DNA of 44,417 nt. Origin: a virus. Below are positions 1 to 44,417 of this stretch, one piece after another; position 1 is the stretch's first letter, and every line of letters begins with the position of its first letter. Both the position numbers and the translations under genes were made by a program. The notes under the pieces were generated by a model that saw only the letters and a program-made list of their open reading frames with translations, was not told the origin of the DNA and made no database searches. The stretch covers positions 1 through 44,417 of IMG/VR virus record IMGVR_UViG_3300042374_000171, one strand, 5' to 3'.

Positions 1-81
1 TCCATAAGTGTAGGGGTGGCTTATGTATTTATCCCATGCCGCATCCGTCTCTGGTGTAGGTTTATCGTTTACGATATTCAT
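1..81 (-). CDS. Partial small early protein (N-terminus only)
   Basis: An ATG at 81..79 opens 27 codons that run off the window edge without a stop. The peptide begins MNIVNDKPTPETDAAW. The TPETD stretch resembles the N-terminus of the protein at 2229-2549 (MNNTPTPETDD), so the two may be related. The start overlaps the stop of the upstream gene (78-290). Copy 1 of the dispersed 14-bp palindrome encodes residues 3-7. Function unknown. Confidence 0.55.
   Translation of the reverse strand, partial: MNIVNDKPTPETDAAWDKYISHPYTYG
63..76 (-). repeat. Dispersed 14-bp palindrome, copy 1
   Basis: Sense strand TATCG-TAAA-CGATA, inside the first codons of the partial gene 1-81 (IVND). Confidence 0.9.
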
Positions 82-290
82 GGTTTTTTGAATTGAATTT
101 CATCTAACATATCTGATGGGTCTTGATCGCCATTTGCCATAGTTTCAATCCATCTTGCAGGGTTAATGGTGGCGGTGTGCGCCCAGCCTTCACTTGTCAA
201 TTTTTCTTCGTGCGCTTCATCTACTGTTAAACATTTTATCTTACCTTCTTTGGCGTAGATAAAAAGATATGGTGCTATAATTATTTTCAT
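78..290 (-). CDS. Small early protein, unknown function
   Basis: The frame is open from 317, but the ATG at 290..288 overlaps the TGA of the upstream gene in an ATGA junction, as at most junctions in this operon. I choose that start, giving 70 residues beginning MKIIIAPYLF. It is a soluble-looking protein with an acidic C-terminal half (DQDPSDMLDEIQ) and no recognised motif. Confidence 0.6.
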   Translation of the reverse strand: MKIIIAPYLFIYAKEGKIKCLTVDEAHEEKLTSEGWAHTATINPARWIETMANGDQDPSDMLDEIQFKKP

Positions 291-538
291 AGATTGATTA
301 ACATCTTCTTTGCCCATTCTGGGGTATTCTCATCTACTTTCACTGCCCAGTGGCCTTCTACTGATTTAGTCATAGAGAGTGCTTTTACTGGTTTAATACT
401 ACTTTGTTTAGAAGTAGTAATTACTTCTTTGGTTGAGAACCTTTCCCCACAAGAACAAAGCCTCCTCCTTGCCACTGTGCCATCTCTTTTTCGGCTATTG
501 ATGACTTCAGTAGGTGATTTACACTTCGGGCAATTCAT
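287..538 (-). CDS. Stand-alone NrdR-like zinc ribbon protein
   Basis: This 83-residue protein starts MNCPKCKSPTEV and continues with NSRKRDGTVARRRLCSCGERFSTKE. The order C-x2-C, basic RRR stretch, C-x-CGxRF matches the N-terminal zinc ribbon of NrdR, the repressor of ribonucleotide reductase genes. The ATP-cone domain that follows in NrdR is absent; the rest is about 45 residues without a motif. A nucleic-acid-binding regulator is likely by family; its target is unknown. It overlaps its neighbours by 4 and 20 bases in the minus-strand early operon. Confidence 0.7.
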   Translation of the reverse strand: MNCPKCKSPTEVINSRKRDGTVARRRLCSCGERFSTKEVITTSKQSSIKPVKALSMTKSVEGHWAVKVDENTPEWAKKMLINL

Positions 539-704
539 TTTTTTTCTTAGGTCTTCCAGCGCAATCGTATTGTTTCATGCCTCTTTTTTCAAAGAAGTCT
601 TCACAAGCTTTATTGATTTCTTTTGATCGTAGTGGATACTTCCATCCTACTCGACCATCATCTAGATCAATATTACCTTCTATGTCTTTGCCGTTGATCT
701 TCAT
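519..704 (-). CDS. Small early protein, unknown function
   Basis: The frame is open from 767, but the ATG at 704..702 overlaps the TGA of the GIY-YIG gene (ATGA junction), giving 61 residues beginning MKINGKDIEGNIDLD. It is charged, with a C-terminal basic stretch (GRPKKKNE). The 3' end overlaps the zinc ribbon gene by 20 bases. No family recognised. Confidence 0.55.
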   Translation of the reverse strand: MKINGKDIEGNIDLDDGRVGWKYPLRSKEINKACEDFFEKRGMKQYDCAGRPKKKNELPEV

Positions 705-1342
705 TTCATTGATTTTCTTTTTTCTCTGTAATATTGAGTTTTGCTTGTTGCTCCAGCTAAAATCCAAGGTTCAATGCTGTAATTATATGGAAGCAATGTA
801 ATATTTTTATCTCCTATTTTTTGAGCTTTTATGATATTGCTTGTTTGAAGTATTCCATGATTTCTTCCAATGTCTCTTCTTTTAAACCATCTGGATACTA
901 TCGCATTTTTAACGCCAAAACGTTTTGATACACAAGTAAGGCTATTAAACTCTTCTATTTTACCATCACTATATGTGAATATGTATTTATTCCTATATTG
1001 TGATTCTGCAATTTTTCTTTTATGATCTTCAGAAAACTTTAATCCAGCCATTGGTGCTGATGCACTCTTGCAGAAGTTTATGCAGTTTTCGTGGGATGTG
1101 TGTGCATCTAAATACTTTTGCTCAAAAGCAATAGTTGAGTGTGGAGAACAATACTTCACAACCTCAAATATAAGTGATTCTTCACCATATTTGTTAAAGA
1201 TTCTTTGGAGTCTATGATTCCTGTGTTTTTGTGAACGCAATTTGTTAATGTGATTTTTGAAACGAGATTGCAAGTTTACGCTACTCCCGTAGTAGTAATG
1301 ACCATTTGCAGAACAAGTAATCTTGTATACCCCAGAGTTCAT
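701..1342 (-). CDS. GIY-YIG homing endonuclease (Seg-like)
   Basis: 213 residues. The N-terminal GIY-YIG nuclease domain is visible as GVYKI (residues 4-8) and YYYGSS (about 16-21), followed by the Arg of SRFKNH. A NUMOD3-type DNA-binding segment lies near residues 98-115 (GLKFSEDHKRKIAES), as in free-standing Seg endonucleases of phages. A C-terminal segment (SLTCVSKRFGVKNAIVSRWFKRR) resembles a NUMOD1/HTH module. The gene is more AT-rich than the neighbouring small genes and sits in the operon with 4-base overlaps, consistent with a selfish insertion. It is not inside an intron that I can see. Confidence 0.88.
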   Translation of the reverse strand: MNSGVYKITCSANGHYYYGSSVNLQSRFKNHINKLRSQKHRNHRLQRIFNKYGEESLIFEVVKYCSPHSTIAFEQKYLDAHTSHENCINFCKSASAPMAGLKFSEDHKRKIAESQYRNKYIFTYSDGKIEEFNSLTCVSKRFGVKNAIVSRWFKRRDIGRNHGILQTSNIIKAQKIGDKNITLLPYNYSIEPWILAGATSKTQYYREKRKSMK

Positions 1343-1578
1343 TATTTCTTACTAACTTTCCCGACGCATTTCCATTTTTCCCTACTTAAGTTGTTTGCTG
1401 TATTGGGATTGTTTTGTTGTTCTTTTGATAAACGTTTTTTAATCCCGTAACTTCGCGCACAATAACTTGACCCTTTGGCCGTCCCCGGACTAATTGTAGC
1501 ACCTTTCTGACCATACTTCACAGTCTTAGTCCTGCCAGTCTTTGGGTTGACTACTTTTTTTGAGAACCTCTTTTCCAT
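1342..1578 (-). CDS. Small basic phage protein, unknown function
   Basis: 78 residues, rich in Lys, Arg, Gly and Ser, beginning MEKRFSKKVVNPKTGRTK. The order of a basic N-terminus, TVKYGQKG, SYCARSYGIKKR and a C-terminal KWKC resembles small basic proteins common in phage genomes, but I cannot assign a named family with certainty. Its ATG overlaps the stop of 1578-1724 (TAATG), and its stop overlaps the ATG of the GIY-YIG gene in the same way. Confidence 0.6.
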   Translation of the reverse strand: MEKRFSKKVVNPKTGRTKTVKYGQKGATISPGTAKGSSYCARSYGIKKRLSKEQQNNPNTANNLSREKWKCVGKVSKK

Positions 1579-1724
1579 TACTTTTTCTTTGCAGTTTTTG
1601 CTGATTGTTTAAACGCTTTGGCAGTTGGTGCGCCCTTGCTGCCAACTTTCCTCATCTTCTCACCGCTACCCGCTGCGATGCGTTTCCTTTTTTCGTTAAT
1701 ATTTTTGTAAAGTCCAGTTTTCAT
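1578..1724 (-). CDS. 48-residue basic phage protein (KTGLY family)
   Basis: This short gene encodes MKTGLYKNINEKRKRI followed by AAGSGEKMRKVGSKGAP and a Lys/Ala tail. The KTGLY-N-I-N-x-KRKRI and GSKGAPTAKAF pattern is recurrent in small proteins of many tailed phages; I know of no established function. Its ATG at 1724..1722 overlaps the TGA of the upstream gene and its TAA overlaps the downstream ATG, so it is an integral member of the operon. Confidence 0.75.
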   Translation of the reverse strand: MKTGLYKNINEKRKRIAAGSGEKMRKVGSKGAPTAKAFKQSAKTAKKK

Positions 1725-1906
1725 TTTTTCTTAGACATTCCTGCGCGTGATAGTGCAATAGCCAATGCTTGTTTACGGCTCTTAGCCATAGGTGCTTTCT
1801 TCGGGCCTTTAGGGTTCACTCCAGCCTTGAGAGTTCCACGCTTGTATTCGCCCATGACTTTAGCTATCTTTGCAGTTTTAACTGCTTTTGTTGTTGGTTT
1901 TTTCAT
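1721..1906 (-). CDS. DUF6496-like small basic phage protein
   Basis: 61 residues. The core KIAKVMGEYKRGTLKAG, followed by SRKQALAIALSRAGMSKKK, is the pattern of the DUF6496-type small phage proteins (KVMxEFKxGTLKSG, SRKQAIAIALSEAG). The function of that family is not established. It is coupled to both neighbours by ATGA overlaps and stands in a run of three consecutive very basic small proteins. Confidence 0.75.
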   Translation of the reverse strand: MKKPTTKAVKTAKIAKVMGEYKRGTLKAGVNPKGPKKAPMAKSRKQALAIALSRAGMSKKK

Positions 1907-2232
1907 AATGATTCCATCCCATCTCTGAGAAGTTTAAAAAATGTATCTGATGACATTGTAACTTTCCAAGGTTTACTATTCTTCTTTGAAGCCACTGCCC
2001 AAGCAATGCCATTAGCATCTCGCTCGGCCTGCTCACAAGCCTTATCTAAATTTAAATTCTGAACACACTTTACTTCAAAGTGGAGTTTACCCTTCAATTC
2101 CTCACAGACTACATCTGGCGAGTCTTGTCCTCCTGCGAATTGCTGTCCTCGTTTAGCAGTGTAGCCTTCAGCGCGGAGTTGATCTCGCCAAGCCCTTTCA
2201 CCTCTTGCTCCTTTAGCTCTTGAGTTGATCAT
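1903..2232 (-). CDS. PD-(D/E)XK nuclease, Holliday junction resolvase-like
   Basis: The start is the ATG at 2232..2230, which overlaps the TGA of the upstream gene, giving 109 residues beginning MINSRAKGARGERAW. Motifs match the phage/archaeal resolvase-like PD-(D/E)XK fold: basic GARGERAWRDQL helix, AKRGQQFAGGQDSPDVV with the first acidic residue, and HFEVKCVQ as the E-x-K pair. Likely role: cleavage of branched DNA in replication or before packaging. This is inferred from motifs and from its place beside the helicase operon. Confidence 0.75.
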   Translation of the reverse strand: MINSRAKGARGERAWRDQLRAEGYTAKRGQQFAGGQDSPDVVCEELKGKLHFEVKCVQNLNLDKACEQAERDANGIAWAVASKKNSKPWKVTMSSDTFFKLLRDGMESL

Positions 2233-2549
2233 TTCGCGCCCTCCAATTTTCCGCAAATCCACTCGCTACGAGGCGGTGGCAGCTCACCTACGCAGCCAGC
2301 GTCGATCCACTGGGCCATGTCATCCCCGTGGGTTGCTGACCAGTTTTTTGATGCTAGCCCCCATGTTCGAACGCGAAGCAATGCCTCTCGTAACTTGGCG
2401 TTTTGCTCCCTCGCCTCGTCGCGCTCGCGTTCCAGCTTTCTACAATCATCAATAGGAACTGCTCTAAAACCAAAAACGCCTTCAATTACTGAATCAATGT
2501 AGCATATGATTGCAAGGTCATCCGTCTCTGGTGTTGGTGTGTTATTCAT
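2229..2549 (-). CDS. Coiled-coil early protein with TPETD N-terminus
   Basis: 106 residues. The N-terminus MNNTPTPETDD resembles that of the partial gene at 1-81. A short coiled coil follows (CRKLERERDEAREQNAKL), an arrangement common in accessory early phage proteins of unknown function. A candidate promoter at 2556-2584 places the transcription start at about this ATG, so the mRNA may be leaderless here. Confidence 0.65.
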   Translation of the reverse strand: MNNTPTPETDDLAIICYIDSVIEGVFGFRAVPIDDCRKLERERDEAREQNAKLREALLRVRTWGLASKNWSATHGDDMAQWIDAGCVGELPPPRSEWICGKLEGAK

Positions 2550-2740
2550 GGGAGCATACTATCTACATCTTGTATCTGTGTCAACATTTTTTTATCAGAA
2601 AAATACTCATGGTAGATTTTCATCCCCTCATTCCAATAATTCTCTGCTATGCAATACCTTTCTTTGTCCTCAGACTCCCAAATATCCATTGCATATTTGA
2701 AAAACTTCATGGTTTTTCCGTAGGCTTGGTCGGTTGTCAT
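2546..2740 (-). CDS. Small early protein, unknown function
   Basis: 64 residues, beginning MTTDQAYGKTMKFF, rich in aromatic and acidic residues and probably helical. Its start overlaps the helicase stop (TAATG) and its end overlaps the next gene by 4 bases. The DNA for its last residues also carries the candidate promoter for 2229-2549. No family recognised. Confidence 0.6.
   Translation of the reverse strand: MTTDQAYGKTMKFFKYAMDIWESEDKERYCIAENYWNEGMKIYHEYFSDKKMLTQIQDVDSMLP
2556..2584 (-). promoter_or_regulatory. Leftward promoter before 2229-2549
   Basis: On the minus strand TTGACA (2584..2579), 17 bases, TAGTAT (2561..2556). The ATG at 2549 is 6 bases beyond the -10 box, so a leaderless transcript is expected. 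The bases upstream (aaaaaaatgTTGACAC) are identical to those of the promoter at 41415. Confidence 0.6.
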
Positions 2741-3972
2741 TAGTAAACCTCCTCAAGTCTTGAGATATCCCCGCGCATCACAATATCCGTAGAATAATTC
2801 CTCGCGCCACGGCGGTTCTTCTTGATCGTCAGCCTACTCTTCTCCTTAATGTGTTCGATATACACTACTTGGTCAGAGTGCATTCCAATTGCCCGTGATT
2901 CGCGCAGTCTTCCTTCGTCATTAAGCTGAGAAGCTGTAAGCATAATCGAGTTGTTTTTCAACGCAGCTACCTTTAACCGCCTTGCAATCTCGGAAATTTG
3001 ACTTTCTCTACCCTCCGCGCCATCAAATGCAATGATTTGTAGGTAATCTACTACGATTACATCTGCCCGATTTTCGCCTACATATCGGTTTATATTAGCC
3101 TCAATCTCGTCAATTTCAGCTATTCCATCCACGATTTCTAGTGGCAACTGATGCAGTTTAAGTAGTGCAGAACTGATTGCTTGGAGTTCGTTCTTGTTTG
3201 CTGTCTTGTAATCCTCTGGTTCTCTCACGGGATAGCCTGCGATATTGCAAGCCATGCGGGTCAGGATGTCTTTCGCTTTCATTTCGAGGCTGAAGAAGAG
3301 GACTGACTTTCCTTCCAGTAGGTTTGCGAGTGCCGCTTGGACTAGGTAGATTGATTTTCCTCCACCTGTCTCAGATGCCACCGTCATCATCTCGCCTTTG
3401 TGCATCCCACCCTTGAGTGCGCGATCCACTTTGAGTAATCCAGTAGGGTAAAAATCCTTTACTGCTTTTCCTTCCATCTCATCAATGATTTCGATGATGA
3501 GGTCTTTGACTGGCTTTACTTTTGATGTGCGATCTTCTGCGGACTTCATTATCGTTTCCGATAATTCCTTTAAATTCGTCTTGCCTGTCCGTAGATTTGG
3601 CTCTTCTTTCTCCATGAGGGTAATGACATCGCGGTAGGCCTTCGTGCGGTGCAGGTGCTTCCGGTAGTCATCTGCCATGTCTTGGCAAACCTTACCAGAG
3701 GCCACCTTCATCGTAGCGAATATTTCGTGAATCGCATCCTCTCCACCCGCAGCTTCTAATTGTCCAGTTGCTTCCAGTTCTGCGATGGCAGAAAACGGGC
3801 AGCAAACCCCTGTCCGCTGGTGAACCCCTTGGAGGGCATTAAAAACGATTCTGTGAGCTGGTATGGCAAAGTAATCACTATCCCATGTTTGTTGGGAAAG
3901 GATGTTTCTGTCGATTGCGATGAGCGACAACACTGCCGCTTCACTCTTTCGTGCTATTGGGACTTTTTTCAT
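2740..3972 (-). CDS. DnaB-type replicative helicase
   Basis: 410 residues, close to the usual DnaB length. The N-terminal DnaB domain covers about residues 5-110 (SEAAVLSLIAIDR, PAHRIVFNAL). The RecA-like core has Walker A SETGGGKS near residue 204, FFSLEM after it, Walker B VIVVDYLQII, and ASQLNDEGRLRES followed by the KNRRGA segment typical of DnaB C-termini. It should unwind DNA at the phage replication fork as a ring. It lies downstream of the replication-initiation-like gene at 5517-6371. Copy 2 of the dispersed palindrome is inside the coding sequence (SETI). Confidence 0.93.
   Translation of the reverse strand: MKKVPIARKSEAAVLSLIAIDRNILSQQTWDSDYFAIPAHRIVFNALQGVHQRTGVCCPFSAIAELEATGQLEAAGGEDAIHEIFATMKVASGKVCQDMADDYRKHLHRTKAYRDVITLMEKEEPNLRTGKTNLKELSETIMKSAEDRTSKVKPVKDLIIEIIDEMEGKAVKDFYPTGLLKVDRALKGGMHKGEMMTVASETGGGKSIYLVQAALANLLEGKSVLFFSLEMKAKDILTRMACNIAGYPVREPEDYKTANKNELQAISSALLKLHQLPLEIVDGIAEIDEIEANINRYVGENRADVIVVDYLQIIAFDGAEGRESQISEIARRLKVAALKNNSIMLTASQLNDEGRLRESRAIGMHSDQVVYIEHIKEKSRLTIKKNRRGARNYSTDIVMRGDISRLEEVY
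3550..3563 (-). repeat. Dispersed 14-bp palindrome, copy 2
   Basis: Sense TATCG-GAAA-CGATA in the helicase gene (SETI). Pairing extends to 7 bp (ATTATCG/CGATAAT). Confidence 0.9.
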
Positions 3973-4619
3973 TTGGGTTTTGTTTTTTCAATTATGTATC
4001 CTGCAAATTCTCCGATTCGGAAGAACTCAATTCCTCCATCAACCTCAGATTGATCAAGTGGACGCTGAACTCCGCTCAATGAAAGTTCTTTATCCAAAAT
4101 ATCAGATGGAGATGCGCCACTCTTCAGCTTCCATTCTGATGTCATCCTTCGGAATACTGTCGATGCGTATCCTTGAACCGATTCAAACTTTTCCACTACA
4201 ATAATACATCCTCCATATTCTGTTGATGCTTTTAGTTTCTGTAAAAGTTCTGACCTTCTTTTTTTTGAAATAAACATCAGGGAAAGAAAGCATATAGCTA
4301 CTGAAAATTCTTTGTATTCAAAATCTACTGCATCCGAAATCTGGAGCAATCCGCCTCCATCATATTTTTGCGCCATCTCATTGCTTTCTTCTATGGCTAT
4401 TAGTTTTGCTCCCCTTTGTTCTATTAAAAACTTTGTAGCCCTCCCTATATTTCCAGTGCTTGCTCCTATATCATAGATTATTCCATTTCTGGAAAGATAA
4501 TTCCTTGTTATGGAAACAACAGCACTTGTAGCTAAATCATACCAAGGCAACTGCTCACGCACATGGTTGTCAAAGTTTTCCGCTATCCAATTATTTTTGA
4601 ATGTCCAGTCTTTCATCAT
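3969..4619 (-). CDS. Class I SAM-dependent methyltransferase, CmoA-like
   Basis: 216 residues. A SAM-binding motif I is seen as IIYDIGASTGNIG, followed by LIAIEESNEM as motif II and FSVAICFLSLMF in the motif IV region. The stretch before motif I (LPWYDLATSAVVSITRNYL) and the overall order recall CmoA-type methyltransferases that act on wobble-position tRNA uridine. The substrate cannot be read from sequence; small molecule, nucleic acid and lipid remain possible. Two consecutive ATGs begin the gene. It overlaps the cytosine methyltransferase gene by 29 bases. Confidence 0.7.
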   Translation of the reverse strand: MMKDWTFKNNWIAENFDNHVREQLPWYDLATSAVVSITRNYLSRNGIIYDIGASTGNIGRATKFLIEQRGAKLIAIEESNEMAQKYDGGGLLQISDAVDFEYKEFSVAICFLSLMFISKKRRSELLQKLKASTEYGGCIIVVEKFESVQGYASTVFRRMTSEWKLKSGASPSDILDKELSLSGVQRPLDQSEVDGGIEFFRIGEFAGYIIEKTKPK

Positions 4620-5499
4620 AAGAAATAAGTTGTTTTGCCACCCAAGAAACAGCAGGAATAGTCATTCCATTTGCTTGGTATTTTTGAACTTCGGTAAGAT
4701 TGCAGTCATCCAACCAATTATCAGGAATCCCTTGTAGCCTTAGTCTTTCCACAACCCCAACTCGTCGCAGCTTTCCATCTCCGTGCAACACGATGTCCGT
4801 GAAACTTTTGTAATCTCTTTTTGCAATAGTTCCAGACAATCCGCACTCAGCATATTCGTCAGAGCGTTGGCGAGTAAAGTAGGCAATGGGATGTTCCGTT
4901 CCCAAGCTCTCCTCAAAATACCAATTGCTGATTTTTTCGATAGCATCAATTTTGGATCGCAGGTCACAAGAAGAACGCTTTGTATTGTTGAGTGGATCGG
5001 CTCCTCTGGTGATTCCATCGCGGAATCCCAGTATGTAAACTCTACGCCTTCTTTGTGGGACTCCGCAGAATTTAGAGTCGATGATCGTCCAAGTCGAATC
5101 ATACCCGCTTTCGGCCAAGTCTTGCACAACGACTCCAAGGCCATTGGACAAGAGATCATACACGTTTTCGATAATGACATATTTTGGGGAACACTCTTGA
5201 ATAACTCTAAGGTAGTGTTTCCATAATCCACTTCTGTTTCCATTTATTCCTCCTTTGTTTTTGTTTGTATTTGCTCTGGAAATATCCTGACATGGGAATC
5301 CACCAGTAATCACCCAAGGTTGAAAGTCTGGGGTGAAATTTGTTATATCTCCATGGATATTGGAGTTTGGAAAATTCTTTTTTAGCACGTGCTGCAAGTG
5401 AGGTTCATATTCAACAAATGTATGCTCAAATTTACCAACCATTGCCAATCCAATCGCAAATCCTCCGATTCCAGAAAATAAGTCTAAGTGTGTTTTCAT
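4591..5499 (-). CDS. DNA (cytosine-5-)-methyltransferase
   Basis: The frame is open from 5637, but the family starts at the ATG at 5499 (MKTHLDLFSGIGGF), giving 302 residues. All key motifs are present: motif I DLFSGIGGF, motif IV GGFPCQDIS with catalytic Cys70, motif VI ENV (111-113), motif VIII QRRRRV and motif X ANGMTIPAVSW. It transfers a methyl group to C5 of cytosine; its target site is not readable. No partner endonuclease is adjacent, so protection against host restriction is the likeliest role. Copy 3 of the dispersed palindrome ends 2 bases upstream of the start. Confidence 0.93.
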   Translation of the reverse strand: MKTHLDLFSGIGGFAIGLAMVGKFEHTFVEYEPHLQHVLKKNFPNSNIHGDITNFTPDFQPWVITGGFPCQDISRANTNKNKGGINGNRSGLWKHYLRVIQECSPKYVIIENVYDLLSNGLGVVVQDLAESGYDSTWTIIDSKFCGVPQRRRRVYILGFRDGITRGADPLNNTKRSSCDLRSKIDAIEKISNWYFEESLGTEHPIAYFTRQRSDEYAECGLSGTIAKRDYKSFTDIVLHGDGKLRRVGVVERLRLQGIPDNWLDDCNLTEVQKYQANGMTIPAVSWVAKQLISYDERLDIQK

Positions 5500-5501
5500 T
5501 T

Positions 5502-5515
5502 TATCGGTAACGATA
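5502..5515 (-). repeat. Dispersed 14-bp palindrome, copy 3
   Basis: Sense TATCG-TTAC-CGATA between genes, ending 2 bases before the cytosine methyltransferase start. Centre symmetric. Confidence 0.9.
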
Positions 5516-5516
5516 A

Positions 5517-6371
5517 TCAAAAGTTGGAGAATCGTTCTGGTTTTGAATTGGACTTGTTTTGTTTTGGCTCGAAAACTCCAGTCCATCCGTTTGAGATTGC
5601 AGTGTCGATTGCCGCTACTGCACTCGCTACTCCCCAAGTGGTGAACTTACCGAACATATTCTTTTGCGCCGTTGGTGTCATTGGTGCTCTCTTTTCTTTT
5701 CGGTGTTGAAGAAACTCATTCCAAGCCGTGTTAAATTCTGGAGTATCCAATTCGGTCGGTATATTTGTTGGGGGGGATTTTTTTCGTGCGGCGGTCGTTT
5801 TTGCGTTAGCCATATTTGGGGGGTCGTTAAAGTGAGCGGTAGCGAAACTAACTTTGGCGTTAGCCGTAATTTCAGTCGGGAATAGATTCGGTTGATTCAA
5901 TTCAACTGAGGAATGTGAGGCCACTGCCGAACTTTCCAATTCCTCCTTCAAGGAGGTTAGGAGGTTTTCTTTATACTCTTTATTTACTTTACTAAGTCTA
6001 TCTTTATTAGTCGCGGGTTTTCCCGAGTCGGGAATTTCCCGAGTCGGAGAATCCCCTGATCGGAATGGGTCTTCAAGTTGTGGGTATTGGTAAACGTAAT
6101 ACTCCCATCCACCCGGATTTTCACCACAGCACGGTCTGCGCCATAGATACCTTTTATCCAACAATTCATTCACACCAGCAACAGTGCTATCATACCCATC
6201 TGTAGATATGCTCTTGAGATGATTAAGACGAACAATCCAAGTTTCTGGTAAGGATAATAGGTAAGCGTGGATTCCTTTTGCTTTCCACGACAACTCTGGA
6301 TTTTTTAGAATGTCATTTGGAATAGTTGTGAAATTCCTTGTCAACTTCTGACGAAAAATACTTTTACTCAT
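5517..6371 (-). CDS. Replication-initiation-like winged-helix protein
   Basis: 284 residues. The N-terminus (FTTIPNDILKNPELSWKAKGIHAYLLSLPETW) matches the helix-turn-helix domain of phage replication and replisome-organiser proteins. A central low-complexity region is followed by a C-terminal segment (FNTAWNEFLQHRKEKRAPMTPTAQ) resembling the end domain of DnaT/DnaD-type helicase loaders. It probably binds the origin and loads the helicase encoded at 2740-3972. This is inference from domain pattern and gene order. Confidence 0.7.
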   Translation of the reverse strand: MSKSIFRQKLTRNFTTIPNDILKNPELSWKAKGIHAYLLSLPETWIVRLNHLKSISTDGYDSTVAGVNELLDKRYLWRRPCCGENPGGWEYYVYQYPQLEDPFRSGDSPTREIPDSGKPATNKDRLSKVNKEYKENLLTSLKEELESSAVASHSSVELNQPNLFPTEITANAKVSFATAHFNDPPNMANAKTTAARKKSPPTNIPTELDTPEFNTAWNEFLQHRKEKRAPMTPTAQKNMFGKFTTWGVASAVAAIDTAISNGWTGVFEPKQNKSNSKPERFSNF

Positions 6372-7143
6372 AATGTCCGTGATGTTTGGAGTGGCACTCG
6401 TCGCAAACGCAAGTTAGGGATTGCATTCCGCTATGTGTGTGTTCATAACCATGAAGGCTGTAGTTTTTGTGATGCACTTGTAAATGTTCATTGCTATCAC
6501 ACATCACACACTTGAATTTATTTTTTCTCTTAACTTCAAATGAAATTATTTTCCAATACGGAGTTCGTAAAAATTCACCATACTCCATTTCATTGATGGC
6601 TTCGGAAATTTTTTCTTCATCGCACGAACAAACCATCGTTCTCATTTGAGAATTTAATTTTTGCCAATCAGCCCCCTCTCCGGGTTTTGCGTCAGGCCAT
6701 AAGTAATATTTAATCAAGTTCTCAGTATTCAATTGAATTTGATTCTGATGAATTAAATAATGTTTTCTATCCATTTCTCGACGCTTTTGTTGTTCGGAAA
6801 GCTTCTCAGCATCCTTGCATTTATTACAAGTTGCCACAGTCAAGCATTCTCCACTTGAAATATTCAGAATCTTTTTTCTTAAATTCTCCATGTATGATAT
6901 AAGCTGCGTTTTTTTCAAAGGCCGCTTTTCAATGGTAGAACATTTATCGCATCGTATTTCACAAATGTAATCTATTGGTAATCCATTTGCAGTTGGAAAT
7001 AATGCGCGAATATCTTTGTTTTGCGAAACCTTTGAAGATATAGCCTCCAAAGTTTCGTGGTCGAACTCCATCCCAATAGATATGGGATGCGAGCGTAATG
7101 CTTCAGTGTAGGCCAAAGACCTATCAACTAATTCTTGGTTCAT
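6364..7143 (-). CDS. HNH endonuclease
   Basis: Translation from the ATG at 7143 gives 259 residues beginning MNQELVDRSLAY; the longer frame to 7173 needs a TTG start. The C-terminal HNH domain is clear: CVMCDSNEHLQVHHKNY, then VCDECHSKHH. Two further Cys pairs (CDKC at about 65 and CNKC at about 107) suggest additional zinc sites. It could be a homing endonuclease or a DNA-processing nuclease. It overlaps the replication gene by 8 bases. Confidence 0.8.
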   Translation of the reverse strand: MNQELVDRSLAYTEALRSHPISIGMEFDHETLEAISSKVSQNKDIRALFPTANGLPIDYICEIRCDKCSTIEKRPLKKTQLISYMENLRKKILNISSGECLTVATCNKCKDAEKLSEQQKRREMDRKHYLIHQNQIQLNTENLIKYYLWPDAKPGEGADWQKLNSQMRTMVCSCDEEKISEAINEMEYGEFLRTPYWKIISFEVKRKNKFKCVMCDSNEHLQVHHKNYSLHGYEHTHSGMQSLTCVCDECHSKHHGHYE

Positions 7144-7299
7144 TTTAGAAAGGCCACCAGCCCCTGCCGCCAAAGAAACCGATCGAATGTCGGGTGAAGA
7201 ATAAACGGCAGAGGCTTGGTGATATATTGGTGTTTCTATTTAATTTCTTTGATTCTCGTCTGTTCTTCACGCAGACGGCACAATTTCTCGCACGACTGA

Positions 7300-7328
7300 A
7301 AACTACTATAGGTTGTGTTCGATGTCAA
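7300..7328 (-). promoter_or_regulatory. Leftward promoter before the HNH/replication operon
   Basis: On the minus strand TTGACA (7328..7323), 17 bases, TAGTTT (7305..7300). Copy 4 of the palindrome lies 10 bases upstream of the -35 box. The resulting leader of about 150 bases contains a CGTCTG/CAGACG hairpin (7257-7277). Confidence 0.45.
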
Positions 7329-7338
7329 GCATCTTTTT

Positions 7339-7352
7339 TATCGGTTACGATA
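7339..7352 (-). repeat. Dispersed 14-bp palindrome, copy 4
   Basis: Sense TATCG-TAAC-CGATA. The stop codon of 7345-7722 is formed by its central TAA. Confidence 0.9.
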
Positions 7353-7722
7353 ACCAATCCAACTCAACTTTCTCAACTTCACCTTTCGACCACTCATACA
7401 TTTTGTCGTTGAGTAGTTCCCAGATTTGATCGGCATCTTCTTCTGTTTCGCATTGGAAGGTGGAGCGGCGTTCTCCAACACCTTGTTCGGTGATTACAAT
7501 ATCTGATTGGATGACAGTATTGCTATTGTTTCCAGTCGCGGCTATGATTGCGGTGTTGTTAGTCCTGAGTGCCATGACAAGAATGCCGCTATCATTTTCG
7601 TAGGTAGCCATGAAAGGAGTGTCTAGCGCGGTGGCTAAAGAAAGGTTTGTGACCATTACGGTTTGCCTTACTCCCATCAGCAATTTCTCTGCGTTATCTT
7701 TGATGTTGTTAGTGTTATCCAT
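7345..7722 (-). CDS. First gene of leftward early transcript, unknown function
   Basis: I use the ATG at 7722 (125 residues, MDNTNNIKDNAEKL); the frame extends to a TTG at 7728. The protein is acidic at its C-terminus, with a central beta-rich part (IAATGNNSNTVIQSDIVIT). It is transcribed away from the HTH gene across a shared promoter region; its -10 box ends 8 bases before the ATG, implying little or no leader. Its TAA lies inside copy 4 of the dispersed palindrome. No family recognised. Confidence 0.6.
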   Translation of the reverse strand: MDNTNNIKDNAEKLLMGVRQTVMVTNLSLATALDTPFMATYENDSGILVMALRTNNTAIIAATGNNSNTVIQSDIVITEQGVGERRSTFQCETEEDADQIWELLNDKMYEWSKGEVEKVELDWLS

Positions 7723-7730
7723 AAGCAATC

Positions 7731-7759
7731 ATAGTATCAAAAAAATATTGACTTGTCAA
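7731..7759 (-). promoter_or_regulatory. Leftward promoter of the divergent pair
   Basis: On the minus strand TTGACA (7759..7754), 17 bases, TACTAT (7736..7731), then 8 bases to the ATG at 7722. Its -35 box abuts that of the rightward promoter. Confidence 0.7.
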
Positions 7760-7761
7760 TA
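7746..7761. promoter_or_regulatory. Operator-like palindrome between divergent -35 boxes
   Basis: TATTGAC-TT-GTCAATA is a 16-bp dyad that contains both -35 boxes. A protein bound here would block both promoters; the adjacent HTH protein is the obvious candidate. Confidence 0.6.
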
Positions 7762-7776
7762 GTCTTGGTTTATTTT
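7748..7776 (+). promoter_or_regulatory. Rightward promoter of the divergent pair
   Basis: TTGACT (7748-7753), 17 bases, TATTTT (7771-7776), then 8 bases to the second ATG at 7785 of the HTH gene. Upstream agtatcaaaaaaat is shared with the promoter at 41415. Confidence 0.65.
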
Positions 7777-7778
7777 TC

Positions 7779-8192
7779 ATGGAAATGAAACATCCATTAG
7801 AAGCGGCCTATGATACTTGCATGAGTGCTTACGAGCAATCACGCACAGTTCGTTCTCTTGGACGCAAGACTTTCGCAAACCAACTTCGTGAGACACGGAG
7901 AGCATTGAAATTGACTGTCAGAGAACTTGGAGATAAGATCGGCGTGACTGGTTCTTTAATCAACCAGATTGAAGTGAACTCCAAAAGTATTTTAAAGAAA
8001 GAACAAGTAGATAAGGTCATCGAATTATGCACGTCTTCCTTGAAGCCGAAGAGGGCTTATACGTTCTCAAAGTCAGTCCCTACGCAGCAGGACGACCAAC
8101 TGCCATGCATGAGCGAGGAAAACCATTCCCTGCCAGCTACAGAACAGAATACAAAGAGTTGGAGTTGGCCGCCATCGGACTTCAAGAGCTAA
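7779..8192 (+). CDS. XRE-family HTH regulator
   Basis: 137 residues in the open frame. A lambda-repressor-type HTH lies at about residues 30-70 (FANQLRETRRALKLTVRELGDKIGVTGSLINQIE). The part beyond about residue 88 is Ser/Pro/Gln-rich, overlaps ORF 8027-8269 in another frame and looks less protein-like. The -10 box is only 2 bases before the first ATG, so the ATG at 7785 (MKHPLEAAYD) is the more likely start. By position it is the candidate regulator of the divergent promoters and possibly of the palindrome family; this is inference. Confidence 0.75.
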   Translation: MEMKHPLEAAYDTCMSAYEQSRTVRSLGRKTFANQLRETRRALKLTVRELGDKIGVTGSLINQIEVNSKSILKKEQVDKVIELCTSSLKPKRAYTFSKSVPTQQDDQLPCMSEENHSLPATEQNTKSWSWPPSDFKS

Positions 8193-8269
8193 CTAAATAC
8201 TATAAATGCTACGAAGAAAAACGCCACTTAAAGCCAAAACGGGGTTCAAAAAACGAAGCGGGAAGTTAA
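8027..8269 (+). CDS. Small protein overlapping the HTH gene
   Basis: 80 residues (MHVFLEAEEGLYVLKVSPYA onwards). It overlaps the HTH gene by 166 bases in the -1 frame and the HNH gene by 64 bases. Its composition is more protein-like than the overlapping HTH tail. A stop at 8012 in this frame limits any frameshift fusion to the bases after it, and I see no slippery heptamer there. It is either a separate overlapping gene or the result of a past frameshift. No family recognised. Confidence 0.45.
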   Translation: MHVFLEAEEGLYVLKVSPYAAGRPTAMHERGKPFPASYRTEYKELELAAIGLQELTKYYKCYEEKRHLKPKRGSKNEAGS

Positions 8270-8523
8270 AAGCTGTATCAGATTCTCGCAAGATTAAGAA
8301 CAAAGAATATAGTGAAGTCAGAAAGAACTACCTCGAAAAAATTCAAGGCAAGTGTGAGGTGTGCGGGGGGGAAGCCGCAGACATACATCACAAAAGTAAA
8401 AGAGGAAAGAACCTATCTGTGCCATCTACTTTCTTGGCTGTTTGTCGCCCGTGTCATACCCTAATCCACGACAACCCTGCATGGGCCAGAGAGAACAATT
8501 ATCTAATTTATGAATACAAATAA
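8206..8523 (+). CDS. HNH endonuclease
   Basis: 105 residues with a basic N-terminus (MLRRKTPLKAKTGFKKR) and a compact HNH core: CEVCGGEAADIHHKSKRG, then CRPCHTLIHDNP. The pattern C-x2-C, HH, C-x2-C-H matches small phage HNH nucleases, which often lie beside terminase genes. It may assist packaging or be a homing enzyme. The next gene, overlapping its end, carries a copied fragment of terminase, which favours a mobile history. Confidence 0.82.
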   Translation: MLRRKTPLKAKTGFKKRSGKLKAVSDSRKIKNKEYSEVRKNYLEKIQGKCEVCGGEAADIHHKSKRGKNLSVPSTFLAVCRPCHTLIHDNPAWARENNYLIYEYK

Positions 8524-8779
8524 TATGGAGTATACGCGTAACGCTATTGGTTGGTGGCCTAAAACAACATTTGAATCCCGCATTATCTGCGAGGGAACTG
8601 AAGTAACAAATACACCGGAGAAGATTCTTTTTCGTCAGAAGTTCAACCAATGTTGGGTAAGGAAAAGCGATATTCGACTTAAAGAAACACTTGGTTTCCT
8701 TGACGGCGAGAAAATGATTCGTATTGTAGTTCCAGAAGAAGTAGCGAATACCTTGGAACTTGAAGGAATTTTAGATTGA
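8510..8779 (+). CDS. Chimeric small protein with terminase-derived segment
   Basis: 89 residues. Residues 7-21 (EYTRNAIGWWPKTTF) match residues 329-343 of the large terminase encoded on the other strand (DYVRNAIGWWPKSGF). The DNA contains 23 identical bases (8537-8559 against the complement of 9963-9985). Weaker similarity may continue for about 20 residues. The remainder (FRQKFNQCWVRKSDIRLKETL, IRIVVPEEVANTLELEGIL) is not terminase. It could be a relic or a new gene built on a duplicated fragment. Confidence 0.6.
   Translation: MNTNNMEYTRNAIGWWPKTTFESRIICEGTEVTNTPEKILFRQKFNQCWVRKSDIRLKETLGFLDGEKMIRIVVPEEVANTLELEGILD
8537..8559 (+). repeat. 23-bp inverted copy of a terminase gene segment
   Basis: These 23 bases are identical to the reverse complement of 9963-9985 within the large terminase gene. 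They lie at the 5' end of gene 8510-8779, next to an HNH gene. Confidence 0.85.
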
Positions 8780-8793
8780 TCTTTTACATTTTA

Positions 8794-8888
8794 GCTGGTT
8801 GAGGGAAATGGGAGTCGTCTCTTGTCCTGTAAGCGTAGATTATACCCTGCTTTGTGGGGAAGCGCAACAAAGGCTTACCTCAATTGGC
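8794..8888 (+). ncRNA. Candidate structured RNA in the 8780-9015 gap
   Basis: This gene-free stretch folds into a compact element. P1 pairs 8794-8804 (GCTGGTTGAGG) with 8878-8888 (CCTCAATTGGC): 11 bp including three G-U pairs. P2 pairs 8830-8834 with 8873-8877 (TAAGC/GCTTA), directly stacked on P1. P3 pairs 8850-8855 with 8867-8872 (CTTTGT/ACAAAG), directly stacked on P2. A small GAG-TCGT-CTC hairpin may form between P1 and P2. The 3' side continues into a U-rich run. I do not recognise it as a known RNA family, and strand is by convention only. Confidence 0.4.
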
Positions 8889-8925
8889 TTTATTTATATG
8901 GTCGGCGGCTGAGAATCATGCGTAA

Positions 8926-8977
8926 GGTTAATACTCTTAAGTTAATCTCTGAGTGATTCAATAATGCTGAGTTAACC
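8926..8977 (+). other. Second potential hairpin region before the terminase gene end
   Basis: GGTTAA at 8926-8931 can pair with TTAACC at 8972-8977, with an inner ACTC/GAGT pairing (8933-8936 with 8951-8954). An alternative GAATCA/TGATTC pairing (8913-8918 with 8954-8959) competes. No reading frame of note occurs between 8780 and 9015. Confidence 0.25.
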
Positions 8978-9015
8978 CGGCCTTCCTTTTTACTGGGAAG
9001 CATGGAGTCATGTAG

Positions 9016-9138
9016 CTAACTACGAGCTTTGAAGTAGTCTTGTTTGAGTGGCAAAAAGAGCCAAACGGCAATACATGGGGCCGTCACCGAAACCATGACC
9101 AAGAGTAACGTCTTGGCCCAGTATTTACCAATCTCCAT
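9016..9138 (-). CDS. Small single-span membrane protein after terminase
   Basis: The frame is open from 9252, but the ATG at 9138 within the last codons of the terminase gene gives 40 residues beginning MEIGKYWAKTLLLVMV. A hydrophobic segment (about residues 9-29) is followed by a charged tail (KQDYFKARS). It overlaps the terminase gene by 14 bases. It could be a holin or other small membrane protein; the main lysis genes are elsewhere (20638-22232). Confidence 0.5.
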   Translation of the reverse strand: MEIGKYWAKTLLLVMVSVTAPCIAVWLFLPLKQDYFKARS

Positions 9139-10978
9139 TATCGTCTGACGAGTAAGCATCGTCATCAGAGAATGATTCGACGGGCTTTTCATCCCGCGCC
9201 CAGAATCGGTTAGTTGGAACTGGTTTATCGTTTCCGATAAAAACAAGTCCATTGCGCCGCGCCATTTCGAGGCAATATATTAGGCTGTCCGAAATGTCTG
9301 GAGAGTAACCAGTTCTTCCCTTAAGCTCATCTTTAGTCTCAATGGAAATCTTCTTAGACTTGATCGTGTATCGGCGCAAGCAAAGTTCCCGCGCCAAATC
9401 CGAAGCAGGATCTATGCCAAAAAGAACGCGGCTCTTAAAGGCGTGATAGGCTGAGTAGTAGAATTCACTGACCAATCTATCATAAACATCCTTACACGGG
9501 CGTTTATCTACATCTGCCGCGATCCGGTCAGTAGGTTTACCCATAGATGAGATAAGAGCGATAGCGACTCCAGAAGCGTCAAAGCGTAGCCACTCACGAA
9601 TAATAGCTTGCCCGACTCGACCGCCATCACCGGACACGTCCATACCGAATTTAGATGGTTGGACACCAGCGGCTCGACATAAAGAAACAACTTCAGTGGC
9701 AAGTTGGATTTCAAACTCAGCAGCGGCATTAGCGGATAGCTGGATTACCTTCTGACTTTCCAACCACATTACACGATTGCGAGTGCCACGGACAAAGCCA
9801 AGTTTAGCGATAGTCAGAACGCATCGGTCGCCTCCGACTGTAAATGCGGTATCGAAGCCAGCTATCTTAGTAAACCCTTCGGAATCCCAAAGTGGTTCTT
9901 CGTTGGTATCAGCGTTACGGATGAGATCGGCGGTTATGATTGTCTGAGCGAATCCAGACTTCGGCCACCAACCAATAGCGTTACGAACATAGTCAATGGC
10001 ATTCTCGTCTCCGTAACATTGTTTGAGCATAATTTCCTGTTTCTTACGATCCATGAGGAACGGGAACGGGGATGGTTCGTTAGCAGGCGCGGCAAAGTTG
10101 GGCGAGCGCATACCATTGTAGAACAAGCAAACCCCAGTTCCGGTTTCCCACTTATCCATATCTGGAGAAACAGAATCGAAGTTGGATTGATCTTTAGGCA
10201 TAGCCCAACGGGTGTGAGGATTGTCCCCAGCGGACGGGTTTCCGATACCGATAAAAGTTACATCGTTGTTTGCTGATAAGTTTACTTTAGCGGTAATCGC
10301 GCCTAGTTCCATTTCGGGCAACTCATCCAAAGCAAGACGAACTCGATCATTCTTACGACCACGGGTGGTATCAATAGCTTTCTGGCCCTCGTTACCTGAT
10401 TGAAACGCTAAGGCTTTGATAGCATTTCGATAGTCCTTATCTTCATCGTTGGTCGCGCCACCCCATACGATCATGTGACGATAGTCGATAAGTTTACCTA
10501 TCTGGACACGGGCGCACTTGTATAGCTTGGAGATGATACCCCAGATACGATCTTCGGATGCACCGAGAGTAGTAGTGGCCACCCAAGAAGAAGTGCAATG
10601 CGGAGCAGAACACCAATCTAAATAAACCCAAAGCCCTACTGGGAATGATTTGCCTGCTGATGCGCATCCAGCTAAACAGATGTCAGTATTGGAACACAAC
10701 TCATCCAGCGTCCTAAGTAATTGGGTATTTGTATATCCTCTATTGTAAATAGAAACTTCAGTCGGCCATTGAAGTTTAACAGCATTAAGAAAATGTTCAG
10801 ATGGAGATAGTAATTTAAAATCAGAAAGGTTTATTTTCTGTTTGTTGCAGTAGTCTTTTCCGTATTCACCTCGACTTATAGCGTAGCAGTATAACTCAAT
10901 ACCAAGGTCATCCATGTTTTCTGGGAATTGAATTCCGTAACGACGAATACCTTTGTTTGAAGAAAAAACTCTTGACAT
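9125..10978 (-). CDS. terL: Terminase large subunit
   Basis: 617 residues. The ATPase half has Walker A GCASAGKS (104-111) and Walker B LALDE (215-219) with the catalytic Glu. The C-terminal RNase H-like nuclease half has acidic residues in AGFDTAF (D376), GMDVSGDGG (D447) and SPDISDSL near residue 565. It cuts concatemers and pumps DNA into the capsid through the portal. It is on the minus strand, opposite to portal and capsid genes, which is unusual. Copy 5 of the dispersed palindrome lies in its 3' part (FIGNDKP). No small subunit was recognised. Confidence 0.92.
   Translation of the reverse strand: MSRVFSSNKGIRRYGIQFPENMDDLGIELYCYAISRGEYGKDYCNKQKINLSDFKLLSPSEHFLNAVKLQWPTEVSIYNRGYTNTQLLRTLDELCSNTDICLAGCASAGKSFPVGLWVYLDWCSAPHCTSSWVATTTLGASEDRIWGIISKLYKCARVQIGKLIDYRHMIVWGGATNDEDKDYRNAIKALAFQSGNEGQKAIDTTRGRKNDRVRLALDELPEMELGAITAKVNLSANNDVTFIGIGNPSAGDNPHTRWAMPKDQSNFDSVSPDMDKWETGTGVCLFYNGMRSPNFAAPANEPSPFPFLMDRKKQEIMLKQCYGDENAIDYVRNAIGWWPKSGFAQTIITADLIRNADTNEEPLWDSEGFTKIAGFDTAFTVGGDRCVLTIAKLGFVRGTRNRVMWLESQKVIQLSANAAAEFEIQLATEVVSLCRAAGVQPSKFGMDVSGDGGRVGQAIIREWLRFDASGVAIALISSMGKPTDRIAADVDKRPCKDVYDRLVSEFYYSAYHAFKSRVLFGIDPASDLARELCLRRYTIKSKKISIETKDELKGRTGYSPDISDSLIYCLEMARRNGLVFIGNDKPVPTNRFWARDEKPVESFSDDDAYSSDDNGDW
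9226..9239 (-). repeat. Dispersed 14-bp palindrome, copy 5
   Basis: Sense TATCG-GAAA-CGATA in the terminase gene (IGND). Pairing extends to TTTATCG/CGATAAA. Confidence 0.9.
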
Positions 10979-10999
10979 ATCAATAAGAAAATATATTTT
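10972..10999 (+). promoter_or_regulatory. Rightward promoter before 11003-11392
   Basis: TTGACA (10972-10977), 16 bases, TATTTT (10994-10999). It overlaps the start codon of the terminase gene on the other strand. The first ATG is 3 bases past the -10 box and the second 15 bases past it. Confidence 0.5.
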
Positions 11000-11002
11000 T
11001 GG

Positions 11003-11392
11003 ATGAAAGGCAAGATGAAACTGAAAAACAAAAATCTAGCACCAGTCGGGGGCTGGTATTTCCGCTATGAGATTAAGCGTGATAAGCTGACCTTTCCCGC
11101 GATTGTTTACGGAAGCACATGGAGTAGCTTGATGCAGAACATCCAGAAAGACTACCGCTCCAACGGCGTTGAGCTTCCAAGTAACATCGAGCAAATGGTA
11201 GAAGATCAAACCTGCCAGCGTCAACCAAGTGATCGGTGCTGGTATAGCGATGGACTTGGAGATAAGATTGCACAAGCCATTCATACAGTAGCAGCGGTTA
11301 CTGACAAGGTTTTGGGAACTAAACTTGAGCATAAGGCTCGCGGGTGTAGTTCATGTAACAAACGAAGAAACGTCTTGAATTCACTATCGTAA
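11003..11392 (+). CDS. Small protein upstream of portal, unknown function
   Basis: 129 residues from the first ATG; a second ATG at 11015 (MKLKNKNLAP) fits better with the -10 box at 10994-10999. The C-terminus ends in a basic CSSCNKRR motif that may bind metal. The stop codon is inside copy 6 of the dispersed palindrome, followed 13 bases later by the portal start. A packaging or head-assembly role (for example small terminase) is possible by position, but no HTH or known motif is visible. Confidence 0.6.
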   Translation: MKGKMKLKNKNLAPVGGWYFRYEIKRDKLTFPAIVYGSTWSSLMQNIQKDYRSNGVELPSNIEQMVEDQTCQRQPSDRCWYSDGLGDKIAQAIHTVAAVTDKVLGTKLEHKARGCSSCNKRRNVLNSLS

Positions 11393-11398
11393 CCGATA
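11385..11398 (+). repeat. Dispersed 14-bp palindrome, copy 6
   Basis: TATCG-TAAC-CGATA. The central TAA is the stop of 11003-11392; the portal ATG follows 13 bases later. Confidence 0.9.
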
Positions 11399-11411
11399 AA
11401 TATAAAATCCT

Positions 11412-13895
11412 ATGCTCTCAATCGGAAATGATAATTTTTCTTTAGCCACTCTTGATGAGAATGGCAAGCCACCAGAAACACGAATCTCCAACGCCTCGCA
11501 TTGTTGGAATATAGCTAACAATCTTAGGTTGGCTAATATCGGCAGGGAAAATAAAAGAATTAGGATTTACAAAGCCTATAAATCCTTCCCGCCCACAGGT
11601 TACAGCAAACTTGCTGAGAAGCGTTTGCCTTGGCAATCTGACGTAAACTACGGACAACTTAGTTTTATTGTAGATAACCAAAAGTCCAGCTACTACGATG
11701 TCATTACTGAGCGTCAGGCTTGTTGCACAATCAAGACTAAGTATGGAAATGAGAAAGAACGCCTTGTTAATACTGAGAACATCACCACTGCATTTGACCA
11801 AGCAATCAGAGAATGGCCGGGGTATCTCTACAACGCAGAGCAAGACTTGGAAGAAATGTTGCTCTATGGAAAAGGAATCGGAATGTGGGACTCTCCTTTG
11901 GGATGGATGCCAGAACACGTTTACCTTTCCGACCTCCTTTTCCCAGATGATATTCGGATCGACTTTTCCAACCTAGAAGAGTTTGTTAGGCGTGTTCGAT
12001 TGACTCCATACGAACTCTACAAGAAGATCGAGAACCGCGCTGCGGCTGAAGCAATGGGATGGAATGTGGACGCAGCAATTGATGCTATCCGATTCCACCG
12101 CGCATTCAGTAACAACCGCAAAACCCGTGAAGATTTCTTCCGCACAATCAGCGAGTCAGGGTTTAACTGGTCACTATCGGTGAATCAAAAGATTGACCTC
12201 TACGAAGTTTACTGGAGGGAGTTTGACGGCACAATTTCCAAAGCAATCATCCTCCAAGACTACCAGCCGATTTCGGACTACATCAACTCCAACATCAAAG
12301 GAGCAGGGAAGATCAGCGATGATGATGTCAGAAGCCAGCATGGGTTTATGATGCTGAAGATTGGACTCTACAAATCATGGGACGAGATTCTGTATATGCT
12401 TACTGATTCGGTGGGCAGCGGACTCTTCCAAGACATCAAGAGCCAAGCGGAGTCGGCGTTTGTTGCCTGCCGTCAGTATGACTTCACGATGAACTCATTG
12501 GTTGATGCTGTGCGCCTCAACTCCATGTTGATGATTGAGGGTCAAGGGCCAGATTCAACGAAGATGTTGAAGCAGATGGAATGGTTGCCAATCAGCGTAA
12601 TGCCAGATGGTGCTAAATTTATTCAGAACCGCTTCCAACTCCCTGTAGCAGAAAGCATGAGCTTCATGCAATTCTTCATGGGAGATATGTATAGGGGCAT
12701 GGGGCAGTATCGTATCAACGCGCCTACTAACAGCGGTGGCCAGCGCACGAAAGGCGAAGCAGAATTGGATGCGGCTGAGTCGGCTAAACTATCTGGAACT
12801 CAGATCCGCCGATTCAACGAGTGTCAGACCCTCTACTTCAAACAACTCTACAAGCGATTCGTAAACGCGAAATCTAGCGATGATGGGTATGAGTTTGTTA
12901 AGAAGTTCTATGAGATTCTTGAAGAGCTTGGCACTCCGAAAGAAGCTGCTGCTTGGAAGAACATCACCAGCATCCGTTCTAATCTAATCAACGGAGCCGG
13001 TAGCCCGTCATTCAAACTCATCACAGCAGAGAAGCTATTGAACATCACAGCAATCACTCCAGCTAACGAAGGACAAGAGAATGCCGTTAAAGACGCAATC
13101 GCGGCACTATCAGGGCGAGACAACGTAGCTCGTTATCGGAATATCAAGCCAAGCAAGATTGACGATACTGCTCGTATCATTGGATTTGAAAACGCTGGCA
13201 TGACTGATGCGTTTGTCAATCCTGCTAACTTCCCTGTGTTCCCAACTGATCCACATATCGAACACGCAGTTGGTCACTTGCAGGATCTGATGATGCAGTT
13301 GCAGATGATCCTGCAATCTGTGCAGCAAGGTCAACCAGAGCTTGCAGAGCTTTCCAAGGCAGTTCGCTCAATTAAATTCAAAGGTGGTCACATCATGGCT
13401 CACGTTGAGTATATCAGCAAAGACCCATCCAAACAGGACTTCTTGAAACAATTCATGCAAGGAATGAACGAAGCTCAGAAGATGGCTGATGAACTCCAGC
13501 AAATTTACGTCCAGATGGCTGAAGCCGAAGCTCAGAAGCAAGGTCAACCTAACTCCGAGGAAGACATCAAACTTCAATACCTCGCTGCTAAGTCTGGTAT
13601 CGAAATCGACACCAAAAAGAAACTCGCTGATATTTCGGTGGGCAAGGCTTCTATCAGCCACGCTCAACGCACTGAGCAGCGTAAAGAACAAGGCATTACC
13701 CAACTCGCGCTTCAGAAGGCTAAAGCTCGCGCTGAGATTCAGAAAGAGAAGGCCAAGCAAGCAGCAATGCAAAGCAAGCAGGCTCCAGAGATGGAAGAAG
13801 AAGAGCCGGAGGAAATGGAGGAAGAGGAAACCGAAGAGGTTGAGACTCCAGAAGAAACTGAAGAAGTGGAAAACAATATCACACCAATGCAATGA
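11412..13895 (+). CDS. Portal protein
   Basis: 827 residues, within the range of large podovirus-type portals. The first part (WQSDVNYGQLSFIVDNQKSSYYDVI; LEEMLLYGKGIGMWD) has the pattern of portal core domains. The later part is helical (QDLMMQLQMILQSVQQG and a long Lys/Glu/Gln coiled segment from about residue 730), ending in an acidic tail (EEEEPEEMEEEETEE). It forms the dodecameric DNA channel at one capsid vertex. Assignment rests on pattern, size and position before scaffold and capsid genes. Confidence 0.8.
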   Translation: MLSIGNDNFSLATLDENGKPPETRISNASHCWNIANNLRLANIGRENKRIRIYKAYKSFPPTGYSKLAEKRLPWQSDVNYGQLSFIVDNQKSSYYDVITERQACCTIKTKYGNEKERLVNTENITTAFDQAIREWPGYLYNAEQDLEEMLLYGKGIGMWDSPLGWMPEHVYLSDLLFPDDIRIDFSNLEEFVRRVRLTPYELYKKIENRAAAEAMGWNVDAAIDAIRFHRAFSNNRKTREDFFRTISESGFNWSLSVNQKIDLYEVYWREFDGTISKAIILQDYQPISDYINSNIKGAGKISDDDVRSQHGFMMLKIGLYKSWDEILYMLTDSVGSGLFQDIKSQAESAFVACRQYDFTMNSLVDAVRLNSMLMIEGQGPDSTKMLKQMEWLPISVMPDGAKFIQNRFQLPVAESMSFMQFFMGDMYRGMGQYRINAPTNSGGQRTKGEAELDAAESAKLSGTQIRRFNECQTLYFKQLYKRFVNAKSSDDGYEFVKKFYEILEELGTPKEAAAWKNITSIRSNLINGAGSPSFKLITAEKLLNITAITPANEGQENAVKDAIAALSGRDNVARYRNIKPSKIDDTARIIGFENAGMTDAFVNPANFPVFPTDPHIEHAVGHLQDLMMQLQMILQSVQQGQPELAELSKAVRSIKFKGGHIMAHVEYISKDPSKQDFLKQFMQGMNEAQKMADELQQIYVQMAEAEAQKQGQPNSEEDIKLQYLAAKSGIEIDTKKKLADISVGKASISHAQRTEQRKEQGITQLALQKAKARAEIQKEKAKQAAMQSKQAPEMEEEEPEEMEEEETEEVETPEETEEVENNITPMQ

Positions 13896-14137
13896 CAACC
13901 GAAAAAGTAAAATCCCTATGTGCAGCAATAACCTCACACGAAGATTGGAACAAACTACAGGCTTACTTGTTGCTTAATGTAAACCCGCCCGAAGGAGTAA
14001 CCACGCTTATCCATGCAATCAAAACTATTGAAGCTATTGGAACTGAAGAGCAAGGAGCATTCAAAAAAACAAAAGCTACTCGAAAGCATGAAGAACCGAC
14101 AGGCAACACGATTGACCCAGACCTTGACGAAATCTAA
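13892..14137 (+). CDS. Small protein between portal and scaffold
   Basis: 81 residues, beginning MTTEKVKSLCAAITSHEDW. It starts in the portal stop (ATGA overlap) and ends three bases before the scaffold gene. It is probably helical with a charged C-terminus. No family recognised; a head-morphogenesis role is inferred from position. Confidence 0.65.
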   Translation: MTTEKVKSLCAAITSHEDWNKLQAYLLLNVNPPEGVTTLIHAIKTIEAIGTEEQGAFKKTKATRKHEEPTGNTIDPDLDEI

Positions 14138-14140
14138 TTT

Positions 14141-15424
14141 ATGGACACCAACGACACAGCAAACGTAATCAAAGAACTGCAAGCCAAACCTCAAGTTCCG
14201 ATTAAAGGCAACACATCTGACTTCCTTAAAAAGTTCAGCAAACAACAAGCCGACGAGGGCAAGCCAAGTGCTACCAATGTTGGTGATCCTAACCTTGGAA
14301 TACCAAAATACAATGAAGAAGAACCAGAAGAACCAGTGGCGGGAGTTACCGAAGCTGAAATCACATCTGACCGAACAGGAAAGAAAAAAGGCTTTGTTGA
14401 GCGACAAATCGAAGAAAACCGAAAGCTCAAAGAAGAGTTGGAGAAATACAAGAAAGACGAAATTCCCAAGTTTGAAACCAAAATCCAAGAGCTTGAGCGA
14501 ATGGTCTCAGAGTCAACATCGACTAAGGAAGCCAACCACTACCAAGAACAACTCAACAAAGCGAACCAAGAGAAGTTGGACATTGAGCAACAACTATCAG
14601 AGCAGATCAAAGACCTTCGGGGTAAACTGGACTTCCATGACATCACAAGTAATCCAGATTTCAAAAAGACTTACCTCGATCCTGTCAACAGCACTTACTA
14701 TACTGCGCGACAGTTTGTTGAAAATGACGCAAATGTTCTTAGGGAATTTAACAATGCTGTCAACGCAAACGCCGCCATCTTCCGCGCCACGACCGAAGAG
14801 GAAGTTGTTTCGGCAAAGCAAGCAAGAAAAGAAGCATTAAAAGAAATTGAGCCTTACTTATCTGATTTTGAAAAGTATCAATTTGTTGAACAATGGAATA
14901 AGTTTGTAAATTCAACTGAAAAGCATCACGCAGCCCTTGTCAACTTTGAAGAAACCAAGCAGAATATCCTTCAAACCGCTAAACAAAAAGAACAAGAAGG
15001 CAGAAACAAGTATCTAAATCAATGGCGTGAAGGATACAAGAACACTCAGCAGGAGATTGACAAGGCTACTGAAATCCCAGATACGATTGCTGACTACATG
15101 AAGGAGAAGGGAATCAAGTATGACATTTCCCGTGATGAAGCTATTGCGTTGGCTGCTACACAGCAAACCAACGAACAGGCATCGGTTGAGGACATGAACC
15201 GCCTGATCCACCAAGGTCGTGCATACCAGAAGATCCAAGCACAACTAAAGGCATACCAAGAGATGGTCAAAGAGAAAGACGATTACATCGCTCAACTCAA
15301 AGGCTCGTCGCGTATTTCTTCATCGCCAAGTGCATCAGATTCCCAGAAACCAAGAATGAGTATTAGTGAGGGACTTGCCAGTAAATTGGCTAGGTTCTCT
15401 CCACAAGGTAGGGCGACCGCATAA
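14141..15424 (+). CDS. Scaffold / head assembly protein
   Basis: 427 residues, strongly charged and predicted coiled coil, for example ENRKLKEELEKYKKDE and EQLNKANQEKLDIEQQLSEQ at about residues 88-165. The C-terminus is Ser-rich then basic (SRISSSPSASDSQK, LASKLARFS), typical of scaffolds that touch the capsid protein. It lies between portal and major capsid genes, the usual scaffold position. A terminator hairpin follows at 15449. The start has the SD-less context taatttATG. Confidence 0.75.
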   Translation: MDTNDTANVIKELQAKPQVPIKGNTSDFLKKFSKQQADEGKPSATNVGDPNLGIPKYNEEEPEEPVAGVTEAEITSDRTGKKKGFVERQIEENRKLKEELEKYKKDEIPKFETKIQELERMVSESTSTKEANHYQEQLNKANQEKLDIEQQLSEQIKDLRGKLDFHDITSNPDFKKTYLDPVNSTYYTARQFVENDANVLREFNNAVNANAAIFRATTEEEVVSAKQARKEALKEIEPYLSDFEKYQFVEQWNKFVNSTEKHHAALVNFEETKQNILQTAKQKEQEGRNKYLNQWREGYKNTQQEIDKATEIPDTIADYMKEKGIKYDISRDEAIALAATQQTNEQASVEDMNRLIHQGRAYQKIQAQLKAYQEMVKEKDDYIAQLKGSSRISSSPSASDSQKPRMSISEGLASKLARFSPQGRATA

Positions 15425-15448
15425 GCTCGACATTCTTGTTAGCTGGAA

Positions 15449-15487
15449 GGGGGGTAAGGTAAAACTTACTCCCCTTTTCATTTTTTT
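15449..15487 (+). terminator. Rho-independent terminator after scaffold gene
   Basis: A 10-bp stem (GGGGGGTAAG with CTTACTCCCC, one G-U pair) around the loop GTAAAA is followed by TTTTCATTTTTTT. It separates the scaffold and capsid transcripts and may set their ratio. Confidence 0.8.
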
Positions 15488-15550
15488 AAAAAAGTTGCTT
15501 GACATAGTAAATGGTTAGTTGCAGTGTGCGGTGTAAGGGATAGACGAAAT

Positions 15551-15564
15551 TATCGTTTACGATA
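15551..15564 (+). repeat. Dispersed 14-bp palindrome, copy 7
   Basis: TATCG-TTTA-CGATA in the capsid leader. The only copy whose centre is reversed relative to transcription. Confidence 0.9.
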
Positions 15565-15593
15565 AAATTAGTGATTCAGTTGCACCCTAACTG

Positions 15594-15704
15594 GCGAGTA
15601 TCAGAACTCGCATGAAAATCTGTTTCCGGACTGGTCTCGCAAGAGACACCGAGGGTTGAACTCCGGCTCGAAACCAACAAGCATTCGCTTGGGGCTTTCG
15701 GGCC
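15594..15704 (+). promoter_or_regulatory. Structured leader upstream of the capsid gene
   Basis: The 326-base gap 15425-15750 has no gene. After the terminator and copy 7 of the palindrome it holds a row of small hairpins: GCGAG/CTCGC (15594-15611), GTCTC-GCAA-GAGAC (15634-15647), CGAG/CTCG (15650-15670), CAAGC-ATTC-GCTTG (15678-15691) and GGC/GCC followed by TTTT (15693-15708). The last may be a weak terminator or attenuator. No known riboswitch or ribozyme core was recognised. The final 30 bases before the capsid ATG are unpaired and A-rich. Confidence 0.4.
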
Positions 15705-15750
15705 TTTTGCGTTTGTGAACTAAACTAAAACTAAACCAAACCAAAATCAA

Positions 15751-17160
15751 ATGTCAGATCAACTATATTTCAATTCTTGTGCTGAGATTGATAGTTTCTT
15801 CCGTGAGGGCCGCGAGTATTTCAACGACCTCTATGTGAAGAAGCTCGTCACCAACTCTGCATATTTCACCCGTTTCGAGGAGCAAGCATGGCCTCTTAAC
15901 CACACAACTGAACAGAAAGCATTCCGCTTTGGCCGTGGATTCCACGATCCTTGCGCTCCTTTCCGTCAGATCACCGACACCTACTGCGAGACTGATTCTT
16001 GCGATAGCAAACCAGAAGTCATTCAGCGTCCCGGCACTGAGAGCTACACTTTCGAGCTTCTCCGTAAAGAGATGACTACTGACTGGATTTGCGTTGAGAG
16101 CCTTCTCTATCGCCTCTTCCCCGCTGAAGAAATTCTTCAGTTCGAAGAGTCGAATGCTCGCATCACCAAGAATGTCCACGAAGAGTTCCTTCGCTCCAAC
16201 TACATCGGCGGGGCTGGACACAAATGGATGGGCATCACCACGGATGACGGAACCTACTGCGGATTGGTCGATGACCAAGCTTGGTTTGTTCCAGAACATA
16301 CGCTCAACAACGAAGCCGGTTACGACCTCTGCGCGATTCGCGTTAAGCTCGCTCCTGCTGACCTCAACAAGATTGCTTATCTCTCGCTTGATATGCTCGA
16401 CGATGCACTCGTTGACCTCCAAGACGAAGATGACGCTTTCCGCCTTGACCTCCAAGACGCGACTGGCCAGCCATTGCTCGACATCGTTATCCCTGATCCT
16501 CAAGTTGGCCGTGCGCTTTACTTCCAAGCCAAGCGCAACAATGGTTACTGGGATGCAAACACCGACTTTGATGAGCGTCTTACCCGTCTGAAGCTCGGCA
16601 TCAATCGTATCATCGGCGACTACGCCTTTGGTTACGACATCAACGCTGCTCGCTTCAACGCTGACACTGCCTTCAATGCTGGACTCGCTACATTCAATGC
16701 GGCTGATCCTGCTACATGGGCACGTCTCGTTCGCGTTCCTCGTTACATCAAGACTGTTCTTGAAAACGGATGCGCTTATATTCCTAACCGCGCTTACCGC
16801 ACTGCCGACTTCGGCGTCTCGGTTGCTATGGTCAACAAAGCAATGTGCAAATGGACAATGCCATCCTCGACTGGATACGGCCAAGCCCAACAAATGACCC
16901 AGAACTACGCTGGTGATTGGGAATGGAAGAACCCAGATTGGGAGTGCAACCGCTGGCGCAAATCGGGCTTCTATCAAGCCCAGTTCCGTCTGGCTGCACA
17001 AGTCAAAGACCCAACCATCATGCACACCTTCCTGCATCGTATGCCTCAGAGCAAGAACCTCTATGGTTCCTGCTGCCCAGTTCAAAGCTACATCGTTCCT
17101 GAGAACAATCAGGACTGCTATAGCTGCGCTGGTGTGGGCGACATTGTTGTGCCTTCCTAA
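15751..17160 (+). CDS. Major capsid protein
   Basis: 469 residues, placed directly after the scaffold and a structured leader, with a hairpin after its stop. Codon use is more GC-ending than in most genes here, fitting very high expression. Sequence pattern includes KKLVTNSAYFTRFEEQAWPL and FELLRKEMTTDWICVESLL. HK97-type fold is expected for the role but cannot be read directly. It contains about 14 cysteines, including CETDSC, SCC and CYSC, which is high for a capsid protein. Confidence 0.8.
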   Translation: MSDQLYFNSCAEIDSFFREGREYFNDLYVKKLVTNSAYFTRFEEQAWPLNHTTEQKAFRFGRGFHDPCAPFRQITDTYCETDSCDSKPEVIQRPGTESYTFELLRKEMTTDWICVESLLYRLFPAEEILQFEESNARITKNVHEEFLRSNYIGGAGHKWMGITTDDGTYCGLVDDQAWFVPEHTLNNEAGYDLCAIRVKLAPADLNKIAYLSLDMLDDALVDLQDEDDAFRLDLQDATGQPLLDIVIPDPQVGRALYFQAKRNNGYWDANTDFDERLTRLKLGINRIIGDYAFGYDINAARFNADTAFNAGLATFNAADPATWARLVRVPRYIKTVLENGCAYIPNRAYRTADFGVSVAMVNKAMCKWTMPSSTGYGQAQQMTQNYAGDWEWKNPDWECNRWRKSGFYQAQFRLAAQVKDPTIMHTFLHRMPQSKNLYGSCCPVQSYIVPENNQDCYSCAGVGDIVVPS

Positions 17161-17169
17161 GTTAAATAA

Positions 17170-17196
17170 GGGGAGGGGCTATTAAAGCCTCTCCCC
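17170..17196 (+). terminator. Hairpin after the capsid gene
   Basis: GGGGAGGGGC pairs with GCCTCTCCCC (10 bp, one G-U) around TATTAAA. It lacks a U-run, so it may be a processing or mRNA-stabilising hairpin and not a terminator. Confidence 0.55.
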
Positions 17197-17220
17197 ATAA
17201 CCTTAAACAAAATACAAAAT

Positions 17221-17835
17221 ATGTCTAATTCTCGACCACTCGCTTATGATCGCGTCAACCTGTTTGGCCCGATTCCTGTAAACCTACTCGCTGCTGGAGA
17301 CACTGACCTCCTCGTTCTCAATGACGAAGACACTAAGTTCTTCCCAACCAGCATCATTCTGGAGACTGCCTACGCTCGCGGAACCACTGCCACTGATCCA
17401 ATCGTGATCGTGGACAATGGAACCACTGGCGAAAACATCTCGGCTTCCCTCACTATCACTGACGCTTTGGATAACCAAGGACGCTATAACCCCCTTGCGC
17501 TTGCTGCCAATCCTTATGTCATCACTGGTGCTGGTAAACTCCGCTTGCTGAAATCCACTGTTGGTGCTGGTCAAGCTACTGCTACCCGCGCTCGCACCGC
17601 TGGCGTTGCTACAATCGTTACTGGTGCTGCCCATGGTTTTACCACGGGTGACACGATCACGATTGCCAGCATGACCGACACTACGTTCAATGCTGTGCAG
17701 GCTGAAGTCACGGTTGTTAACGCAACTACCTTCACCTACGCAAATGCTGGCGCAAACGTTACCTCCGGTGCTGATACTGCTGGCCGCGTTGGTGCGCTCT
17801 ATGTGAACGCCTACGTTGTCGGTATCTACTACTAA
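17221..17835 (+). CDS. Capsid decoration / structural protein with Ig-like domain
   Basis: 204 residues. The first half (residues 1-115) is beta-rich with TATDPIVIVDNGTTGENISA. The second half holds a motif frequent in phage structural proteins, TGAAHGFTTGDTITI followed by TTFNAVQAEVTVVNATTFTY, an Ig-like or ubiquitin-activation-like beta domain. Position after the capsid gene, similar codon bias and flanking hairpins suggest an abundant virion protein. Exact role is inferred. Confidence 0.65.
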   Translation: MSNSRPLAYDRVNLFGPIPVNLLAAGDTDLLVLNDEDTKFFPTSIILETAYARGTTATDPIVIVDNGTTGENISASLTITDALDNQGRYNPLALAANPYVITGAGKLRLLKSTVGAGQATATRARTAGVATIVTGAAHGFTTGDTITIASMTDTTFNAVQAEVTVVNATTFTYANAGANVTSGADTAGRVGALYVNAYVVGIYY

Positions 17836-17846
17836 ACCTCAACCTT

Positions 17847-17874
17847 GGGTGGGGAAGTAAATACTTCCTCACCC
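17847..17874 (+). terminator. Hairpin after the decoration-type gene
   Basis: GGGTGGGGAAGT pairs with ACTTCCTCACCC (12 bp, one G-U) around AAAT. The following TAACCCCTTTTCT is only partly U-rich. It resembles the hairpins at 15449 and 17170. Confidence 0.6.
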
Positions 17875-17892
17875 TAACCCCTTTTCTAAATT

Positions 17893-18168
17893 ATGGCCTG
17901 TTTCACTGACATCGACTACCGCAATAAATCCTACCCACTTCTTCAAACGATCCAAGCTCAAGCCGCGCTAAAAACGGTTCCAGTTATTTTCAGTATCGTT
18001 TCCTATGGCTGTTATGATGCTATGAGCGATTCCGCCAAGATGTATCAGTTTTATGATGCGCTTACTTTGTATGGTGGCGGATCTCCAATTACCGAGAATT
18101 GCTTTGTGCAGAAAACCGAAGACCAGCAATTGTTTCTTCTGAACGGCGCGCTTGAACTCGCATTGTAA
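17893..18168 (+). CDS. Small tail-region protein with Cys-Phe anchor motif
   Basis: 91 residues. The C-terminal part (ENCFVQKTEDQQLFLLNGAL) carries a motif, C-F-x3-T-x-D-x-Q-L-[FY], that recurs at the N-termini of the proteins at 18191 and 19335. An earlier degenerate copy may be GCYDAMSDSAKMYQFYDAL. It may be an adaptor onto which fibres assemble; this is inference. Copy 8 of the palindrome follows its stop. Confidence 0.6.
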   Translation: MACFTDIDYRNKSYPLLQTIQAQAALKTVPVIFSIVSYGCYDAMSDSAKMYQFYDALTLYGGGSPITENCFVQKTEDQQLFLLNGALELAL

Positions 18169-18169
18169 T

Positions 18170-18183
18170 TATCGTAACCGATA
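18170..18183 (+). repeat. Dispersed 14-bp palindrome, copy 8
   Basis: TATCG-TAAC-CGATA between 17893-18168 and 18191-19117, ending 7 bases before the start. Confidence 0.9.
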
Positions 18184-18190
18184 AAATATT

Positions 18191-19117
18191 ATGCCTATCA
18201 CCAGAGAATGCTTCATGTCAAAGACACTGGACAACCAGTTGTTTGATATTGCCGAAGTATTGTCTGGTAATAGCGGTTACCCAATTCCATCAAGGCCATG
18301 CTTCAATGAGATGACCATAGATTATCAATTGTATAATCTGTGGCGAGCATGGGGCGGTGGTATTGATCCAGACGCCCAAGCATTTATTGATGTAAGCGGG
18401 GCAACTGATATTCAAGGCATCAACAATTTTGTAAAAGGAATCAAAGCTCTCGGCCTCTGGAGCAGCATGGTGTGCTGGCCGCTCCGCAGCTCGCAGAACG
18501 CAGGCACAGGCTCAACTGCTTACTCGCTGGGCGGGCTGGGGACATATAACGGAACGCTCATCAACGGGCCGACTTGGGGGGCGGATGGGGTGAACTTTGC
18601 ATCTGCTTCCGACCAGCGCATCGACGTTTCCACTTCGCTCGTTTTCTCTCCGACAACCGTTCCCTTTAATGCAATGACTGTGCAAAACGCGACATCAATC
18701 AGTGGGTCGCATGCAAATTTATTTGGGCGCGGAAAATTAAACGACTCGCTTTCCGATATTTCGTGGGCGCTTCGGGCAACGACTACCACATCTCAACCAC
18801 AAATCAGCGACGGAACCGCTCAAACTCTTTACAATGTTTCCGGCAATAGTCTGAACACATTTAAGGCATTTCAGATGTTTTCCGAAAGCGATTTGATCCG
18901 CGCAAACATAGACGCAGGCTCATTCACAACAGGAGCCGCAAGGACGCCAAATCAGGATGCAACACACACGCTGCGCATTGGCACAACGATTACTGGAACG
19001 CTATACTTTGACGGAAAAATATCTTTCGCCTTATTCGGAAACTCAGCAAGCGCAAATTCCGCTGCGCTTTACGCCCTCTACAAATCCACCCTCGGCCAAG
19101 GACTCGGACTGCCATGA
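18191..19117 (+). CDS. Receptor-binding-type tail protein, LamG/lectin-like
   Basis: 308 residues. Residues 1-55 contain two copies of the Cys-Phe motif (ECFMSKTLDNQLFDI; PCFNEMTIDYQLYNL). From about residue 120 the sequence (LGGLGTYNGTLINGPTWGADGVNFASASDQRIDV ... LYFDGKISFALFGNSASA) follows the concanavalin A-like LamG pattern found in phage tail proteins that bind glycans. The call rests on pattern and neighbours. Confidence 0.65.
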   Translation: MPITRECFMSKTLDNQLFDIAEVLSGNSGYPIPSRPCFNEMTIDYQLYNLWRAWGGGIDPDAQAFIDVSGATDIQGINNFVKGIKALGLWSSMVCWPLRSSQNAGTGSTAYSLGGLGTYNGTLINGPTWGADGVNFASASDQRIDVSTSLVFSPTTVPFNAMTVQNATSISGSHANLFGRGKLNDSLSDISWALRATTTTSQPQISDGTAQTLYNVSGNSLNTFKAFQMFSESDLIRANIDAGSFTTGAARTPNQDATHTLRIGTTITGTLYFDGKISFALFGNSASANSAALYALYKSTLGQGLGLP

Positions 19118-19332
19118 ACCAGACAATGCCACGCTACCGAGCAACCGAACTCCGAGACAATAGCCTTCCGTGGTTTTGTTGGGACACGACAGAAGGCGGC
19201 AAGACGCGACCTATGCAGTGGGGGGTTACGCTTGTGCCAACGCCGAACGATCCGAAAAAACCAACATACTGGGAGTGGAGCGCGATGCTACCGAATGGAA
19301 CCCAACTACCAACTTGGATTAAAAAACAATAA
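19114..19332 (+). CDS. Small tail-region protein, unknown function
   Basis: 72 residues, starting in the stop of the previous gene (ATGA overlap). It is rich in Trp and Pro (WFCWDTTEGGK, YWEWSAMLPNGTQLPTW). It may be a chaperone or accessory for the lectin-like protein; no family recognised. Confidence 0.6.
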   Translation: MNQTMPRYRATELRDNSLPWFCWDTTEGGKTRPMQWGVTLVPTPNDPKKPTYWEWSAMLPNGTQLPTWIKKQ

Positions 19333-19334
19333 TT

Positions 19335-20438
19335 ATGCCAATCGAATCAAAAGAATGTTTTAGTAGCCTGACAATTGATGGTCAGCTTTACGAAATTTAC
19401 CAAGCCGCTCAAAGTGGAGGTGGTGGAGGAGGGGGAGTCACCTCTGTCACCGCAACCTCGCCTATCACAAGCTCTGGTGGGGCAACACCAGACATCTCTA
19501 CCAGCATGGCTACAGACAGGTTACTTGGCCGAACAACTGCTGGAACAGGCGTTGCTGAAGAATTAAGTGTTGCTGGAAACCTTGTGTTTTCCGCTGGAAC
19601 GCTAACATCGCGTGCTTCTGTTACTCAAATTTATACTTCCTCTACGACTTGGACAAAACCTGATGGGGCTGTCTCTGTCAATGTCCAGCTTTTTGGTGGC
19701 GGCGGGGGCGGCGGCAGCGGAAGAAAAGATATAATTTCAACTTCACGTTGCGGCGGAGGAGGAGGAGGCGGGGGATCGTATATTAACATTACCCTACCAG
19801 CAAGCGTTTTAAGCGCAACAGAAACTGTAACTATTGGCGCAGGCGGAACTGGCGGTGCGGCACAGGCTGGAACAGGGGCAAATGGTAATATCGGCATGGC
19901 TGGCGGAATCACAACATTTAATTCGATAATCGCGTATGGAGGCTCGCCGGGCAACGGTGGAACAACAGCAGCAGGCGCTGCTGGCAACGGTTCAATGCAA
20001 GCAAATAACGGGGGGGCCGCTGGAGCCAATGGAGCCCTTGGTGTTGCTGGATCGCCTTTAAGTGTGCTTGCAACATCTCAATATGGTGGAGCAGGCGGCG
20101 GCGGTGGCGGTGGATTAGGAGTCAGTAATTCGCAGGTAGCTGGCGGCGGCGGCGGACGCTCAATGGCACTTAATCTTGCAGGGGGGGTAGCTGGAACACT
20201 TGGAGGCGGCAATGGTGGAAATGGCCTTGATAATACCAATGCAGCACTTGGCTTATTTGCTGTAGGATCAGGTGGCGGTGGCGGCGGGTCATCCGTAACA
20301 GCATCAGGCGGTAACGGTGGCAATGGCGGATTCCCCGCAAGCGGCGGCGGCGGTGGTGGCGCGACTCAGGACGGCACTCAATCAGGCACAGGCGGAACTG
20401 GTGGCGCGGGACTCGCAATCATCACAACCTATTTTTAA
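19335..20438 (+). CDS. Glycine-rich adhesin / receptor-binding tail protein
   Basis: 367 residues. The N-terminus has one Cys-Phe anchor motif (ECFSSLTIDGQLYEIYQAA). A linker with TSVTATSPITSSGG is followed at about residue 100 by STTWTKPDGAVSVNVQLFGGGGGG, the opening of the glycine-rich phage domain. Long Gly runs continue to the end and could form a polyglycine-II sandwich as in T-even gp38-type adhesins. It probably contacts the host receptor. Long Pro-rich frames on the other strand are shadows of the GGN codons. Confidence 0.75.
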   Translation: MPIESKECFSSLTIDGQLYEIYQAAQSGGGGGGGVTSVTATSPITSSGGATPDISTSMATDRLLGRTTAGTGVAEELSVAGNLVFSAGTLTSRASVTQIYTSSTTWTKPDGAVSVNVQLFGGGGGGGSGRKDIISTSRCGGGGGGGGSYINITLPASVLSATETVTIGAGGTGGAAQAGTGANGNIGMAGGITTFNSIIAYGGSPGNGGTTAAGAAGNGSMQANNGGAAGANGALGVAGSPLSVLATSQYGGAGGGGGGGLGVSNSQVAGGGGGRSMALNLAGGVAGTLGGGNGGNGLDNTNAALGLFAVGSGGGGGGSSVTASGGNGGNGGFPASGGGGGGATQDGTQSGTGGTGGAGLAIITTYF

Positions 20439-20441
20439 TTT

Positions 20442-20657
20442 ATGAATACGAATATCTGGGTTATCATAAACAGCATTGGAAACTACATGGAAAACATTGT
20501 TGTTTGGGACGGGGATGGAAATAAATGGACTCCTCCAAATGGAACTTATGCAACAAAAATGGAAGATGTAGATTTTTCAATAATAAATGAAAATCCAGAA
20601 AATGAAGATTTGAATGAATTTGTAAGATTGAAAAAATATGGACACGCCATCATTTAA
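20442..20657 (+). CDS. Small protein before lysis cassette, unknown function
   Basis: 71 residues, acidic, with NIVVWDGDGNKWTPPNGTYAT. This phrase is typical of short tail-fibre-associated or assembly proteins. Its end overlaps the holin-like gene by 20 bases. Start context taatttATG. Confidence 0.55.
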   Translation: MNTNIWVIINSIGNYMENIVVWDGDGNKWTPPNGTYATKMEDVDFSIINENPENEDLNEFVRLKKYGHAII

Positions 20658-20817
20658 TGCTTGTGCTGCCGGAATACTAGCAACGGCAACTTCAGTTGGA
20701 ATATCAATGCTTCCAGAAGTGGAAGCTTGGTTAAGAATAGCTTCCTTGCTGGTAGGTATTGCTGTAGGAATTGGATCACTTGCCGTTATAGTGAGAAGCT
20801 GGAATAAAAATAAATGA
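20638..20817 (+). CDS. Holin-like protein with two transmembrane segments
   Basis: 59 residues. Two hydrophobic segments (about residues 8-25 and 33-53) surround PEVEAWLR, and the C-terminus is basic (RSWNKNK). This is a class II holin-like layout. It begins a lysis cassette joined by ATGA overlaps (20814, 20969) and followed by the endolysin. Either this or 20969-21139 could be the holin. Confidence 0.65.
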   Translation: MDTPSFNACAAGILATATSVGISMLPEVEAWLRIASLLVGIAVGIGSLAVIVRSWNKNK

Positions 20818-20972
20818 ATCCTAAACAAATTGCCCTTGGAATGATTTTGGTATCATTCGGATTTCTTGCAATTGCATTCTTGACAAGTTGCACTACACTT
20901 GGAGTATCTTTACAAACAGACTACGGAAGGCTCACTTACGAGCTTCCGGAACCAAAAGGAACAAAGAAATGA
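20814..20972 (+). CDS. Small lipoprotein, possible outer-membrane spanin
   Basis: 52 residues. An N-terminal signal segment (MILVSFGFLAIAF) ends in the lipobox LTSC, giving a short mature lipoprotein (CTTLGVSLQTDYGRLTYELP). Small lipoproteins in lysis cassettes are often o-spanins that help disrupt the outer membrane. A matching i-spanin was not recognised. It overlaps both neighbours by 4 bases. Confidence 0.6.
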   Translation: MNPKQIALGMILVSFGFLAIAFLTSCTTLGVSLQTDYGRLTYELPEPKGTKK

Positions 20973-21139
20973 AAATCGTAGAAACATTGTTAGAGAAGTT
21001 GAGTGAAAATTCGACTTGGCGCGGCTTGATTCTGATTGCTACGGCAGTTGGGGTTAAGATCGAACCGGAGCTTCAAGAAGCAATTCTTATAGCTGGACTG
21101 GGATTAGTTGGTTTAATCAATGTAATCCGAAAGGGTTGA
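20969..21139 (+). CDS. Holin-type small membrane protein
   Basis: The ATG at 20969 overlaps the previous stop (ATGA); 56 residues follow. After an amphipathic start (MKIVETLLEKLSENSTWRG) come two hydrophobic stretches, LILIATAVGVKI and EAILIAGLGLVGLINVI, separated by EPELQ. This STWRGL...PE-QEAI...GLVGLI pattern is common in phage holin-type proteins. The longer frame to 20888 begins at TTG and is unlikely. Confidence 0.65.
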   Translation: MKIVETLLEKLSENSTWRGLILIATAVGVKIEPELQEAILIAGLGLVGLINVIRKG

Positions 21140-21142
21140 GTA

Positions 21143-21673
21143 TTATTTCTCCAAAGAATGACAAGGAATACACATAGGCACAACATCGAGCCAATGTTCA
21201 ATATTATAGCCATTATGGTGATGATATTGTTGTGCTTGATTCCCGCAATTTATACATTGCAATGTGGAAACCTTGGGGATTTTATTTCTGGCAATAGCAT
21301 TATTAACTTTATTTCTTGCTTTATATTTATCAGGGAATTTTTGTCTTTGCTGTATTGTGGATTTTCTTCTGTGCTGATTGAGTCTTTCAATCTGATCTTG
21401 TGTCATATTTTTAAAACACCTCAACCTGATCTCTCTAACTTTTTGTGCATTTCTTTTAGCCCAAGAAACACATCTTTTCATATGTTCTTGTTTGTGTGTT
21501 TCGTAATATTTCTGGTAAGATTCTTTTCTCCCATCTGGATTATCTCTACACGATTTAATGCTTGCAATTCTATGGCAATGCTTACATCTGTTAGAAAATC
21601 CATCTTTCGATCTGGAGGATTTAACAAATTCGTTCAATTCTTTTTCGGTTTTACATCTGCAACAAGTCTTCAT
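21143..21673 (-). CDS. HNH endonuclease inserted in the lysis cassette
   Basis: 176 residues, antisense to its neighbours. An N-terminal zinc-finger-like part (CCRCKTEKELNEF ... RCKHCHRIAS) is followed by a basic helical region and a C-terminal HNH core (CINCGNQAQQYHHHNGYNIEHWLDVVPMCIPCHSLE). It separates the holin-like genes from the endolysin. Opposite orientation and AT-rich composition suggest a homing insertion. Confidence 0.85.
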   Translation of the reverse strand: MKTCCRCKTEKELNEFVKSSRSKDGFSNRCKHCHRIASIKSCRDNPDGRKESYQKYYETHKQEHMKRCVSWAKRNAQKVREIRLRCFKNMTQDQIERLNQHRRKSTIQQRQKFPDKYKARNKVNNAIARNKIPKVSTLQCINCGNQAQQYHHHNGYNIEHWLDVVPMCIPCHSLEK

Positions 21674-21689
21674 AGATGAAGAGTAATAT

Positions 21690-22232
21690 ATGATGATTCC
21701 AAAGTCAAGACCTCAACAAGCTAAAGAAAAATCTTTAGCTATGGCTATAAAAGCAGGAATAGAAGACAGAGTTGTTTTAATCGGTATTAGGGGGTATTAT
21801 TCTGAAACATTTCAACCATCAGGCAACCAAAGAAACATTTATGATGATGCCATTATCCTACTATCACCATCGTGCCATGCTACTTTTAACGCTAATACTG
21901 ATCCGTCGATTTTTAAAAAAGGCATTGCTTCATTATTACCGGGCGTTCATCGCTACAAGAAAGGTAAGCACGGAATTAGTAAACCGGGTGGCGGGTATCC
22001 GGCACTTAGACCTGCTACGCCAAATGAGACTCTTCCCGTCTTTAGAGACTCTGAGGGTGAGTCGCTTGGGGTCGCGATTAATATCCACAAAGGGGGATAT
22101 AATACAACCTCATCGCTTGGTTGCCAAACTATCTACCCCGCCCAATGGGAAGGATTCATCAACCTCGTCTATTCAGAAATGAGTAGATACAACCAAAAAA
22201 CGATTCCATATCTATTAACAGAATTATCGTAA
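21690..22232 (+). CDS. Endolysin-like protein (L,D-transpeptidase/DUF5675-like)
   Basis: 180 residues from the first of two tandem ATGs. The core INIHKGGYNTTSSLGCQTIYP places His133 and Cys145 as in the compact His...GC motif of DUF5675/L,D-transpeptidase-like domains, which act on peptidoglycan peptides. Spacing is shorter than in classical YkuD enzymes. Its place after the holin-like genes supports a lysis role. The stop codon lies inside copy 9 of the palindrome. Confidence 0.6.
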   Translation: MMIPKSRPQQAKEKSLAMAIKAGIEDRVVLIGIRGYYSETFQPSGNQRNIYDDAIILLSPSCHATFNANTDPSIFKKGIASLLPGVHRYKKGKHGISKPGGGYPALRPATPNETLPVFRDSEGESLGVAINIHKGGYNTTSSLGCQTIYPAQWEGFINLVYSEMSRYNQKTIPYLLTELS

Positions 22233-22238
22233 ACGATA
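22225..22238 (+). repeat. Dispersed 14-bp palindrome, copy 9
   Basis: TATCG-TAAA-CGATA. Its TAA is the endolysin stop; the phosphoesterase ATG follows 4 bases later. Confidence 0.9.
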
Positions 22239-22242
22239 AAAT

Positions 22243-23136
22243 ATGAAAAAATCAAAGTGGAATTTCAAACAAGTAAGTAGAAATGTTCACGTTATTGAAA
22301 TGCACCTCCCGAGGGTTGGAGATGAACAATGGGTTTTGCTTCAGAGTGATGTTCACTGGGACAATCCCAAGTGTGACAGAGCAAAATTTAAAAAGCATTT
22401 GGATTTAGCCTTGGCTCGAAATGCCCCTGTAATTGATGCAGGGGATTTTTTTTGTGCAATGCAAGGCAAGTATGACAAGAGAAGTAGCAAAAAAGATTTG
22501 CGCCCAGAACACGCGACTGGAAATTATTTAGATTCGCTAGTTGAAACGGCAGCAAAGTATCTTGAGCCATACAAAAAAATACTCACTGTAAGGGCGGCGG
22601 GAAATCATGAGAGTTCAATTCAGAAAAACTGCGAAACTGATCTTGGTGAAAGATTAGTTGAAAGACTGAGAAGTAGTGGTGGGATAGCTCGCAGAGGTGG
22701 GTATTCTGGGTTTGTTAGATTTTCAATTTATGGTAATAAAACAAATGAAAAGTTGGCTTCAACTCAAGGATACAAACTTTGGTATTTCCACGGGAGTGGT
22801 GGGGGTGGGCCTGTAACCAGAGGGGTTATACAAACAAATAGGCAAGCAGTGTATGTTGCTGATGCTGATTTTGTTGTATCGGGTCACACGCACGACTCTT
22901 GGACAGTTCCGATTCAGCGAATCAAATTGAATCAAAAAGATATTATTGAACAATTCAGACAAACTCATATCAAAACTGGAGGATACAAAGAAGAGTTTGT
23001 GGATGGATATGGTGGATGGCATGTTGAGCGCGGTGGCCCTCCGAAGCCAACGGGTGCGTATTGGATTAGATTTTATTTTGATAGATACGAAAATAATAAA
23101 AAAATTTACGACTACGAAATTATAGAAGCCAAATGA
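22243..23136 (+). CDS. Calcineurin-like metallophosphoesterase
   Basis: 297 residues. Family motifs are in order: DVH (D36, H38), GDFFC (D68), GNHES (N121, H122) and GHTHD (H215, H217), with a further His at 183. These bind two metal ions and hydrolyse phosphodiesters or phosphomonoesters. Substrate is unknown. The position between endolysin and lipoprotein genes is not that of a replication nuclease such as SbcD. Copy 9 of the palindrome lies 4 bases before its start. Confidence 0.85.
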   Translation: MKKSKWNFKQVSRNVHVIEMHLPRVGDEQWVLLQSDVHWDNPKCDRAKFKKHLDLALARNAPVIDAGDFFCAMQGKYDKRSSKKDLRPEHATGNYLDSLVETAAKYLEPYKKILTVRAAGNHESSIQKNCETDLGERLVERLRSSGGIARRGGYSGFVRFSIYGNKTNEKLASTQGYKLWYFHGSGGGGPVTRGVIQTNRQAVYVADADFVVSGHTHDSWTVPIQRIKLNQKDIIEQFRQTHIKTGGYKEEFVDGYGGWHVERGGPPKPTGAYWIRFYFDRYENNKKIYDYEIIEAK

Positions 23137-23495
23137 AATTCATACTCGCCATAGCTATACTTGCTCTTGCTGGATGTGTTACACCTCCAGTAGCCGAGCC
23201 AGAGTTTGCAGGACGCTACAAAAACGCTTGTTTGCCCGAAGCAATAGCAATGACGCAAGCACTAAAGAAAAGCGATATACAAGCCCGTGTGCTGCGAATC
23301 CAGACTAAGGACTTCGGTCATGCAGTCTGCGTTTACCTTTACCCAACTGGCGCGAATAAACTCTACGTCTGGGATAGCTATTGGAAATCAGTCAATCTTC
23401 GCGCATGGTATAACGATCCTACAAGCATAGCTAATGCTTGGCTTGATTATACCTACCCTAAAATTTCTCTTGTCAGCGCAAACTTTCTTGATTAA
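23133..23495 (+). CDS. Lipoprotein with Cys-His-Asp triad, copy A
   Basis: 120 residues. A signal peptide ends in the lipobox LAGC (Cys15). The mature part keeps NACLPEA (Cys33), GHAVC (His63) and WDS (Asp81), the order expected for a transglutaminase-like cysteine peptidase fold. It is clearly paralogous to 26465-26827. A surface lipoprotein made late could block superinfection or modify the envelope; this is inference. Its ATG overlaps the phosphoesterase stop, and copy 10 of the palindrome follows. Confidence 0.7.
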   Translation: MKFILAIAILALAGCVTPPVAEPEFAGRYKNACLPEAIAMTQALKKSDIQARVLRIQTKDFGHAVCVYLYPTGANKLYVWDSYWKSVNLRAWYNDPTSIANAWLDYTYPKISLVSANFLD

Positions 23496-23497
23496 AT

Positions 23498-23511
23498 TAT
23501 CGTAAACGATA
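23498..23511 (+). repeat. Dispersed 14-bp palindrome, copy 10
   Basis: TATCG-TAAA-CGATA between lipoprotein A and the tailspike, ending 2 bases before the tailspike start. Confidence 0.9.
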
Positions 23512-23513
23512 TT

Positions 23514-25727
23514 ATGAGTTGCTCAAATTCCAGAAGTTCTAAATGTAACCCATGCGGCCCAAGTGCGGACGCGATGAATGAGATTGCCAATAAAGCTGCA
23601 TACTATGCTCGCATAGCTCAACACGCAGCAGATCAAGTAGAGGGATTTGAATCACTTTACTTGGGAGCAAAAGCAACCGCACCAACTGTAGATAACGAAG
23701 GCAATCCACTTGTTGTTGGAGCTTTGTATTTCAATACTACAGACGACACAATGTATGTTTGGGACGGAAGTATTTGGGTAGATTTTGTAGCTGGGTTTGA
23801 CGAGAATACCAATTACCAAGTCACAGGCACTCCAACCGCTCGCAATCTTGTTACTCGCGGAGCAGATATAATCAATGTCAAAGATTTTGGCGCGACAGGC
23901 AATGGAACCACTGACGATACTTCCGCAATTCAAGCCGCAATCACTGCTGCGCCAGCAGGAGCAGCAATTTACTTCCCAAGGGGAACATATCGTTTATCCA
24001 GTATTGAAATAACAAAAGATGTTTCAATTTACGGAGAAGGCAAAAATGCCACTACTTTGAGCTTACGGAATCCGAGTGATTTTAGACTTTTCTTCATAAA
24101 AACAAGTTGGATTTCATTTGAATTGTTTGATTTGACAATGCGTGATCCGCATGGGTTTAGAATTCTTGACAATACAACGCAAGAGCAAACAACTGGAATC
24201 ACTAATATTAATCGTCCGACATATAATCCATATGAATTTCCATTAGATAATTTTTATGTTAGAAATGTAGATTTCATTGATTTTTATGATGGAATTGAAA
24301 CAAGTGGATTGAAAGGCGACATTTCTGGTTGTAATTTTATTTATACTTATGGAAGTTGGTCTATTGGTGGAAACTGGGACGCACCAAATGGTGGTGGTGA
24401 TCACCCATTTGTAGGAGTTTTATGTTCTTTTTGGAATTTGAATTTTACAAACAACTACTACGATGGATTGCTCGATTCAACATTCGCCAATGTTAATCCA
24501 TTGACTTCTACATATCCTTTGTCAAAAAGAGCATCAGATGGGATGATATATGCTCAATCATTGAGAACCTCAGTAACAAGTTTGAGATACGCTGAAACTA
24601 ATGGGATTAAAAGCGTTCAAACGATTACAAATAATGTTTGCAAAAACAATGCGATTGAAGGAATTCAAGTTAATGCTTCAATAAAAAATCAAACAGAAAA
24701 AGATAATTATTACATAAATATCTCAAATAATGAAGTTATTGGAGTTAGCAAATACTATGGCAATCCACCAACCCAAACAGCAAATTGGGCAGTTGGATCG
24801 CTTGCAATTTTGGTGGATTGTTATTATTTTAGACCAGCAATAAATATATCAGACAATAAAATAGATAATAATATAACAGGTATTTCTGTTAATAATATTA
24901 GACCTAATGATATTCCATTGTCTTCATTTACTGGTATTTGGTCATTGCAAGGTCAAACAAAAATTACCAACAATTCAATTTCTGGATGCCAAACTGGAAT
25001 TGGATCAAGTTGGAATCTTCCAGAAGATGTTATTTCAAATAATTCAATTTCTTGCAACTCAAGAAATGCACAAAGATTATTTGAAGGGTTCAACCCAACA
25101 GTATCTTCAAATTGGACGACTGCACAATTGATAGGAATAAATATTGTTAACGGAAATCCAACAGTTTCATATAATAATCTTTCTGCAAATTACAATTTTG
25201 AGCAGACAAAAACAATTTCTGGGAATTCTTCAAATGTGTTGACATTAAATAATGCAACAGGAATTTCAACAAGTGGAAGCGGAACTATTCTTTATGGTGG
25301 AGTCGCTTGGTCTTTTCCAATAACAAATGTTTCTGGTAATAATGTTACATTGAACTTTGATTTTTGGATTGGTTTTAATGCATACTGGTCAACAAGAGGA
25401 GGGGTTAATATTAATGGACTTTCATTTTATTATAGTCCATACGGAGAAGGGGCAATTAGAACGAGTTCTATTTGGGTTGTATTAAATGAAGGTGGAGGAG
25501 GGAATGGATGGGTTACCCCGACTGCTCTTGATAAAGTTTACAACAATACTGCTTCAAATTTTCTCCGAGATTTTTCTGTTTGGAATGGTTCTGTCACATT
25601 TGAAAAACAAATTTATTTTTCAAATATGACATCAAATAACATTTATCAAAAAACATATTTAATACAATTTTTTGGAGCAACTTCTTCTAATGCAATTTTA
25701 AATGGTGGATTTTATTTAGACATTTAA
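23514..25727 (+). CDS. Tailspike with pectate-lyase-type beta-helix
   Basis: 737 residues. A Cys-rich start (MSCSNSRSSKCNPCGP) and a helical stretch lead to a short fibre domain (VVGALYFNTTDDTMYVWDGS, about 68-90). Residues 120-190 match the pectate lyase superfamily entry domain (INVKDFGATGNGTTDDTSAIQ ... IYFPRGTYRLS). The rest is Asn/Ser/Ile-rich and repetitive, as in right-handed beta-helices. It probably binds and cleaves a surface polysaccharide. The helix-coding part is markedly more AT-rich than its surroundings, suggesting acquisition. Confidence 0.85.
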   Translation: MSCSNSRSSKCNPCGPSADAMNEIANKAAYYARIAQHAADQVEGFESLYLGAKATAPTVDNEGNPLVVGALYFNTTDDTMYVWDGSIWVDFVAGFDENTNYQVTGTPTARNLVTRGADIINVKDFGATGNGTTDDTSAIQAAITAAPAGAAIYFPRGTYRLSSIEITKDVSIYGEGKNATTLSLRNPSDFRLFFIKTSWISFELFDLTMRDPHGFRILDNTTQEQTTGITNINRPTYNPYEFPLDNFYVRNVDFIDFYDGIETSGLKGDISGCNFIYTYGSWSIGGNWDAPNGGGDHPFVGVLCSFWNLNFTNNYYDGLLDSTFANVNPLTSTYPLSKRASDGMIYAQSLRTSVTSLRYAETNGIKSVQTITNNVCKNNAIEGIQVNASIKNQTEKDNYYINISNNEVIGVSKYYGNPPTQTANWAVGSLAILVDCYYFRPAINISDNKIDNNITGISVNNIRPNDIPLSSFTGIWSLQGQTKITNNSISGCQTGIGSSWNLPEDVISNNSISCNSRNAQRLFEGFNPTVSSNWTTAQLIGINIVNGNPTVSYNNLSANYNFEQTKTISGNSSNVLTLNNATGISTSGSGTILYGGVAWSFPITNVSGNNVTLNFDFWIGFNAYWSTRGGVNINGLSFYYSPYGEGAIRTSSIWVVLNEGGGGNGWVTPTALDKVYNNTASNFLRDFSVWNGSVTFEKQIYFSNMTSNNIYQKTYLIQFFGATSSNAILNGGFYLDI

Positions 25728-25739
25728 TAATTTTAAATT

Positions 25740-26468
25740 ATGGCAACTACGACAATAGCGAATCCAATTTTTATCGGAACAGGAATTCCCTTGGTTCCTT
25801 CTACTGCTCCATTGCAAGTTCAAAGATGGAATCTGCCGATTACTGGTTCTGTTTATACATTTACTGGGAGTGCATCAGCAGCATCTACTCAAACTCCAGT
25901 ATGGACAAGGTTGAATACTGGTGGAACAGCAGGATCAAGTGCATTGTATCGCGCTAATCCCAACCAAGGCATATATTTTGCTAAAGGTGGAGGAAACTCA
26001 ATGGGCATACAATTCAGCCGCCCCGTCTGGCTTATCTGGCAAGGTCAGATGAGTGCTGTTTCAACTGATCGCATTCGCATCCAACTCGGTGGAGTTGATG
26101 CTGCAAGCACCACAGTTGGGCCAATGACACCAACAAATGCTGCATTTTCTGGTCTTGGATTTTTAATTGAGGGTGGGGCAATCAAACTTGAAACAATTAA
26201 TACGCCAGCAGGAGTTGCGACACTGAACACTTCTGCAACACTTGCCACACATACACCTTTCAGGTTGAGTCTTAAAGCCTATAGCGATGGACTTGGAAAT
26301 GTTAAGGTGTATGTCAATGAGTCACTTGTTTCTACATTGGCAATTGGCCCAACTCAAGACACAAGCAATTCAATATGTCAATTGCGAGTCTCTGTTGAAA
26401 ATACAACCGCAGCAAACGCCGCATTAGTTGACCTTATTCAAGACCAACTATCCGTAATCGTCGAATGA
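25740..26468 (+). CDS. Virion/tail-associated beta-rich protein
   Basis: 242 residues, almost without Cys, rich in Thr, Ala, Ser and Ile. Segments such as VYTFTGSASAASTQTPVW and PFRLSLKAYSDGLGNVKVYVNESLV suggest a jelly-roll or LamG-like fold. Its place after the spike and its overlap with the second lipoprotein gene suggest a receptor-binding or spike-capping role. Not recognised as a named family. Confidence 0.6.
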   Translation: MATTTIANPIFIGTGIPLVPSTAPLQVQRWNLPITGSVYTFTGSASAASTQTPVWTRLNTGGTAGSSALYRANPNQGIYFAKGGGNSMGIQFSRPVWLIWQGQMSAVSTDRIRIQLGGVDAASTTVGPMTPTNAAFSGLGFLIEGGAIKLETINTPAGVATLNTSATLATHTPFRLSLKAYSDGLGNVKVYVNESLVSTLAIGPTQDTSNSICQLRVSVENTTAANAALVDLIQDQLSVIVE

Positions 26469-26827
26469 GATCACTTCTCGCCATTGCTATCGTTGCACTT
26501 GCTGGATGCACTACGCTTCCAGTTGAGCAACCATCGTTCGCAGGACGCTACAGGAATGCTTGTCTTCCCGAAGCAATAGCAATGGCGCAAGGACTCAAAG
26601 AAAAGTCGATACAGACCCGTGTGCTGCGAATCCAGACGAAAGACTGGGGTCACGCAGTCTGCGTTTACCTCTACCCAACTGGTGCAAACAAACTCTATGC
26701 TTGGGATTCATACTGGCAAAGCATCAACCTACGCGCATGGTTTGACAATCCAACCAGCATTGCAACAGCATGGCTCGACTATACGCATCCAAATTTAACA
26801 CTTGTCAACGCATCCTTCCTTGATTAA
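26465..26827 (+). CDS. Lipoprotein with Cys-His-Asp triad, copy B
   Basis: 120 residues, same length and layout as copy A: lipobox LAGC (Cys15), NACLPEA (Cys33), GHAVC (His63), WDS (Asp81). Most differences are conservative and the C-termini both end NFLD/SFLD. It too starts in the previous stop (ATGA) and is followed by a copy of the palindrome (11) that ends two bases before a gene with a Cys-rich N-terminus. The pair appears to be a duplicated module. Confidence 0.7.
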   Translation: MRSLLAIAIVALAGCTTLPVEQPSFAGRYRNACLPEAIAMAQGLKEKSIQTRVLRIQTKDWGHAVCVYLYPTGANKLYAWDSYWQSINLRAWFDNPTSIATAWLDYTHPNLTLVNASFLD

Positions 26828-26829
26828 AC

Positions 26830-26843
26830 TATCGTTAACGATA
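26830..26843 (+). repeat. Dispersed 14-bp palindrome, copy 11
   Basis: TATCG-TTAA-CGATA (perfect palindrome) between lipoprotein B and the tail fibre, ending 2 bases before the fibre start. Confidence 0.9.
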
Positions 26844-26845
26844 TT

Positions 26846-27604
26846 ATGAGCTACTGCACACCCTGCCCACCATGCGACACGGAATATCCGTTGTTGTGTG
26901 AACCACTTGAAACAACTGCCAATGGTAAACGATTGGTAGTGGAAGACTCTGCTGCTTGCCAGAAAACAATTCAGACTCCAGTAGCCCAACAAGTTTTGAA
27001 GACTGATGGTGCTGGTAATTTGACTTGGACAAACGGAGCGAGCGGAACTGTTTTAAGGAAAGATTCAACCGGACTGCTTGAGTTTGCTACACTCAATAGT
27101 GTTCTTCAATCTGGCCCAGTTGATCTTGGTAGCCAACCATTGACTACTACTGGAGCGGTTAGCGTTGGATCACTTGCATCAACTGGGGCAGTGACCGCAG
27201 CAAGTGTAACGGCATCTGGCGCGGTTACTGCAAATACATTAAATGTAATAAATACATCTGGATTGGGTTCTATAGAAGTAAGCGGAACTACAGGGGCATT
27301 TATTGATCTTAAAGCTCCAGTAACGGATGATTACGATTTTAGAATTGGATCAGATGTTGCTGGAGGTTATATTACAACAAGTGGAACAAGTGTAAATGGA
27401 CATATTAGATTGCTTCCAAATACCACGGGTTCTGCAAATGTAGGAATAAATGTAGATAATCCGCAAAGAAAACTTCATGTAAACGGAATAGTTCGTTTGC
27501 AAGGGCTATCTACTTACGCCAACAACGCTGCTGCCATTTCTGGTGGATTGGTTGCTGATGATGTTTACAAAACCTCTACTGGTGAACTTCGTATTGTTGT
27601 ATAA
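26846..27604 (+). CDS. Tail fibre protein
   Basis: 252 residues. The N-terminus MSYCTPCPPCDTEYPLLCEP is Cys-rich like that of the tailspike and may be an anchor. The middle is a repetitive beta-type segment (TTGAVSVGSLASTGAVTAASVTASGAV). The C-terminal NVGINVDNPQRKLHVNGIVRLQGL is a pattern common near fibre C-termini. It runs directly into the next gene (stop TAA, ATG overlap). Confidence 0.7.
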   Translation: MSYCTPCPPCDTEYPLLCEPLETTANGKRLVVEDSAACQKTIQTPVAQQVLKTDGAGNLTWTNGASGTVLRKDSTGLLEFATLNSVLQSGPVDLGSQPLTTTGAVSVGSLASTGAVTAASVTASGAVTANTLNVINTSGLGSIEVSGTTGAFIDLKAPVTDDYDFRIGSDVAGGYITTSGTSVNGHIRLLPNTTGSANVGINVDNPQRKLHVNGIVRLQGLSTYANNAAAISGGLVADDVYKTSTGELRIVV

Positions 27605-29610
27605 TGCCAGCCGAAGGATCAGTCTTTGATGGATTCACAAGTATCATCGCGCAAGACGCAGATACTCATCCATCGTATTTACCAGAGTCTGTAGTATCAG
27701 AGTCGGTAAATAGGACATTCCGAGGTGGCATTAACCGGACAAGGCCAAGCATTCGGAACATCTCAATTATCGCTGGAGACGGACAAACCGAGACTATCGT
27801 TAACGATATTCTTGGTGGCAGCTTCCAAGGTGCGTATCCATATCGTTCAACCAACTTGAGAACAAACGATGGTATCCTGCTATCGGTATCTGGGATTATC
27901 TACTTTCTGAAGATGGTAAACAATCGGGCGTTTGCCTACAAGATTATCGAGGGTAACGATCCGGGCATGATGCACACATGGTTTGTGCAAGCCGAAGATC
28001 GGGCGTATATCCAAAATGGCTACCAAAATGCCATAGCATGGGATGGAGTATTAGGAACGCTGACAGCAAGCGAAATCCAAAATGGAGACTACTGCGAGAT
28101 TGTATCAGTTGGGACTACCAACTTTACCTTGATCGGTGCGCCATCCAATACGATTGGAGTTAAGTTCACAGCAGTTATTACAGACACTCAAAGAGGAACG
28201 GGAACAGGAACAGTCAAGCTACCTGCCTACCGACTGAACCCATACTTGGCAAAGATGCCGATTGGAACGATCATGGAATATGCCTTCGGGCGAGTCTTCG
28301 TAGCTGATAGGCTCAATCAAATCTACGCATCTGACATCATCTATGGTGGTGGATTCACCGACACAAAGAATACGGAGAACTTCACAGAGATAGGATACTG
28401 GGCAGAAGGTGGCGCGTTCTCTACTCCAGCCATGATGGGGAATATCACAGGGATGAAGGTCATGCCACAGATCGGAACCAACCTCCGTGGGCAAGGTGAG
28501 CTTGTAGTCCTTACTGGTAACGGAGCATTCTCAATGGATGTCTCTCTACCAAGAAGCCAATGGAATACATCGAATATCCAACGCATCTCACTCCTTGGGC
28601 GAGGATGCACATCGCCATACCTTGGATTAGCCAACTCTGAGCTTTGGTTTAGATCACATGATGGTTGGGCATTCTACTCTAATAGCCAATCTGAATTTGC
28701 AAGATACTTCTCGCTTCGTAAACTTTCGAGGGAAGTAAACAAGTGGGTCGAGAATGACACTCCTTGGCTGAAGCAATTCGCTTCTACAATGTTTTTTGAT
28801 AACTACATCATCAGCACAGTTTCGCCACAGACCTACCGCGCAGAAGGTGTAGAAGGACTGAACAGGTATCATAGGGGCATGGTAGTTCTCGATCTTGACC
28901 AATCTTCTTCACCTGCACCAGACGCACAACTTTCTTTCCGTTGGAATGGAATTTGGACAGGCATTAGACCAACACAACTTCTGACTGCACTGATCCAAGG
29001 TGAAAAACGGGGATTCGGATTCTCATTCGACAAAGACAACAAGAACCGACTTTACGAGTTCACAATAGCTCAAGGCGACGACTATGGGCCAAATGGAAGC
29101 AGGCAGATTGAATCCTTCTTCACAACTGGCAGGTATGATTTCAACCGAAGCGGGGCTACCAACAAGTTCCTCCGTAAAAAAATCACTGGTGGAGAAATGT
29201 GGATGAGTGAGATTAAAGGTGAAGTAGATAGCTATGTCGATTTCCGCGCCGACTCTAATCCTTGCTGGTCAGAACTGAAAGTGCCTACGACATTCGGGTG
29301 TGATCCATGCTCGCCTAAAGTAACTGAATGCTTCCCACAACGGGGCGGTAATCGCTATAAACGCTACAAGTTTAACACACCAGACCCAAGTGAGTGCAAT
29401 GACTTGGCAGGCATCCCATCAGTAGAAGGAAGCGAGTTCCAAATCAAAGTCAACCTAACCGGAGCAGCTACAGTTGACCGAGTGCGACTGATGGCAAACA
29501 TCAAAAACAACGATGACTCTCCGGTTGGCGACTGCCCAGAAGAAAACCAAGAATGCGAACCATTTTTGTGTTGCCAAGAAAAATATTGGAACTACAATAT
29601 CGTAAATTAA
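27604..29610 (+). CDS. Tail tubular / stabilisation-type protein
   Basis: 668 residues. The opening (VFDGFTSIIAQDADTHPSYLPESVVSESVNRTFRGG) and beta-propeller-like segments resemble tail hub or nozzle proteins of podoviruses (tubular protein B or P22 gp10 type). The C-terminal part is Cys-rich (CDPCSPKVTECFP; CPEENQECEPFLCC). Copy 12 of the palindrome is in frame as TIVNDI. Assignment is by pattern and neighbourhood. Confidence 0.6.
   Translation: MPAEGSVFDGFTSIIAQDADTHPSYLPESVVSESVNRTFRGGINRTRPSIRNISIIAGDGQTETIVNDILGGSFQGAYPYRSTNLRTNDGILLSVSGIIYFLKMVNNRAFAYKIIEGNDPGMMHTWFVQAEDRAYIQNGYQNAIAWDGVLGTLTASEIQNGDYCEIVSVGTTNFTLIGAPSNTIGVKFTAVITDTQRGTGTGTVKLPAYRLNPYLAKMPIGTIMEYAFGRVFVADRLNQIYASDIIYGGGFTDTKNTENFTEIGYWAEGGAFSTPAMMGNITGMKVMPQIGTNLRGQGELVVLTGNGAFSMDVSLPRSQWNTSNIQRISLLGRGCTSPYLGLANSELWFRSHDGWAFYSNSQSEFARYFSLRKLSREVNKWVENDTPWLKQFASTMFFDNYIISTVSPQTYRAEGVEGLNRYHRGMVVLDLDQSSSPAPDAQLSFRWNGIWTGIRPTQLLTALIQGEKRGFGFSFDKDNKNRLYEFTIAQGDDYGPNGSRQIESFFTTGRYDFNRSGATNKFLRKKITGGEMWMSEIKGEVDSYVDFRADSNPCWSELKVPTTFGCDPCSPKVTECFPQRGGNRYKRYKFNTPDPSECNDLAGIPSVEGSEFQIKVNLTGAATVDRVRLMANIKNNDDSPVGDCPEENQECEPFLCCQEKYWNYNIVN
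27795..27808 (+). repeat. Dispersed 14-bp palindrome, copy 12
   Basis: TATCG-TTAA-CGATA in the tubular-type gene (IVND); 18 bases are identical to copy 11 and its flanks. Confidence 0.9.
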
Positions 29611-29614
29611 TCTA

Positions 29615-30124
29615 ATGGACAATCAATCTTCGTCTCCAGCACTTACGTTTCCAAATGTTCCAGATGACTTCTGTCCAACTGGTAACTGGCAAAGTGTATT
29701 TCAGCAATTCATTGATGAGGTTCTTACTAACGGAACTATCAATGTGCCGGGATTGGGCGATGTAACTCCAGCGCAAGTTGCTCAAATCAACGAAGACCTT
29801 GCTGACCAGCAAACGCAGATAACCGCACTTGATACGCGAGTCGATGCTTTAGAATTAAATCCAACAATTAGGGTTAGATACGGAACATACTCTCCAATTT
29901 CGGCTGGAGACACAACATCCATTGGAATTACTTTTAGTTCTCCCCTACCAACTGCTGTTTATGGAATCTCATTGACTCCTATTTACGCTTCTGGGACTCC
30001 ATTGACAACGCCGCTCTACACTATTGTTTCACAAAACACAGCAGGATTTACATTTCGCGTTGATAACAACATTGCAGAAATTACGAGCTTGAACTGGATG
30101 GCGGTTCATTCTTCGACACCATAA
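29615..30124 (+). CDS. Tail fibre/hub accessory protein with lectin-like end
   Basis: 169 residues. The N-terminal part (FCPTGNWQSVFQQFIDEVLTNGTINVPG) is followed by a coiled coil (VAQINEDLADQQTQITALDTRVDAL, split across residues 52-80). The C-terminal 85 residues (RYGTYSPISAGDTTSIGITFSSPLPTAVYGIS ... SLNWMAVHS) resemble H-type lectin or gp53-like fibre tips. A trimeric receptor-binding accessory is likely. Confidence 0.65.
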   Translation: MDNQSSSPALTFPNVPDDFCPTGNWQSVFQQFIDEVLTNGTINVPGLGDVTPAQVAQINEDLADQQTQITALDTRVDALELNPTIRVRYGTYSPISAGDTTSIGITFSSPLPTAVYGISLTPIYASGTPLTTPLYTIVSQNTAGFTFRVDNNIAEITSLNWMAVHSSTP

Positions 30125-30147
30125 GCCATCACAAAGAAAATAAACAT

Positions 30148-30306
30148 ATGACACCACTAAAAGGAACAGACCCACGCCTCGTATCAGGAGGTTCACCAAC
30201 TCGCGGAATGATCCGTGAAACCATGGGCAACAAGCCGAGCCTTGGTTCTAAGAAGCCCAGCGTTTACACGACTGCTGGCACTCCCAAGCAAGGCTACCAG
30301 AAATAA
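30148..30306 (+). CDS. 52-residue basic structural-region protein
   Basis: A short gene (MTPLKGTDPRLVSGGSPTRG, then MIRETMGNKPSLGSKKPS) lies between the fibre and adaptor genes. It is Gly/Pro/Lys-rich and probably disordered. Copy 13 of the palindrome begins two bases after its stop. Compact spacing supports a real gene; function unknown. Confidence 0.55.
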   Translation: MTPLKGTDPRLVSGGSPTRGMIRETMGNKPSLGSKKPSVYTTAGTPKQGYQK

Positions 30307-30307
30307 T

Positions 30308-30321
30308 TATCGGAAACGATA
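30308..30321 (+). repeat. Dispersed 14-bp palindrome, copy 13
   Basis: TATCG-GAAA-CGATA, ending 6 bases before the adaptor gene. Pairing extends to ATTATCG/CGATAAT. Confidence 0.9.
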
Positions 30322-30327
30322 ATCCTT

Positions 30328-31290
30328 ATGGCTGATACCCTCGAAGAGATGGTAGAGGTCGTGAAAGGGTTCGTGGGTGATAGCGGCGTATGTTCTTACG
30401 AAAGAGCCGTTAAAGCCGTGAACCAAGCGCGACGACTACTGTGGAATAAGAAAGCATGGTCTTCGCAAGAAGAGTATGTTCAGATTTGTTGCGTTGATAA
30501 TTGCTTCACGCTTCCTTCTCGCTATGAGCAAATCAAACTTGCTTGGATCGGGAATGACTCAGCCAGCCTCGCTGACGAATGGTTCAATGCGACCAACGCT
30601 TTTGCTCTTCATGCGGATCATTCATGCCATAGGGGGATTATTGAAGTAGGCGGACTCCATGTCCTCTTCCGTGATTACACAACGCATCCATACCAAATCG
30701 GGGTAATGGCAGAGGAAGCTGAAGACATCGGCGTAGAGTTGATGTTTGAAGCGCAAGACCAGTATGACACCTACCACAAGGTTAAGGTAACTACTGCCAA
30801 TCCTCCAACGCTGGCTAAGTCTGATCTTCTTGTGAAGGGGATTCGGGCAGTCAGTAAGCCGGTAACCAAAGGCAGGATTCGGGTATATGCCTACGATACA
30901 GCATTGGAAGCAAAGACGCTGATAGCAATCTACCAACCAAATGATGCTAACCCTACTTTCCGTAGGTTCAAAGCACCGAGGACTTGTGAGTGTATTACGC
31001 TCTACGCTTCGAAGAAATACTTTGATTTAACCGATCCGAAAGAACTTTGCGAGTTTGTTCCAGATGCGATGATCTATGCGGTTCTTGCGCTAAACTCCAG
31101 AGAAAATCGTAAGGCTCAAGAGTTCATGGCTAACTTGGCATTGGCCGTGCAAGAGCAGGAAAAAGAGATGGGAGGATACGAGATTCCGACCGCCGCTCCA
31201 ATCCGCTTCTCTAACTACAGTCGGGCAGAAAACTTAATCGGGTCTGATCTATTGTCACCATCACCGAATGATTACTTTCTTTATCGATGA
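30328..31290 (+). CDS. Head-tail adaptor / tail tubular protein A-like
   Basis: 320 residues. The start (VVKGFVGDSGVCSYERAVKAVNQARRLLWNKKAW) has the helical pattern of podovirus adaptor proteins (gp11 of T7, gp4 of P22), followed by a mixed beta region (CITLYASKKYFDL) and a helical C-terminus. It should link portal to the tail tube. Not recognised with certainty. Confidence 0.55.
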   Translation: MADTLEEMVEVVKGFVGDSGVCSYERAVKAVNQARRLLWNKKAWSSQEEYVQICCVDNCFTLPSRYEQIKLAWIGNDSASLADEWFNATNAFALHADHSCHRGIIEVGGLHVLFRDYTTHPYQIGVMAEEAEDIGVELMFEAQDQYDTYHKVKVTTANPPTLAKSDLLVKGIRAVSKPVTKGRIRVYAYDTALEAKTLIAIYQPNDANPTFRRFKAPRTCECITLYASKKYFDLTDPKELCEFVPDAMIYAVLALNSRENRKAQEFMANLALAVQEQEKEMGGYEIPTAAPIRFSNYSRAENLIGSDLLSPSPNDYFLYR

Positions 31291-31775
31291 CACTGACAAT
31301 TCCAGACAAGTTTGATGCGAGGAGCGTAGTTGGATATGGTGATCCAGACTACGAACTTAACTTGATGGATGTTGAGATTCTAAAACTACCTCCACGGGAA
31401 TGTCCATTGGTTCATAAGTTCACGCCGGGGATGTATATTCGGGAAATCTATATGCCGAAGGATACAATTCTTACAACCTTACTCCATCTGACAACGCATC
31501 CATTTTTTATCATGAAGGGTGATGTGACTGTCTGGTATCATGGCATCCCTGCCCACCGCTACAAAACAGGCTACAGCGGCATCACAGAAGCAGGAACGAG
31601 GCGTATGCTCTATACTCATAAGGACACGATCTGGACTACCTGCCATGTTACAGATTTAACTGATCCAGACGAAATTATTGACACGATCACTTCAAGAGAC
31701 TTTAATCCTCACATCGCCAAGGAAGACCGAAGGGTTCAAAAGTGGCGGCATAACCGAACCGACTTAATAAAATGA
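31287..31775 (+). CDS. Cupin-fold virion-region protein
   Basis: 162 residues. YIREIYMPKDTILTTLLHLTTHPFFIMKGDVTVWYHG followed by GITEAGTRRMLYTHKDTIWTTCHVT is the double-stranded beta-helix pattern of a small cupin family seen in phage structural operons. The His residues (about 67, 71, 116 and 125) could bind a metal. Its role in the virion is not established. It overlaps both neighbours by 4 bases. Confidence 0.7.
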   Translation: MTLTIPDKFDARSVVGYGDPDYELNLMDVEILKLPPRECPLVHKFTPGMYIREIYMPKDTILTTLLHLTTHPFFIMKGDVTVWYHGIPAHRYKTGYSGITEAGTRRMLYTHKDTIWTTCHVTDLTDPDEIIDTITSRDFNPHIAKEDRRVQKWRHNRTDLIK

Positions 31776-41481: not shown

Positions 41482-41883
41482 ATGAAATACAAACTAACAA
41501 ACGAAACTAAAAAGCGCCAGTGCAGAACGCTCTACCGCATCCAAGCCCTGAAAGAATTTGGCGTGGTCAAAGCTCACGAATTCGGCGGGTGGGTCGAAAG
41601 TGAGCGTAACCTGAGCCAAGAAGGCAATTGCTGGGTCTTTGACAATGCGCAGGTCTGCGGCGATGCGGTGGTCAGCGGCGATGCGGTGGTCGGCGGCAAT
41701 GCGGTGGTCGGCGGCAATGCGGTGGTCGGCGGCAATGCGTGGGTCGGCGGCTATGCGGTGGTCGGCACTCACGAAAAATCTCAAGTCTCAGAATTTAATT
41801 TCAGCATTCTACCAAGCGAAGTAGAGGAAGTGGTGATTGCTGGAGTTCGTTACAAAAAAGAAACAACATGGAAAAAAATCTAA
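41482..41883 (+). CDS. Protein with left-handed beta-helix (hexapeptide) repeats
   Basis: 133 residues. An N-terminal domain (YKLTNETKKRQCRTLYRIQALKEF, residues 3-26) is followed by seven six-residue turns such as GDAVVS, GDAVVG, GNAVVG and GNAWVG (about residues 56-97). These form a left-handed beta-helix. Such short proteins occur in phages and mobile elements without known function. It is the first gene after the promoter at 41415-41442. Confidence 0.7.
   Translation: MKYKLTNETKKRQCRTLYRIQALKEFGVVKAHEFGGWVESERNLSQEGNCWVFDNAQVCGDAVVSGDAVVGGNAVVGGNAVVGGNAWVGGYAVVGTHEKSQVSEFNFSILPSEVEEVVIAGVRYKKETTWKKI
41647..41769 (+). repeat. 18-bp tandem repeat inside the beta-helix gene
   Basis: About seven units of 18 bp (consensus GCGGTGGTCGGCGGCAAT), three of them identical at 41683-41736. 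The unit encodes six residues, so copy number changes keep the frame. Confidence 0.9.
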
Positions 41884-41885
41884 TT

Positions 41886-42116
41886 ATGAAAGAAACACCA
41901 ACAGTAAAAAAAGAAGCAGCAGAAAAGTCAGAAGCAACTTACAACATGAAGCTAGAGCCAGATATCCAGCTTGAAATCTACCTTCGCTTGGTATCGGCGG
42001 CAGCATCAGACGGACGATTCCTTTTGGGCAATCTTCCCAATGCTCAGGCAGTCGTTAAACAAGGCGACCACCTCAAGGGAGTGGCTGAAATCCTTGCTAC
42101 ATGCTACCAGAAATGA
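41886..42116 (+). CDS. Small early protein, unknown function
   Basis: The ATG at 41886 (76 residues, MKETPTVKKEAAEK) fits the taattATG context seen elsewhere; an ATG at 41868 would overlap the previous gene. The C-terminal half (IQLEIYLRLVSAAASDGRFLLGNL) is probably helical. It ends in an ATGA overlap with a very short frame. No family recognised. Confidence 0.6.
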   Translation: MKETPTVKKEAAEKSEATYNMKLEPDIQLEIYLRLVSAAASDGRFLLGNLPNAQAVVKQGDHLKGVAEILATCYQK

Positions 42117-42178
42117 GCGACGACATTTATCGTATTCGCCGACCATCTGACGAACCCGACAATGACGATAACGAATAA
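42113..42178 (+). CDS. Possible 21-residue acidic peptide
   Basis: A frame of 21 codons (MSDDIYRIRRPSDEPDNDDN) starts in the previous stop (ATGA) and overlaps the start of the nuclease gene by 17 bases. It may be a coupling peptide for translation of 42162-43031 and not a functional product. Confidence 0.3.
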   Translation: MSDDIYRIRRPSDEPDNDDNE

Positions 42179-43031
42179 TCACGACCTCCCCGCTCCTATG
42201 TTTCGGGCCTTATCTCACGATGGGTATATGGCAGGAACAAGGAAGGCGGACATATCAGTAACTACCTTGATCGGGCCACCGAAGATCAACCAACTCAAGA
42301 AACGCTACTCCGACCAAATCGTGGAAGACGCATCCGATAGGGTGTGGGCATTACTTGGTCAGTCGGTTCACAAGGTTCTTGAGCTTGCAGGCGGAGAAGA
42401 GGAGCTAACCGAGAAGCGTCTATACAAAGAGATCAACGGCTGGACGCTGACTGGTCAGACTGATTTATACGAAGTAGAGAAAGGAATCCTTTCTGACTTC
42501 AAAGTGACATCGGTCTTCTCTTTTCTTCTCGGACAGAAAAACGAGTGGGTAGCTCAACTCAACCTCAACGCCCTACTCTGGAGAGAGTATGGCTACTCCC
42601 CAAAGAAGCTCCAGATCGTCGCCATCCTTCGTGACTGGCAGGCAAGCAAGGCTGAGTTTGACAAAGAGTATCCTCAGTGTGCGGTTCACATCGTTGACAT
42701 TCCTTTATGGGATAACGACGAAGTAATAGCCTACGCTACGGAGCGGATCAAACTGCATCAAGCGGCGACAGCAATGCCAGACGATACCATCCCCGCCTGC
42801 GATCCAAAGGAACGATGGGCTAAACCAGATACTTTTGCCATTAAAAAAGATGGCAATAAACGAGCAGCAAAAGTGTGCGAGACATTGGAGGAAGCTGAAA
42901 GATTACTGCCTACCTATGGCGCGAAACACTCAATCGAAACACGGGCAGGAGGCAATATCCGCTGCGAGCGTTATTGCTCAGTAGCACCCTTCTGCCACTA
43001 CTACAAAGCAACCTATAATACAAATGAGTAA
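42162..43031 (+). CDS. Cas4/RecB-like PD-(D/E)XK nuclease with Cys cluster
   Basis: 289 residues. Nuclease motifs: GQSVHKVLE (His70), TGQTDLYEV (D101), LSDFKVTS (D112, K114) and VAQLNLNALLW (Gln132 motif). Four cysteines (213, 268, 272, 278) are placed as for an iron-sulfur cluster in Cas4/AddB-type nucleases. It probably acts as a DNA exonuclease in phage recombination or replication, together with the SSB-like protein downstream. No CRISPR array is nearby. Confidence 0.85.
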   Translation: MTITNNHDLPAPMFRALSHDGYMAGTRKADISVTTLIGPPKINQLKKRYSDQIVEDASDRVWALLGQSVHKVLELAGGEEELTEKRLYKEINGWTLTGQTDLYEVEKGILSDFKVTSVFSFLLGQKNEWVAQLNLNALLWREYGYSPKKLQIVAILRDWQASKAEFDKEYPQCAVHIVDIPLWDNDEVIAYATERIKLHQAATAMPDDTIPACDPKERWAKPDTFAIKKDGNKRAAKVCETLEEAERLLPTYGAKHSIETRAGGNIRCERYCSVAPFCHYYKATYNTNE

Positions 43032-43260
43032 CAAACCACTACCACCTATCGAAAGACTGGCGATGTTGCCAGAAGAGAATAGGCAAGAAGCATTAGACTG
43101 GATGGCAAACCAACCACCAGCGAGCATAGACGAAACAGTTGATCCAATCAGTCGATGGGAAATCCGCATTAGCTTGGGAGGATTAGGAGACTTCTATCGC
43201 ATCTACGACAAAGCAACCAAAGAAATCAAAGAACTGGAAGTAAACGAAGAAAACTGGTAA
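43024..43260 (+). CDS. Small early protein, unknown function
   Basis: 78 residues, acidic, beginning MSNKPLPPIERLAMLP. It overlaps the nuclease gene by 8 bases and abuts the next small frame directly. No family recognised. Confidence 0.6.
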   Translation: MSNKPLPPIERLAMLPEENRQEALDWMANQPPASIDETVDPISRWEIRISLGGLGDFYRIYDKATKEIKELEVNEENW

Positions 43261-43398
43261 ATGAAATTACCTTATAGAATCAGAGTTAGACTACATAATA
43301 TAATTTATTATTGGGTATATCCATTAATAATCATAATCTTATCGGCAACAACTTCACACCTAATAAAAAAATTAATAATAGCAAATAACGCACAATAA
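43261..43398 (+). CDS. Small membrane protein
   Basis: 45 residues starting immediately after the previous stop. A basic N-terminus (MKLPYRIRVRL) precedes a hydrophobic span (YYWVYPLIIIILSA). It is very AT-rich against its neighbours. Function unknown; it could alter the host membrane early in infection. Confidence 0.5.
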   Translation: MKLPYRIRVRLHNIIYYWVYPLIIIILSATTSHLIKKLIIANNAQ

Positions 43399-43402
43399 TC
43401 AA

Positions 43403-44221
43403 ATGAGTAACCAACTAGACGGCCTTGAGCCGAAAGACATCATCAAAAAAGTAACGGGGAAGATCACTAAACTCTTCCCAGAGAAACAACACGAAGGCAA
43501 CTACGGCCCATACACGATCCAGAATGGCGAGATCGAAGTGGATGGTAAGGCATACAAACTTGCATTCTGGAAGAACACTCAGCCAGAATCCGCTAAAGGT
43601 AGGACAGTAACCCTGTCCTCGACTCGCGGCAAGCATGGCATGAACGGGGTGACCTTTGAGGAAGAATCCTACAAGAACAAAGAAGGTCAACAGATTCACA
43701 ACCAAGTCATCAAAGCTACAGCTTCAGCGAAAGTTGAATACGATGGCGCGAGTGAAGAGCCTGTTCGCAGGACTGAGACACCCAAGAGTATCGTAACCGA
43801 TAATCCAGAGAAGGCACTCGATGAGATCGTTGAGATGCACCAGTATATTGACTCCTTGGTTCGTATGGCTTACCTTGGGAAGATCACAGACGAAGAGACC
43901 CTTCGCTCGTATGTCTCATCGGTCTTCATCGAAGCAAACCGGAAGGGCATTCACTATTCTTCAAAAATCGAAGCACCTAAGAAAGAAGAACCAGCCGAGG
44001 AAGAGACTAATCCAGAAGATTGGGGTTCAGTAATCGTCCCGTCAGGCTCACACAAGGGTAAGAAGCTAGCAGAGATCGGTAAGCCTGCCCTAACTAAACT
44101 CTATGAATTTTACTTGGACAAAGGATTTAACACTCCCTTCGCTAAGTGCGTAGAGAAAGCAGCAGAAGACTTGAACCTTGATGCACCAGCAGGCGAGGAA
44201 GAAGATAACATTCCATGGTAA
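43403..44221 (+). CDS. Single-stranded DNA-binding-like protein
   Basis: 272 residues. The N-terminal 110 residues have an OB-fold-like pattern (YGPYTIQNGEIEVDGKAYKL, then AFWKNTQPESAKGRTVTL). The C-terminus is acidic and ends EEEDNIPW, like the DDDIPF tail by which SSBs recruit partners. A second segment (WGSVIVPSGSHKGKKLAEIG) resembles a putative zinc-free quorum domain of exonuclease-associated proteins. Copy 19 of the palindrome is in frame (SIVTDN). Role in replication or recombination is inferred. Confidence 0.65.
   Translation: MSNQLDGLEPKDIIKKVTGKITKLFPEKQHEGNYGPYTIQNGEIEVDGKAYKLAFWKNTQPESAKGRTVTLSSTRGKHGMNGVTFEEESYKNKEGQQIHNQVIKATASAKVEYDGASEEPVRRTETPKSIVTDNPEKALDEIVEMHQYIDSLVRMAYLGKITDEETLRSYVSSVFIEANRKGIHYSSKIEAPKKEEPAEEETNPEDWGSVIVPSGSHKGKKLAEIGKPALTKLYEFYLDKGFNTPFAKCVEKAAEDLNLDAPAGEEEDNIPW
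43789..43802 (+). repeat. Dispersed 14-bp palindrome, copy 19
   Basis: TATCG-TAAC-CGATA in the SSB-like gene, read as IVTD. Confidence 0.9.
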
Positions 44222-44260
44222 TCCCGTTCCTCCCAGAACAACTAACCTAATAACACTAAA

Positions 44261-44417
44261 ATGAAAAAGAAAGAACTAGAACTGTTCAGTCCAACTCAAG
44301 AGGGAATCATTGTCCCTCTGTCAACCTACCTCCGTCACATGGGGGAGTTCGTTAAAACCGAATGGCCGGGTATCAACATCACTGAAGCTCACATCAAGAA
44401 AGCATGGGGTAAGCTCC
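44261..44417 (+). CDS. Partial early protein (N-terminus only)
   Basis: An ATG opens 52 codons running off the window (MKKKELELFSPTQEGIIVPL ...). It probably belongs to the same right-hand operon as the SSB-like gene. Too short to identify. Confidence 0.6.
   Translation, partial: MKKKELELFSPTQEGIIVPLSTYLRHMGEFVKTEWPGINITEAHIKKAWGKL

What the first reader, a model, noticed from the sequence alone, without database searches (positions are those of the whole stretch)
23133..26843. Duplicated lipoprotein module flanking the tailspike
Two 120-residue lipoproteins with the same Cys33-His63-Asp81 triad lie 3 kb apart. Each starts in an ATGA overlap, is followed by a palindrome and then, two bases later, by a fibre or spike gene with a Cys-rich N-terminus. 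The module lipoprotein + palindrome + Cys-rich fibre is therefore repeated. A transglutaminase/cysteine-peptidase-like lipoprotein linked to receptor-binding genes could block receptors after infection or process the spike.
Basis: partly seen in the sequence, partly recalled or inferred. Interest (0 to 1): 0.7.

Follow-up and report, generated by a model that had tools for sequence, protein, structure and literature searches.

The report
Two phage lipoproteins, no duplicated module
A phage carries two related membrane-anchored, enzyme-like lipoproteins beside its host-recognition genes, probably to alter the envelope of the infected cell; they are separate acquisitions rather than a duplicated module, and the 'palindrome' after them is one of about 19 copies of an oriented DNA signal that punctuates the genomes of a whole uncultured phage clade.

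Summary
The pieces are real, the module is not. P0001 (23133-23495) and P0002 (26465-26827) are 120-aa lipoproteins, 75% identical, with ATGA starts and a palindrome 2 nt before the next ATG. Homology stops at the gene edges: flanks are about 35% identical and the two fibres are unrelated. P0002 is closer to lipoproteins of other phages (92%) than to P0001, so it is a second acquisition. Cys33/His63/Asp81 and the lipid Cys15 are invariant in 43 aligned relatives. AlphaFold2 (pLDDT 89) and Foldseek point to a papain/transglutaminase-like fold, but no hit is formally significant. 46 of 67 copies adjoin fibre-type genes; 17 lie elsewhere, some among replication genes. Best guess: an envelope-acting enzyme, probably superinfection exclusion (about 0.4, untested). 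The palindrome is the surprise: T-TATCG-KWWM-CGATA-A occurs 19 times in the window and about 0.4/kb across a clade without cultured relatives. Its arms are invariant, it follows transcription direction (241:53), it crowds just upstream of start codons, and it is absent from related phages that carry the lipoprotein. It resembles stoperators but is palindromic and found in phages with no detected integrase. A universal XRE protein is the candidate binder; the link is confounded by shared ancestry.

The parts
23133..23495 (+). lipoprotein P0001, 120 aa; lipid Cys15, putative Cys33-His63-Asp81 triad
   Evidence: AlphaFold2 pLDDT 88.6
26465..26827 (+). lipoprotein P0002, 120 aa, from a different sub-lineage (92% identical to L030, 75% to P0001)
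23498..23511 (.). palindrome TATCGTAAACGATA, 2 nt before the spike ATG
26830..26843 (.). palindrome TATCGTTAACGATA, 2 nt before the fibre ATG
22225..22238 (.). same palindrome just before the metallophosphoesterase ATG (22243)
27795..27808 (.). same palindrome inside the 27604-29610 gene; the relative L021 has it at the same offset from the gene start
30308..30321 (.). same palindrome 7 nt before the 30328 ATG
18170..18183 (.). same palindrome just before the 18191 ATG
63..76 (.). same palindrome, the site nearest the left end; the remaining 12 sites start (14-mer) at 3550, 5502, 7339, 9226, 11385, 15551, 35504, 36872, 37185, 39822, 41370 and 43789
23514..25727 (+). tailspike, pectate-lyase-like, 737 aa, Cys-rich N-terminus
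   Evidence: PF12708 6e-19; phrog_38058 tail fibre 7e-16
25740..26468 (+). 242-aa gene upstream of P0002; homologues precede the lipoprotein in L025 and L033 too
26846..27604 (+). fibre, 252 aa, Cys-rich N-terminus; not homologous to the spike
22243..23136 (+). metallophosphoesterase upstream of P0001, ATGA overlap
   Evidence: PF00149; phrog_7339
21690..22232 (+). probable endolysin (phrog_3000, function unknown in PHROGs); assignment by position and motif only
7779..8192 (+). XRE-type helix-turn-helix protein, candidate reader of the palindrome (binding untested)
   Evidence: HTH_3 1.6e-5; distribution

Best explanation
Two separate things meet here. (1) The lipoproteins are two members of a phage family of small, exported, lipidated proteins with a papain/transglutaminase-like Cys-His-Asp core. 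[quoted passage not shown] There it is inferred to act as an enzyme on an envelope target, and the most likely use is superinfection exclusion, by modifying or disabling the receptor or entry machinery. The two copies belong to different sub-lineages and came in separately; both are under purifying selection. (2) The palindromes are not part of that unit. They belong to a genome-wide, transcription-oriented set of about 19 copies of the 16-bp signal T-TATCG-KWWM-CGATA-A, most likely operators or transcription roadblocks read by a dimeric phage-encoded regulator. Shown: sequence, distribution, conservation, orientation, predicted topology. Inferred: localisation, catalysis, target, biological role, and the palindrome's reader.
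For: Lipoproteins: 73 viral loci plus 2 MAG loci. C15, N31, A32, C33, P35, E36, A37, H63, A64, W80 and D81 invariant in 43 sequences. In the model Cys33 opens helix 33-46, His63 is at the start of strand 62-69 and Asp81 ends strand 77-81, the order expected of transglutaminase-like proteases. Best Foldseek hits are arylamine N-acetyltransferases, ubiquitin-specific proteases, a josephin-type protease and CPR-C4 (probability up to 0.98); a phage COG3672 transglutaminase-like proteinase model scores 0.95. Members hit Tox-PL-2, Transglut_core3 and Transglut_core weakly. dN/dS 0.20 between the copies. 46 of 67 copies adjoin fibre-type genes, as SE lipoprotein genes do: Llp lies next to and downstream of pb5 (PMC9586334). 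Copies in replication-type regions (L055, L070) fit an early host-directed role. Palindrome: 41 strand matches against 5.6 expected. 367 distinct sites in 1.11 Mb, 28% within 10 nt upstream of a start against 1.8% of controls, orientation 241:53, also biased inside genes (96:17). Upstream of starts 155 exact arms against 3 one-mismatch sites. Pairing stops after the 16-bp core.
Against: No fold hit reaches E<0.001 and no Pfam gathering score is met. Catalysis, localisation and host are unknown. Known SE lipoproteins are small non-enzymatic binders (PMC9586334, PMC12685063). 37 of 67 copies are also within four genes of lysis-type genes, so a lysis role is open. For the palindrome, sites in related phages are not independent observations, the XRE link is confounded by shared ancestry, and the window's XRE promoter carries no copy of the palindrome in its -35/-10 region.
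Confidence: 0.42

Rival explanations
1. Lysis or envelope-breaching accessory: a lipid-anchored cysteine enzyme that cuts peptidoglycan peptides or the links between outer membrane and cell wall during lysis.
For: 37 of 67 copies lie within four genes of lysis-type genes; window P0001 follows the probable endolysin and the metallophosphoesterase. Papain-like folds include peptidoglycan hydrolases such as NlpC/P60 (established knowledge).
Against: 17 copies lie near neither fibre-type nor lysis-type genes, several among small replication-region genes. Lysis roles look filled by neighbouring small membrane/lipoprotein ORFs (20638, 20814, 20969) and the 21690 gene. No match to a peptidoglycan-hydrolase family.
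Confidence: 0.22
2. Spike or fibre maturation: the lipoprotein processes or anchors the adjacent receptor-binding protein.
For: 46 of 67 copies adjoin fibre-type genes; the P0002 type recurrently follows the 25740-type gene or a spike (L025, L033).
Against: Sec-exported and lipidated, whereas fibres assemble in the cytoplasm; found in contigs without adjacent fibres; the neighbouring fibres are of many unrelated kinds.
Confidence: 0.07
3. True tandem duplication of a lipoprotein + palindrome + fibre module.
For: A 300-nt direct repeat at 77% identity and the same stop-palindrome-ATGAG junction.
Against: Flanks unrelated, fibres unrelated, P0002 closer to other phages' proteins, palindrome genome-wide and absent in lipoprotein-bearing relatives.
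Confidence: 0.04
4. The palindrome is an RNA hairpin (translational operator, processing site or terminator) rather than a DNA operator.
For: Sits where a Shine-Dalgarno sequence would be; oriented A-rich tetraloop in the sense strand.
Against: Arms invariant with no compensatory or wobble variants beyond chance; no pairing beyond the 16-bp core; no U-tract. Sequence-specific RNA binding is not excluded.
Confidence: 0.25

Closest known systems
T5 Llp / Cor / Rtp45 superinfection-exclusion lipoproteins (PMC9586334, PMC12685063)
   Same: Small phage lipoprotein gene adjacent to receptor-binding or tail genes; envelope-located
   Different: Those are about 6-8 kDa non-enzymatic binders; here about 106 mature residues with a conserved Cys-His-Asp core; no sequence homology beyond the signal peptide region (phrog_1119 E 0.09)
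Papain/transglutaminase-like cysteine enzymes (Tox-PL-2 PF15643, Transglut_core PF01841, Transglut_core3 PF13471, COG3672, arylamine N-acetyltransferases)
   Same: Order Cys (helix start), His, Asp on successive strands; weak convergent profile and fold hits
   Different: Below all curated cut-offs; lipid-anchored, single minimal domain, found in phage sequences with two MAG contigs as the only finds in the genome-contig scan
Stoperators of Cluster A mycobacteriophages (PMC9283540, PMC6550527)
   Same: About 20 or more sites across a phage genome, in short intergenic spaces, oriented with transcription; the stoperator reader is an HTH repressor
   Different: Here palindromic (5-4-5) with invariant arms, often inside genes, in phages with no detected tyrosine or serine recombinase; reader unproven

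Membership tests
Papain/transglutaminase-like superfamily | Cys at the start of a helix, then His and Asp/Asn on following strands | tested here: met
   DSSP of the model: Cys33 opens H33-46, His63 in E62-69, Asp81 ends E77-81
Papain/transglutaminase-like superfamily | Catalytic residues conserved across the family | tested here: met
   C33, H63 and D81 invariant in 43 sequences; retrieval patterns contained Cys or Asp but not His
Papain/transglutaminase-like superfamily | Significant profile or fold match | tested here: inconclusive
   Foldseek probability 0.94-0.98 but E 0.1-0.2; Pfam E 0.02-0.1, below gathering
Papain/transglutaminase-like superfamily | Enzyme activity | not testable with these tools
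   needs a biochemical assay
SE lipoproteins (Llp/Cor type) | Signal peptide with lipobox Cys | tested here: met
   Cys15 invariant
SE lipoproteins (Llp/Cor type) | Gene next to the receptor-binding gene | tested here: met
   46 of 67 copies; 17 copies are near neither fibre-type nor lysis-type genes
SE lipoproteins (Llp/Cor type) | Sequence homology to Llp or Cor | tested here: not met
   phrog_1119 E 0.093 for P0002, over residues 1-53 only
SE lipoproteins (Llp/Cor type) | Blocks superinfection | not testable with these tools
   experiment needed
Stoperators | Many sites across the genome | tested here: met
   19 in the window, 0 with the reversed control pattern
Stoperators | Oriented with transcription | tested here: met
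   241:53; by class 84:11, 96:17, 61:25
Stoperators | Asymmetric 13-bp site | tested here: not met
   16-bp dyad-symmetric site with asymmetric centre
Stoperators | Temperate phage with an integration or partition system | tested here: inconclusive
   no PF00589 or PF00239 match in 28 records; parABS not searched, some records are fragments
Stoperators | Bound by the phage repressor | not testable with these tools
   XRE present in 23 of 30 site-rich and 0 of 19 site-poor records, confounded by ancestry

The most novel reading that the evidence does not exclude
A large uncultured clade of 44-58 kb phages without detected integrases uses a strict, dyad-symmetric, transcription-oriented 16-bp signal, placed between stop and start codons and inside genes at about 0.4/kb, as a genome-wide roadblock or operator network read by a universal small XRE protein: a stoperator-like system that is palindromic and serves lytic rather than lysogenic control.
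Probability: 0.35. Interest if true: 0.75.

Novelty: new variant of a known kind. Interest (0 to 1): 0.55.

Why it matters
If the lipoproteins exclude superinfection enzymatically, they would add a catalytic kind of exclusion lipoprotein to the known binding kind, in a phage group that turned up no match among 50,697 public phage records.

Tried and rejected
Module duplication: rejected on flank identity, the protein tree and the distribution of the palindrome. RNA hairpin: less likely, since there are no compensatory changes and no extension of the stem. Host-derived signal: the pattern is at background level in 289 Verrucomicrobiota genomes (38 with a hit, mostly one each), although the host phylum is only a guess from one MAG contig (L087). 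Known PDB relatives by sequence: none. NCBIfam Sbal_3080 lipoprotein hits (27 of 43 members, best E 0.00045) start in the signal peptide and score far below the cut-off (15.6 bits for P0001 against 80); not taken as membership. XRE autoregulation through the palindrome: in the window the XRE promoter instead carries a conserved TTGACTTGTCAA, so binding of the palindrome by XRE is not established.

Full report
What was checked. The ORFs, overlaps, palindromes and Cys-rich fibre starts are as described. The window is a 44,417-base virus record. The lipoproteins share 75% of residues and 76% of nucleotides; dS is 0.89 and dN 0.18, so both copies are under purifying selection.

Why it is not a duplicated module. 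The similarity begins and ends with the lipoprotein ORF, the palindrome and the first bases of the next gene: the 60 bases upstream are 35% identical and the 90 bases downstream 34%, and the spike and fibre are not homologous. In a tree of 58 relatives P0001 sits with L021 and L026 (support 93/73) while P0002 sits with L033, L025, L027, L030, L031, L032 and L034 (support 90/93) and is 92% identical to L030. A second contig with two lipoproteins exists (IMGVR_UViG_3300044638_003204, copies 73% and 56% identical to P0001, about 7.6 kb apart). Having two is therefore not unique, and it can arise by separate acquisition.

What the lipoproteins are. Searches found 73 viral loci and two MAG loci. 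Cys15 (lipidation), Asn31-Ala32-Cys33, Pro35-Glu36-Ala37, His63-Ala64 and Trp80-Asp81 are invariant in 43 aligned sequences. The retrieval patterns contained the Cys and Asp stretches, so their invariance is partly selected; His was in neither pattern and is the unbiased test. With 43 sequences AlphaFold2 gives mean pLDDT 88.6 and pTM 0.79. Cys33 opens a helix and His63 and Asp81 lie on following strands, as in transglutaminase-like cysteine enzymes. Foldseek's best hits are arylamine N-acetyltransferases, ubiquitin-specific proteases, BpJOS and CPR-C4, and in the viral library a COG3672 transglutaminase-like proteinase. E-values are 0.06 or worse, so the fold is supported but not proven. Single members hit Tox-PL-2, Transglut_core3 and Transglut_core below cut-off. 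Only 2 of 241 Verrucomicrobiota genomes have a match, one of them the MAG locus already found, so in that phylum at least this is not a common chromosomal family.

Where they sit. Of 67 copies, 46 adjoin fibre-type genes, 37 have lysis-type genes within four genes and 17 have neither (clusters were assigned by reading representatives). In L055 and L070 the gene follows DnaB-type and replication genes, and in L060 it lies among small genes of a 217-kb contig. This mobility, like that of a moron, argues against a structural part and for a host-directed role. Known exclusion lipoproteins are also coded beside receptor-binding genes, for example Llp next to pb5 in T5 (PMC9586334), and Rtp45 binds LptD at the periplasmic side (PMC12685063). 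Those are binders, not enzymes. Exclusion by an enzyme is therefore the preferred but untested reading.

The palindrome. ATCGTWAACGAT with up to two mismatches gives 41 strand matches in the window against 5.6 expected; there are 19 sites of TATCG-N4-CGATA. Seven lie 0-14 nt upstream of a start codon: the 5502 (minus), 11412, 18191, 22243, 23514, 26846 and 30328 genes. A scan of IMG/VR for one 16-base version found 118 stretches and stopped at its limit. In 1.11 Mb of fetched sequence there are 367 distinct KWWM-spacer sites: 42% inside genes against 86% for random positions, 28% with a start within 10 nt against 1.8%, and the AA centre follows the direction of the nearest gene 241 to 53. The bias holds upstream of starts (84:11), inside genes (96:17) and elsewhere (61:25). 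Many of these are orthologous sites in related phages, so the counts are not independent; the window alone already shows the pattern. Upstream of starts, 155 exact arms stand against 3 with one mismatch. Pairing beyond the 16-base core is mostly at or below expectation. This favours sequence-specific recognition by a dimer over a generic hairpin.

Who reads it. Of 49 records, 30 have 9 to 28 sites and 19 have 0 or 1. The XRE protein of the window (7779-8192; HTH_3 1.6e-5) is found in 23 of the 30 and none of the 19 (Fisher 3.5e-8). Among the genomes fetched, those without XRE also lack the neighbouring terminase, which suggests fragments. Two genomes with diverged XRE (G009, G028) have less usual spacers. 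No tyrosine or serine recombinase was found in 28 records, so lysogeny is not indicated. Stoperators of Cluster A phages are the nearest known system: more than twenty sites, short intergenic spaces, orientation with transcription (PMC9283540; PMC6550527). They differ in being asymmetric and in serving temperate phages.

Placement. Neither terminase, portal-position protein (11412), XRE nor lipoprotein has a tblastn match in 50,697 phage records. The clade is uncultured and its host unknown; the one bacterial clue is a lipoprotein relative on a Verrucomicrobia MAG contig (L087), whose fetched stretch lacks the palindrome.

Verdict. Observation partly confirmed; interpretation partly supported; duplication rejected; enzyme-like exclusion lipoprotein the best guess; the palindrome network the most interesting by-product.

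Noticed in passing
window, 19 sites from 63 to 43802; about 30 of 49 viral records examined: Genome-wide oriented 16-bp palindrome T-TATCG-KWWM-CGATA-A; reader unknown
   Followed up: yes
L226 (G015) about 1230-4583: Dense cluster of the palindromes (about ten sites in 3.4 kb, some with non-standard spacers), some in intergenic stretches with repeated flanking sequence; possible regulatory hub
   Followed up: partly
window 7729-7778 and relatives: Nearly invariant promoter-like TTGACTTGTCAATAG...TTTATTTT upstream of the XRE gene, with its own palindrome at the -35 position
   Followed up: partly
IMGVR_UViG_3300044638_003204 (L030, L046): Another phage contig with two lipoproteins of this family, from different sub-lineages, about 7.6 kb apart
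   Followed up: partly
window 287-538 (-): NrdR-like zinc-ribbon protein (PF22811, 2.9e-10), conserved in most site-rich genomes
   Followed up: no
window 21143-21673 (-): Antisense ORF with a CxxC/HNH-like look between the small membrane-protein genes and the probable endolysin; possible homing endonuclease
   Followed up: no
window 701-1342 (-): ORF that reads like a GIY-YIG endonuclease (by eye only)
   Followed up: no
window 26846-27604 and relatives (cluster c3): Cys positions at the fibre N-terminus (C4, C7, C10, C18, C38) match those of the relative shown for the cluster, suggesting a metal-binding or disulphide anchor
   Followed up: no
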